Source of the DNA: Yponomeuta sedellus
Lineage: Eukaryota; Arthropoda; Insecta; Lepidoptera; Yponomeutidae
Length of the DNA stretch: 64,000 nucleotides
Assembly (NCBI GenBank): GCA_934045075.1
Contig: OW203734.1
Coordinates: 6,950,516-7,014,515 of the forward strand
Direction of reading: 5' to 3'
Shown here: in pieces, positions 1 through 64,000 of the stretch
Layout of the letters: each line of letters opens with the position of its first letter
Position numbering within the stretch: position 1 is the stretch's first letter
Made by a program: the position numbers and the translations under genes
Notes under the pieces: model-generated
Databases searched by the model: none
Told to the model about the DNA's origin: nothing
What the model saw: the letters and a program-made list of their open reading frames with translations, nothing else

Positions 1-205
1 GGTACGGAACAGCAAATCTGATCATGCCATAGACAAGGCAAGAAACTGTTAATACGACCAAATTTGGCAAAACTCTAAAATTAGTTCTATCTCTTTTACC
101 CACGTACACTACCGACTGTTAGAGAAAGAGATTACCAAATGATTGACGTTTATTTACTTTCTCCTGTTGTTAAAGGGATTTGAAGTTTGTTTTGTTGTTA
201 AAAAA
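1..205 (+). promoter_or_regulatory. MRG15 upstream flank and 5' UTR
   Basis: AT-rich sequence in front of the MRG15 start codon. I see no clear TATA box or initiator, so the transcription start cannot be placed. The ATG at 206 follows a run of A, an acceptable insect initiation context. Confidence 0.35.
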
Positions 206-239
206 ATGGCTCCGCCGCCGAAGCAAAAGTTTGCCGATG
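206..239 (+). CDS. MRG15: MRG15 coding exon 1
   Basis: Begins ATGGCTCCGCCGCCG (MAPPPKQKFAD) and ends in phase 1 at GATG before donor GTACCT. It is short, as in other insect MRG15 genes. Confidence 0.88.
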
Positions 240-3200
240 GTACCTATTTCTTTAGTTTCATTGCGATATCAAAATTAATTCTGCTAAAAGTGAAACCCTA
301 CACACTTGAGTGATGATTTCAAATAATCCAAAGTTATTTTTATCTTTCTACAGGAGAGAAAGTGCTATGCTTTCACGGGCCTTTGATTTACGAGGCAAAA
401 TGCCTAAAAAGTTCCTTATCGAAGGATAAACATGTGAGATACCTAATCCACTACGCCGGATGGAACAAAAAGTAAGTTTTAAGTGCTAAACAATTTATTA
501 TTCTTTCGATACTTTACTATAACCTAACACTATCATTGCCTTTCAAAGTAGGTACGTGTGTTACAATTCATTGCGATGACTATAACAGCCCCAATCTTAT
601 TTCACGATGTTCTGAATGTCCGCTTTTTCATGGTAACTTCTAAAACTCTTCCATAAATTTACCTATTGTTAACACTAAAACCCCAAACCCTAGGAATGTT
701 CTGGCTTATTTCCAATTATAATTTGTCTCTTGTCAAGAGGCGTGTATTTGTCATGTTTTTTGCATTGCGTGCACAACTAGATTCTATGGTGCTATGTTAT
801 AATTTTTACATTCTGTGTGCATCAAAGCTATGGTGCCTGCTTGTTTGAGTTTTAAACAAAACAATATTACCTATGTTCCAGACTTTCAGAATAGGGATAT
901 TTTTCTATTTTTTCCTGAGATAAAATTATCATTCATGAGGAAGAGAAAATTGATCTTTGTTCATATTTGAGTATTTGAGGGTTAACATAGGGTATTCTCA
1001 TCACAATATCCCTTGGTACGGAAGATACTGACCACAACTCTAACCATAAGTAACTATTACAGCTGGGATGAGTGGGTTCCAGAGAGCCGTGTACTGAAGT
1101 ACAATGAGGCCAATGTACAACGACAGAAAGAGGTGCAAAAGGTACATTCTGCACAACCTGCCAAGACTAAGAAAAGTAAGTTCGTTACATTTTCTTATCC
1201 TTTACTTTATTAGGTACAGGATTTAAAAAATATTTCTTGAATGTTCATAATTTTATTATCTATCAAACCCTCAGACCACATTTATTTATACTATACATGT
1301 TTTATTAAAATCACTAAAAGTGTTAGAGTGTGTGAGTGAGACAGCATGGCAGATATAATAGCATACTATCTGCTTGGATCAGTCGTGCCCTTATAGACCA
1401 ACGGGTTGACAGTCTTATAAAAACGTGAGATTTTACAACGAAAAGACAAAACCAAAAATTAAACAACTGCTTATGAGGAGTGCTTAGAAGTCATTAAGTT
1501 TTTTATATAAGGCCTTTGCTAAATAATTGAGCCTTAGGGTAAAGCAGCTGCCAGACTCTACTTGGTGCTAGTTGAAATATCTTCTCACACAAAGGTGTCT
1601 TAGTTTTTGTACATATTAAATCTGTGGTTCATAAATCTGCATAGCCTTATCGTTTTTAGTAAGAGTGCAATGTCTTAAACGGTGCTTATTGTGATGACCA
1701 GCAAGTAGTACCAGCACTTGTCTCGGGTACAATTCCAATATTTACCAATTACTTGTCCTGTTGTACCCTATTAGTGCCTATTAGCCCACCCATATGAATA
1801 GTTTTTATTGTTATGTGTCAAGGTCAGAATTCAATGGGTCACATACATTTGTCAATCTGTAGTAGCAATACCAACCTGAGTATCTGACGTGTTCGCATAA
1901 TTATGCCTTCAGCAGAGTGATTAAGACTATACTTTGTCTCTAAGGCAAAGCCTGTGCGATGCAGTGAGACATGTATAGGGTACTTAGTTACATAATCTTG
2001 TCTATTGTACTACTCGAGTTGCTATAAAATGTCTCGGTTGTATTTGCAGCACCGGCCAAGGGTCGGAAGTCTGAAGCAGCAACCACTGAGAAGCCTAGCC
2101 GTGAGGAAACTAGTAGAGCTTCCACTCCAGCAGGTACTGTTTTTTTGCTGTACTCTTTATCTCTATTATAAATGTAGAATTATGGAGTAAAAATTTAAAT
2201 GAATTCGGGAAAAAAGGGGTTGTAACAGTTTACTAGCATGTCTGCCTAGTCAGATATTTAAAATTCCCCTGATCTTATCATAAAATCTACAAAAATATTA
2301 AATTTAGCATCTTTATCTCTATAAAAAATTAGCAGCCACTTGTAATGTTTTTATGAATTGTACCATAAAAAGTAATCAGACTTTGTTAATCGGAATAAGT
2401 ACAAAAAATAATAAGAACTATGTGTGCATTAAACACACTGCTTAGTACAGCTGCACTTTATAATTTTTCACTTCAACAATATTCCATCTTAATTAAAATC
2501 CCATCTTGATTTAAAGTTTTGCTAATTAAATATCAATCACTGTTCACACTAAAAAATGTCTACAAGATTCAGATATGACGATTCGAACAAGCATTTTTGA
2601 AATTACATTACCCAAAATGTTATACTTAATTGTAAACATAAAAATGCGGTGCTCCTTCAATTTAAGTAACATTATTGTAATTAGGCTGTAGTAACTTATT
2701 ATTAAGTAACTTACAGCTAGAGTAGGTACTTAACTACTTTTTTTGCAAGTTATACATCTAGTCCTACATGGGTCAAGCTAAACAGGGGAGAGCGGTAGTA
2801 GCGGAGCGGTAAAACGTCAGCTTCTCAATAGGGAGGCCGTGGGTTCGAATCCCGGCATGTACCAATGACTTTGTTTTCTAAGTTATGTGCATTTGTGAAG
2901 TTATACTAGTAATACCACCCGCAATCTGTGAAGGAAATCTTCGAAACCCTAGTGTCTGTAGTGTTAACATAACTCAGCGCTTGCTACGTACAATGGCCCA
3001 ACCATGAGGCTAAGTGCGGAAATCTCAAGTCTAACTAACTAGCATCCGTGCTCTGGCACGGATAGAGGTCTTGGCTTCGAATCCCGGCATGGGTGGCATT
3101 TTTAGCCTCTAAATAGGTTTCTAACTAACTATACAATGTTAGCACGTAAAGATGATAAGCCTAATTGACGGTGAAGTAAAACATCGTGAGAAAACCTGAG

Positions 3201-6026
3201 TGTCTTTGGTTTTCAAACATTTCCATGCTTGCAATTACGATTCCGCAGTGGGCACGCGTGGTATTTAACCCCGTACTCTCTCTTTGCAAAGGCCTGTGCC
3301 CTGCAGTGGGACGTTTATAAGCTACGTAAAAAAACATAAATTATAATGTGTTTCCAGGTAAAGAGAAGGAGAAAGAAGAGGCTACAACTCCGGCGCCCGC
3401 TGCTAAAGCGACCAAGACTCAGAGCAAGGACACACCTGGCGACTCTGGCTCTGATCAACCCAAGTAATTACCACAAAAAATCCAACTTCCAAACAACACA
3501 ATCCAGGACCTGTCCAGGGCCGCCATTACCCTTGAGGCCTAGAAGGTTTGATACGTGTGCGCGCGTAGACTTGAAGTGGCAATGAATGAACGGCGATTTC
3601 ACATCGCCGTTTTCTTGTAGCACAATGTATTTTAAATAATTAAGGTTCTGGTACATTAAGCCGTTGGTGCCGGCTGACATGTAACGGCAGTCGTAAAGCC
3701 ATGTCAGAGGCCTTATGACCGGCTTGATAACTTTTGACAGCAAGGCCCGCCACTGTCTTACAATCCTCCACCAACCTGGACTCGGCCCCCGTGGTGGAGT
3801 ATGGCCTAACATTCCTGCGATGCCGGAAGAGAGCAGTGCCCTAGCAGTGGAGACATACAAGGGTTGATATCGAAGGGTCTGGTCCCAAACTATGATACTT
3901 AGTGTTTTGGTAATCGGGCAAATGTGATGTTCTTGCCATAACAAATGAAACACACCCAGATTGGGAAAGTCCGTTATGTTAAGACGACCTAATGGCATCT
4001 GCCTACCATGCGAGAGGTCCCGGGTTCGAACCCCGGCTGGGGACAAAAAAAAATCCCAGGTCTTGGATGTTTACATGTTTAGGATGTCGTTGTTTCTGGT
4101 TCACACAGGGTATCCTAGTGTGGGACCAGAAGCAATGTATGTGCCTGTATGTAAATGTTATGTTATTTTCAACACCCAGCACTTATTTTGTGTCTTTTGC
4201 CTTGATTATGTATCTTTTAACGCATGAATATGTGCGAAAGTGGAGACGGTTACGGTCTGGCACGGTTAGCCAGAGGTCGCGGGTTCGAGTCCCGGCATGG
4301 GTGGAATTTTTAGCCTCTAAATAGGTTTTTTTTAGAAAGTGCAGAGTTTACTTGGCGCTGCCGTATAATTATATGTATCACTCATAGTCGACAGCGCGTT
4401 TCAGTGGATACTGTTACGTGGCACTGATATTGAGGTCAACAGATTGACCCAATGATTGATTAAGCGAAAACTAGTTAAGGGAAAAAACATACGATATTAT
4501 CTTATATATAAAAATCTCGTGTCACAGTGTTTGTTTTCGAACTCCTCCGAAACGGATTCACAGATTTTTATGACTTTTTTCTGTATATTTGGCAGGTTCG
4601 ATAATAGGTCGTAGGCTTGTTAGTTAGACCTGAGATTTTCGCACTTAGCCTCATAGTTGGGCCATTGTACGTAGCAAGCGCTGAGGTATGTGTTGACACC
4701 TCAGACACTAGGGTTTCCTCACAATTTTTTCCTTCACTGTTAGCAAGTGGTATTGCTACTATAATTAAGAAATGTACATAACTTACAAAACAAAGTCACT
4801 GGTACAAGCCGGGATTCGAACCCATGGCCTCCAGATTAAGAGCTCAAATATAAAAAAGATACGACATTTCACTATATTAAATGTAAAATTCTGACATTTC
4901 AGCGTCACAAAACGCGCGAATTAAAGCTTTCATCAAATAACTTGCAAACCATATAGATCACATAGATCTTCTATGATTACATAGTGATTGAGTGGTAGTT
5001 CATACTATCTATAATCTATCTATAATCAGCCCACATCAACCCACTGCTGGGCATAGGCCTCCTTTTTTTTGCGCCATTCCTCACGGTCCTGTGCTAACCT
5101 GATCCATCTCTGACCCGCAACCCTCACGATGTTCATACTAACCACAATTTATTTATTTCTTCACAAAGTATATGTCTTAGAATACAGTCGATATCAACCC
5201 TTGTATGTCCCCACTGTTGGGGCACGGGTCTCTTCCTGCATCGCAGGAAGGTTAGGCCATACTCCACCACGGGGGCCAAGTCCGGGTTGGTGGAGGATTG
5301 TAAGACAGTGGCGGGTCTTATCCTCATAACTTTTCAAGCCGCCCATGAGGCCTCTGACATGGCTTAATACAGAAAATCGAATACTGTAAATGCGATCAAA
5401 CAACTGCTTCCTCTTCATCAAAACCTTAACCATACATTTTTCTTATTGCCAGGAAGAAGCGGGGCCGCCTGGACGTCTCGATCGAATCGGAGGAGCAATA
5501 CCTGTCCAAAGTCGAAGTGAAGATCAAGATTCCCGAGGAGCTGAAGGTCTGGCTCGTCGATGACTGGGACGTCATCACGAGGCAGCAGAAACTAGCTATT
5601 CTACCAGCTAAGTTGACCGTTGGACAGATCGTTGACAACTATCTAGCTTTTAAAAAGTCAAGCAAAGCCCACACTCAAGCGAAGGAGTCCGTGCTTGTAG
5701 ATATAACGGAGGGAATTAAAGAGTATTTCAATGCTACCTTAGGCTCTCAACTCCTCTACAAGTTTGAGCGGCCTCAGTACAGTGAGATCCTTCAAGAGTA
5801 CCCCGACACACCAATGGCTCAGATTTATGGATCCATACATTTGTTGCGTTTGTTCGCAAAGATGGGGCCAATGTTGGCTTACACAGCCTTAGATGAGAAG
5901 TCACTGCAGCATGTCCTGACTCATATACAGGATTTCCTAAAGTATATGGTGACGAATCGGTCTACGCTGTTCAATCTGCAAGATTATGGGAACGCGACGC
6001 CGGAGTACCATAGGAAAGTGCAGTAG
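206..6026 (+). CDS. MRG15: MRG15 / MORF4L1 chromodomain protein (whole gene, six coding exons)
   Basis: Coding exons 206-239, 354-471, 1063-1175, 2050-2133, 3358-3463 and 5453-6026 join in phase with GT/AG introns to 1029 nt, 342 aa plus stop. The N-terminus (about residues 9-75) is a chromo barrel starting GEKVLCFHGPLIYEAKCL and ending GWNKNWDEWVPESRVLKY; the aromatic cage is visible as Tyr24, Tyr45, Trp48 and Trp52. A Lys/Glu/Thr/Ala-rich linker (about 80-150) ends in a basic KKKRGR motif, a likely nuclear signal. Residues from about 170 form the MRG domain. In the family this protein binds methylated H3K36 and is a stable subunit of Tip60/NuA4 and of Sin3-type deacetylase complexes. Its length is close to the human protein (about 323-362 aa). 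Introns 4 and 5 are full of SINEs, but the exons are intact. Confidence 0.95.
354..471 (+). CDS. MRG15: MRG15 coding exon 2 (chromo barrel)
   Basis: Acceptor CTTTCTACAG, donor GTAAGT. Encodes the first part of the chromo barrel, including the GPLIYEAKCL strand and LIHYAGWNK. Confidence 0.93.
1063..1175 (+). CDS. MRG15: MRG15 coding exon 3 (end of chromo barrel)
   Basis: Acceptor CTATTACAG, donor GTAAGT. Completes the Asn codon and reads WDEWVPESRVLKYNEANVQ, the most conserved part of the MRG15 chromo barrel, then the start of the linker. Confidence 0.93.
2050..2133 (+). CDS. MRG15: MRG15 coding exon 4 (linker)
   Basis: Acceptor TGTATTTGCAG, donor GTACTG. Encodes a low-complexity linker (TPAKGRKSEAATTEKPSREE). 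Phase matches both neighbours. Confidence 0.85.
2785..3048 (+). repeat. tRNA-derived SINE, family B, copy 1
   Basis: Lies in MRG15 intron 4. The head is tRNA-like: GTAGCGGAGCGG resembles an A box and GTGGGTTCGAATCCCGGC a B box. The body (ATGTACCAATGACTTTG) recurs at 4612-4845 (minus) and 6740-7010 (plus), which shows a dispersed SINE rather than a tRNA gene. Confidence 0.75.
3050..3125 (+). repeat. tRNA-derived SINE, family A, fragment
   Basis: Carries the B-box-like TTCGAATCCCGGCATGGG and the family A tail TTTTTAGCCTCTAAATAGG. It is 5' truncated. A small inverted repeat ATCCGTGC/GCACGGAT lies at its left end. Confidence 0.65.
3155..3342 (+). repeat. Dispersed repeat, family D, copy 1
   Basis: Contains GTGGGCACGCGTGGTA, a CTCTCTCT tract and GGCCTGTGCCCTGCAGTGGG. 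The same series recurs at 8570-8690, 13865-14000, 19850-20035 and 39535-39585 (plus), and 12715-12800 (minus). Probably the 3' end of a non-LTR element or a SINE tail; family not identified. Confidence 0.6.
3358..3463 (+). CDS. MRG15: MRG15 coding exon 5 (linker)
   Basis: Acceptor TGTTTCCAG, donor GTAATT. Encodes a Lys/Glu/Ala/Thr-rich linker (GKEKEKEEATTPAPAAKATK) and ends in phase 2 so that exon 6 starts with Lys. Confidence 0.85.
3650..3885 (+). repeat. 5S-rRNA-like SINE family, 5' truncated copy
   Basis: Matches the body and tail of the full-length copy at 58019-58375, from TTAAGCCGTTGGTG through CCCCCGTGGTGGAGTATGG to GACATACAAGGGTTGAT, but lacks the 5S-like head. It lies in MRG15 intron 5. 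Confidence 0.7.
3990..4195 (+). repeat. tRNA-derived SINE, family C-like
   Basis: The tRNA-like head has B box CGGGTTCGAACCCCGGC near 4020-4040, followed by a body with GGATGTCGTTGTTTCTGG and GTATCCTAGTGTGGGACC. Parts of this tail recur at about 6458-6560, 7680-7750, 16785-16845 and 28320-28440. Confidence 0.55.
4245..4332 (+). repeat. tRNA-derived SINE, family A, fragment
   Basis: Contains CGCGGGTTCGAGTCCCGGC and the tail TTTTTAGCCTCTAAATAGG; truncated within the A-box region. Confidence 0.7.
4497..4612. repeat. Dispersed repeat resembling a Helitron-type end
   Basis: TATATAAAAATCTCGTGTCAC followed by AACTCCTCCGAAACGG is a string I recognise as highly repeated in arthropod genomes, often assigned to Helitrons. 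No coding sequence or second end is visible here, so the class is tentative. Confidence 0.35.
4612..4845 (-). repeat. tRNA-derived SINE, family B, copy 2 (minus)
   Basis: Reverse complement of the copies at 2785 and 6740: AGCCTCATAGTTGGGCCATTG at the left and GCCGGGATTCGAACCCA (B box reversed) at the right. Confidence 0.7.
5020..5128 (-). repeat. Non-LTR retrotransposon 3' end (minus)
   Basis: Nearly identical to 27213-27320: CAGCCCACATCAACCCACTG, then GCGCCATTCCTCACGGTCC. On the minus strand this is the C-terminus of a LINE polyprotein and its short 3' end. It is heavily 5' truncated. Confidence 0.6.
5188..5368 (-). repeat. 5S-rRNA-like SINE family, tail copy (minus)
   Basis: TCGATATCAACCCTTGTATG at the left end, then CCATACTCCACCACGGGGGC and GCCCATGAGGCCTCTGACAT: the reverse of the family tail. 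Its left end ends in TCGATATCAACC, as do other minus copies. Confidence 0.7.
5453..6026 (+). CDS. MRG15: MRG15 coding exon 6 (MRG domain, stop)
   Basis: Acceptor TTATTGCCAG. Encodes KKKRGRLDVSIESEEQYLSK and then the whole MRG domain without introns, ending HRKVQ and TAG at 6024-6026. Recognisable segments include PEELKVWLVDDWD, LPAKLTVGQIVDNYL and IYGSIHLLRLFAKMGPM, the fold that binds partners such as MRGBP and Pf1-type peptides. Confidence 0.96.
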
Positions 6027-6170
6027 GTTGTAAGGTTAGTTTATTTTTAAGTTTCGACTGTAATTTTGCCTTTATGGTATTATAATTAAATGTATTCTAT
6101 GTATTTTTTCCGCATATTTTCAATTGCCCTGTTTCACAACCACCTGTAGCGTAAAAAGAAGATCAATTTC

Positions 6171-6176
6171 AATAAA
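6171..6176 (+). terminator. MRG15 polyadenylation signal
   Basis: First canonical AATAAA after the stop codon, about 145 bp downstream. An AATTAAA variant near 6085 is an alternative. Confidence 0.55.
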
Positions 6177-6457
6177 AATATTTAATTACTTGGAATTAAC
6201 CAGTAAGTATAGCTATCAAGTTATCAAAAGGTTTTGAAACGGACTGTTAATTGACGAAAACTAACGTCCAAATATTCGGATTTTACTCTTTATAGGTGCC
6301 CGTTTTGAAAATAAAACTTCAAATGAACGCTTCACTACAATATTAGAAGACAATTTAGAAAACTATCTTCTCAAGGAAGAATTTTGAGGTATGTTCTTCT
6401 TTTCTTATTAGTCCTTTGTTTCTTATTAGATAAATAACACGCACACAACACAATCCC

Positions 6458-6715
6458 AGGTCGGTCCCATACTAGGATACCCTATGCTATGATAACCAGT
6501 CAAGGACATCACAAACATGGAAATACTTCCAGACTCAAGCCATTTGTACAAATGTCTGTCTCTCCGTTTTTTGTTTATTAAATGCTTTACATATTATATT
6601 CTTTTTAATGCACTAACCCGTGCTAAGGACAATTTCCAAGACAAGTCCTGGCATGGGTGGAAATTTTTAGCCTCTAAATAGGTTTTTAAAATTGTCCTTA
6701 GCATGGGTTAGTGCA
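6458..6715. repeat. SINE tail fragments forming an inverted repeat
   Basis: 6458-6560 is a family C tail on the minus strand. At 6605-6635 ATGCACTAACCCGTGCTAAG faces the near-perfect reverse at 6692-6720 (CTTAGCATGGGTTAGTGCAT), with the family A tail between them. The segment can fold into a hairpin. Confidence 0.6.
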
Positions 6716-6732
6716 TTAAAAAGAATATAATC

Positions 6733-7010
6733 ATGTGGGTACAGCGATAAGCGGTGGTAGCGGAGCGGTGTAGAAAGCCGGCTTCTCAATCGGGAAGTCG
6801 TGGGTTCGAACCCCGGCATGTACCAATGACTTTGTTTTCTAAGTTATGTACATTTGTGAAATTATAGTAGCAATACTACTCGCTGACGGTGAAGGAAAAC
6901 ATCGTAAGGAAAACCTAGTGTCTGAGGTGTTAGCGTACCTCAGTGCTTGCTACGTACAATGGCCCACCTATGAGGCTAACGGAAATCTCAGGTCTAGCTA
7001 GCTATGGTGG
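6733..7010 (+). repeat. tRNA-derived SINE, family B, copy 3
   Basis: GTAGCGGAGCGG, then GTGGGTTCGAACCCCGGC and ATGTACCAATGACTTTG, the same body as the copies at 2785 and 4612. Confidence 0.75.
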
Positions 7011-7253
7011 GTACAGCGATGTCATTCCGATGTTAAAACTAACTGCAAAGTAGGTACTCGGGGCTGCGAGTGTTGCAAATTACTTCAGCCTGATGTCGCT
7101 GCCTGTACGTAATACAGAGAGTATTGTAAAGAGGTTCGAAATTTCACTGATGCTGGTAGTCGCCCATTAGCTCAGTTAGGAGAGCGCTGGCACGGTTAGC
7201 ACGAGGTCGCGGATCGAGTCCCGGCATAGGTGGAATTTTTAGCCTCTTAAGCC
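7010..7253 (+). repeat. tRNA-derived SINE, family A, nearly full length
   Basis: Starts GGTGGGTACAGCGATGTCAT, runs through GCTGCCTGTACGTAATACAG, then the tRNA-like unit (CCCATTAGCTCAGTTAGGAG as A box, GATCGAGTCCCGGC as B box) and the tail TTTTTAGCCTC. It abuts the preceding family B copy. Confidence 0.75.
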
Positions 7254-7538
7254 CGCTTTCCTAAGATAAAACAGACTGTATCAAACTTGCCGTGATTGTG
7301 GGACTTTTACGTGATATTTTGACGACTAACAAGAAAAAACGGCCAAGCGCAATTTAGACTCGCTAAATACTTTATTTGAAAAAAAGTATTTAAAAAAAAG
7401 TACTAAAGTACTGAGCTGGTACTAACCCCGATTCCGAGTCGCACTTGCAGATTTTTTATTGTTATGACTTATGTGACTGTATTTAATACGAACTTACATT
7501 CAGAACCATTCAGAACGGAATATATGTAAATATACAAG

Positions 7539-7587
7539 TTAGTGTGGTATTTTAAACATCCTTCCTGTGTTTAAAATACCACACTAA
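7539..7587. repeat. Perfect inverted repeat, 19-bp arms
   Basis: TTAGTGTGGTATTTTAAAC at 7539-7557 faces its exact reverse complement at 7569-7587 across an 11-base loop. Confidence 0.9.
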
Positions 7588-7591
7588 GTTG

Positions 7592-7750
7592 ACTGCTTCG
7601 TTGGTCTAGCGGTTAACACGCAATCATAGGAAAACAGAAGCCGCGGGTTCGATTCCCACTGGCGGGCGGTCGCCGTAGTAGATTGTACAGATGACCTCAG
7701 TCTCATTGTATTTCCATGTTTGTGTTATCCTTGCCTGGTTACCATGTGTT
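7592..7750 (+). repeat. tRNA-derived SINE, family C
   Basis: tRNA-like head GTTGGTCTAGCGGTTAAC (A box) and CGCGGGTTCGATTCCC (B box), followed by TGATCCTCAGTCTC-like body text and CCATGTTTGTGTTATCC. A mature tRNA fold is not complete, so I call a SINE. Confidence 0.55.
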
Positions 7751-7755
7751 ATCCT

Positions 7756-8477
7756 AATCCGCTATTTGACTCTCTTTTCAAGTAAACGTTAAACGATACA
7801 TAACTCTTCCATTAGACCAAAAAATATTTTAGTATATTTTTTGAAGACCTAAAAGCAACATAAAAATATATTTTAAAACTTTATTTTCCTAAACAGCCAA
7901 AAACGCGGTCAGCCATTTTTGTCAATGGTTTGAAGTCCAAAAAATTGTAAACAAAGTTTGACATTAAATTTTCTGTAAGTGATCTCTGAGCATAGTGAAA
8001 TAACAACAACGCAACCAGGATTTCATCGAATTTAGATCCAAAATATACAATTAATTATTGCATTGTTCGAGAATGAAAAAACACGTCAATAAAGACCCCC
8101 GTGAAGTTGTGGATTCGTGTACTCAGTGAAATTAACATTCGAAAAACTTTGCTCAAACTTGCCAAAAGAGACCCCGACTCTATCAATTAAAACTCGGGTG
8201 TATTTATGTGAAGATCACTTTGATGTAAGTCCTATAATAATCAATGTCCACTGGCTCTGGCTGAAAGATGTTTGTTTACATTACATTAGATGGTTTCAAG
8301 ATGGCGGATAGTGTTTTCGCCGTTACGAATTAAACGAGGAAAAAAGTTTTTTACTTTGCAAATTTTGCAGCCATCCTGCATACTTACTTAGCAAAATCAA
8401 TATATTTTTGTTTCTTACGTTAAATACTATTGGAAATATTTATCGCGTCAAATTTGATACGTGTCAAATAGCGGATT
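7756..8477 (+). mobile_element. TIR-bounded element with a THAP-like coding relic
   Basis: A 722-bp interval bounded by AATCCGCTATTTGAC (7756) and its exact reverse (8463-8477). Inside, at about 8080-8240, the sequence reads as degenerate protein in two frames: SEINIRKTLLKLAKRDPDSI in one and RVYLCEDHFDV in another. LCEDHFD is the C-terminal Cys-x2-His part of a THAP zinc finger, a domain of P-element-type transposases. Stops and a frame change make it dead. I found no convincing 8-bp target duplication, so assignment to the P superfamily is inference. Confidence 0.5.
8080..8240 (+). pseudogene. Degenerate THAP-domain fragment
   Basis: See the enclosing element. Only about 50 codons are recognisable, split between two frames with in-frame stops, and the N-terminal CxxC half of the zinc finger is lost or unreadable. 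Not a functional gene. Confidence 0.4.
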
Positions 8478-8569
8478 GAGAGACAAGCGATTTTGTTGTG
8501 TGAAAGTTCTATATCCTTTTTATCATTTTTGCTACATATTTCCTTAAACCCACATGTTATTTACTACCT

Positions 8570-8690
8570 CAGCGCTTGAAATGGCCAAACCGCACTGGGC
8601 ACGCGTGGTAATTAAGCCCATACTCTCTCTCTCTCTCTCTCTCTCTATGAGAAAAGGCCTGTGCCTGCAGTGTGACGTAAGTAAATAAGT
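8570..8690 (+). repeat. Dispersed repeat family D with (TC)n
   Basis: GCACTGGGCACGCGTGGTAA, a TC microsatellite expanded to about 35 bp at 8612-8648, then AAAAGGCCTGTGCC. The expanded dinucleotide replaces the short CTCTCTCT of other copies. Confidence 0.65.
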
Positions 8691-8764
8691 TAGTAATTAA
8701 ATAATTTCCAAGAAGACAATACAAATTAAAGTAACTTATAAATAGACCGTATTACAAAAATTGC

Positions 8765-8965
8765 TGCAAGTGATGCAAATTACTTCAGCCAGATGTTGCT
8801 GCCTGTACGTAATACAGAGAGTATTGTAACGAGGTTCGAAATTTCACTGATGCCGGTTAGTCGCCCATTGGCTCAGTTGGGAGAGCGCTGGCACGGTTAG
8901 CCAGAGGTCGCGGGTTCGAGTCCCGGCATGGGTGGAATTTTTAGCCTTTAAATAGGTTTTGTAAA
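8765..8965 (+). repeat. tRNA-derived SINE, family A, best-preserved copy
   Basis: Best copy of the tRNA-like unit: GCCCATTGGCTCAGTTGGGA (A box), GTCGCGGGTTCGAGTCCC (B box), tail TTTTTAGCCTTTAAATAGG, preceded by the family-specific CTGCCTGTACGTAATACAGA. Not a tRNA gene, because the extra body and tail recur with it. Confidence 0.8.
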
Positions 8966-9423
8966 ATTACAAAAATTGTTTTACGTTAACCGGCAGTCCC
9001 CAAACTAGGCGAGGCCTGTATCTTGGGGACTTTGTTAGTGTACAGGCGTATACATACGTATACAATACAGGCTTCATAAAAAAATGTTGCCTTTTAAAGT
9101 CAAAATAAAAACACAGTAAGACAAGGCAGGCAGGCTCGCGCCAAATGGCGTTCCTTTTATTTTTATCTCAAGATTGCTCTCGTAAAGCTTTACAAGTGCG
9201 TATGTACTCGTATTGTCTCCCCATACAAGGAGCGGTATGCAAGCTGCTGTCGAGAATTTTTACTTTAGTTGGTTAATGAAAAATGCAAGGTGAACAATTA
9301 TCGCTGGAGTCTCGCACACCCGATATGTTCTGGCAGGTTAATAAATGTCATTGCTCCTGTAACGCTGATTTGTTGTGTGGTATGGTTTCGTATGGTCCAG
9401 CGATGGTCGGGTTCATATTTTGA

Positions 9424-9535
9424 ATTGATATTAACTCTTTGTATGTCCCCACTGCCGGGTCCCTTCCTGCATCGCAGGGAGTTTAGGCCATACTCCACCA
9501 CGGGGGCCAAGTCGCAGTTGGTGCAGAAGTGAGGA
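9424..9535 (-). repeat. 5S-rRNA-like SINE family, tail fragment (minus)
   Basis: TATGTCCCCACTGCCGGG, then GTTTAGGCCATACTCCACCA and CGGGGGCCAAGTCGCAGTTG: the reverse of the family tail. Short 5' truncated copy. Confidence 0.6.
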
Positions 9536-10187
9536 AGAAATATTGTGAATACCCAGAGTCTTAAAAAGTATATGCCATGCATCATCTGCTTCTATTGTCG
9601 TAACTTAAAGTGGTCCGTCTGTTCTTTCCTTGTGATTATCACAAACCATTTCAGGGGTCGACTGAATTTCGATACGTGGCGAGGACGTGCAACGGTGGCG
9701 GACAGTTAAAGTAACACAATAATGCTTAATTCACTTTATGTGTAGGTACTGTAATCGCACCAAAAGATCGACCATGAGCTACTTAGTTCCTTCGTTAGAA
9801 TGCAATCGTAATTTATTGGTGTTATTTAACTCCAGTAAATGCTTTTTCATTTTCATTAACTTTAATTGCCTTGTTTTTGTCGTGAGAGGAATCGTTCCTG
9901 CGCTTCCAGGCGACGTCGCGCCACTGAGTCGCCGCCGTCGCCTGCCTTTCTATTACGTAACATTCCACTGTATCGAGTTAAGCATTTAGACGACTCCAAA
10001 GTGTCAAAATTTGTATACCTTTGACAGCTGGAGAAGCTTAAAAAAAGTAAAAATCAATGTCACTCAACTCAGTGGACACTTAATAAAACACCTCCGGAGG
10101 CGCGGGCGCAATGCACAAAAACGAACGCTGCGCGAGTTGCCTACGTATATTGTGATCACGGATAAATAGACTCTATAGACTATGTTA
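9536..10187. other. Intergenic, no gene recognised
   Basis: Low-complexity intergenic DNA with a GC-richer patch near 9890-9950. Short open frames here have no recognisable domain. Confidence 0.4.
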
Positions 10188-11278
10188 CGAGGGCTGCTAC
10201 TTATGTATGCGGAATAGAAAAAATAAACAAATGTATATGGCTAAATATGCTTTTATTGTTTTTCAAAGTATTCTTAATTTAATTGATGGGTGGATGACCC
10301 ATCAACTAAATTTTTTGACCATCCAAAAATGTAGTTGTTTCCTGAGATGTATGACAGCTGGCATTGTCATGGTGAAGTATGATTGTGCGTCGCTGGTTGT
10401 TTTGGCGTATTTCTTCAAATACTTCCGGCAAACAAATGGTCGTGTACCACTCCGAATTAACCGTTCTGCGATTCTCCAGTGGTATTGTAGCCATATGGCC
10501 ATTAATACCAAAAAAGCAGGCCACCATTTGCTTTACAGTGCTTTTTGCACGAGCCACATTCAGCTCATTTTGAAACACCCAAACTGTTGATTGTTGTTTA
10601 GTTTCGGGATCGTACGCGTAGATCCAGGATTCGTCACCTGTGTAGATATTATAAACAGATTTTGAGTCGCCTCCGTTGATTTTTTTTAAGGTTTTCTTGC
10701 ACCATTCGACGCGAGCATCTTTTTGATCCTGAGTTAAGTTGTGCGGGATCCAACGCGAACAAATTTTTTTTACAGACAAATGTTCATGTAATATCCTATG
10801 AATGCTCGTCATACATATGCCCAGAATAGCCTCTATCTCGCGATACGTAACATGGCGGTCTTGCATTAAGTTTTCGCACAGCTTCAATATTTTGTGGCAC
10901 AACCACCGATTTCGGGCGACCTTCTTTAACTTCGTCCGTGAGCTTACTGCGCCCGCGATTAAACTCACTAAACCAGTGATACACAGTCGTTTTTGATGGA
11001 GCTTCACCACCAAAAGTCGAAGTTAATTGATCTACGCACTGTTGTTGCGTTAAACCACGTCGAAAATCGTAATAAATCATAGCACGAATATTTTCACGAG
11101 TGAGTTCCATTTTTTCAGCGATATGACATTTTAAACCCAACAAAAACAAAACACTAACGTATATAAGAGAAAAATATTAGCGGCCAGTATTTAAAAAAAG
11201 AACGAATTTGACCATGGAGGTCAGACATTGCGTTTAAAATTATTGGAATCCCAGATTCCGCATACATAAGTAGCAGCC
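10188..11278 (-). mobile_element. Mariner-family DNA transposon, internally deleted copy
   Basis: Terminal inverted repeats of at least 24 bp: GGCTGCTACTTATGTATGCG at the left (from 10192) and CGCATACATAAGTAGCAGCC at the right (to 11278). TA lies outside both ends, as expected for mariner; the right end lacks a CGAG present at the left. The minus strand encodes a mariner transposase relic. At about 1.09 kb it is shorter than the usual 1.3 kb because the last part of the gene is missing. Confidence 0.9.
10253..11110 (-). pseudogene. Mariner transposase pseudogene (frameshift, stop, C-terminal deletion)
   Basis: Starts MELTRENIRAMIYYDFRRG at 11110 (N-terminal helix-turn-helix part). The frame shifts near 10880, between SVVVPQNIEAVRKL and NLMQDRHVTYREIEA. 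Downstream in the second frame TGDESW and HHDNASCH supply the first and second catalytic Asp of the DD34D triad. After FLDGQKI a GAG-type codon has become TAG, and just after MGHPP the sequence jumps to the family's extreme C-terminus (EYFEKQ and stop at 10253). The third Asp and roughly 80 residues are gone, so the enzyme is dead. The jump coincides with a small inverted repeat at 10280-10305. Confidence 0.88.
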
Positions 11279-11607
11279 TAAACAGCGCCACGTATAGATT
11301 ACCATTATGTGAAATTTTGTAACTTTTGAACAAACTTTGTTACTTTTATGACTTAGTTTGTAATTTTTTATAGTATGGGCCTGTCTTTAACAAATTGCGG
11401 AAAAAATAGGTAAATTTGTATTACGTTTTCTTTTTAATTTTTCAAGCTCCAATAAAATTGAGAATTCGAGAATAATTTAAAGTAACTTTCAAGTAATTGC
11501 ATCACAGGAATAATATTTGGAAAGAAATTGTAACTTTTAGACGAATTTTGTGACATTTACTTAGCTCGTGTAACTTTAGACCTGATGGCTCCGGCAACAC
11601 AAGTTCT

Positions 11608-11724
11608 GAGGCAGAGAGCGGTCAGGCGTTCAAGCGTTCCGCGTTCCTTCGCCTCCAGAGTGCGCCTCACACAAGACGCGCTGGAACGAGGAACGCTTGA
11701 ACGCCTGGCCGCTCCCTGTCTGAT
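11608..11724. repeat. Short GC-rich foldback element
   Basis: GAGCGGTCAGGCGTTCAAGC at the left faces GCTTGAACGCCTGGCCGCTC at the right, with nearly matching arms of about 35 bp around GCCTCCAGAGTGCGCC. Looks like a MITE or foldback; family unknown. Confidence 0.65.
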
Positions 11725-11739
11725 AGAACCCTAAGAACA

Positions 11740-11960
11740 GTTTGTTCGCTTTTAGAATATACCTCGGGCTCTAGATTCGGCTTCGGTTTTCGCCGAAAGC
11801 ATACGAGTGTAATACTACTTCCTGCTCTGTATAAAACTTTTGGTGAACTATTAGTTCCGATTTCGAAATTGAGTGTCATATTAGTTCCGATATTCTATTA
11901 CGCGAATATATCCGATTCCATCCGATAGCAGCCGAGTATATTCTAAAAGCTTACAGACTG
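11740..11960. repeat. Dispersed repeat shared with 27110-27215 and 27965-28085
   Basis: Contains CGAATATATCCGATTCCATC and AAGCATACGAGTGTAATACT; versions of both occur near 27150 and 28000. Origin unclear. Confidence 0.45.
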
Positions 11961-12714
11961 TAGTTCATTAGAGCGCCAGTTTCCGTCTGTAATTTTTCTG
12001 CCCTTGATTCGTCGTATGTAGCAACCGCTGTATCGCTGCATTGGCCCAATATTCTAGATCGGCGCCGGCGCAATGTCATCAGTCGTGACACGGTAACCGA
12101 GTTCAGGAGGGGGGGTATTACACAAAAACGCATGCTTGCCTACTGGAGGGTTAGACATCGTAGTTAGGTGCTTGGGAAAGTCAAAGTCAAAATGTTTAAT
12201 TAATGAACGTCTAAGCTGTTCGTTTCACAATTAATAGATTATGTGGAGAAGAAACTAACAAAGAAATTATATACATATATCAAAACGTATGCCGGAATGC
12301 TGTAGCATTGACATCTTGATTCAGTCCTACTTTTTTGTTACCTCTTTGGAATAGAATTTAAACTCAAATAGAAAACCGGACTACTTCGAGTCGGTCTGGC
12401 CTGGCCTACCGAGAGTTCCGTAGCAATTTGTTGGTCCTTAAATATTAAAAGTAGTTCCGGAGTCGAGCTTCAAAACTATTTTGTGTTTAATCATTTTATT
12501 GCATGTATAGGTTTACAAGAACAATGTATTTAGCAACAAAATTGTCAATAAAGTAAAATTTTGGCCATTTGTCAATGTAGGTAATACTTTTTTGATTTCC
12601 ACTTCCGTTTGCTAATTCCAGATTATATGTTGATCACTTTGTTGGATAAAAACGAATTGATAATTCTAGTACAACCAATGTATACTTTACTGCAGAGTTT
12701 TTTATGTAGCCTAT

Positions 12715-12800
12715 TAACCTCCCCCTGCAGGGCGCAGGCCTTCTCTCAGAGAGAGAGAGAGAGAGAGAGCGAATTGGCTTAATTACCACGAGTGCCCACA
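12715..12800 (-). repeat. Dispersed repeat family D (minus) with (GA)n
   Basis: CCCCTGCAGGGCGCAGGCCT, a GA microsatellite at about 12748-12769, then ACCACGAGTGCCCAC: the reverse of the family D series. Confidence 0.6.
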
Positions 12801-12957
12801 GCGGTTAAATTTACTGCAGATTTATTTTACCTTAATTTCTACTGATTACCAGAATAACCTTCACACACATATCCTTATATTAAGACTTTATAAGGCAGTG
12901 CAGTTGACTCACGCAGCGGGCATGCTGGTTATAAAAACTGAAATAAAAAAATAAACA

Positions 12958-13075
12958 ACAACCCGACTGCTGGGCGTTAAGAACTAAGCACGTGGGACCA
13001 AACTGGGTAGCTCGCAATGTTGAATTTGGGTCCCGCCTTCTTAGTACCTAATTAATGCTCAGCAGCCGGGTTGTC
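12958..13075. repeat. Imperfect foldback element
   Basis: CAACCCGACTGCTGGGCGTT at the left faces AATGCTCAGCAGCCGGGTTG at the right, an imperfect inverted repeat of about 40 bp. It directly abuts the 5S-like SINE head at 13076. Confidence 0.55.
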
Positions 13076-13170
13076 ACTTTAGGTAAGCAACAACAGGCGC
13101 GGTCAGGTGCAGGATGGGTGACCATCCCATGACTACCGCTAGTGCCATTTTTCCGAACGCTTCCGTGTTC
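13076..13170 (+). repeat. 5S-rRNA-like SINE, head-only copy
   Basis: AAGCAACAACAGGCGCGGTC, then GGATGGGTGACC after the same spacing as in 5S rRNA, then GACTACCGCTAGTGCCATTT. The body and tail are missing. Confidence 0.65.
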
Positions 13171-13864
13171 CCTTCCGCTTCCGTTTATAGAAAAGAAATA
13201 AAAATGGTGTAAAGAGGTTTGCACCGTTACAAGTTGATATCGTGTCGGGACGTTTGGTTACGTTTTATTTATTTCAGTTTTTATTTTCATCTTTTTAACA
13301 TTTGTATTTAATTTGTACTGATATCATGTAGATTATGACACTCCCGCAAATACGAAGAATCGATTGAGATCTGATTTGTCAAAATCTGCCTATTGGTTAT
13401 GGAGTTAAGCGGAAACATTGAATCGGACATACCTACATACAAAGGAGGACGAACATGCACAAACACAATACCGTCCTTTTGAACTTCGCCACAGTCGGGT
13501 AAAAACTGACCTGCACTTTGCAGTAGTGACCGTGTTCTATTGAAAGCTTCGAGGTATAGTTGTAGCTACTTATCCTTACTTAACAATCCTCTTGATCAAG
13601 AACTTGCTCTTGAAGGAACTGAAAACGACACAACCTGTGTTTTATTTATTTTTTGTTCAAACGAAGAATACATTTTTCCAGCTATTTGATTTTTACTTCG
13701 ACATTAAAAAAAAATTGAAAGAATATGGTATATCTTGTTATTTGCCGTCCTTACGGAGTTTGGTAACTGATTCGGCTGTCTCGTTCTTTGTGGCAGTTAG
13801 GTAGATTGTTAGACCAACGTTTGAAACAGAAGACCAGAGGATGGACGAAGACCAGCCATCCATC

Positions 13865-14000
13865 AGTACAAGAAAACCTCAGTGTCTGAGGTGTTCAAAT
13901 CCTTCGGGCCACGGTGGGCACGCGTGGCAATTAGGTCTATACTCTCTCTCTCTGAGAGAAGGCCTGTGCCCTGCAGTAGGACGCTTATAGAATTTATGAA
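13865..14000 (+). repeat. Dispersed repeat family D, copy
   Basis: GAAAACCTCAGTGTCTGAGG, GGGCACGCGTGGCAATTAGG, a CTCTCTCT tract, and AAGGCCTGTGCCCTGCAG. Confidence 0.65.
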
Positions 14001-14193
14001 AAAAACTCTTACCTGAGTTGTAATTTCTATGGAAGTATTCATCTCTGTTCGATCGACGGGCCCATAGTAGGTACTCTACGGCTGGATCGCCCAGCCGCCA
14101 TCTCAGGTCGCCAAAATTTTTTTGGGGTATTTATCTCGTTTTTTCTGGTTTCGAAAATCATAGTACGTGGTGATTACCTATATTATTTTTTCT

Positions 14194-14398
14194 AATGCAC
14201 TAACCCGTGCTAAGGACAATTTTAAAAACCTATTTAGAGGCTAAAAATTCCACCCATGCCGGGACTCGAACGCGCGACCTCTGGCTATCCGTGCCAGCGC
14301 TCTTCGAACTAAGTCGCCCATTAGCGCAGTTGGAAGAGCGCTGAAAGAGTCCCGGCATGGGTGGAATTTTTAGCCTCTAAATAGGTTTTTAAAATTGT
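14194..14398. repeat. Head-to-head palindrome of two family A SINEs
   Basis: A minus-strand SINE tail and tRNA unit (14194 to about 14312: ATGCACTAACCCGTGCTAAG, then CCTATTTAGAGGCTAAAAA) is joined at its tRNA head to a plus-strand copy (about 14313-14398) that ends in the same tail. The right arm has lost part of its tRNA unit. Confidence 0.75.
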
Positions 14399-15282
14399 GA
14401 CCTAGTTTGATTTTCGACATGTCATAATAATAAACACATTTTTGTCACACTACCTACCTGTGGAAAATATTTTGTGTACTTTATTGAATGTATGTAGAGT
14501 GTATGTAAGATGTTCGTCTAAATAATAAAATTTCTTTATTCTCTTCTTATTTTCTGTATCATCTTTTTTTAAAGATATTGCTGTCGGTCTAGCCGACAGG
14601 CTGTTTCACAATCGGTGGTAAACAAGACGTCGCCGCCATTGTAAGGGCAGGCGCCCGAGCGGCGACCTTGCCCCGGCGCAACATGTCCAGCGGGTCACAG
14701 AAGTTTCCAGAAGCGTTGTACAGGTTACTGGGTTATTTATAAACTACGGAATCAATGAAATACATAAAGATATTGTGTTTTACAACAACTTTTGTTCAGT
14801 GCCTCTCCAGTATTGGCGGTTGGCCATAATAAGCTCTATATGTTCGAATCCTCTCTTCTCTTTTTGCCAAGCGAAATAATTTTTTGACGCTGGCAACTCC
14901 AGCGTTGAAAATCTCCTGTTATTCTCTGATTCCATTCGAATTTTTCATAATTTCGGTTCTTTGAGTTTTTTTTTTCAAAAGAAATCTTAAGTAATAGAAG
15001 AATCTCGCCACCATGTAATAAAAAAGCGCCAGCGCCATGTAATAAAAAATATTTATCACAGCTATTAAGATTTTGGAGGTTCACTTTTTGTAAAAGTTAT
15101 TATAAAACCATTTATGATTTTTATTCCATTGGTTAGTTAGTTAGCACCCCAAAGCGTTTTAAAGTATCTTTTTACAGTATCTTCGGTAAATCATTATCCT
15201 ACATAAAAATATCAATTCAATATAACAATATAACAATTAGTTTTAAGCATTATGCTTGCTTTTTATTATTTTTTTTTTATTT

Positions 15283-15472
15283 TTAATGCACTAACCCGTG
15301 CTAAGGACAATTTTAAAAACCTATTTAGAGGCTAAAAATTCCACCCATGCCGGGATTCGAACCCGCGACCTCTGGCACGGATAGCCAGAGGTCGCGGGCC
15401 GGGATTCGAACCTGCGCGCGGGTTCGAATCCCGGCATGGGTGGAATTTTTAGCCTCTAAATAGGTTTTTAAC
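15283..15472. repeat. Second head-to-head family A SINE palindrome
   Basis: Same layout as at 14194: ATGCACTAACCCGTGCTAAG and the reversed tail at the left, CATGGGTGGAATTTTTAGCC and the forward tail at the right. The centre is scrambled, with GGTCGCGGG/CCCGCGACC repeated in both orientations. Confidence 0.75.
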
Positions 15473-15474
15473 AA

Positions 15475-18400
15475 AGCAGAATTGTTAATATTTTCATAAA
15501 CAGATGGAATAATAAAAAGCAAATGGTAGATGTTTAAAAATAATATATTCTCCAATGATGACACTACCTACGTAGGTATAACGTGATTCATGCTCAATGA
15601 ATTCCTGGAAGATAATGATTTTACTTTATATTCGTCTTTGTACGTGTTTCCTTTGTATTTTTAGTAGTGTAATTAATAACAATCAGACAATTTCGGTTCG
15701 CACACTGAAATAGGACTGTAGACCTGCCCCTTCACCTGACGTAATTTTGGTCGTATTGCACTTCAAATTAAGTGCAATTTATAAAACTTTTTTTTCACAT
15801 TTTTTTATTATTTGCCGTTAAGGTTAGAAAATATGTGAAGCCGTTTCGGATGAGTTCGATGACAAACACACGTCACACGACATTTAGTATTATATTATAT
15901 GGTCTGCACAGATCTGGGTATATGTGTGTTTGTTCTGTTCATATATTTCGATCGAATCAGTTGATTACTTTTGACAAGTTTATCCTAGAACGATAACCAA
16001 ATATGGGGGCATTTATGTTCATGCACACATACTACTTTTGCAATTTGCAGTCAGTGTGGACGACGTTTTATATTTTTCTTGTAAGCTTCATTCTTATCTG
16101 AAAAAGTGAAGTGTAGTGAGTAATCCTCACAAAGCGTCGATGCAGCAGTACACGCATACCTTCTGTACACTACTTCGTAAGTCTTCAAAGACATTAGTCC
16201 TTATAAGGGGTCCTGCAGGCCCTGTCAGTGATTTCATATTATGTGTCCGTCGCCTTATGATGAGATTTTTATGACACGTCTTATTCAATGCAGCTGGAAT
16301 AATTATATTTTCTTGCTGGAGACAGAAATGGAATAATGATTGTTTTAATGGGTCAATTTAATAACTTGATAGTAATAACATTAGCAAGTTTTTCCTGCGA
16401 TTTGTTTGCATTATTTATTTTTAAAACTTTATCGCAAACCAGAATTTTTTTCTCACCATGCGGTTGACTAAAAGAATTCGGTCTTATTACACGAATATCT
16501 TGTTTCTACGTCATTGCGTTCTAACAAAATGTTCTAAGCACTAGCTCTAAGCAAATGCTATGTCTGTACGGTGACGTTGAACTTGGCTCTGATAACTGTG
16601 TGCACAAATACAGTTCGCGACAGCTGCCGGATGGATGTACCTAACTGCACTTAATACGGTGAAATGGTCCCTCACAATGGTCATACATCGTTACTTACAG
16701 ACTCGCCTGTAGCCAAATCGCAAAAAAATATCCGCCCTTGTAATTTCTATTTATGTTTCATAGAACTATTTCATGTTTGTGACGTCCTTGCCAGTTACCA
16801 TAACACATAGGGTTTACTAGTAAAGTTTGGGACCAGGTCAATTGATTGTTTTGTGGAAGTTGTCATGATTAACTATAATTCATGGTTTAATATGAAAATT
16901 CCATGTATATCGCATAGCCTATTAACCCATAGGTTGGGAAGAATCCGCTACGTATCGTACAACGAACTGCCATATTAAACTATGAAACGCGGCTCAGCTG
17001 TTCCTTATAAAGTTCGGATATGAAGTTGATCATGTTGATACCGTTTTAAGTCTAAAATTTTGAGCAAACACCTAATAATAAAAGGTGAGCTAGTAACACC
17101 ATTAGTGTGATCACTGATCAACTCATCGACCTTAACAAGTATACTGTCTACTCAGGTTACGGGGGACTGCAAAGGGAATTAACATTGATTAATTCTCAAT
17201 GTGTCGCAAAAAGTTTTTGGTTTCCCTGTAGCTGTTGGGTGTCAGTTAATCCTTTATGAATACTGGTTAGTAAGTAGCATTCGTTCACTTCGACCAACGC
17301 CTTCCCCAAGTACGCTGGCTCTGCCCACGCCCACACTCATCCACCATCAACCAACCGCTACCAGTAATCTGCATGTCTGGTGTACCGTCCTAAAAATGCA
17401 ATCAATAAACTCGGTCTCATTATACCTACCATCTCGTTTCCACACCGTGCGCGAGAGTGACGAAACGCAACTATTTCAGGCGCGCACGCGCAGCTGTGAT
17501 CCCCGCGACGGAAATAGCCCTCCATCCTCCATGATATGAGCTTCATCGCAACGGGATTTTGAATGAATCAAATAGACATTATCTCTGATCTTCGCTTAGG
17601 ATCTAAGACGTCTTATGGACTGGCTCTTTGATATTTAAATTGTATAATTTGGATATAAATTGGCTCTTCTCCGCCTTTTAGCTCTTTTTCCACCTTCACC
17701 GTTTTTGTAGAATGTGATGTAGAATAATGATTAGGATTACCCTGAGAAGTGTCACGAAAAAGCCGGAAATCTGTTTTCAGCCAATTGCACCAGAAAGCAT
17801 GATAATAATTTTTAACCAACTAAACGGAGGCGGTTCACTAATCGAATTGTATTTTTTTGGCGTTTTTATGGAATATGTCGTTCGATTTCAAGGATTTATA
17901 TTTTTGTCATTAGATGGGTTATACAGCGTACAAAATAGATAAATTTTTAAATTTCGGCTGTGTTCAGGAGTTGAACAATTGACTAGATAAGTTCCTATAT
18001 ATTTTGATTCACAAAAAATCAATGCCATATTCCTGTGCAGAAAAACGCGACTTTTTGTTACAAACTCGTGAGAGTACTTATAACGAGTAGTGCTCACAAA
18101 CCACTGTTTTGCGGAATCACATATTTTGCTGCATATTTGCTTTTAGATGCGGACATTACACTGGTTTTTCACTCTAGCTATGTATTTATTATGAACATCT
18201 GGTAAAAGACATAAACAACGTTGGGGATAGAGAATGCTAATATTTTCATCATAAAGTATATTGGGCCTTGTTGCGTTTCAAATAAAGGTTAAAATAACAT
18301 GGGCGGGCATCTTCTGGTTAACAGTAAGTTTAGACCAAAACAGTTACTTGCAGTCGTATTTTATTAAAGTGATCCGCATTTACTGCATACGTTCTTGCAA

Positions 18401-18900
18401 CGAATAACATTTTTAAATTTCAATTCCTGGATTTATAAATCGTGCTGTATAACAGGAAATAAATGGAGTTTAATTTATTGCTGCCAAAAGTACCTACCGA
18501 TAAAAATAACTATAAGGTATACCGACGATTGAAACTCTGAAAAGGTGTGACATGCTATTTCGGTTTATCGGAAATGAATTAGTAAAATATTTGCAAAATA
18601 TCACTCTTTATAACAGGATAAGTTAGTACAGCATAAGTACAAGCAACCACTGGTATATCACTTGTTTGAACAGCTGAGCTGATTAAACCGTGTTGTAATT
18701 AACTTTATGATTAATACAATACTTAGGTTACAATGTATTTTTTCCGTATACCAAGATAACGAAGACTTACTTAATAGAAATGTGAAAGAAAACATGAATA
18801 AATACACTAAACTTAAAGAAAAAACAAATTTACGGATCAGACAAATCTGATATATTTTTTTACAAAATATCTACTCTAGAATAGAGAAAAAAAAAACAAA
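15475..18900. other. Intergenic, no gene recognised
   Basis: AT-rich intergenic DNA with a fragment of the family C tail near 16785-16845. None of the short open frames resembles a known protein. Confidence 0.4.
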
Positions 18901-18909
18901 ATAGGAATA

Positions 18910-19070
18910 AAAAATAGGTATACAGAGTGTAACAAAATCCCCTTAAATACATTCGAAAATAAGGTAAAAAGGGTTCGTCAATACGAACGAATTTTAATTT
19001 AGACAAAATATCAAAATTGCAAAAAAAATATCAGCTTTTCCATACGAACCTTATCATATGCGTTATTATA
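18910..19070. repeat. Possible dispersed repeat
   Basis: TACAGAGTGTAACAAAATCC resembles a repeat start I associate with lepidopteran genomes. No second copy is present in the window, so this rests on recall. Confidence 0.25.
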
Positions 19071-19257
19071 ATGTATGGAAGAGCTGGTCTATTTTTCGCG
19101 ATTTCAAAGTATCCCCTTAGTAGGTAAAACATGTTTGTATTCATTAATTAGAACCGCCCATTTTAGTATGCATTTATGGCAATTTCGTTACATCCAGGAA
19201 ATAAATGTATTTCAGGACACTTCAGGAAATTGCAATAACAGCGACATTCAACAGTTT

Positions 19258-19307
19258 AACCTCTATATCGCCTAAAAGTATTTGCACTTTTTCGCGATAT
19301 AGAGGTT
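19258..19307. repeat. Perfect inverted repeat, 14-bp arms
   Basis: AACCTCTATATCGC at 19258-19271 faces GCGATATAGAGGTT at 19294-19307. Confidence 0.85.
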
Positions 19308-19849
19308 CGATTATTAAAAGTAAAATCAAGTCTCGAATAGAAACAAAATCTAATCTACTTATATTTCTTTCAAAAGATTTCTGATGAGGAGCCACACTTT
19401 CCTTCAAACTTGACGCAGATGGCAGTTAGCGGTATAATGTCTTAGTTAAGCTAAAACTTTGAATCACCTTCAACACGATCTGGGTCAGCTGTTTACTTGA
19501 ATGACACGCACTCTGACTCATCGATTTTGTATTATTACTTGAAATTCCAGACCCCATCATCGTTTTAAGCCTTAAAATGACTAAATTGCTCATATCCTCA
19601 TTGATAAACTAGAAAATGTCTCCGAAGGATGAGTTACGTTGTGAACTTGTGACAGATACCAAACGATTGAGTTGTTGAATTCTGAATGTTGCATTCTACA
19701 ACACATTTTACACACATACACAAACAGAAGTTGCACATCGCGCAGCATCGCTATGCGTTATTAAAATCAAACTAGGTAGCTAGGCTCTGTCTGGGCATCA
19801 TATAAAATTAAGTAAATATATGTGCCCTGTATCGGTGAAGTTCTAGTAG

Positions 19850-20035
19850 CAGTACGTCTCGCTACCTGTGAATGGAAACATCGAGAGGAAACCTGAGTGA
19901 CTCAGATTTTCACATACCTCAACGATTGAAATTGCCCGTGGGCACGCGATAATTAAGCCCTGGATACTTAACTCTCTCTTTGCGATAAGCCCTGTGCCAT
20001 GTGGTGGAACGTATAAAGGCTACATACAAACCGAA
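19850..20035 (+). repeat. Dispersed repeat family D, copy
   Basis: GTGAATGGAAACATCGAGAG, GTGGGCACGCGATAATTAAG and CCCTGTGCCATGTGGTGGAA follow the order of the other family D copies. Confidence 0.5.
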
Positions 20036-20189
20036 ACCCGGCTTACTACATAAGTCGATCAAATTAAAAAAAATATTTATCTGAGTCCTTCACGGAGTTT
20101 ATGACTAGCCAATGGTGATCAATGGTCTAGTCTACAAAAGAATTCGTATTTTTTTTCAAAGCCTTCAAGAGTTCTTCTTCCAGCCAGCT

Positions 20190-20316
20190 TCATTTTGAAA
20201 GAGCGGGGTGCTACTGCGGCCTCCGTTCTTCATCTCCTTTCGCGGGCGGTAAGGCGACACCAAGAGATCTCGCCGCCCGCAGCCCAGTCGCACCACAGCT
20301 CGCGTCGACTCGACAT
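20190..20316 (+). promoter_or_regulatory. Tm1: Putative Tm1 muscle 5' UTR exon and promoter region
   Basis: A GC-richer block unlike its flanks ends CGACTCGACAT directly before a strong donor GTAAGTAC (GT at 20317). The first muscle coding exon at 25521 needs an upstream non-coding exon because it begins at an acceptor, and this is the best candidate. The transcription start is not visible; no TATA box is obvious. A second possible donor (GTGAGTAG) lies near 20455. Confidence 0.45.
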
Positions 20317-23300
20317 GTAAGTACGACCCACGCTCTTTTACCAGTGCCCGTGTAGTGAAGTGTTTTTTTAAGAAAAAAACTAAGAAGCCAGGATTGTGTG
20401 CATTGATTTTAGTTGGAAAAAAGTTGTCTTTAAAAAGTTAATCTTTTCGGTCGGTGAGTAGGATTTCGGTGCAGTGTAAATGTTTGCGAAGTTTAGTGGT
20501 TGTGTAAACTATTTTTTCGGGTTTTGTGAAATTTGCTACAAGCAAACTATGAGATTATTTTTACGATTCTAGTATGACAGCGACAATTTTAGAATATAGA
20601 TTTATTGCACACCCTTAATTAAACTATAATATCCTAAAATTACAAAATGTTCAAACAGATTTTACCTAAGATTCTGACAAAATTTACGATGATCAAATTA
20701 TTATGGGCATAGTGTCGTAAGCCAGCTCCGTTCTAAATCTATTTTTGAATAAGCGCGGTGCTCGGTTTCATTTCCTCGGCCAATGGGATAGCTCCCTGCT
20801 GAAGTTTTCCCGCGCTTTTGGCACTCTGCCAACTCGCTTGTGGCCAATCAAATGGCACGAAGTTGGGTAGCCGCTTTTCAAGCATGCCTATTGGACAGAA
20901 CAAGCTGTCAAACTTTTAGTTCTAACTTGTAGAGTATCTACAAAAAAATTCTCGTTTAATTTTAGAAGGGATGCCATTCATAGAATTATAGGATTTTATT
21001 TGTACCTATTAGTTTATATTCTGATGCCACTCTGATTCAGGCCTTTTATAATTTATTGTAAAATTCTCAATGAGGGTGGGTTATTATGGATTATTCCTTA
21101 CTAGTTACTCAGATGTAGGTCAAGTCAATCTGCCTACAACTTCGCGTCGTGTTAAAATCCTTAAAATTTTGCATCTTAATTAGGTATCTGGTTGTAAGCA
21201 CAGACAAGATCTTTTGGCTGTAAATTCTGGAATGTCTTTTACTCACCTTGAGCCCTCGAACCGGGTTTGCAAAAATAATTAAGGCCGTGAAGAATGTTTT
21301 CGGGCCTCTCGTACATTTCGTGTTAGGCAATACCCTTTTTCTTTATTGGTTTAGCTGTGCCAGTGACTTCTTGTCCCTGGGGTTAGATAAAATCTATATC
21401 GTCAGACAAACGAATGAAGTCTGTACGCTTAAAACCTTATAAATTAAGAAAATCCCTCTCCGGCCCTTGCCCTAGGCGAAACATCATGTCGATTCGTTGC
21501 TTCTAACTTCTATATAATATCGTGTATTTTTGTTTTGCTACCTATCAAATTTATGTGTGTGTTTGGCACTTTCGTATTAATTAGTATTTAATATTAACAT
21601 GAACAGGTAGTTAAATTGCCACTACGCCAAATAAATAGCAATTATTGATGTCTTCGATGGTGCAGCTCACAAATCCTTATCCGTGTTAATTATTTAAATT
21701 GCTTGAATATTACTTTTGGAACATCGCCAGCCGTAACCTCGCAGAAACAATAGTCGATCGAAATATTTACGTCACACAGCGAAAACGTAAACAATACATC
21801 ATCAACCAAAGAGGACGCCAATGATCAACCTTCTTCCGGAAAACAAGGTTCCGTGGCAACGACTAAAAAAAATAGGTCAGATTTGATTTTCCTCATGCGA
21901 AATAGATTTCTGTAAAACCAGCCAGTACATAAGTAGTTCAAAAATCCGTATTGCATTCATCATCATCATCAACCCATTATGTCCCCACGGAGGGGCACGG
22001 GTCTCTGCATTACTGTACAGTGATAAAAGGAAAATATTTGTTTAGGAAATGCATACGCACACGTTGATTAGACTGGAAGGAATTTCTTTGTGGTGCATGC
22101 AGCGTTTATTTGCTTAGTGCTTGTGTTATCTAACTCCTAGATTGACACGTTTGTAATACGTGCTAGAATTAAAAAGTACACTAAGCAATAAATGTTGCTG
22201 CGAATCAAAGATAAATTCCTTAGAATAAACTGGGTAATAAATTACCTGTGTCATCCTAAAGATAAAGAAAAGGAATTTAAAAGAATGTTTCTTTTTTATT
22301 CATCCTTCAGTCCGACTAATGACCGATCTTTTATTTGCCCAAATAAATTCAAACAAATTCAAAATAAATTCGTATGCCATGGCCATGAGTCAGACCGGAA
22401 CTATGCATTTTGAAATAACGCATGCATGCTGCATGAACGGTATTATTATAGGAATTAATATTAGACTTATGGTTCACATTCTGATTGTGTCCTTTACACA
22501 TTGACCTGACGTGACGTCATATCAACTATTGTTTTAATTCCAAAGTAGATGAATAAATGACGTTCTAATGATATAACGTCACATCTGAAAATACTACGTA
22601 CATACATAAACTCACGCCGGAGCAAGTTGAGTATCCTGGGAGGGTAGGCAGAGGCCAGGGTTTGACACTATCTTGACAATTTTCTTTCGTCTCTTTCTTT
22701 TCTTTCGCATCATTCTAAAATTAAAAAACTAGTTATGTCAGATGCTCGTCAAATTTTTTGTAATATTGCGTCTACTTGAAGGTAGTTACAATATTAGATG
22801 AACTGCGAACAAGACAAATCTATCTCAAATCGCTGTGAAGTCTTACCGTTTAGTCTTCGGCCGTGAAGAATTATCTCGACTTAACTCCAGTTAATTGGAT
22901 CGCGGTGCTTGACCCCTAAGCTGCTGACAGAGACAGAGACAGGATCTAATTAAAAATGTAGCACGATTAGAAAAGAAAGAATTCTAACTTGGCAGCATGG
23001 ATTAGCGGGGAATAAAAACAAACGTTTGTGCTTGTACAGTGGTCTCTTGAAGTCTATAACAAGAAACACTTAAGCACTTTAGTACTTTGCACTTGAGTTT
23101 TGTCTATGGTAAAATTAAAAGCTTATCTATTGTGGTAAAGGTAAAAGAACATGGGCGTTCCGTCTTATTTATAAAAAACACGATTCCTTAAAACACTCCT
23201 CACAGGGTGTTCAAAAAGTGGCAAACAGAGAAACGTAACCACAGGTTACGTTTCTCTGTTTGCCAGATACGAATATTATTTATTGTACACACCAGAAAAT

Positions 23301-26300
23301 AATTACAGTGACAACAGTTACAAAAGAAGAGGTACAATTGGCGGCCTTATTGCTGATAGCAATTTCTCCCAGGCAACCTTAAATCGGAAAGATTGCTGAA
23401 GGAGAAATTGAGACGGGTAGTACAGGAATAGTGTTTATGTAAATAGTACTGTTACAATCTGGAGACGATGACGATGACTTCGCCTTAGATTGAGGTAAGG
23501 CAATGTGTAATAAAGAAAAAACAAATTTTAAAACCTTTACTAAATAATAATTTTTTTCATGGATGGATTAGTGCGAAATAGGGCATTTTAGATGGTCCTC
23601 TTTATTTTCAGTTGAGCAAGGCGCCACTTGTCACAATTCCAAAGAAACAACGAATAAAATACATAATTTCCCTTCTGTCTACTATACAAGAACTATTTAT
23701 TCATTTTCTCCAAATCGCCAAGGTTGCCCACCCCAAATTATATTTTCCTGTTTTTCATGACATTCTGGTTTACCTTACCTGCGTACGGGAATTTTTAGAA
23801 CAACAAAGACTAATTGATTGTTTTGCGTGGAAGTTATTCTATGGTTGATTGTACCCAGGCTACAATATTGGAATGCACTTAAACCTCTCGCTCCAAGATC
23901 AATGCACCCTTCGGTTCCATAAATAGCGGCGACACTGCCGGCCTTCATACCAGCCTTATTCCACGAGGGACGGATCTTAATCCTTATTAGCATAAACGTA
24001 AGATTTACCTTTAGGTAAAATGCCATTTGAATATTTCATAACCCAAAGGTCACGGAAAATAACCCAGACTTCGGTGATCGCGATGTTAGGTTAAGGATGA
24101 TGAATGGATGTTCCAATGTCAGATCAGAGTGCTTAGTGCGAGTTCGACAGATCCAATCGAATAACTTTACTACCGCGTTAATCGAGCATTGAGTAGTGAG
24201 TATGAGTAAGTTAACCGTTCGAACTGGCAAAACGCTGTCACAGTACAACTCGCACTCGCGTTTATTCGTGTTTTGGCTGGTAAACGTGTTCACTTCTCAA
24301 CGTAAACCATTACAACTCGCACTCAGCAATTTTAATTTCCATACTTGTCTCTAGGTGGCGCTTCCTCGATGCCAAAGAAATCTGAGTTTACGTTAACGCG
24401 ATCGAGTAGTTAAAAAACTCGCACTAAGCACTCAGCAGTTTATGCTATGCCCAAGAAGTAAAGATTAAAATATTTCCTCTCGTTAATTTTCAGAATTTTG
24501 TGTAGTCATTTTTGTAGTTTTGCATTAGGTTAGAGCTATTCTGATCTTTAGTACAATAATTTGTACCAAGTCGATACTCATAGAAAGCGTTTCTCAATTC
24601 AACCGTTTACCAACTCACTTTACAAAAGATGTTGTAAATATTCTCCTATCAGCGCTGGCATTATTTTTTGTGCACCGGAGCTGTATTGGATTCGTTCTGG
24701 TAATAAATAATTTCGAAGTTTCGATATCAACCCATTTATGTCCCCACTGCTGGGGCACAGTTCTATTCCTGCATCGCACAAAGATTAGGCCCTACTCCTT
24801 AACGGCAGGGCACTTAACGTGCCTTGCGAAGCACGACAGCGCTCGGAAAAATGCCACTAGCGGTAGTCACGGGATGGTCACCCATCCTGCACCTGACCGC
24901 GCCTGTTGTTTGTTTAACTAAAGTGAATTATTCCAATCACTTGGTTCGACTAGGCCACGAATGATAAATAATTTATTTATTAATATTATAAATTTTCAAA
25001 AATATTGCTCTCTTTTACCTCCAATCAATCCGACTAAACGATTTATTTTAGGCAGTGCGTATCCAGTTGTTACCTGCAACTTTTTTTATGATATCTCTCC
25101 ATCTCATTTATATCTCGTATTTGTTGTCTCATTTGTTCCCTTTCAGCACCTTTGGCTGCTACAACTCTTTTGTTCGCGACTTCCCTATCTGCCCAGATAG
25201 CCCTGAACAAATTAGTTAAAGAACTAGAGATATTAATCCTGAAACGTGAAGTAAAACGAAGAAAGAAAGTACCTTTATATTATAACAAAAACACCACAGA
25301 AACAAAATAAACAGTAACTTATATAATATGAACAACAACAGAAAGAAAACTTAATACAAAACGAACATAGATGTAGCCTGTGGTGTGTCTAAGTTGCCTC
25401 AAAAGCCAGCTGACTCAGCATTACACTAAGGGAGTGAGCCCTCAGTGCTGATATTCAGTCAGTGCCAGCGTATCATAGTGTCTAACCAAGCCCTTATTTC
25501 CGCAGCTTTCCCCCTACCAGTAAGCAACACAAGCCGCCACCATGGACGCGATCAAGAAGAAGATGCAAGCGATGAAGCTGGAGAAGGACAATGCGCTTGA
25601 CCGCGCCGCCATGTGCGAGCAGCAGGCCAAGGACGCCAACCTTCGCGCCGAGAAGGTATGCGACCTCTTTTCTTTAGACATCTCATCAGAGATTACTCCG
25701 AGAAAGTAATGCGACCTCATTTGAAATTCCATTGCACCAGCCAGCACTTTTCTTCATAGAGGTCCACATCTCGAAGAAGGTTCGTGACCTCTTTTTGTTG
25801 TAGACGAAATTTTCTTGATGGCCATGTTAAAAATTTGACCTGATTCTGACACGTCATTAGAATCTCTGAGAAGTTATACTCGTTTTCTTCGTTTCTTTCG
25901 AAGTTTGATAGGATCGGCATGGCAACCCTCGACGCACGGTCATAATAAAAATTTACCTGGTTCGCAGGTAAATTTTACTGTGTTAAAATTAAATTAACCT
26001 ACTGCAAAAAAGATACGTCCTTCTTTGTTTGAAGTCTGTTAAAAATATATTATTTATGATTTTCATCAATTCTTTACCCCGATGTCTCATTTCGTTAATT
26101 CTTTTTGTTAATCTTTTAATTTGTTGGGTACCTCTAGGACCATAGATTGGTCAATATCTGTTGATTGGTAAGATCGATGAAAAAACATCGAACTCCTCGT
26201 TTTAGTGCGTGATTTTCTTAAAGTAGATTTGTTTTAAATAAAAAAAGCTTTTGACATCTTATCAGAGATCACGTTCAGAAGCTATGCGACCTCTTCACAT

Positions 26301-29300
26301 CAACATTTCCAAAATATGCCTGTTTATCGCTAAATTGTGGTACGCCATAGCATTGAGCAGGCTTATACCGGGTATGAATGAAGTTTCATCGTCATGTTTA
26401 CGTAGCACAAAATTGCGTTTAATTAGGTAGAACTTACCTACAGGTTAAATTAGCTTTACCATCAGTAAATCTTTTAAAATTGACGTTTATTTTAACTTGT
26501 GACGTTCATTACGTCGTAGTTTCGGTACTATTATGAATAAAACATTTTTAAACTTTGTTCCCAAATACATAGATCTATATTGTATTTTGTGCATGTTTCC
26601 ACAAACCTTTAAAATTCCTTAAGTTAAATGGTAAAAAGTCTCGGTGAACTCGTCACGGTCAAGGCCTTTTATAAACTTTACTAGCTGTGTCCTTTGGTGT
26701 TACCCGCGGTTTAGTAGGGAAAACAAATTGTCTATTAACAGTAAGTGCTATTTTCCCGCAATAAAACGTAGCCTATGTGTTCATCCAGGGAATCGGCTAA
26801 CTCCATACCAAATTTTATTAAAAGCGCTCCCGCCGTTTAGACGTGAAGAAATAACAAACATACACACTAACAAACTTTCGCCTTTATAATATTATTAGTG
26901 TGATGTCATGTTAGGACGACTCAATGATAATCAATCAAACCTAGGACAATTTATTGACCGAAATCCGGATTAACTTACTTGATATTTTGTCGGTAGAATC
27001 CCATAGGACAATTTAGGTAATTATTATTTTGGAGTAATTGTAATAATGTTTTAAAACATGCAAATATTTTTGTATTTTCTTGTTTTAATTACATACATTT
27101 TATTCCTATAAGATAATAAGTCCTGATACAATCTGTTAGCTTTAAGAATATATCCGATTCTATCGGATAGAATCGGATATATTCGGAAATATCGGAACTA
27201 ATGTGACACTTAATTCTATAATCAGCCCACATCAACCCACTGCTGGGCATAGGCCTCCTTTTTATTGCGCCATTCCTCACGGTCCTGTGCTAACCTGATC
27301 CATCTCTGGCCCGCAACCCTCACGATGTCGTCTGACCATCCTGTCGGTGGTCTGCCTACCAACCTCCTTCCCTCCCTTGGTCACCACTCCGATACTGTCC
27401 TGGTCCACCGGCCGTCTTCCCTTCTAGCCAAGTGCCCATCTCCACTTTAAGTCTGTGATCCGCTCACCAACGTCTTCGACCTTGGTTCTTCAACGAATTT
27501 CTACGTTGGGTACGCGGTCCACAAGCGATATGCCCGGAGTGCTTAGTGCGAGTTTGACAGATCCAATCGAATAACTTTACTACCGCGTTAATCGAGCATT
27601 GAGTAGTGAGTATGTGTAAGTTAACCGTTCGAACTGGCAAAACGCTGTCACAGTACAATTCGCACTCGCGTTTATTCGTGTTTTGGCTGGTAAACGTGTT
27701 CACTTCTCAACGTAAGCCATTACAACTCGCACTCAGCAATTTTAATTTCCATACTTGTCACTAGGTGGCGCTTCCTCGATGCCATAGAAATATGAGTTTA
27801 CGTTAACGCGATCGAGTAGTTAAAAAACTCGCACTAAGCACTCGGCATGGCACGCTCCATCGCTCTTTGTGCAACTTTTATTTTGTGCATATTTTGCTTG
27901 GTGAGCGTCCATGTTTCCGCACCGTAAGTAAGTATGGGCAGGACACATTAGACACTTAATTAAATAAACTTAATAAGAAAAGTCTTATACAGGGCAGGAA
28001 GTAGTATAACACTCGTGTGCTTTGGGCGAAAACCGATGCCTACTCTAGAGTCCGAGGTATATTCTGATAGCTAACAGACTGTATATGTACTCATAATTTC
28101 ACATCTTGCTTGAAAACTGTTGGAAAACAAGATATATTTTGTTTCTAGGTAAACTTCCCTCACTTGCCCCTTTTTTATCATTTTAACCAGAACTAAACTA
28201 AGTTATATTATTAAGTATGGAAACAGGCGTTACTTTGCGGAAATCCATAATAGCAGTTAGAGTAATCTAAAATGGTCAATCTAAAATGAGTATATGCATG
28301 TAAATATTAAGCATAAACAAGCTGGTCCCAAAACAAAATACCAATAGTGACCAGACAAGGATACCACAAATACGGAAAATTATCGAGGCTGAGGCCATTT
28401 GTACAATAATTTTATTTACCTGTACAAATGGCCTCAGTCTAGGTGGGAGCCGTTGTACTTTAATTTTAAAATACCGCAGGCCCCACGGAACTGGTACTCA
28501 GTTCTTGTTAATCAAGCACGTCACCGTAACACCAACGGGGCAGTCATCGTCAGCCGTTGGCATCCAATCATGGGCATTATAGACCACTTCATTTCAAGAG
28601 TAAGCCCTTAAAAACTACAAGTCTATAAAGCATTAATTTTCCCAAACAGGCCGAAGAGGAAGCGAGGTCCCTGCAAAAGAAGATCCAGACCATCGAAAAT
28701 GACCTGGATCAGACCCAGGAGTCCCTCATGACCGTCAACGGCAAGCTGGAGGAGAAGGAGAAGGCTCTGCAGAACGTAAGTACATGTCTGGTTGATGACC
28801 GGTCCCTGTAGCCTGAACCTAGCTACCCAACGCAAGCACCGCGATGTACGAAAAACAAGTGTTTCAATTTTTTACTTCTACTATACCGGAAGTTGGAAGA
28901 TAATGTCTCCTCTTCTTTGGGTGATGGGTACATATATTTTTGAGGACATCTGTTAACGATTTGAGTACCAGCCGAGCGCGAACTAAAAGTAAAGACCGCA
29001 GAGTTGCTTGGCACCAATGTCGGGCACCCGAAGTGTGTGCTTGGGATCTAGCTAATCCATGTCCGCTCATGAGCCTCAAGTTAGTAATGGTATTAACAGA
29101 CGATCGAACTTGATACAGACCGAACAGAGGATTGGGCGTACCATCCGACCGAGCGAACACGAAATAGTACTAATTATGTTCGGCAGACAACTTTCCATAC
29201 TAACGGATATGGCATGGAACGTACCGAATCCACTATGCGTCCCGTGTCTAATTCGATCGTCTGTTAATAGTATTAGTTATTCAAACTTAAAATTTCCGCT

Positions 29301-32300
29301 CTTTGCCTCAAAGTTGAACATTGTAGGTAACAAGGTTTAACTAGGATTCCAGCCAGCATATCTCTTTCTAGAAAGCAGTGCTTTGGTATAACTGCAGGCA
29401 GGCCTCGTCAAGGGATCTCAGTGTCCAATTGCGGAAACAGACCAGGAATCGCCCCAGAATCCCTTCACCATATACTCTCCAAACCAGCTTCCTCTCGCCT
29501 TGCTTATGCAGGTGGGGATGGTAACGCTCTGTGACGTTATGTATCATACGACTGCCTAAAAAAGGAAGAAGAAACATTTATTATAAAAACAGTACACGCG
29601 CCACAATAGCAAAAATAAAATAAAACCGAAAATAAAAATCATACGAAAATCAGTAGAAGGAAAACAAAGATCACAGGCGGCGTGTCACTACTATTATAAA
29701 TTGCAGCTGACTCAGCAGTATGCTGATGGGCAAGCCTTCAGCGCTGGTTTTCAGTTTGTGGCAGAGACCCTGCGAGCGTCACAGATCGCGGTGTGGTACA
29801 ACCATGAAGGAATAAATCCCTTATTTATAAGGTATTTATTTTTAAGGTATTTATATTTATTTAAAGGAATAAATACCTTATTTATAAGGTATTTATTCCT
29901 TCATGGTTGTACCACACCGCGATATGTGACGCTCGCAGGGTCTCTGCCACTAACTGAAAATCAGCGCTGAAGGCTTGCCCCTCAGCATACTGCTGAGTCA
30001 GCTGCAATTTATAATATGATATAAGGCTTATATAATATTAAGGAGGGTGATGTTTAAATGTATGTTTTTATTCCTCAAATTTTAAATGCTCTCTTGTGAC
30101 AATTGTATGTTAAATAGCGGCACACAACTCTTCTCTCAGAGCGAAAATGGGTTTACGTACTCGTACCACCCGTGACTTCAGAGAGTTAGCAATTTCAATC
30201 AAATGGTGTAAATACTCGTACCTTAGACACTCCGCTCCGGATTCTTTATTAGGTTTTCCATTATACCGGCTTACCAAAAAGTTTTGGTTGCCAAGGGTTT
30301 TCTTTAAGACTGTTTATAACCTTAAATTGATCCTGTTAATACAAAATTTAAAATCAACTAATGCTTGCTTTTTTGCGATCGATTTTTTTGAGTTGATATT
30401 AACAATATCTAGTTTAGAACCAATTTGACAGTTCTATAACAAGTATTCTATCAATGACTCTAATTTTCTGGGTGCGTCTTGTTAGTCGTTACACAGTCTA
30501 TACCCTATTTATAGAAGCTTGAGACAAAAGGTAAACACAGAAATAGTGATTCTCAAACTTTTATCGGAAGAAACAGCACGCTCGCGTCAACAAGTTGGGA
30601 GAATGAAAATGGCGGCTATAACCCGAACGAAGTTAAAGTCTTTCAAATTAGAACGTTTGCATTACATTACATCTTTAATGAGCAGTGTTATAATACGTTC
30701 AAAATTTGTGAAGCGCTGACTTTTTGGGTTATTTATAGTGCCATAATTCTATTAAAAAGTTATGTACTAAAATAAAATTTATATAAAATGCATTATTTAC
30801 CAAAATATGAAAACTAAATGTGATATTTATTTTTTTCAAACATAATATATTTTTACGATACTTTTAATAATCAATGTCGATTTTTTTAATTTTATTTCTG
30901 ATTAATAACAAACTTGGCATAATAAATTACCCTTTCTATTGTTTGTTTACCTTTTGTCTCAAGCTTCAATAAATAGGGTATAGGTAATATAATTATTTAT
31001 AAGGCATCGCCGAATACGACAAAAAAACACCCGAAGGAAATGTTGTCAATCGTTTGTCTTGCGAAATTAAGTTCAGCTTGTAATAAGAAATTTTCTCAAA
31101 TTCGAAATTAGCACTTGGGTATTAAGATAATATGCATATAAAATGTAAATGCATTTGTTAATACGACTGATAGACCTTGGCCTATTGCCAGGTATCACTA
31201 AAGTAACCAATTAGAAAGGTAGATGGGTAGTCGCCCTATTTAACGTAATCTATTTCGATAAGCCGGTCTGAAATATACACAGTCACAACCTTCAGTTAAT
31301 CAATTGGTCTAGTGGGTCCTCAAAAGTCTACTGGATATTGCCCTCTAGAAGTAGTTACATGTCCTACAAGCCTGGCCATCTCATCCAGCAGCCATCATCA
31401 CGGGATATATGCACATCGAGCTTGTAGATGTATCTACGGTTTCTGCTGCTAAACAACCTAGTTTTTTTTTTGAGTTTAAATGCGAATTGATTAGTGTAGG
31501 TAGAAGATTCATAAAAAAACATGCATGTGTAGCGGAATCCCGCGCAGTAGGGGGGCTGCGGCTGCGTTCCGCGGATGTTATTTTCGGCCACGCCGCCTAA
31601 TATGGGCCCGGTGCCAGCTCCCGGCGAAAATAGACCAGCCACACGCCCCGGCCACGCCGCGATATAGGTGACGTTTAACACGAAAACATTTTAAACATTT
31701 TGTTATTCGGTGTTTTTTTGTCTTCCGGTTGTGAGTGTTTTTGTCGGTTGGTGTCATCGAACGTTGAACTGAGGTCGTGAATGGAGCGTCAATTGTTTTT
31801 TCGCTGTTGACACTTTTTAAATCATGACTTTAATTTAAAGTTCGAAATTCAAATGTTGTTCGAACATTCCCGCCCTTTGTAAACGATGAATGAAACCGCG
31901 ATGTCGGTAAAGCAGTGCGCCGATAAACAAAAGATGGCGGTGTAGGCGCGAGGGCAGCGCCACTCGCGGGCTGGCATCGCAACCACCAGTCAATATGGCG
32001 GCTCACTGAGCCAGCGCGGCCGGAGCGCGCGGAGTACAGAAATGTCCGCGTCGGCGCCCCACGCCCACGGGCGCACCCCCGTGCGGCGCAGGGGGCACCA
32101 ACACCACCCGCGGCTGAGGGGAGACCGCGTGCCCGCACCCAACACCCCCACAAACGACGATCCGTCCAAAAAAGTGACCTTAGACAGTAAAACAGACAAT
32201 GTTGTGCCTTGTGTCAATAGTGTTAGTGAATCTCAAGTGACAAGGACGAATAGTGACGATGCGCTTTCGAATCGGACCGCGAACGAGGACGCTAAGAATG

Positions 32301-35300
32301 CAAATGACGAATTCGATATTCGAACGACGAGCGCGGAATCGCGCGAAAGTTCAGACGATGAGGTTACAATCAAGGAAGAGAGATCCGCGGGAGACGGCGC
32401 CGAGGTGACTTCTGTGCCCTCAGACGTCTCCGATGACGACCCAGAGACCGCAGAGTTAGCCAGGCTCAGATGCACTAGCGTATGCACAGAGATCTTGGCC
32501 GAAAGAGAAAACAGACGAAGACGGAGATGTGCTGACTATCCCGGTCTGGCATTCGGAAGTTCAATATTTTCTTCAGACACAATGATGAAATTTTCCATCA
32601 TCAAGAATGAGTTACAGAACATAAAGAACACGGCGCTGCGAAGGGTAACGTCCTTAGTTATTTGACTTCTAGTTAGTGTGGGTGATGGGGGCGTGGACCA
32701 ACTGCGCACTGAAAACTATTTTTAATCACGTTCGGAGAATATGTTGCTTCTTTGCGCGAGCTCATCTGGCACGCCGCGATCAGCTGAGCGGTTGACGTTT
32801 CGTTTGACATGTTTACGCTGATAACTACTAGCGTGTCCGCGAGATGTCGTTACTAGCCGATTCGCTGTTCGCTCACGTAGTTGGTCCTTTACCTCAAAAT
32901 CCTTCCATTTGGAAATAATTTTGTTTTTCTCTAGTTCTTACAATACATCGGCAGTGTTTTCCAGACCAGCAGTCAATCTAATTTATTCTAAAACATAAGT
33001 GGTCTTGCACATACCTTAGGCAGATAAGTTAATGTTTATTCAATAACATTGGAGCGCTAATAGATAAGATCGAACGACTTCTCTCCAGTACCACTCGTAA
33101 TCAAGACCTAATTTGACCTACATATTCTGAATAAAGCTATTTTGCACTATAATATTGTTTCCACTCAGACAACAACTTTAGTAAAGTAGAGTGTACCTAA
33201 AACGTTACATTACGCACAGTGACATCACTTTCTTAAATTACTCATGACAGTTACCAAAAGCCTGAAACGAACAATCGAGTCAAATGGACGAATAATGTAC
33301 ACGAGCATGATTATGATTACTCAACAATTGTATGCAGGCGTTCAAGAAGCAGAAAGTTTTGCTATCAGCCTCAATGATTTTCTTGTTACTTATAAATTCA
33401 TATTATGTACATCACCAATGTTTCCTGTATCGATTACTTCTACAAATTTTTAACGAGATACGCAAAAGTAGCTGCAGGAAAGACAGCCAAATTATATTAT
33501 GATGGCTATACTGAAAATGGCGAGTTGACCAAAAACGGATTGTGAAAACTTTTGTCACACCAGTCATGAATATCATTTTTCCTGTGATGAACAACAACTC
33601 AATGCTGTGCTCCAGAAAACTATGAAAAGTAATTATTATTATTATTATTATTAATACTTTATTGCACCATAAAATTGTACAATGCGGCGAACTTAATGCC
33701 ATAAGCATTTAATGTAATTCTTGCTCGATTTCATTCAGAATCACAAGGAACTCGAATAAATGGTCTTAATCAGCACCCTATATATTATGGTCATGTTTAT
33801 TACTCATTGCATAGGGCAGCTGACATGCAACCGTTTCTGATAGCCAGGCTGATTGAAGATTGTGTCCAAATATGGGTTTACTTAACGTGCGGCCTCGACT
33901 TGACCAACTGGTCGCCATATGGCTCACGATTGATGGACATCATACCTACCTACTTTCTACTAATTGTAAATGTGAATGCAGTCTTTGTGCAAATACTGAA
34001 CGATTGCCAATCCTCGTAATCACGATTTAGCAGAATTAATAATTGAATGTGTGGAAACGTTTCAGTTCGTTAAGTAATTTTTGGAGGAATTCTTAAATAA
34101 CGCTGCTAATTTGACCGATTTTCTGCATGAACACGACGTAAACTGGAAAGTTAAAAGAAGGTCAAGCAAATCAAGTAGGTTGGTAACTTACTTATAAAAG
34201 GTGGTATGATTCAACTGAGTGACGATTGAGCTCTAAATTTAGAAATTTTACAGAGTTATCTGTGAAAAGTAAATCATGAAAACAATAAAAGTCGTAAAAG
34301 TTTGGATCACATTTATTTCACAATATGACTAAGTTTTCCGCGTTATTTCCACTATCGACTTCCAAATTATATCTACTTATTTTGACTCCAAGTATCGAGT
34401 GGTGATTCTTATCTCTGCGTCTGCGACAGATTCAAGTGTTGGTCATCACCCGTGAGTGAACAACGAAACTAACGGAATTTGAAAACAGCCGCATACTTTC
34501 CTCATGACGTCACCACAAATTCAGTGTATCATCTCAACTGAAGATATCACCAAGTGGCTCCGTGTTACGATTTAGTTCCACGAAATAGATGCAGATGGCA
34601 GCACTAGTTATTCGTGCTAATTTCAAAGTTAATTTATCGTAACAACATATAATTTAAATAATTCATCGTTTTTTTAACTTTGTAAATGGATAATTCATAA
34701 TCATTATCGAAGTACTCCAAGTAGGTATATATATCATTCAGATGTAATATTTTTGTTCCCTGACAACAGTAATTGCAATACCGGTATACCTTCACTGTAT
34801 GTTTTTGGAACTCTCCGACTGGTTGTTTCCCATGAACAACAATAAAGGAAGGGTCATCAAAAGCCCTCAATTAAATAACAATGCCTTACCTGATACATAC
34901 AACTTCCTCTTTAAAGTTAGTCAACCGTATTAAGTTTTCCGTTTCGGGGATAAAAAACAGGCCTATATCCGATCAGTCGTCAACAGGTGGTGCTAGTGGT
35001 CGTACGTTTGTCTTTGTCGATTCACTTGACGTGACGTTAGCCGTGTGTCGCTGTCAAAGAATTTAGTGAAGGAAGGAATATCATGTTTTTTATAATATTG
35101 TGAAACAAATAAGTACATTTATTTACGTGTGCTGTAAGAGTATTTATCGTTGTTGTCTGTTGCATCGCGACCGCGCCCTTCGAGTCACTGATAAAGCTGC
35201 AGCGTCTAGGTCACTGGCGGCCATTTTCTTCGCCGGCTGTGTTCGATTCGGGCCGAGCCCATCTCCGCGATACGAAGCAATAACGAGCTCCGCTCTGAAC

Positions 35301-38300
35301 TCAGTTGGCATTTTCGCGAGCGCAGCGGAGGTGTCCTTAGATTTTTTAGTTTTTAATCGGCCCATTTGACATAGAAAAGTGCAAAATGACGGCCAACATG
35401 CAACAAGGAACGATCCTGGATGTGTTGAAGAAAAAAATGCGCCAGACAAAAGAGGAAATGGAGAAATATAAGGACGAGTGCGAGGAATATCACAAACGTT
35501 TACAAGTGGAAATAATGCGGAGAGAAGAAGTAAGAAATTGTGCTCATTGCTGTGTTCTGTGAATTTCCAGTTCGTCTGTGTATTTACTCCTGTGTATAAC
35601 AAGATGTGGAAGTTAGTAGCTCCTGTAGTATCTACCTATGTAGTGAGTAATGTCCGGCCATAGTTAGAGGTGTGCTCGGCAACGTACGCATAACTTCGTC
35701 TCGCTCCCTCGCGTATCGCCTGTACGTCCTAAAGGGAGACGGCGAACAATTATTATTTTTTATCGACTCGTAACTTTAGTGATGCTCTCAAAACCGTAAA
35801 CGTGATGTCGACAGTGCCAGTGTTACCGAAAAGTACAATTGGGATGCGAATGATCCGTGGAAACGTTTTGGGCAATAATCGGATGGTCCGCAGGTACCGG
35901 TTTTGGTTACACGTAACAGGTTTGATTGTGGCGGAGGTCGAGTACCGGTCTTTAGTAGCACATGTGGAGTAGCGCCGGGAGCCGAGCGTGAAGGCACCCT
36001 CCACACGCATTCTAGGACCCTTAGGACCTTCGGCGCCGCTTAGGCGTGTCTTAGCTGTTATCATCGCATGACGTAACGCGACATCCACAATATGCCACTT
36101 GTATCCTTCGATGATTCCACTTGATAGGTAGATTCTGATAAAGCTGTTAACAATAGTCATGTTTTAATCACAAATGTCTAGTTTCGGGAAGCAATATCCC
36201 ATCGGCAGAATTATTTCTAACGTTTCTCACGTTTTATTAAAGTTACGGCTTATCGTTATATCAATTTTTTGATAAGAAACGCCTTAATCAAAGAAGATAA
36301 GGGACGGTGTGCGTTAAAGTATAATTCATGTGTACTTGCATGATATACTTTAAATTGTAATGGATGTAGCTGAGATTGAAATTATGGGAAGTACCTACGT
36401 GGAAGATCCAAAAAGCAAGAATAAGCGTGGGCGTGTAATAACATTGGAAGCCGGCAAACATGACGTGGTTGTCTAAACAGTGATTGTTATGAGGTCAAAC
36501 CTTAACTCAAGATGGGCATTCATACACGCACGGCTGCTACTCGATCACGGTTTATGGTCATTGTGATAGACCGAATAATTTAGTGACTATGGCCAGATTG
36601 GTAATGGTGCTAATTGAACTTGTATTTCTGGTATAATTTGAATAGGTATTCGCAATCTGACTGAGTCTACTCAATTTTTTAAAACTCCACCCGAAATACT
36701 GAGATTCCTCATGTATATTGTCGATAGTCTTAAAGAATTTGCTTATCACAAAAAAAAGTTAAGACACTGTCGATGATGACTCATCGAAAGAGTTTCACAA
36801 GCTGTTGACGTCTATGCGCTCATGGGTTTTAAAATTAATTCATAGTTAATGATCTAAAGTTGAATATAGCTGAGAAGAGATTGGCCAAAAAAATCAAATA
36901 GTGTCATTGCTTCTCTAGGCCGCTCTAGGGAATTGCCACCAAAACGAAACAGTCACGCACGATCAATGAATCGTACTCGATAATCGCCTGTCCCTTCCGT
37001 AAATTCTACAATACCGATGCCGTTGGGCTTGGACTCTCATTGTGAGCCATTATTTCAATGCCAAACAATGCACCTAGCCCTTTATACCGATCCCTGCAAG
37101 CCTCGAACAATGCTTCGGATTGACCAGCTCCAAAAAAGGTACACTAAACGCCAATGGGACGTGACGGGAAATTGATGAAGGTGTAGAAAAGTTATACACT
37201 ATTGGAAAAAAATTAATATATCTCAGAATACATAAACTCATATTCTCAATATGGCTACTAGCTAGCTAAACTATGATGTCAAGTGGCCTCTTGCAAGAAA
37301 TATATGGAAAAAGGGAGAATTTGTTCTAAAATTTCAAGACAAACGCTTGAAATACATTTTATCTGAATCCGCTACTAACGCCTTCTACGAACAAGGTGTA
37401 GAAAGTACGAAGAGATTCTATTCAAAAGACCTTTTCAACACATTTTGTTAAAATCTATTAGGTGACTACGGATTCATTAATAATGCTTTTCATGCTAAGG
37501 CTGTTTGTAAAAATGACAAGTTTACTGACCTCTCTAGTGGAGAAGCTTAACAAGCGGCTAATAATACCTTCTAAATAAAATATACGTCAGAGTCGGTTAT
37601 TCGCGCCAAGTTCAAGGCGACTAGCCAGACATGATTATTACCAAAGACGATCAACGACTAATAACGGATTCTACGAAATAGTGCCTGCAGGCATTCGAAT
37701 ACATAGAAAAGAAGACTAAATTACATCTGCAGGTACCTTCCTAGAGAATTTACAAGTCTTGGTTCATTACCTATGTAAGGAACAGATAAAGTACTTTTAA
37801 TAAACCTGGGTAGTGTCTCTTGGTACGATCCTGATAAATCTTTTCTACACACACAATTTGGGTACTTGTTACAAAGCGACACTGAAAACGCGGTTGTGCC
37901 TTGTTATCCATTTATTCAATCAATTTTATAAATACCAGCTAGTCAAGACCTCAGACATTACTATTAAAAGAAATTATAACCATGAAGCGCAATCGATTAT
38001 CAGACGCATACTCGAGATTAACGATACACATAGCGACTACGTTAATTGCTTTTAAATGCGAGATAATGCACCATGAAATTGTCTTCCGGCTGTATCTCTA
38101 GTCCAACACCGTACTTTACGCTCTGAAATTCTACTTTTATTCCGCGCACATTATGCAAGCGACCAAATCTATTATTAGCGCTTATGTGTCGATTACGTCA
38201 CAGGATCAACGAGGAGTGAAACTGGGACTTGTCGCTTCCTCACGACAAGGACGTTCGGTCTGATGTCACACGTTTTAATGCAGTCGCTAAGAACATGTAG

Positions 38301-41300
38301 TTTTTTATCGCCCTGCTGAAAAGTTAACTTAAATTACAACTTTAACAAATGTTTTATCCCGTCCGTCGCCTTTTAGTAGGAATTCATCAGAGAGAAAATT
38401 TTGTAAACTTACGCTTTTCTATTGTTTGAGAATAATGGTTCCTTATAAAAAATACAGAAGTACTTATCCAAGTCTGAAGTGGAAAACAACAATGGATGTG
38501 GATGTAGAAAACAAAAATGAATCTAATTAGATCGATACATAGAGAACACTTTATTGGATATTAATTATTTGGAAAAATATCCAGGGTATCTGTAGAGTGA
38601 ATTTTAAATCGTGAAACTTACTGACATTGATTTCAAAATATACTTCGATGGCGTTAAGGCGTTACCATATTAACGCCTTTAAACACAAATTCTGAAATGG
38701 CAGGCGCTGATTCGCGACGCGTTCACGTAACAAACGTGAAGATACTATACAATACACACATTAATTAACGATTCTGCTACCATTACGTATTCCGCATTAT
38801 AAATATTGTAACAGACATTCTTATGATCTTATATGTCTACTTCTGGAGTATTTATTAGAATGCCGCACGCATTGAATTTTGTTCCGGAAGTGTAAACAAT
38901 CGTTTAATTGTGTGCCCATTGTGTGTTATCCGCTTCCAAATTGGTCGCACAGATATCTAAACAGAAAACACACTGTTGATAAAGTAATGTTCTGATTCGG
39001 TCGTCATTTGCAGGTAAAAATCATCCATGTTTTAAGCGTCACATGCGTGCAATAAACGAAAATGAGAATAAATTAATCTTACGTGCAAAATGGACCACTT
39101 TCACGTCAATACCTAGACACCGTTAAAATTAAATGCTTTCTGTTCGCACCAATCTTAGTTTCTAGCGATATCTGTCGGATCGTTTGTATGGTAGTTTTCT
39201 GCAACTTTCTTTCCATTACGCTAAGCGTATTATTTAAATTCGACACATGGTCGCAGTGACATAATTTTCGTAATCGGCAATAAATATGAAAATGAGGAAG
39301 ATCGGGGACACCGAAATGTAAAAAATATGCTAAGGCCGATCTGCGCCTCCTATTCTCTAGGCCTTCGTTATTCCAATATTCCAAAAGTCATTTGTAATCT
39401 ACAAATAACCTTTCCTGATTTTTTTGTTCCGCTGTTCAGTTTATATGTTTTTACGTCATTATTCCGACTATCGTTGATCCACGATGGGCAATAAGCAAGA
39501 ACGTTTTACCCAATAAAACATGTGTGGATATTTTACCGCGTTCTTTGAGAGAAGGCCTGTGCCCAGCAGTTGGACGTATTATGCAGGAATGCATTTAACA
39601 ATTAGTTGATTTTGTTTTTTTGCACTTTATTATGCGAATCAATTTAGCTGCTTCTAGAAGATAAAATGGAAACTGGAGTCAAAGAAGTCAAAATATATCA
39701 TAGAAAAGTAAAAAAAATAAAAAAATAACTTTAATTTTACGTTAATTCGTGCTTGTATTCCGGCGTTGTAGGATCAGTTGTCACATAGTACGTACGAACC
39801 TGACCCTTCTGACTTGACGGGACCAGACCTTTAACTGATTTTTATTTTCGTAAACTAGGTACTTTCTTGAGTATGGCAAGAGTTTTCTCTACTGTCCTAT
39901 GTATAGGCAGCGTGCTCTCTTACCAGAATTCTTTTAATAAGCAATAAGGGCGCCAATTGTACTCTGCATCTTTACATGTTTTGTAATATGTGCTCTGGTG
40001 TACAATAAAGAATATTACACTATTTTTATTTTTAATGCACTAACCCGTGCTAAGGAACAAATTTAAAAACCTATTTAGAGGCTTTTTAGCCTCTAAATAG
40101 GTTTTTAAATTTGTTCCTTTTTAGCCTCTAAATAGGTTTTAAAATTTGTTCCTTAGCACGGGTTAGTGCATTAAAAATAAAAATTGTGTAATCATGTGGG
40201 TACAGTGATATCGTTCCGATGTTAAAACCTAACTGCAAAGTAGGTAGTCGGGGCTGTAAGTAATGCAATTTGCTTAAGTCAGATGTCGCTGCCTGTACGT
40301 AATACAGAGAATATTGTAAAGAGGTTCGAAATTTCACTGATGCCGTGAGTCGCCCATTGGCTCAATTGGTAGAGCGCTGGTACGGATAGCCAGAGGTTGC
40401 GGGTTCGAATCCCGGCATGGGTGAAATTTTTAGCCTCTAAATAGGTTTTTAAATAAAGAATATTCTTATTTTATTTACTTTTAGGTCAGTGTTACCTATC
40501 TTTGACTGGTTTTTCCTCCTGCAGGCCGAGTCGGAAGTGGCGGCGCTTAACCGTCGCATTCAGCTGCTGGAAGAGGACCTGGAGCGCTCTGAGGAGCGCC
40601 TCGCCACCGCCACGGCCAAGCTGTCCGAGGCCAGTCAGGCCGCCGACGAGTCCGAACGGTGAGCTCGCAACTGGGTTGTCATTAGGACCGTGGGGAATCG
40701 AAGGGTTGTGAAAAAAGCGTAACTGACTAATAGTTCAAATGAGCTCGTAACAAGGTTGACGTTAGGACATTAGGTGGGGAATCGAAGGGTTATGAAAATA
40801 GCATAACTGACTAATAGTTCAAATGATCTCTCGTAACAACGTTGACATTATGACGATGGAGAACAGCGAAGAACACATTTAGAATGAAAAGGTTAACGGT
40901 ACAGCATAGGAACAGACTAATATACTCGTACAACATAGGAAGGACAAATACGATACGTTCGAAACAGAATTGACGTTAGATCGATGGAGAATTGGAAGGG
41001 TTGTGGGAATAGCTTCGTAACTTATTTGGGTCGCAATCAGACATAAGTTTATTGATACGATAAACATAGAACATTGACTTAAAGATCTTAATAGTTCTAG
41101 GTGAAAATTTATAGTAAAAAATAACAAAATACAACTATTTAAAATAAAAAGGAAATTAACCTTTTTAATATGTGCCATGCACCTTCTTGTTGTACATAAC
41201 TGAGGCATAGTTCAACCGTGAGCTTGTAACAGGGTAGACGTTGGGGCAGTCGAGACTCGAAGGGTTGAAGAAATAGCATATACACTTAGGAATAATTAGG

Positions 41301-44300
41301 GCTTGCAACGTTGACGTGAACAATCCAAGGGTTGTAGGAACAGTGAGAATTTACGAATAGTTTGATTGCGGATCAGAAGTGTAATAAAAATTGCTTCCAC
41401 ACAACACAAAGACTTGTATGAGTATTTAGAGAGATTGATGACAATTTATTGCACAGCCAGAAAAAAGGTAGCTACAAGGACATTTACAAAAGTTACGAAA
41501 AGGAAACGTATGATGACGAGTACCAGTAATTGGATGGTGGAATATTATTCCTTTTTTCTGGTTGTGCAATATAGTGTTCTCTAAATATTTTTCTATTGTA
41601 AGTTTATACTGTTTATTATAGTATTGTAGTGAATGACAAATGCACATAGGACTTATTTTTTCATATCGGTAAAGATGTAAGAATATTAATTTAATGACAT
41701 TGCCCTATGCCCTACACATATTAAAATAATGTTCTGAGATGCCCCCAAAAGATATCTCTTATTTTATGTCTAACAGTGTTATGCATGAGTGTTTTATCGT
41801 TTTCCTTATTAAAATAACATTTAGCCACATTTCTAACGCGAAAGAAAAAAAACTTAAGGCTGTGTTTGCGACGGGCATGCTGTCTCGCTCGCACAAGAAC
41901 ATTTATTTGGTGATTGTAATAAATTAAGTATACTTTTTATAAATTTGAAGATAAATCTGGGGATTTGATAGATATTACAATTACGGACGTTCTACACATA
42001 TTTTTGTTGTGTTGTAGGTACCTATTTTTGGTTTGAGAACAATTGATTCTAAAATTATTAGTTTTGAATACAACTTTTACCGAAATTTACTATAGGAAAA
42101 CAAAAATATATTTAAAACAAATCCTCACACCAATTTATTAAAAAAAAAATTACAATAACTAAAAATGTCAGATTGTGCGAGTGAGACAAAATGCCCCACG
42201 TAAGACCGGCCTTGAACCATTTTTGACAGATTCTTGCACATTATTTAGGATTCATCTCTTTGTTTTCATTTAGTCTAATTCGAAATTATGTTTTGTTCGA
42301 GTTTACTGTTACTTGTTAAACATCGTTGCTGTGATTTCAAGTTTCGAACGCGCGCCTCGTAACAGATTGACTATTTGTATTCTGATAAAAAATATTTTTT
42401 CAAATAAGCCAGCTGAAAGCGCCTTTTCCAATTTCGAACGCAAGGCAGCCTTCTGCTGGCTTGAAATTGTAAAACAGGACTGCCGACATTCGAAGCTTGA
42501 GACGCCCTAACCATGAGTCGTTGTTAACCCGCCCGCATGTGTTTGGCCCCACTAACACAGAATACGCAAGGCGTTGGAGAACAGAACCAATATGGAGGAC
42601 GACCGGGTCGCCATCTTGGAAGCGCAGCTGTCCCAGGCCAAGCTCATCGCTGAGGAGTCTGACAAGAAATACGAGGAGGTGAACGCTTGTTTCTACCGTA
42701 GTGGACGGCTCTGATAGGTCATATTATAATGGTCTTAGAGTCGACTAAACTATGCTCCTTACAAGCAGAGTTTTCATGAAGCAAGATCAATATAAGATGA
42801 TGTTTTTAGAGAATGAGGTAGTAACACTCTGAGAATTCACTTGGGATAGCGATCAAAGACTTTCACTTAAAAGCCTTTTTGATGACAACCCCTCTCGCTC
42901 ACCCATGCTATATTTTTGATTGTAATTTTTTTTTTATAATTTTGACGAATTTAGGATAACAAACGTAATTTTTTATGTAATTAAAATCTACGGACTTTTG
43001 CTATATAATGAAATAAAGTATATTTGTTTTCTTAGTGGACTAAAGTGGAAAATGAGAAAACAGAGGAAACTAGTTTAAAAAGGTCACAATTTTTTATACC
43101 ATCTCTCTCCGTAAAATAATTAAATACATCAAATGTACATGATTTAATTTTTACTAATTCATACCTAATTATTTTTTCTAAAACTTTAAAGAATCTTATT
43201 ATTGTTGTTCACTCATTAAAAATAATAAAATATGCGAGCGTCAGGTAAGGCGACGTCATACAAGCCCTTAAACACCAGTCTGTAACTTGAAATGTATCCA
43301 AAAAGAACTATACTTATATTTTCAAACTAATTTAATTTATAATTTATTCGTCCATTTTACGTGTGTCTTCGTCATCCAAATTCAAATGAATTCACCAAAC
43401 GGTGGCAGTAAAACCTGCGAAGCCCAGCCCCAAGCAAATTCTCAGATCTGTCAGCGCCTGTGACTGACTATTTTTAGAAAGTTCATGTTCTTGATCTTTG
43501 TAACTTGGCATTTGAAACACTATTTCCATGTTAAGTAATTCATTCTTCAATTCTTGTATTAGACAAAACTATTATTTGTTGCCCAATGCCAAATTATATT
43601 GACCAGTTCGTAGTTACAGGTAACTACTGCACCAGTTTCGCTAATCACTCAAATTAGCAAACTAATCACGGATGTTTCAGAAGCGTTAGCGAAATTTTGT
43701 GCATTATTTACAACCGTTCTTTCATCACCTAGTTTCTAATAATGCTACGTATTCATAACAATATCTTAGTCTGTATTGAGACCGATATTAATATACTTTC
43801 TCGGAACTGTGTCTCAATCACATCGTAATTTAATATCGATCTCGAAACAGAGTGTCTTTTTTAACCTTGAATACAGGGTTTCCGGTGCGCGGCCGTATTC
43901 CAGCTTCCATACGTGTTTCCTCTACTATCGTGTTTCGTTTTTGCATGTCGTTGTCTTCTGAGTTCTAACCTTTCCTCCTTCAGTAGGGTTACCCTTGAAA
44001 TTTAGGCGTAGTTACGTCCAATGTTGGTGCCAGTCATGGCAGCCAGCCAGTAGGTGTGTTTTTACTTTTGTTCAAATATTTGTCGTTGTTGGGTCCAGCG
44101 CCCGCAAAGTACTGGAGAACAAGTCGCTGACGGATGAGGAGCGTATGGATGCCCTGGAGAACCAGCTGAAGGAGGCGCGCTTCCTGGCTGAGGAGGCTGA
44201 CAAGAAATACGACGAGGTCTTTATGATGACGTGTCACTGTTGTTTGGACCTGACTGCTTGTTTTGACCCTGCCGACACACTCACACTGCTAGGCTTAGGT

Positions 44301-47300
44301 CCGTTTCAAACCGCTAATTCTATTCAAGATCTTTAATGGCCTTACAAATAAAGCGTTTTAGTACTAAAACCTTGGTAGTTAATTAAAAATGTTGTATCCA
44401 ACAACATTTGTGGCATATCAAGTATACCTGATTGTAGACGACTATGTGAATTAGCAATCAGAAGATACTAAGAAAAATTTCTAATACCCACAATTCCCGA
44501 AACATGTCGGTTAGATTGTCATTTACAAAAACTTTCGTTCTACTACTTTTGGATTTTTGTGTTCAATTTAATATTACAAATTTGCTCTGTTTATGCACGT
44601 TATTGTTGCATAGATAAACCATTAAACCATTGTTTATTCAGTAGACATTCTTCTATGTACAGCAATAATTTACTGAAGGCATTACTTTACATTGTTAGAG
44701 CGGATAAAGCTATTGCTAAGCGGATAGCTGTTAAAAATATAAATCCGAGAAAAATGGTTTTAAAACTCTTAGGTTGAATTCCAGACACGCTTTCAAATAC
44801 GGAAATAATCAAGTTATTTGTTTGCTCCCAGGGTATTTATGGATACAATATACAAATCCCTGGTAAATATTTCATGGCTTCGATAGGATTTCAAGGAATA
44901 TTTGTTTCCATCCAAGGAGTCTGAATTAGGAAAGAATATACTTAATCGTTTGTTTGTGCTATGATCTTGGATAAACTAGCGGGATAACGGATCTAAGTTT
45001 GAACTGCACATGTTCAAGATTACTGTCTCTTCATGCAGAAAACACATTAAGAATGAGCATGTGTGGGAGTGTGAGGATCTGATTGATGTCATATTTTTCT
45101 TTGATGAGTTTTTATGAACTAACATAACATGTGATGATTATTCCGAGCGTTCCACAAATAACCCATTTTTGTGTTCAACATCCCACTTACAAAATAAAAT
45201 GATTCCTGTTTTATGTCAACTTACAAGTTTGAACATAATATTATTGTTGTCGGACTAACAACTCCATAAAACTCCAAAGGTGTCATTCAATCATCTCTTA
45301 TGCAAGCATGATTGGTTTTGCAACCGCAGTACCTACCTTCTGGCTAAGAAGATAAGGTACGAAACGGTCCTTGCTTCTTTCACACGATTTATAAGTGTAA
45401 CTATCTTCAAAGGTCACCATATGGCAGTTTCTTGTAAATAATATGTCCTAATTCCCCCTGACAGTGCGTGACCCTGTAAGCCAAAAGCGTCGGGCAGTAC
45501 CTAGCCTTCCTAACATGGACTCGATATCTCCGATCTTGGTTTCCTTTGCCTTCTACGGTAAAGACAAGTCTCAGTTACCTGCACATGTTGTCTCTTACAT
45601 AAGTGCCTTTTAAAACAGCTTTATGACTGTGAAGGTTGTGTATAAATTGTAGAAGTTTTCCTAGTGACCCTAACTATGGATTGTATATTATACTACCATT
45701 TCTACGCGAGCTCCTTGAAATTGCCGAAAATCATTTATTTAAATCGATTTCTGAGAGCTCGCGTGACCGTTTGCGTTTTTTCCCTTTTCCTCACTAGAAT
45801 GCCGAAAGGAGACTGCTAATTTGGAGACTTCGTGTGATAATTTTTTGTCGGTGTTGATAAGATTTGTGGTCCCGCCAGGTCGCTCGTAAGCTCGCCATGG
45901 TTGAAGCTGATCTGGAGCGTGCTGAGGAGCGTGCCGAGTCCGGCGAATCGTAGGTTTCAACCCAAACACCGCCCTAACACTCATTATCCTAAGACTGACA
46001 TTCCGCCGGCAAAGACTTGTGGAACGAAGTTTATAGCAGAATCTCTTATTTCAGTCAGTACACAAGATAATGAGCGTTCGGCAGTCGGTATTACAGTATT
46101 GATTTGCAAGCTGCCGCCAGCCGTTATGCATGGTTGTTTCATTTGCATTCTTAACGTGACTGCACAGTAACCCGATTTGCAGATTGGTATTTTCTAACAT
46201 TCGACCTCACAGTTTTTTTTTCTTTAGATGCATGTCTTTTTTAGGTCGCGATGGTAGCCGGGACGCAGATTCACCCTATGTTTTTACTTTGGTTTCTTTT
46301 TTTCGACGTAGCATTTTAGTTTATAAGCTCTACATCAGCATCGCTTGTGAGTCAAGCGTTGTTGTGTATAAGTATCAGACTAAAACAAGGGTTGCCCCAT
46401 CTCATAGATGTTTCTTTTTACGATGTGTAACACTATCATGTCCGTGTGTCGACTTACATACCTGTCTTCAGTGTTTATCACTTAAATGTGGCTATAGTGT
46501 TAAAGGTTAGGGTGCCGTGAAATATGTGTGGTATAGGGCAATTTTCCTTTTCAGATTTGCACCACATTACACCAGAATTACTGGCCTTATGCGTGCCGCA
46601 CTTATACAAGCGCACACATCACATAACGATAAAGATAACGCACTAGATAGCACTTAGTAAATTATATTTTTTAAAACAAGATGAATTTTAGAACTAAAAT
46701 GTTTTGGGACAACCCTCGTTTATATTTTTTTAATATTGACGGAGTTCTGACGCCGCTCTCGACTGGACCGCTTCTGTTTTTCCGCATTTAGCTGTTGTTT
46801 TGATACTGTGTGTTTTAGCTTTCTCCTCATCACCCACCAACTTGCTTGTACATGTACAGCATTGGATCCCGTTGGACTAATACTAGCACATTAAAAGTAA
46901 AACATTAAATACCTAAAATAATGGTTCATTTTGAAACCAATTAAAGTTGCATATGTCAACGAAATACTTCAGACACCCCGCCCAGACCAGGGAAAATAAA
47001 CAGGGGTGTGCTTCCACCGATCTAATTGACTTAGATTACCATAGAAGCACTACAACCCTTTCTTCCCTACCCTACACCACCCTAGCACCATAAAAAACCA
47101 CGACAAATAAGAAGCTTGAATTTTCACTGCACTGTCGAGGCATCGAGGTTGAGAGCGACGCCCGTCTCCGAGTAGTGTGAGTGTTGTGTGTGTATGTGTT
47201 GTTGTGTGTGCTAAACGCTCGGCCGGCTAAAGGTGGCGCGGAAACTGGTGATGATGGAGCAGGACCTCGAGCGTGCCGAGGAGCGGGCTGAGCAGAGCGA

Positions 47301-50300
47301 CAGGTGAGTTGCACATCGCACTAGCATCTGATGGTGGCACCTCGCCTGTCTGCTGGCATAATTTAAAAATACTGGCCGGTTAGAAAAGAAAAAACAACGT
47401 TTCGATTTCTTTTGTTCTTTTGGCGATTTTGATTGACAACGTTCGAGTCACAGACTACATAAATATACCACGTGTAAGGGTTGCCAGAGACAACAGTTCT
47501 CCGGACGAGTCTGGTCCGAAATGAGTAAAAAATATCCAGTTCTTTTAAAAGAAAGTTGCATAAAAAAATCCTTTTTTCTTGTGTCGTCACACTAGGTTCT
47601 TAACCAAATGCTTTTTTTTGGGACGAAACTTGTTCAACGAGATTGTTCTTACATAACAAAAGCAACCTTTTTATATCTTCACAGCCAGTCGTAACAGATT
47701 TTTAATTTTGTCAGCAGATAAACACCACTGATGCATAAGTGACATGAGTTTCTTTCACTCGGAGGAAAGTCATATCACATTACACTGAACATTGCAACAA
47801 GTTGTCTCACATCGAAATAGATGTATAACACGCTATATTTTTCTCTTGCCAACAAAATATGGAGTGTGAGCAAGTAGGTAGTGAAACGCAAAAAGTCTTA
47901 TTTCCGTTCACTTTTAAATGAGAACCGATTATTGCAAACAATTACTTGCATCAGTGTATTCACATTGAAAGTTATATGAGCCCATAAATACAAGAATTGA
48001 CTCATTAAAATAACTTGTGTAAATATATCTTATTATTGCGGGTTGCCAATTATAAATGACGAACCTGCCTTATAAGGATTTAAGTTTATCACCATCTTGG
48101 ATTGTTAAAATGTAAATGAACCTTGACTTCTTATTTTTATGGGTTCCGCTAACACCACCACAGCTTACATTTACCACATGTAATAATGATATATTTGTAC
48201 GGAGCAATATAAAATAAAGTGTATCAAAAAAACAAAGTTCTCTCTGCCGTGTGAATAATTCATTTCGTTCGCTTTTTACCTATTCAGTTGACAGTTACCT
48301 AAAGCACAGTTGACATGAATACAATAGTCACGTCATAATGCCTCGTCGCAAATGCACATTACGTAAACCATGTTCGACGTTAGAAAATATATGGCGACTG
48401 TAGATGTTTGTCTTCCTCGCATGTGTTTAAATTAGCATAGTTCAGCAATTGACGGTTTGATTGATAAGTGTGTTAATGTATGACGAGTATTTAGGTCGAT
48501 GCGCCAATGGTTGTTCTATGGATGTTTAATTGAAGCCCATTCATGGCCCATGAACACATGTATAACCTTCCAACCTTCAATGCCTATTAGATAAATTATT
48601 AAGCAATTATAATTGATGATTTATACCTAAGTGCCTGATGTAAAATGTTGGTAAGGGAATTTTTTATTTTTGTTATTTCAAAATTGTCAGCGCAGTCAAA
48701 AACCCCTTCGCCCAAAAATTACTACTTAGATTTAATTAAATTGCGCATTAAAGCTGGTAAAACAATTTAAGTTCCTGGTGACCTTTTTGGTACCATACAA
48801 AATTGGAATTAATACAACAAAACCAGCTCTTATTTATTTTCTCAGTCCTCAGTAGAAATCATAAACCCTAAAAAAAATTTTTGCTAATCTGAGAAAACGT
48901 CCTAAAACGATTATTAATAAAGAGTTATCAGTCTATTTTAAAAGTCAGTGCAACGAAAATCAAGCACAATCCATACCATTAATGTCAAAATAAAAAAGTA
49001 AATGCTATTGCAGTGAGATTTGATTGTTCTCTTTTACCAAATTCCAGCAAAATCGTCGAGCTTGAGGAGGAGCTCCGCGTTGTCGGCAACAACCTGAAGT
49101 CCCTCGAGGTCTCTGAGGAGAAGGTATGTTACGAAACATTTTATACCTTATTCCTTTCTTTTATCAGCTACAAACAATTATTGTTTTTTACATTTAAATC
49201 TGCTCTTTATCTTATCTGGTTAAAGAAAATAGTTAACAATTATTTTCTTCAAAGTACAGATTATACTCAGGATTAGAATGATGTAATATGGTTTTATAAT
49301 AAAGCTAAGCTCGCTAGAGCTACTGTTTCAATGAGTAGCATCTACGAAAATGTGTCCCAGTTCGAAAATTTCAAATAATATGTATATTTATTACTATCGT
49401 AATTTTGAATGATGCACCAACCATTCTAAGTATTAGCGTAAGCCCATAATATTTTATTTCCCTGTCATTTTATTGTAATTTTAGTAAAACTATATGCGAA
49501 GCCTGAATCAAATTACACGTAGCAATGTCTTTTAGACGAAATTATTACAAATAATGAGTATGTACCAGTACCTATAGTTATCTCGATCACTAAGTGAGTA
49601 CTGTTTATACAGGCCAACCAACGTGAGGAGGAGTACAAAAATCAGATCAAAACCCTCACCACTCGCCTAAAGGAGGTGTGAATGCGTTACAGGAAGCGGT
49701 TTTGTTGGCCGCGAGTGTATAGAGTACGCTTGCTAACTGCATTCTACCGCACACACCCTTTAGTTGTGTAGCCTTTCTGTGCCTGGCTCATCGTAGAAAA
49801 CACAATGAAAGCATGTGTTTTGTCCGCTTTAGGGCACCTTGTAGATATTTATTGCAAGTAAAACTTGTGATTACATTGAAAAGGGCACAGAAAGGTAGTG
49901 CGTTTTAATCTATTTCGTTTCGCTGCGATTTTTTTCAAAAATTCTTAACTCTCTTTAATACGTTTATACTTTTGTGAATGTACATTTTCTCCTCTAACAG
50001 TTGTGTCCTAAACTTTGTTGTTAGCGTTTTATTTTCTTAACTACTTTTTTTTCTATTCGCGCCTCGCGGTGTCGCCATAGTGGAGTGACACTGCGAGGCG
50101 CTGCATGAAGTTCCGTGTTCGCCGTTGTCGAGTGTTGTTTGTTAATAAAACATGACCGCAGGCGACACAAAGGGAAGAAACGTTCGGGAACCGCGTCAAG
50201 TTGCTGGACGGCCAGCTCAAGGAGGTAACGGAGCGACAAGCGAGCCGGTCCCGGCGTAGATAGACGGTTTCGGTTTATAGTCACAGCACACGCTCATCGC

Positions 50301-53300
50301 CATCTATATGTGGGATATAGACATACCCTATCATCCTATGAAGATCCAATAACGTAGCTTGTGGCTTTTAAGCAAACAAATTAAATGATCCAATAAAAAA
50401 ACTATTACTTGTCATGCGTGATGATACAGTATCATATAAAGTACGATTTGCTAACAACATTATCAACCTCGAGCCTCTCCGTAAGAAGGCCCAATCTTAG
50501 CTGATCTGCGTGCATTGGAAATAACCACAATGATCTAAAGGTAATTTTGTTCGCGAGACCAGGCATATCAGTTCACTGATGCTTCGTTAGCTCATAAAGC
50601 AGTGTTTGTTAATTTAGTGGGGTGACAAGGTCGTATTGTATCTTCACAGCCAGGGTTGTAGGTTGTCGCAGGTCGTACGTTCGTTGTCTGGTGTAGGTCC
50701 GCCACAAAGCTGTCGGCGGTTGGTGCTTCATCTATGTATTTATCGCAGGGCCTCCTCCCTCCTGTAAACCTGTGTCTTAATTGTTTTCTTATCTATCTTT
50801 AATTTTATTATTTGTAACTTGCATCTGTCCTGTGATTGTACGCTTCTCATTTTTGTTCGTCCGTCATTAACATTGCCAATTTAACCCCCTTCACACCTTT
50901 CTACGGTCACAAGCGAAGCGAAGAGACTCATATTTGCTAATGCAGTTAACGACCACATTCGTAAAACCCACGCGTTCAGTTGCAATGACACTTTCTTTGT
51001 ACCTTGACTTCGCTGGAATGTTATCTAAACATTCCTTTGCATTATCAGTTCCTATTTATACATTGCGTTTTCAGTCATTGTTGAAGTCATTATACTAAAA
51101 TATAAATAAATATTGAGTCCCTTAATAATATTTCCGGAGATTTATATCGTAGCCTAATATTGTTTAATATTTTCATTGTTTTGTATTATGCTTGAAAACC
51201 TTTAAGAATTCGTTGCACCTTATAGTCATGATGTTCATGTTAAAGACCCAGAGTATCTTGACCGGACAAACAAAAATTCATAATTAGAAGTCATAGTTCA
51301 CGATCACGAAATGGAAGCGTACAATGGCAAGACAGCTGCCGGCATGTCGGTGGCTTGCCTGTCAGTAATCCCTACTATGTGGCTAGGCGATGGCGTCACG
51401 CGAACACGTCGAGGATAAGATCCACCATCTCTCGCAGAAACTCACGCAGGTAAGATGGAAGCTCTGGCTGGTATTCTGGTCTGAAGAAAGTAAAGTTTTT
51501 TTTTGAGAAAAAATTACAACAATAATTGTAAAAGAGGTCATGTACTCGTGAAAAAGAAAAAAATATGGAATTTACTTGAGATAGGTCGTTATAAAAGAAG
51601 ATGACAAAAGAATATATTAATTGTATTTCTTAATGATTCGCGATACACATAACTAAAATATTAATTTGTGACCTCTGGCTAAACATTTTGTGAAAAATTC
51701 AAGTCGATAAGTATGCACAAAACAACACAAAACTATGCACAATAAAAACATTCACATTTGATTTAGTAATTTGACCAGGATGCCGAATCAGTGATGACTA
51801 TATTTATATAAGAGTGTATAATTGGGGTATAAAGATGGACATATTATTATTTTTATCAGCCGTAGTGTCAGCCCACATCAGCACTTAGCTGCTTTTGGTG
51901 AAGGTAAATCGCATGGGATTTGTGTCGCTTTTAATGTTTAGTTTACTTAACAAATAGTTTTTGGTTTTGTTTTCAATATTAATTCAACAAGATAAATAAT
52001 GTGCCCACCCAATAAAAATTAAAAGTAAGAATGTATTGAAATCAATAACAACAGTTAAAAATATTGGGTTTCAATAATAGAGTCCACAGTTTTGCATGCT
52101 TCTCGAAAACAGTCTTTATTCTAAGAAACAAAATGTAACTAAAAAGAATATATTATAACCAAGAAAACGCAACCGAATAAAAAGAAAAAAAAAACAAGAA
52201 AGAAAAGTTTTTATCTAGAATAAAGGCTGTTTTCCCAGCAAGTTCGGAAATTAAAAAAGTTTTTCACGCAATTCCAGGCTGAGGCCCGCGCTGAGTTCGC
52301 TGAGCGCTCCGTGCAGAAATTGCAAAAGGAGGTCGACAGGCTTGAAGGTGAGATCTTCGCCGATATTATCAGATTGATATTATATCAATGAAAGAGGTGA
52401 ATTTTGACGAATCGAAGACATTCCAAATTCGAACAGGCCTATCAAAAATAGAAATCGCAAATGAATATGTATGCATACGAAATTTCGATTTAGGCGGACA
52501 ATGTCCCGTTCGCAAAATGTCCCTCCGACAAATTTCGTCAAAGTTTGCTTACTTATTCTTCATAAGGAGAGAGTTCCAGTAATTATGACAATATTATATT
52601 CACAATATAGTTTTCGAGATTTTACAGATATATTACAGAGTATTCGACAGTATACAGCAGTTCGGTTAAGTTATTCACAGAGATCTCTGAAGTCAAGTTA
52701 TAACATTTCGTTTGAACTTAACATAAAGCTTCGAGTTTTTTAAAATAAAAAATGCACTAAAATCATCTCAGACTCCATAAGAGCTGGCTTTCACTACTAT
52801 TTTTAAATCAATGCTGTAATATACTTTATTTTTAAGCTTATTTTTATCATCTTGCAATTTATCACGCTTAATATACTTTAAATTTTCATTGTAACATTTT
52901 TTAGAATTGTCGCCAATACACCGAACTGTAGTCGATGTTAGAATGCTCCCAGTTCTGTGTATATGTTTTTTTGGCATGAAGTGTTTCAGTGTTGTCCTTT
53001 ACTAGATTTGCTCGGACATTCGATGTTTTTCCCTTAATGTGTTGCATGACTTATTGTTTTTTTTATAAGCTCGCCGATTCAAACAGAAAACAATATTTAC
53101 TAAAGAAGAAACCGTTGTATCGATTATCCTATCGTCAGACTTTTTTGTGCATCGTTTTTTGACACAGAAATTAGAAAAACAATTTAGGTAGAGTTTACAT
53201 CAAACTTTACATCCTATGCAATTAAAATGTAAAGTTTGATGTAAAGATCGTCGAGTAGAGTAGTCGACAGACTGTTCTCTATCAAAAAGCGATGTCCGCT

Positions 53301-56300
53301 TAGCAAAAACTAAACTTAATCTCGTATAAATTTCTAGTGATTTCTGTTTGAATCTCTGAGTGTTTTGCCGTTGTGTGTTGCGCTGACCGCGGCCCCGTCG
53401 CCTTGCAGACGACCTGGTTTCCGAGCGCGAAAAGAGCAAACTCCTGCAAGAGGAAATGGAGGCCACACTCCACGACATCCAGAACATGTGAACACGCCCC
53501 TCCCCATCACGGCCGCGTCACTAATCGATATCGATACACGTACTACACTAGACGCCGCTCAACTGCCTTGCAAACTACAGTATTAAACGATCAAAACGAC
53601 AACGTTTTTAGGGAAACAACAGAAAATAAATATTCTAACTGCAATTAATGTCTGACTTTTTAGAAAACTATTTAGTTTTCAGTGAAAATAAAATTCTTTG
53701 TAGTTCTGATCGTCAAATTTAGAGACAGTTGATAGCATCTTTTTATCTTGACGCAGTTGGTGTTTTGTCTATTATAGTACTTTGTATCGGTAAAGTACGA
53801 CTGGCGCGCTTTCCCAACACTAAAACTGTCAATTCAATGTTGCCATCTGATCAGATACAAAAATACTCGTTTGGGAAAGTGTACTAGTTCCGATAACGAT
53901 ATTTGAGATATTTAAAGAGGATTTGATCGTAATTTTAAAAATATCGTTTTACAAAGTAACCTAGAGTAGAGATTAGTGGCGCGTCTAGGCAACTAGCTGT
54001 TACTAGTTCATTAGTATTGCCAGCTGCTTTTTAAATGTATTTAAAACAAGCAAATTAAGAACGCATTAAGATCAGCCGTTTGACGTGTTTGGCCGTTCGC
54101 TACTATAACACTGCCATTGTGCAATCATTTGTTTTGCTACACATTTAATTTTATCCTCGATATAGTACTGTTGAGTGTATAATGCCTCATTTTTGTTTAA
54201 ATAGTCATTACGTTTTTTTTTTATATTATGTGAGAGTCTGTGTAAAACGAGTTTTAGAGGTCGCACCGAATGAACGGCTTTTCTGGCACTTAGGTGTAAG
54301 TGAAAATGATGACATTCCATAAAATTGGGACCATAAACTTATTACTTTTATAGCAGTAACATGCATTTTTGCACTGGCTACAGTTTCACTTTAATTCTGG
54401 TGAGCAAATTAATGTAAAAACTCGTTTCCGATTCTTGGTCAATAGTGCATTTATAGAAATATGGCTTGCACCAGATTGAATCATTAGTAACTCGTATTTA
54501 CTTAATATTAGAGAGAGATAAGATATTTTCTATTTAATTCAAACCGAGTGATCGTAACTCGTAAATAATGATATTTATACAAATAATTCTTACTATTGAA
54601 GTATTTGATATTTCTTTATATTTGTGTTTCGAGTATGTTTCTTGTGTCATAAGTAAAATCGAGTTTGTTATTATTTATTTATACTAATCGATGAGTAAAT
54701 GTCGAGCATTTCATTATCGAGTAGTGGCAATACGGTAGCGTAGACTATAGCGGGGGTAGAGCTGGCAATGAATTAATACAAGGCGGGAGCGCTGCCGCCT
54801 TTGTGCGTCTGTTACTTTATGGCACACCAGAGCGCTTTGCTAATGATAGAAAACCAATTTATTGTAAAACGCAATCGTTTAAAACATCGAGGGAAGTCCG
54901 TCTTTATGAAATTAAATGAAAAGATCAATGATAGTTAAGTTCGTGAGAAAATTTAAATTAATGAATTTAAGAGTATTCTAACACAAGTGTTTATAAATAT
55001 ATATTGTCTTTATTTTTAGTTGTTGTGTGTGTTATTTTTTTTTTCAACCACTAACGTGAATGCCCCTTCCTAAATTCCTAATCCTCTATTCGCTAACGAT
55101 CAATCTTACGAATTCTATCAGCTATAAAAAATACCTATCAACGACCATCATCGAACAATCACTGTACAAAAATCATCAAAACCATTGCAACCTGAACGCA
55201 AACCGAATGCACTCGTGAGAATCAGATCACCGGGCAACGTCGACCTGAGGACTATCCGCCATGTTGTTCCGAGCACGGGGCATGAGAGAACCCTGTCCGA
55301 CCTACCCATAGCGTAGCCACGCATGAGAACCCGACACGAGAAGAAGTTAATAACGCATGACCACAACACCGTCCAGAGGCGGACTCTGACTGGCCCTGTG
55401 GCCCCCAGATGACCTGATCGGCGAGATCGAGCGCTTCAACGACATCGGAGACGATATCGACGACTCCTTCATGGAACTTATTCCGGGCGTTGACCCTACC
55501 TTCAGACAAGCCGAGGTCATTCGCAAAGAGTACGAGAGACTGCACCCAAGGATCCCCACGCCACCGCCACCAGAGCCTGAGCCTGAGCCGGAGCCCCCGG
55601 CGCCCGTCGTCGAAGCCCCGGTTGAGGGGGCCCCGCCGGTGGAAGGTGCCCCTCCCGCCGAGGGCGCGCCGCCGGCAGAGGGCGCCGTCCCGCCTGTAGA
55701 AGGAGCAGTTCCCGTGGAAGGGGCTGCTCCCCCTGTAGAGGGTGCCCCAGCAGTTCCTGTAGAAGGAGCGGTACCGCCGGCTGAAGGAGCCGCACCGGTA
55801 GAGGGCGCTGTGCCAGCGGCGCCACTTGCTGAGGGAGCCGTGCCACCGGTGGAAGGTGCCCCAGCGGCTGCACCCGTTGAGGGCGCTCCTGCAGCCGCCC
55901 CGGTAGAGGGAGCTCCGGCCGCCGCGCCTGTCGAGGGTGCTGCCCCTCCTGCAGAGGGGGCTCCGGCCGCCGCCCCTGTAGAGGGTGCGCCGGCTACCGC
56001 CCCCGCTGACCCTGCAGCTGTGGCGGCTGCTCCCGTGGCCCCAGTGGAAGGCGCCCCAGAGGCGGCTCCAGCTGACCCTGCGGCCGTCCCCGCTGCCGCT
56101 CCAGCTGCCGCCCCAGCCGACCCGGCAGCCGCCACCGCAGCCCCTGCAGCTGCTCCTGCGGCGGAGGCAGCCCCCGCGGCCGCCCCGGCCGCAGCCGCCG
56201 CCCCTGCGCCCGCCGTTGAAGCCGCGCCTGCACCAGCACCGGAAGCCGCTGCGCCGCCATCTTAGGTTTTGCTTTACGAAAAAAAACATGATAAACGAAA

Positions 56301-59300
56301 CGGCAATGAAGATCGATATCTCTATGGTACAAAAATAAACGTTTTTAGTAGTTCAAAATTAAATTAACCAAGAAAATCTTAAAATAGCTGATGGAATTGC
56401 CTATTTTTGAATGACAGCTAGAGTAGAAAGTACGAGTGACAACACCAACGTCTAAATACCAACCACAAAATCAATGCATGAGCGTGACCTGAAGCAAATA
56501 AACCTAACCGTTTAACCTTTAACTGCTGGAACTAGCAAAGCCATCCGGTCTTCGCAGACGACCTGATCAGCGGCAAGGAAATGTTCCACGAGATCGGGGC
56601 CGAGCTGGACTGCGCTTTCAACGATCTGGGGCTCCCTCAGACGACCGTCGCCGTCGGCCGCGTCTGCGACCGGTGCACGTGCTGTCACTGACCGCTTCAA
56701 GCATAATCACCGCTTATTCACACTCATGTGCATTTACAGCCAGTAAATTCTTAGCCTTTTTTCTTTAAAACAAATACTGGCCGTTTAATTTTTAAAAAGA
56801 AAAGCTTGTTAACCATAGACAAGAAAACAAAATTTCATAAAAGAAAAAGTTTGGTTGTCACAACAAAAAGAAAATGCATGTAACTTTTTTACGTGGGAAA
56901 GAAGAAAATAAAACTGAAATCATTAGGTACATAAAAATGTAATGCGATGCGATGGCGCATGGCTTTGGAATAACATCGAGCGAAACGTAAGCATTTTCAT
57001 TCGTATAATTCTATTACCTACCTACCTAATATTAATAACATGGCAGAAACTTAACGGCTTCAATGACTTGACTTGAAGGAGTATCAGAGAAAAAAGGAAA
57101 CAAATTAAGTTCGACAAAAAATCATGAAAATTTGTTTTTGTACTAAAATTTTTGAGCAAAATGTTCTAATATGTCCATAAATGTCTAGACGAGCTGGTCG
57201 CCGAGAAGGAAAAGTACAAGGACATCGGAGACGACCTCGACACCGCCTTTGTGGAGCTTATCCTCAAGGAATAAGTCTGGTCATCAGACCTTTGGAGACT
57301 CGGCCTGGCCAAGCGTTCGGCTGTGGCATTGCCATCTGCCCGCGATTCAAAATTACCACTCTGTATAGATATATTTTACACAACTTTTATTTATACAAAC
57401 AATATTTACAAAGTATGATAATATAAAAAATACTTATATCGTCGGACTATTTATTTTTAATTTAATAAATAACTTTATAATATTTATTATGTTTTTTTTT
57501 TTTAATTTAAAGTTACATACATGCACACACTTATCTAATTTACCCGAAGTTACCAAAGTAGAAATATTACAAATTAAAAAGTAATCGCCAGTTTCTGAAT
57601 TAAGATAGATAGAATATTCTTTATTGTATACAGAATTTACGGTAACAGAATTAAGAATTTTATTAAGTAAAATACAATCCGTTTTTGAGGAACTTGAAGA
57701 TACAGACTGCTCAACATTATTGATAACTTCATTAGTGAAACTGGTGGTCACCAGTGTCTTGCGGTGGTATTGACTTTTTATGACGAGTAAGGCACGTAAG
57801 CAAGAAGTAGGTACTCATGGAATGAGACCACGAGAAAACACCCGAAAAGAAAAGCTAATGATTCAAAAAGGTAGTCAAGTATAAATTAACTAAACGTATC
57901 GTCGTCTTCGTCGTCAGGCTATACTAGTCCACTGCTGGACATAGACCTACCCTAAAGAGCGCCGCGTTGCGCTATCATAGGGGGTAAAGTAACTAAACGT
58001 ATAGGTAACGTAAGCGCTCGTGGCCTAGGCGAACCGAGTGATTGGAATCAATCACTTGGTTAAGCAACAACAGGCGCGGTCAGGTACGGGATGGGTGAGC
58101 GTTCCGTGACTACCGCTAGTGGCATTTTTCCGAGCGCTACCGTGCTTCGCAAGGCACGTTAAGCCGTTGGTGCTGGCTGTCATGTAATGGTAGTCGTTAA
58201 GCCATGTCGGAGGCCTTATGGGCGGCTTGATAACTTCTGACAGTAAGGCCCGCCACTGTCTTACAATCCTCCACCAACCCGGACTTGGCCCCCGTGGTGG
58301 AGTATGGCCTAACCTTCCTGCGATGCAGGAAGAGACCCGTGCCCCAGCAGTGGGGACATACAAGGGTTGATAACGATAGGTACGCTGAAATGATAAGGAA
58401 GTTTTCACTTTTGCAAACTTCCTTATCGTGTTTAATGCAAAGTAAGACAGGTAGCATGCTGTACATGAGAACAGCGCTTACAAACTTGCTTAGCAAACTA
58501 TACTGTACAGGAAATTGCGATAAAATACGGGTCCAAACCCGTGAGTTCCTAACATCTGAAATCAAAGTGTTTGTACTAATACTAGTTTGTACTAGTAACC
58601 TGAGTACAGAAAGCTTCTACCTAAGCAGATAGTAGTAGTAGAAAGAGTTAAGTCAAATTCATATACAAAAATTGCATTTTAGTCTCTACTGTAAACGAAT
58701 CCCTCCTGCGCGGATTTTAAGGTCAACTTAACTGCCGGGCACTATACATTATAATATATTATGCCGGCTGATCAACATTTTTAGGTAGAGTTGCTGACTC
58801 TACCTAAGTAGAGTCAGCAACTCTTTACGCAACTTTTAATTTGCCTGCTGAAGAACCTTAGTTGCCGAAAGTTTGCTTGTAGTTAGAAGCAGAATTACGC
58901 AAGTTTTCTAAGTAAGTACCTACCTATTTAATAATTTTACTGCTTCTCATTATGTAGTTATTATTTTGCTTTCATGTGTAAAGTATCAAGACATGTAGGT
59001 GCCCATCTGTACTATTGATATTTGGCTTTAAGTTATTTGTAGCACAATTATGAGTCTTAATATACGTGCAATACGAGTAGCTTGGCAAAAACGAGTAAGA
59101 TTTAGCTATGATTTCACTGATTTTTTTTTGTATTTTATGAGTCTTAAAAATAGAAACTAACAATTTAATTACAAATAGTAGGTATTGTACAGAAAACAGA
59201 ACATCAACCCTTACATGCCTGCACTCTGCTCAGTTACGGACGTTTTTGTACCAAAAAACGTAAAGCACGAGCTACTTTCTTTTCTTAAAAAAAGTTATAA

Positions 59301-59405
59301 AATTACTAGACTCGATAAAATAATTATGTAAGTAGTTTCACTTTCAATATCTACCGATTTTACCAAGCTATACCTACAACAGGACCACTGGACAATCCCC
59401 CCACT

Positions 59406-59439
<34 letters not shown>

Positions 59440-60542
59440 CACCCAGGAGAAACCCCAATTACGGGTACCACCGGCTCGGGGGAGCACAGTGGTTATGTCG
59501 GACTCCCCGCCCTGAAAAGGGCGGTATACCGACTAAAACTCCTGGGGTGTTCCTCCGCACCGCAAAGGACGGGGCCACGGGAACGCTTGCGCACACTTCC
59601 GCGACCCCGTCTGCGGGCGCCCTTTCGGGCACTCCTTCGGCGGCGCTTCTGCCCCGTCGGTGCTCGACGACGGGGCTAGAAAGCGCCGCATCTCTTCGTT
59701 GGAGCGCATAGGGGCCAAGTGCGTATGATCTTGGCCCCCATACGCCCCAACGCGCCGCCCCCTCCATCCCATCGCAAGCCGGTCGATGAGACGGGGAGGA
59801 CGGCGCACCTCCTCGTTGAGGCGCGTGGGGGCCCAAGCGTCCCGGTCCCCACACGCCCCACACGTGAGGCCCGTCACGTCGCCCACCAGCACTTCTCTGA
59901 AAGCAGAGAAGGCGGTGAGCGACCGCGCGGGCCCCCTCCGTGCCAGAAGGCACCCTCGGAACACGCAAGGGCGCCTTCCGGCCCGCCGTGATGGACGCGG
60001 AGAGTCCCCCGACCCTCCGCGTCCCAGCGGCCACTCTGGTCCGACTGGTACGAGGCGCGCGCGCTTCCGCGCAGCGGCGCCCCCCCCAGTCGGTCCTTCA
60101 TTCGGTTGGTCGCCTGGGTCCCGCTCCACAAAGTGAAACAGGGCCCACGCGACCCCTCCCGCCAGATTTTTCGCCGCTGGCCAGCAAGATCCCATAAAGA
60201 GAAGTTACTGACCAGCGCCCAGGGTGCACCGGCCCTTGCCACTTACCCTTCCTACAGGTTCAAGATGAATCAGTAGGAACGGAAGCGGAAGGGCACACGG
60301 GAAGGTAATCTGGCATCGCACCCCTGGCATCGCACCCCTTGAGTAACTAACCTAACCTAACCTAACCTAACCTTTTTTTTTTTTTTTTTTCACCCAGACT
60401 CCCTACTCTAACCTGACCCATCCCGGTTGCACCTACTAACAATAGCCAACTTTCCACAGACGAAGTTATTGAGGAGCGCAGTAAGTACAAAGCTATTGCC
60501 GAAGAAGTGGATCAGACCTTTGCAGACCTCTCTGGTTACTAG
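20190..60542 (+). CDS. Tm1: Tropomyosin-1 gene (whole locus, alternative exons)
   Basis: Exons spread over about 40 kb encode tropomyosin, the actin-filament coiled coil that controls myosin access in muscle and stabilises filaments elsewhere. The canonical muscle path (25542-25655, 28650-28775, 40525-40658, one exon 4, one exon 5, 49048-49123, one exon 7, 52278-52347, 53409-53491) totals 855 nt, exactly 284 aa plus stop. Exon sizes 114, 126, 134, 118, 71, 76, 63 and 70 are the classic tropomyosin sizes. Three starts, two exon 4s, two exon 5s, three exon 7s and five ends allow up to 180 combinations if unlinked. Cytoplasmic start 1b gives 252 aa with the shortest ends; the long start gives 405 aa; the Pro-Ala end gives 542 aa in the muscle form. 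Confidence 0.95.
23220..23264. repeat. Perfect inverted repeat, 21-bp arms, 3-base loop
   Basis: GCAAACAGAGAAACGTAACC (23221-23240) is followed after ACA by its exact reverse complement at 23244-23263, with a further G/C pair outside. Confidence 0.92.
24128..24432. mobile_element. 305-bp MITE, copy 1
   Basis: Terminal inverted repeat AGTGCTTAGTGCGAGTT (24128) and AACTCGCACTAAGCACT (to 24432), flanked on both sides by CAG. A second copy of identical length lies at 27538-27842, with about seven differences by eye. A 3-bp target duplication would fit PIF/Harbinger, CACTA or Zator elements; no transposase is present to decide. Confidence 0.85.
24722..24958 (-). repeat. 5S-rRNA-like SINE, head plus tail, internally deleted (minus)
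   Basis: On the minus strand it starts CGTGGCCTAGTCGAACC, contains AACAACAGGCGCGGTCAGG and GGATGGGTGACC, and ends at GGGTTGATATCGA. The start agrees with the copy at 58019, which fixes the 5' end of the family. Confidence 0.7.
25521..25655 (+). CDS. Tm1: Tm1 muscle first coding exon (1a)
   Basis: Coding begins at ATG 25542 in the context GCCGCCACCATGG and reads [20 protein letters not shown], the near-invariant N-terminus of long muscle tropomyosins that overlaps head-to-tail with the next dimer on actin. It codes for 38 residues and ends in phase 0 at GAGAAG before donor GTATGC. Acceptor CCCCCTACCAG at 25520; an alternative AG at 25504 would lengthen the 5' UTR only. Confidence 0.96.
26672..26905. 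repeat. Dispersed arthropod repeat
   Basis: Contains TTACTAGCTGTGTCC, CCATACCAAATTTTATTAAA and ACAAACTTTCGCCTTTATAA, an ordered set of strings I recognise from very many arthropod genomes. There is no second copy in the window, so the class (LINE 3' end or Helitron) is not determined. Confidence 0.4.
27150..27180. repeat. 31-bp perfect palindrome
   Basis: ATATCCGATTCTATC and GATAGAATCGGATAT flank a single central base. The short motif also occurs, not palindromic, at 11906-11925. Confidence 0.9.
27213..27960 (-). mobile_element. Non-LTR retrotransposon fragment interrupted by a MITE
   Basis: Minus-strand translation right of the MITE (27843-27960) gives [19 protein letters not shown] and [10 protein letters not shown]; left of it (27213-27537) degenerate DLKWRWA and [16 protein letters not shown] text continues to CCCACTGCTGGGCATAGGCC. 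These are the C-terminal part of a LINE reverse-transcriptase protein, with stops and shifts. The MITE at 27538-27842 splits it; removing it and one CGG restores GATATGCCCGGCATGG. 5' truncated and dead. Confidence 0.72.
27538..27842. mobile_element. 305-bp MITE, copy 2, nested in a LINE
   Basis: Same element as 24128-24432 and exactly the same length. Its flanks are CGG on both sides, the duplicated target in the LINE. Same orientation as copy 1. Confidence 0.88.
28320..28440. repeat. SINE-tail fragment with a 17-bp-arm inverted repeat
   Basis: GCTGGTCCCAAAACAAAATA is family C tail-like text. CTGAGGCCATTTGTACA at 28389 faces its exact reverse complement at 28421-28437. Confidence 0.6.
28650..28775 (+). 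CDS. Tm1: Tm1 exon 2 (muscle isoforms)
   Basis: Acceptor TTTCCCAAACAG, donor GTAAGT, phase 0 at both ends, 126 nt. Encodes [20 protein letters not shown] and onward to KEKALQN (residues 39-80), a heptad-repeat coiled coil. Skipped when the gene starts at the downstream first exons. Confidence 0.95.
29692..30016. mobile_element. Foldback element with about 130-bp arms
   Basis: GCAGCTGACTCAGCAGTATG at the left and CATACTGCTGAGTCAGCTGC at the right are the outer ends of long, almost identical arms that meet in a centre made of repeated TAAGGTATTTAT. The arm sequence is related to 25400-25465 (AGCTGACTCAGCATTACACT), so it arose from a dispersed repeat. Confidence 0.8.
30501..30980. mobile_element. 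480-bp MITE with TA target sites
   Basis: TACCCTATTTATAGAAGCTT at 30501 and AAGCTTCAATAAATAGGGTA at 30961-30980 belong to inverted repeats of about 36 bp; both arms continue into GAGACAAAAGGTAAAC and its reverse. TA lies outside each end, as for Tc1/mariner-type MITEs. No transposase inside. Confidence 0.82.
31690..32041 (+). promoter_or_regulatory. Tm1: Putative promoter/5' UTR of the long Tm1 first exon
   Basis: The sequence becomes GC-rich just before the ATG at 32042. An alternative promoter is required because no acceptor in phase lies in front of the open frame. No core element could be named. Confidence 0.35.
32042..32644 (+). CDS. Tm1: Tm1 alternative long first exon (Tm1-I/C-like N-terminus)
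   Basis: Open from ATG 32042 through 201 codons to AGG before donor GTAACG at 32645. It ends in phase 0, so it fits exon 3 (40525), giving ALRR then [11 protein letters not shown]. Residues 1-45 are basic and Pro/His-rich; 45-150 are Ser/Asp/Glu-rich and look disordered; 155-201 hold RENRRRRR and a helix-like [18 protein letters not shown] leading into the coiled coil. Drosophila Tm1 has an atypical isoform (Tm1-I/C) with a long unique N-terminus that binds kinesin-1 and serves oskar mRNA transport; this exon has its place and layout. I cannot align the sequences from memory, so homology is inference. Confidence 0.62.
32645..35129. other. Intron between alternative first exons
   Basis: Contains an (ATT)n run at about 33636-33658 next to a LINE-like 3' text (TACTTTATTGCACC). 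No recognised exon. Confidence 0.4.
35130..35385 (+). promoter_or_regulatory. Tm1: Putative promoter/5' UTR of cytoplasmic Tm1
   Basis: A GC-rich island (GCGACCGCGCCCTTCGAGTC, CCATTTTCTTCGCCGGC) sits directly upstream of start 1b, unlike the AT-rich surroundings. A TATA-less housekeeping-type promoter is plausible. Confidence 0.4.
35386..35529 (+). CDS. Tm1: Tm1 cytoplasmic first coding exon (1b)
   Basis: ATG at 35386 after GTGCAAA. Encodes 48 residues, [20 protein letters not shown] onward to EIMRREE, and ends in phase 0 before donor GTAAGA. Short non-muscle tropomyosins use such an exon in place of 1a plus 2. Joined to exon 3 it gives a 252-residue protein with the shortest last exons. It lacks the acetylatable MDAIKKKM start, so its end-to-end overlap differs from muscle forms. 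Confidence 0.93.
35530..40020. other. Intron upstream of exon 3
   Basis: Long intron. 35650-36150 is GC-richer with an open minus-strand frame I could not identify. A family D end lies at 39535-39585. Otherwise AT-rich with no recognised exon. Confidence 0.4.
40028..40455 (+). repeat. SINE-tail hairpin followed by a full family A SINE
   Basis: 40028-40170: ATGCACTAACCCGTGCTAAG and CCTATTTAGAGGC face two forward tail copies and CTTAGCACGGGTTAGTGCAT, a long hairpin. 40190-40455: a nearly complete family A SINE (CATGTGGGTACAGTGATATC, CCCATTGGCTCAATTGGTAG, GCGGGTTCGAATCCCGG, tail). It stands about 70 bp before Tm1 exon 3. Confidence 0.8.
40525..40658 (+). CDS. Tm1: Tm1 exon 3 (constant)
   Basis: Acceptor TTTCCTCCTGCAG, donor GTGAGC, 134 nt. 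Encodes [20 protein letters not shown] onward to [10 protein letters not shown]; ends with CG of an Arg codon that either exon 4 completes. It is the common junction for all three starts. Confidence 0.96.
40659..42560. other. Tm1 intron 3
   Basis: The first part has three degenerate tandem units (GTTGACGTTAGGAC, AATCGAAGGGTT and related text) of about 100 bp at 40660-40900. A small TIR element lies at 41423-41588. Confidence 0.45.
41423..41588. mobile_element. Small MITE-like element with imperfect TIRs
   Basis: TATTGCACAGCCAGAAAAAA near 41448 faces TTTTTTCTGGTTGTGCAATA near 41553, within longer imperfect arms that end TATTTAGAGAG and CTCTAAATA. 166 bp, no coding sequence. Confidence 0.6.
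42561..42678 (+). CDS. Tm1: Tm1 exon 4a (alternative)
   Basis: Acceptor CACTAACACAG, donor GTGAAC, 118 nt. Encodes (R)[19 protein letters not shown], then [20 protein letters not shown]. Pairs with 4b: same length and phases. Because 118 is not a multiple of three, including both shifts the frame, which enforces exclusive use. Confidence 0.94.
44099..44216 (+). CDS. Tm1: Tm1 exon 4b (alternative)
   Basis: Acceptor TTGTTGGGTCCAG, 118 nt. Encodes (R)[19 protein letters not shown], then [20 protein letters not shown]. The donor must be GAG|GTCTTT to keep length and phase; this is a poor match to GTRAGT, so the exon may need a splicing enhancer. If unspliced, the frame runs on to a stop near 44334. 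Confidence 0.93.
44217..45878. other. Tm1 intron 4
   Basis: AT-rich; I see no additional exon 4 or 5 copy and no clear repeat. Confidence 0.35.
45879..45949 (+). CDS. Tm1: Tm1 exon 5a (alternative)
   Basis: Acceptor GGTCCCGCCAG, donor GTAGGT, 71 nt. Encodes [20 protein letters not shown] then SGE plus two bases of Ser. Confidence 0.95.
47174..47210 (+). promoter_or_regulatory. UG-rich tract before exon 5b
   Basis: GTGTGAGTGTTGTGTGTGTA and further TG repeats end 22 bases before the exon 5b acceptor, which itself has no polypyrimidine tract (GCCGGCTAAAG). UG-repeat RNA is the known target of CELF/Bruno proteins and TDP-43-type proteins. Confidence 0.55.
47233..47303 (+). CDS. Tm1: Tm1 exon 5b (alternative)
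   Basis: Acceptor CCGGCTAAAG, donor GTGAGT, 71 nt. Encodes [20 protein letters not shown] then QSD plus AG of Ser. Same size and phases as 5a, replacing A/V by V/M and A by Q in heptads. Confidence 0.94.
47304..49047. other. Tm1 intron 5
   Basis: AT-rich with no exon or clear repeat recognised. Confidence 0.35.
49048..49123 (+). CDS. Tm1: Tm1 exon 6 (constant)
   Basis: Acceptor ACCAAATTCCAG, donor GTATGT, 76 nt. Completes Ser and encodes [20 protein letters not shown] then VSEEK, the most conserved stretch of tropomyosins. Confidence 0.96.
49613..49675 (+). CDS. Tm1: Tm1 exon 7a (alternative)
   Basis: Acceptor TTTATACAG, donor GTGTGA, 63 nt, phase 0. Encodes [21 protein letters not shown], the sequence typical of muscle tropomyosin. 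Confidence 0.95.
50162..50224 (+). CDS. Tm1: Tm1 exon 7b (alternative)
   Basis: Acceptor CATGACCGCAG, donor GTAACG, 63 nt, phase 0. Encodes [21 protein letters not shown]. Same register as 7a. Confidence 0.93.
50225..51386. other. Tm1 intron between exons 7b and 7c
   Basis: AT-rich intronic DNA with no further exon 7 copy or clear repeat seen. Confidence 0.35.
51387..51449 (+). CDS. Tm1: Tm1 exon 7c (alternative)
   Basis: 63 nt, phase 0, donor GTAAGA. Encodes [21 protein letters not shown], a third, divergent version of the segment. The acceptor CCTACTATGTGGCTAG has almost no polypyrimidine tract, suggesting tissue-limited use. Confidence 0.88.
51450..52277. other. Tm1 intron 7
   Basis: AT-rich intronic DNA; no exon or repeat recognised. 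Confidence 0.35.
52278..52347 (+). CDS. Tm1: Tm1 exon 8 (constant)
   Basis: Acceptor CACGCAATTCCAG, donor GTGAGA, 70 nt. Encodes [20 protein letters not shown] then RLE plus G of the next Asp/Glu codon. All five last exons continue with AC or AT to give Asp. Confidence 0.96.
53194..53245. repeat. Perfect inverted repeat, 19-bp arms
   Basis: TTTACATCAAACTTTACAT (53194-53212) faces ATGTAAAGTTTGATGTAAA (53227-53245), about 160 bp before the first last exon. Confidence 0.9.
53409..53491 (+). CDS. Tm1: Tm1 last exon 9a
   Basis: Acceptor CGTCGCCTTGCAG. Encodes (D)[20 protein letters not shown] then HDIQNM and TGA at 53489-53491. This is a standard 27-residue C-terminus and gives 284 residues in the muscle form. 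AATAAA at 53625-53630 and 53687-53692 can end the mRNA. Confidence 0.95.
53625..53692 (+). terminator. Polyadenylation signals for exon 9a
   Basis: Two AATAAA hexamers at 53625 and 53687, 135-200 bp after the stop. Confidence 0.5.
53700..55400. other. Intron/3' UTR between last exons 9a and 9b
   Basis: AT-rich; a U- and GU-rich stretch at 54995-55045 could be a downstream poly(A) element. No exon recognised. Confidence 0.35.
55409..56265 (+). CDS. Tm1: Tm1 last exon 9b: heavy tropomyosin (troponin-H) Pro-Ala extension
   Basis: Acceptor TGTGGCCCCCAG, open for 857 nt to TAG at 56263-56265. It starts (D)[20 protein letters not shown] then [20 protein letters not shown], so it replaces the usual C-terminus and adds over 250 residues. 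After [10 protein letters not shown] the chain is about 18 PVEGA/PAEGA-type units, then Ala/Pro text with APADPAA, ending EAAAPPS. Insect indirect flight muscle makes such heavy tropomyosins from Tm1; the tail is thought to lie off the thin filament and bind glutathione S-transferase-2. Gives 542 residues with the muscle start. GC content is extreme; long minus-strand frames here are artefacts of that. Confidence 0.93.
56334..56339 (+). terminator. Polyadenylation signal for exon 9b
   Basis: AATAAA 69 bp after the stop codon. Confidence 0.55.
56558..56691 (+). CDS. Tm1: Tm1 last exon 9c: Cys-rich C-terminus
   Basis: Acceptor CGGTCTTCGCAG. Encodes (D)[20 protein letters not shown] then [19 protein letters not shown] and TCCH, TGA at 56689-56691. 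The first part follows the pattern of the other last exons (D-L then I-G-E/D-LD-AF); the tail of about 18 residues ends CDRCTCCH, with four Cys and one His. Gives 301 residues in the muscle form. Codon composition and the good acceptor support use. AATAAA at 56907. I do not recall such a tail in known tropomyosins. Confidence 0.82.
56907..56912 (+). terminator. Polyadenylation signal for exon 9c
   Basis: AATAAA about 215 bp after the stop. Confidence 0.4.
57189..57274 (+). CDS. Tm1: Tm1 last exon 9d
   Basis: Acceptor AAATGTCTAG (weak pyrimidine tract). Encodes (D)[20 protein letters not shown] then VELILKE, TAA at 57272-57274; 285 residues in the muscle form. Its [13 protein letters not shown] matches the start of exon 9b, showing that 9b is a derived, extended version of this type of end. 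Confidence 0.92.
57434..57830 (-). other. Open frame of about 130 codons, possible mobile-element remnant
   Basis: Minus-strand frame without stops, including [20 protein letters not shown] and [19 protein letters not shown]. No ATG at a sensible place and no family recognised. AT-rich composition allows chance frames, so this may be nothing. Confidence 0.2.
57464..57469 (+). terminator. Polyadenylation signal for exon 9d
   Basis: AATAAA about 190 bp after the stop. Confidence 0.45.
57900..57985. repeat. LINE 3'-end-like fragment
   Basis: AGTCCACTGCTGGACATAGA followed by GCGCCGCGTTGCGCTATCAT resembles the 3' ends of lepidopteran LINEs (compare CCCACTGCTGGGCATAGG at 5040 and 27236). Confidence 0.45.
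58019..58375 (+). repeat. 5S-rRNA-like SINE, full-length copy
   Basis: Starts CGTGGCCTAGGCGAACCGAG. The head holds AATCACTTGGTTAAGCAAC, AGGCGCGGTCAG and GGATGGGTGAGCG, matching insect 5S rRNA GATCACCGAAATTAAGCAGC, GGGCGCGGT and GATGGGGGACC. From AAGCA to GATGGG is 28 bases in both. The body (GCCATGTCGGAGGCCTTATG) and tail (CCCAGCAGTGGGGACATACA) are shared by five other partial copies. Confidence 0.75.
58392..58427. repeat. Perfect inverted repeat, 13-bp arms
   Basis: GATAAGGAAGTTT (58392) faces AAACTTCCTTATC (58415-58427). Confidence 0.85.
58787..58824. repeat. Perfect inverted repeat, 17-bp arms, 4-base loop
   Basis: AGAGTTGCTGACTCTAC and GTAGAGTCAGCAACTCT around CTAA. Confidence 0.9.
59409..60397 (-). 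mobile_element. Telomere-type (TRAS/SART-like) retrotransposon insertion carrying (TTAGG)n
   Basis: On the minus strand, from 5' to 3': CTGGGTG, A18, about five AGGTT units, TTACTCAAGGGGTGCGATGC, about 900 bp of GC-rich sequence, GGGGTTTCTCCTGGGTG, A31. The same CTGGGTG-poly(A) ends both the leading fragment and the element. Flanks are ACTCCCT on both sides (59403-59409 and 60398-60404), a target duplication. GC-rich frames on the minus strand (to 191 and 220 codons) include [20 protein letters not shown] before the tail. R1-clade elements TRAS and SART live in lepidopteran (TTAGG)n telomeres; the class is inferred from the telomeric repeats and tail layout. Too short for a complete 6-8 kb element. 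Confidence 0.72.
60347..60373. repeat. Telomeric repeat tract (CCTAA)n
   Basis: About five exact units of CTAAC in phase, immediately followed by T18. TTAGG is the insect telomere repeat; here it is interstitial and inside a transposon insertion. Confidence 0.85.
60460..60542 (+). CDS. Tm1: Tm1 last exon 9e (cytoplasmic-type end)
   Basis: Acceptor AACTTTCCACAG, only 62 bp downstream of the retrotransposon insertion. Encodes (D)[20 protein letters not shown] then ADLSGY, TAG at 60540-60542. Gives 284 residues with the muscle start, 252 with 1b. No canonical AATAAA seen soon after. Within it CGCAGTAAGT looks like a cryptic donor. Confidence 0.92.
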
Positions 60543-61011
60543 GAGCAGAACTGTGATCGCAGCCAGCCGTCATCTTGCGCAAAGAAGCGCCAATGTTAAA
60601 ACATGTCTACTGTCCAGCTTGGGAAATGCTACGACGCGACTTTTCGCAGCTTTTTAGGTATCAAACATTTATTGAATCGACTTTCCACTACATTCGTTGT
60701 GAAATTCTGACATTTAAGCGAGACAAAATGCGTGACTCGCGCCATCGCACTACTCATGCCGCCCTCCTTTCAGAGCGGAACAAACTTACCTGTTCCGGTA
60801 AATACGTCACTTTTCTCATAGTGAACTTTGCCTTTCCATACACAATTTGACACCTCCACCGGGCCAGATAACTTTATGGCATTATGGAAGTGTCCACTGT
60901 ATTCGGTTATTCATTTTGACGCCCGAAGTGTCTAGTTATGTATGTTGGGGCAGGTAAAATCGGACAAGTAGGTACATACAGTGGAGAAGTTATTTGGTAG
61001 CGCTCTATTTT
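60543..61011 (+). other. Presumed Tm1 3' UTR and flank
   Basis: No canonical poly(A) signal recognised in this stretch, so the end of the gene is not defined. No other gene seen. Confidence 0.35.
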
Positions 61012-61531
61012 TAGGGTTCCGTACCTCAAAAGGAAAAAACGGAACCCTTATAGGATCACTTTGTTGTCCGTCTGTCCGTCCGTCCGTCTGTCAAGACCCT
61101 TTTTCTCAGGAACGCGTGGAGGTATGAAGCTGAAATTTTTATCAATTACTCAGGTCTACTGTCCCTTGAAGCTGTGAAAAAATCAAACTTTTAAGCCAAC
61201 GCAATCAAAAGATACAGCCGTTTATGCCGCAAATTTTCGACACTTGCAAGGGAATCAAAACTTACAGGGTGCTTCCCGTGAACTCAGAATCTTGAAATTT
61301 GGTACGAAGCAACGTCTTATAGCATAGATAAAGGAAAAATTACGAAAACCATAAATTTTTAGTTACATCACATAATATATATTTTTTTAATAATTTTAAA
61401 CTTACTACCCATTTCCTCATAAACGCGTAGAGGTATTAAATTGAAATTCATACCAAATACTCAGGTCTATAATACAGGTTTGTACGGAACCCTCGGTGCG
61501 CGAGTCTGACTCGCACTTGGCCGGTTTTTTT
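61012..61531. repeat. Widespread lepidopteran dispersed repeat of about 520 bp
   Basis: Starts TTAGGGTTCCGTACCTCAAA, soon followed by AAAACGGAACCCTTATAGGA (an imperfect hairpin), a GTCCGTC microsatellite at about 61070-61090, and ends GGTGCGCGAGTCTGACTCGC, ACTTGGCCGG and a T run. I recognise this ordered set from many moth and butterfly introns; its transposon class is not known to me. Single copy here. Confidence 0.55.
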
Positions 61532-64000
61532 CTGTGTTTGGTTGGTTCTACTCTACAACTTCTCCGCTGGATGATTAAGATCGTAGCCTTTTCCGAATTC
61601 CGTCAAATACATACACATTTTGTAATAACGTTGTAAGGTTGATACGTTTGACTGCCTCAAAAAGCAAATAAAAACCATGTAAAATTTTTTTGCCACTGTA
61701 GTTCGTGGTGAAAAATATCCACTCAGTGGAAATTTACAGAATAGGGGTGCCGCCAATGATCGGATTTGGTACTTTGAACTTCGATATTTCGGTGCTGAGG
61801 TACTGTAGCACACTATAATGCACCCAAGCTCATACTCTTAGAACAGATACAGCACGGCCATCCCAAAGTTTAAGATGTTCCTATGTTGACCAACTTCAGC
61901 ACCACATAGGCATGTTACTCTAGGTATCTTATAGTTCAACTAAATATTCCGTGTATCCGGAGTATATTTCGTAATAAAAAGAATCCATGGAAAGCCGTAA
62001 TAAGCCAAAACATATCACACTATCGAATTCGGTACGTCACTATACTGATCTATAACTAATTAGACAACGCATGGATATAATATTTTATCTTATTGGTGGG
62101 GTTGTGCGCTTGATGCGACTCACAATTGCCTAGACATTAGTCAAATTGACAAATAATAAAAAAATGCTTTTTGTGTCCATCGCAAACTCATCCCGACTAC
62201 GAGCATTTTTGGTCAAGTTATGCGCCGAGCATTATAACCACTTATAAATTCTAAGATCGGACTTAATGGCGAGACTTGAGGGAGGAGAGGACTGGCACCG
62301 GCTGATTATGCTGAAGATGATAAATTCTAATGAATTTGGTATTATTGGTAAGCATCAATTGACTGCATTTATTCATTAAATCAGCCAAAGACTTTGGCTG
62401 ATTTAGCCTACTTTGGCCCAAAGTAGGCTTTCAGTTTCCGATACGCTCTAAAGTTTCAATAAGTCTAATGCTATTTCTTACAACTGAAAAGTTTCGTAAG
62501 TCGTTATTTCTCACCTATTGCGTTTAATCGTGACGCAATTTGAACATTAACATCACATAAAGGGGCTGAAGTGAGAATACAGGTAGGTATAAGCTGGACA
62601 GTGGCAAATTGGGAATGAGCTGTGCTACAGGACAACAGTATAGGGATATATAAAGTTTGCGTGTAACTTAGTCTTCAAGATAGGCTTTGAGGCTTCATCT
62701 TCTGGGTGTTGCTTACGAAGTATGCTTTGCACTGAATGGAAGAGCCTTACGAAAACGATCACGCAAATTGTTAGTTTATGTAAGTATTTACAACTCTATT
62801 AGATAAGATACCTAAAGACTTTGTTGTATAATAGGTATTGACCTTTAACTGAAGTTTTTAATTGAATTGGTCTTTTTAATTTATTTGCAAGGGCTAGGCT
62901 TTGTTTGTCCAGCTTCTGTACGGAAGGTAAGTATCGAAAGTAAATAGGTAACTGTTGTCGATTCGAAAATGTTTTAAAAGGATTCTTGTTGAACTGAACG
63001 ATTGTTTGATGAGTAAATGATAATTTTTGAGAATTGTACAAATTGTAAAACTAAGTAGGTACTTAGAAAATCATAATGGTACACATGTGTAGTTTAAATA
63101 ACTACCAAGGTATCTTCAAGAATATGTTACCAAAAGATTTGAACGAACAGCAGATAATGTCGCTATGTAACTTATGCTCATTTTATTAATTGTAATAATT
63201 ATTGTATGTAATAGCACTGCCATAGAGGTTTTTGTATGACACGAGATTTGTACTGTATTTCCGGGAGTTTTAGCATTTTTCTCGGCTTTTGTATAAACTA
63301 ATAAGTTAGAGTTCTGTACTTATGATGAGGAATCTTTTTTTGTATATACCATACATACTTACTAAGCGGTTTTATATTAATTAAGGTTTTCAACGCATTT
63401 TTGAATGATTTTTTTGTATGAAAAGAATAAAAATCGTCTTTCTTGTAGATCTACCAGTTGTCAGATTTAATATAGAAAAGAAAGAAAAACACATTTATTA
63501 CAGCAACAGTTATGTATGAGACACCACACATAAAAGTAATTCAAACAAAATAAATAAATATCACAGCAGTATGGGTACCGACTGTCTAGGTACGAATTTA
63601 ATTCACCTTTTCCGAACTAAGCTTTTGTTAACCTTCGTTCGTGAGTCTGGACTATTAATAATATGTAGTTCAGCTTATTTTGAAAATGTGTGGTTGCCGC
63701 TCTCTTAAGCCTAAAATTGTCTACCTACATTCCATTTCTTAGTAACTCTTATAGCTTTGATTTTGATGGACTCGCTTGATGGGACGACGTGTACGTAAAT
63801 GTTTATCAAAACGATAAACCCTTTTACTTATCTAATAAAATGATTACACTCAAGCCTAAGACGTTTTTTATTTCGATCACGTAATATAACATAACCTCAC
63901 GCGTGTATCCCAGAAGGGTAGGCAAAGTCCATGGACTGCCACTTGCCACGATCCTGACAGATCACTTTCGCTTCATCAACGTTCATTAGTCGTGGCATGC
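61532..64000. other. 3' intergenic region, no gene recognised
   Basis: AT-rich. Two adjacent small hairpins lie at 62378-62429. 63880-64000 contains CAGAAGGGTAGGCAAAGTCC, similar to LINE 3'-end text; a related GGAGGGTAGGCAGAGGCC is at 22640. No open frame resembles a known protein. Confidence 0.4.
62378..62429. repeat. Two adjacent perfect hairpins
   Basis: AAATCAGCCAAAG/CTTTGGCTGATTT with one central base, then AGCCTACTTTGG/CCAAAGTAGGCT with one central base, directly abutting. Confidence 0.9.

What the first reader, a model, noticed from the sequence alone, without database searches (positions are those of the whole stretch)
59403..60404. Readthrough copy of a telomere-targeted retrotransposon, with (TTAGG)n inside, in the last Tm1 intron
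Seen: ACTCCCT occurs on both sides of a block that, read on the minus strand, is CTGGGTG, poly(A), (AGGTT)n, about 900 bp GC-rich sequence, CTGGGTG, poly(A). The repeated CTGGGTG-poly(A) on both sides of the telomeric units means that the RNA began in the tail of one element, ran through telomeric repeats, and continued into a second copy of the same family. Known: TRAS and SART (R1 clade) insert into lepidopteran TTAGG telomeres in tandem. Inference: a telomeric readthrough transcript was reverse transcribed into an internal, off-target gene site, carrying telomeric DNA 60 bp from a coding exon. This is a natural record of telomere-derived 5' transduction.
Basis: partly seen in the sequence, partly recalled or inferred. 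Interest (0 to 1): 0.88.

Follow-up and report, generated by a model that had tools for sequence, protein, structure and literature searches.

The report
Jumping element copied with neighbour's tail
A short mobile element related to moth telomere-targeting retrotransposons jumped into an intron of a muscle-protein gene carrying a scrap of its old neighbourhood, and that scrap points to a repeat array inside the same chromosome rather than to a chromosome end.

Summary
The anatomy is confirmed. Minus strand, 60404-59403: 7-bp target duplication, CTGGGTG, A18, (GGTTA)5G, TTACTCAA, an 885-bp GC-rich element, A31, target duplication. The element is a short family without a detected coding domain (698 exact 5' ends). 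Its last 201 bp match, at 98.5%, a two-ORF SART-like retrotransposon of the same genome. It is enriched at chromosome ends in SART orientation, but 80 of 97 mapped copies are interior.

The read-through idea is right; a telomeric source is not supported. The 21-nt junction TTACTCAAGGGGTGCGATGCC occurs three times in the assembly: in the window copy and twice in a tandem array about 573 kb away on the same chromosome. The insert's first 108 nt match that array exactly. There TTACTCAA is host target DNA, and the GGTTA units lie in a dispersed host repeat that has (GGTTA)2-4 in 20 of 20 fetched copies.

Best account: RNA running from one copy's tail through the host spacer into the next copy was reverse transcribed by SART-type machinery at a T|AGG site in a tropomyosin intron. 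The body of the present array copy differs, so array turnover, an allele or a template switch is also needed.

The parts
59403..59409 (-). Target-site duplication, 3' side of the insert (AGGGAGT in sense; one A shared with the poly(A))
59409..59439 (-). Poly(A) tail of the inserted copy, A31
59440..60324 (-). 885-bp SART-tailed element, full length; four differences from the majority of sampled copies
59440..59640 (-). Last 201 bp, shared at 98.5% with a two-ORF SART-like element on C31
60325..60338 (-). Extra 14-bp copy of the element's 5' end (GGGGTGCGATGCCA), also present at both array junctions
60339..60346 (-). TTACTCAA: host DNA of the C14:6.43 Mb array site, carried as a 5' tag
60347..60372 (-). 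(GGTTA)5G, the spacer of the source array, telomere-like but most simply from a dispersed host repeat
60373..60390 (-). A18, poly(A) of the upstream array copy
60391..60397 (-). CTGGGTG, last 7 nt of the upstream array copy; 5' end of the insert
60398..60404 (-). Target-site duplication, 5' side of the insert (AGGGAGT in sense)
60460..60542 (+). Downstream exon, C-terminal end of a tropomyosin, with stop codon; the insert is antisense to it

Best explanation
The insert is a 5'-transduced copy of a short SART-tailed retroposon. An RNA that ran from the tail of one copy (CTGGGTG-A18), through an intercopy spacer of host DNA ((GGTTA)5G-TTACTCAA), into the next copy was reverse transcribed by SART-type proteins acting in trans, and was inserted by target-primed reverse transcription at a T|AGG site in the last intron of a tropomyosin gene, with a 7-bp target duplication. 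The spacer identifies the source as an interstitial tandem array about 573 kb away on the same chromosome (C14:6.434-6.439 Mb), or an allele of it, not a chromosome end. Shown by sequence: the anatomy, the junction found nowhere else in the assembly, the shared SART tail and a shared off-target site. Inferred: read-through transcription, mobilisation in trans, and where the transcript began.
For: The junction TTACTCAAGGGGTGCGATGCC has 3 exact occurrences in the assembly, the window copy and two in the C14 array, control 0. The insert's first 108 nt occur exactly in the array, with the same A18, (GGTTA)5 and doubled element start as the A/B1 junction; 29 other family loci match only the first 27 nt. 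The array's outer 3' junction is A17-GGTTAGTTACTCAA-CCACGG, so TTACTCAA is host DNA there. In the window the second tail, A31, is followed directly by the outer target duplication. The target begins AGG, as in 9 of 12 examined insertions without telomere runs. The last 201 bp match a SART-like element with two ORFs, endonuclease and RT at 98.5%, and a copy of that type sits at the same point of the same host repeat as short copies L011 and L026.
Against: The body of the window copy is not that of the present array copy B1: 3 differences in the first 500 nt of the insert, then many between 533 and 767 and one at 831. So either the array has changed since, or the donor was another allele, or reverse transcription switched templates. 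The 7-bp duplication is shorter than that of most examined insertions. No RNA data, no second individual and no related genome were available. [quoted passage not shown]
Confidence: 0.82

Rival explanations
1. One reading: a read-through RNA from a chromosome-end array carried telomeric DNA into the intron.
For: The family does form tandem arrays with GGTTA spacers at chromosome ends, tails outward. The array has 4-5 GGTTA units per spacer against 2-4 in the 20 fetched host-repeat copies, so telomeric units could have come in with the founder of the C14 array.
Against: TTACTCAA and the exact spacer occur only in the interstitial array and the window; TTACTCAA is host sequence there; the host repeat has its own GGTTA units. 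The array lies at 6.43 Mb of a 23.77 Mb contig.
Confidence: 0.06
2. Template switch: reverse transcription began on the RNA of one family member and switched, near the 5' end, to a read-through RNA of the C14 array.
For: The body of the window copy differs from array copy B1 from insert position 533 on, and it shares two variants with L005 and L007, while the first 108 nt are identical to the array.
Against: Needs an extra step. Array copies are visibly mosaic, so turnover explains the same facts. A read-through RNA of the array is needed here as well.
Confidence: 0.25
3. RNA end joining: a jump from the element's 5' end onto the 3' end of a separate RNA ending in telomere repeats, without a contiguous read-through RNA.
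For: R1-clade reverse transcriptases are known to jump templates (recalled, not tested).
Against: The same junction, including TTACTCAA and the doubled 14-bp element start, exists as DNA in the array.
Confidence: 0.02
4. DNA-level move: an array fragment was duplicated into the intron by recombination or gene conversion.
For: Both loci are on one chromosome, about 573 kb apart.
Against: An A31 tail directly followed by a target duplication, and a start 7 bp before the upstream tail's poly(A), are marks of retrotransposition. In the array, B1's A21 is followed by the next element, not by intron sequence.
Confidence: 0.03

Closest known systems
SART1 (R1-clade telomere-specific LINE of Bombyx; PMC7265360, passages read)
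   Same: Insertion between T and A of TTAGG, tail followed by (A)GGTTAGG, long poly(A); SART1Bm proteins move RNAs that carry the SART 3' UTR in trans. Here the last 201 bp are shared with a local SART-like element.
   Different: 885 bp, no coding domain found; 80 of 97 mapped copies interior; interior sites need little more than AGG, against at least three TTAGG repeats in the SART1Bm assay.
5' transduction by LINE-type elements (L1/SVA; recalled)
   Same: Sequence upstream of the copied element is carried along and identifies the source locus.
   Different: The carried piece is a neighbouring copy's tail plus the spacer of a tandem array, in an R1-clade system.
HeT-A of Drosophila (PMC4700185, passages read)
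   Same: Tandem elements; a transcript that begins in the upstream neighbour's 3' end would give such a tag.
   Different: HeT-A has a promoter in its 3' UTR and lies at chromosome ends; here no promoter evidence, source array interstitial, insertion endonuclease-like with a target duplication.
LINE-tail-sharing SINEs
   Same: Short, no coding domain found, 3' tail shared with a LINE, poly(A), target duplications, hundreds of copies.
   Different: No tRNA-type or other head RNA was found. The first 192 bp match the region 5' of ORF1 of another SART-like element on C24 at 93.8%, so it looks like a composite of LINE ends.

Membership tests
SART-type retroelement (by 3' end and target) | 3' end recognised by SART proteins (shared 3' sequence) | tested here: met
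   Last 201 bp 98.5% identical to a SART-like element on C31. Recognition itself not testable.
SART-type retroelement (by 3' end and target) | Insertion T|A in TTAGG with 3' end toward the chromosome end | tested here: met
   17 of 17 copies within 150 kb of ends on C1-C5 have the 3' end outward; junctions GGTT|element and A(n)|GGTTAGG.
SART-type retroelement (by 3' end and target) | Strict telomere specificity | tested here: not met
   80 of 97 mapped copies interior.
Autonomous R1-clade LINE | ORF1 and ORF2 with endonuclease and RT in the element | tested here: not met
   No Pfam match in the two longest minus-strand frames of the insert. The C31 SART-like element has CCHC, endonuclease and RT.
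5' transduction | Upstream source sequence inside the target duplications, contiguous with the element | tested here: met
   Tag between TSD and element; first 108 nt exact in the array.
5' transduction | Source locus with tag and element body matching | tested here: inconclusive
   Tag matches exactly; the body of B1 diverges from position 533.
Telomere-derived transduction | Tag matches a chromosome-end locus | tested here: not met
   Junction found only at C14:6.436 and 6.438 Mb and in the window.
HeT-A-like transcription from the neighbour's 3' end | Transcription start in the 3' end of the upstream copy | not testable with these tools
   No RNA data; the insert's start at CTGGGTG may equally be a reverse-transcription stop.
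SINE with Pol III head | tRNA, 5S or 7SL-related 5' part | tested here: not met
   No tRNA; no Rfam family at its gathering score.

The most novel reading that the evidence does not exclude
Tandem copies of this SART parasite are transcribed from the 3' tail of the upstream copy (HeT-A style), so that the insert's CTGGGTG start is a transcription start site; arrays, terminal or interstitial, would then be preferred source units of new copies.
Probability: 0.1. Interest if true: 0.75.

Novelty: new variant of a known kind. Interest (0 to 1): 0.5.

Why it matters
It is a traceable read-through retrotransposition in a telomere-targeting lineage: an 8-bp host tag plus spacer points to the source locus. 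It warns that interstitial (TTAGG)n beside a telomere-type retroelement need not come from a telomere. It also shows a SART-like element and a short tail-sharing element at the same off-target site, which bears on how strict target choice is in R1-clade elements and on how their parasites spread.

Tried and rejected
Rfam, ARAGORN and Pfam on the insert gave nothing at or above thresholds. Two scans of viral contigs for element patterns found nothing. Eight paper searches (one search listed none) showed no paper on a short SART-tail family or on 5' transduction in TRAS/SART; this is judged from titles and abstract starts, in an open-licence library only. Telomeric read-through was rejected as told above. 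A search for siblings with one of the window copy's C>T sites gave 7 hits: the window copy, four opened and two unopened. Of the four, none shows the TTACTCAA tag: two (L042, L044) have an intact element start without it, in two (L041, L043) no intact start was found. CTGGGTG-A10 not preceded by C occurs 12 times in the genome, the window copy included, 1 in the reversed control, so this exact truncation is rare; the other 11 were not opened. An orthologous empty site could not be tested, since the tool says the genome has no relatives held. The patterns CATCGYAGGAAGGTTAG, TTAGTTACTCAACCAC and GGTTAGTTACTCAA did not complete, so the fraction of host-repeat copies with two or more GGTTA units is unknown.

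Full report
Observation. The insert is as described and can be read base by base. On the minus strand it runs: target duplication AGGGAGT, CTGGGTG, A18, (GGTTA)5G, TTACTCAA, a 14-bp repeat of the element's start, the 885-bp GC-rich element ending in CTGGGTG, A31, target duplication. The downstream exon begins 55 bp beyond the duplication and resembles the C-terminal end of tropomyosin, weakly because it is only 26 residues.

What the element is. A search of the window's own assembly (657.5 Mb, 57 contigs) gave 83 matches, with only 40 of 2,025 candidates scored, so a lower bound; most full-length ones are 99-100% identical, some 89-93%. The 30 loci returned gave 42 extracts with intact ends, which are 37 distinct copies because some loci overlap; 33 of 37 have the same length. 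The exact 21-bp 5' end occurs 698 times, 0 in the reversed control. The listing shows the first 100 places. Of the 97 on C1-C5, 17 lie within 150 kb of a chromosome end (expected 1.1; 15-fold), all 17 with the 3' end outward, and 80 are interior (37 plus, 43 minus) (3 listed places on C6 were left out). At the ends copies sit in GGTTA repeats as GGTT|element-A(n)|GGTTAGG, which fits the SART site, between T and A of TTAGG (PMC7265360, passages). Interior copies have target duplications: of 12 examined (the window and the 11 of 30 loci without a telomere run), 9 begin AGG directly at the tail, one begins TGG, and two match only from three or four bases in. No coding domain was found.

Who moves it. 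Beside one array on C31 lies a SART-like element with ORF1 (796 aa, CCHC knuckle) and ORF2 (1,051-aa frame; endonuclease in its first 308 codons, RT in the rest). The last 201 bp of the short element match its 3' end at 98.5%, tail included. The short element's first 192 bp match the region before ORF1 of another element on C24 at 93.8%; that ORF1 is 47% identical to the C31 ORF1 over 235 aligned residues. A copy of the C31 type in the interior of C9 (93.5% over 229 bp at the 5' end, 97.3% over 1,406 bp at the 3' end; the middle was not fetched) starts after GGATTGTAAGACAGT and ends CTGGGTG-A52-GGATTGTAAGACAGT. This is the same point of the same dispersed repeat that short copies L011, L026 and L049 use. 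Published work shows SART1Bm proteins mobilising in trans an RNA with the SART 3' UTR (PMC7265360, passages). Mobilisation in trans here is well motivated but inferred.

Where the tag comes from. The junction TTACTCAAGGGGTGCGATGCC has 3 exact occurrences, at C14:6436503, C14:6437984 and the window copy at C14:7010841, all on one strand. The first two are in a tandem array, C14:6434522 to about 6438957, with five element starts and five tails by exact motif. The spacer between array copies A and B1 is A18-(GGTTA)5G-TTACTCAA followed by the doubled element start; in the next such spacer it is A17-(GGTTA)4G. The insert's first 108 nt occur exactly in the array; the other 29 family loci match only the first 27 nt. 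The array's outer 3' junction is A17-GGTTAGTTACTCAA-CCACGGAGG. The closed-up host site aligns at 91% and 86% with the same dispersed repeat at L026 and L011, so TTACTCAA is local host DNA, by inference duplicated as a target sequence when a copy inserted there. That dispersed repeat has 78 genomic matches to CATCGYAGGAAGGTTAGGTTAG, the array's own 5' flank included. I fetched 20 of the 78 (the first 19 listed and one chosen because it has CATCGT): 20 of 20 have (GGTTA)2-4, and in about 400 bp 18 of 20 show no motif of the short or SART-like element, L049 and L063 being the exceptions. The GGTTA units of the array, and hence of the window insert, are thus most simply part of a dispersed repeat that happens to carry the telomere unit. 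That the array has 4-5 units per spacer rather than 2-4 leaves room for slippage or for units brought in by the first insertion; this was not resolved.

What does not fit. The window copy's body is not that of array copy B1: 3 differences in the first 500 nt of the insert, then many between 533 and 767 and one at 831, where B1 carries a divergent variant. Two of the window copy's four departures from the majority are shared with L005 and L007. Either the array has turned over since (its copies are visibly mosaic), or an allele was the donor, or reverse transcription switched between two RNAs. In each case an RNA spanning A's tail, the spacer and the start of the next copy is required. The 7-bp duplication is short for the family, and SART1Bm in cells needed at least three TTAGG repeats (PMC7265360, passages).

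Verdict. Read-through retrotransposition: supported. Telomeric source: not supported; an interstitial array on the same chromosome is. The mechanism is of a known kind, 5' transduction with target-primed reverse transcription. The variant is that the transduced piece is a neighbour's tail plus an array spacer, in a SART-tail parasite with relaxed targeting. Whether the transcript started in the neighbour's tail, as in HeT-A (PMC4700185, passages), cannot be told without RNA.

Noticed in passing
L002, G000:C31:1990263-1994157: Three tandem copies with GGTTA spacers about 2 Mb inside a 10.3 Mb contig, with a 5' flank like that of chromosome-end arrays: perhaps a former chromosome end or an assembly join.
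   Followed up: no
L020, G000:C27:12609378-12613262: Two tandem copies separated by the target duplication GGTGTTCCCAGGTG: a second copy inserted at the same site, a small interstitial array in the making.
   Followed up: partly
L033, G000:C14:23715001-23724500: Copies in the opposite (TRAS-like) orientation share a central block (about 80% over 288 bp) with the SART-tailed element but have a different tail: modules appear shared between the two kinds of parasite.
   Followed up: partly
L005 (C25:1.22 Mb) and L007 (C14:23.73 Mb): An interior copy and a chromosome-end copy show the same four differences from the majority: a likely recent pair of source and daughter or of sisters.
   Followed up: no
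L011, L026, L049, L063/L065: One point of a dispersed host repeat (GGATTG..AAGACAG) is hit by three short copies and by a SART-like copy: an off-target hotspot.
   Followed up: partly
window 55252-56289: Long overlapping frames on both strands in a GC-rich, tandemly repetitive proline/alanine-rich stretch (plus-strand frame 55471-56265), probably an exon of the same gene region.
   Followed up: no
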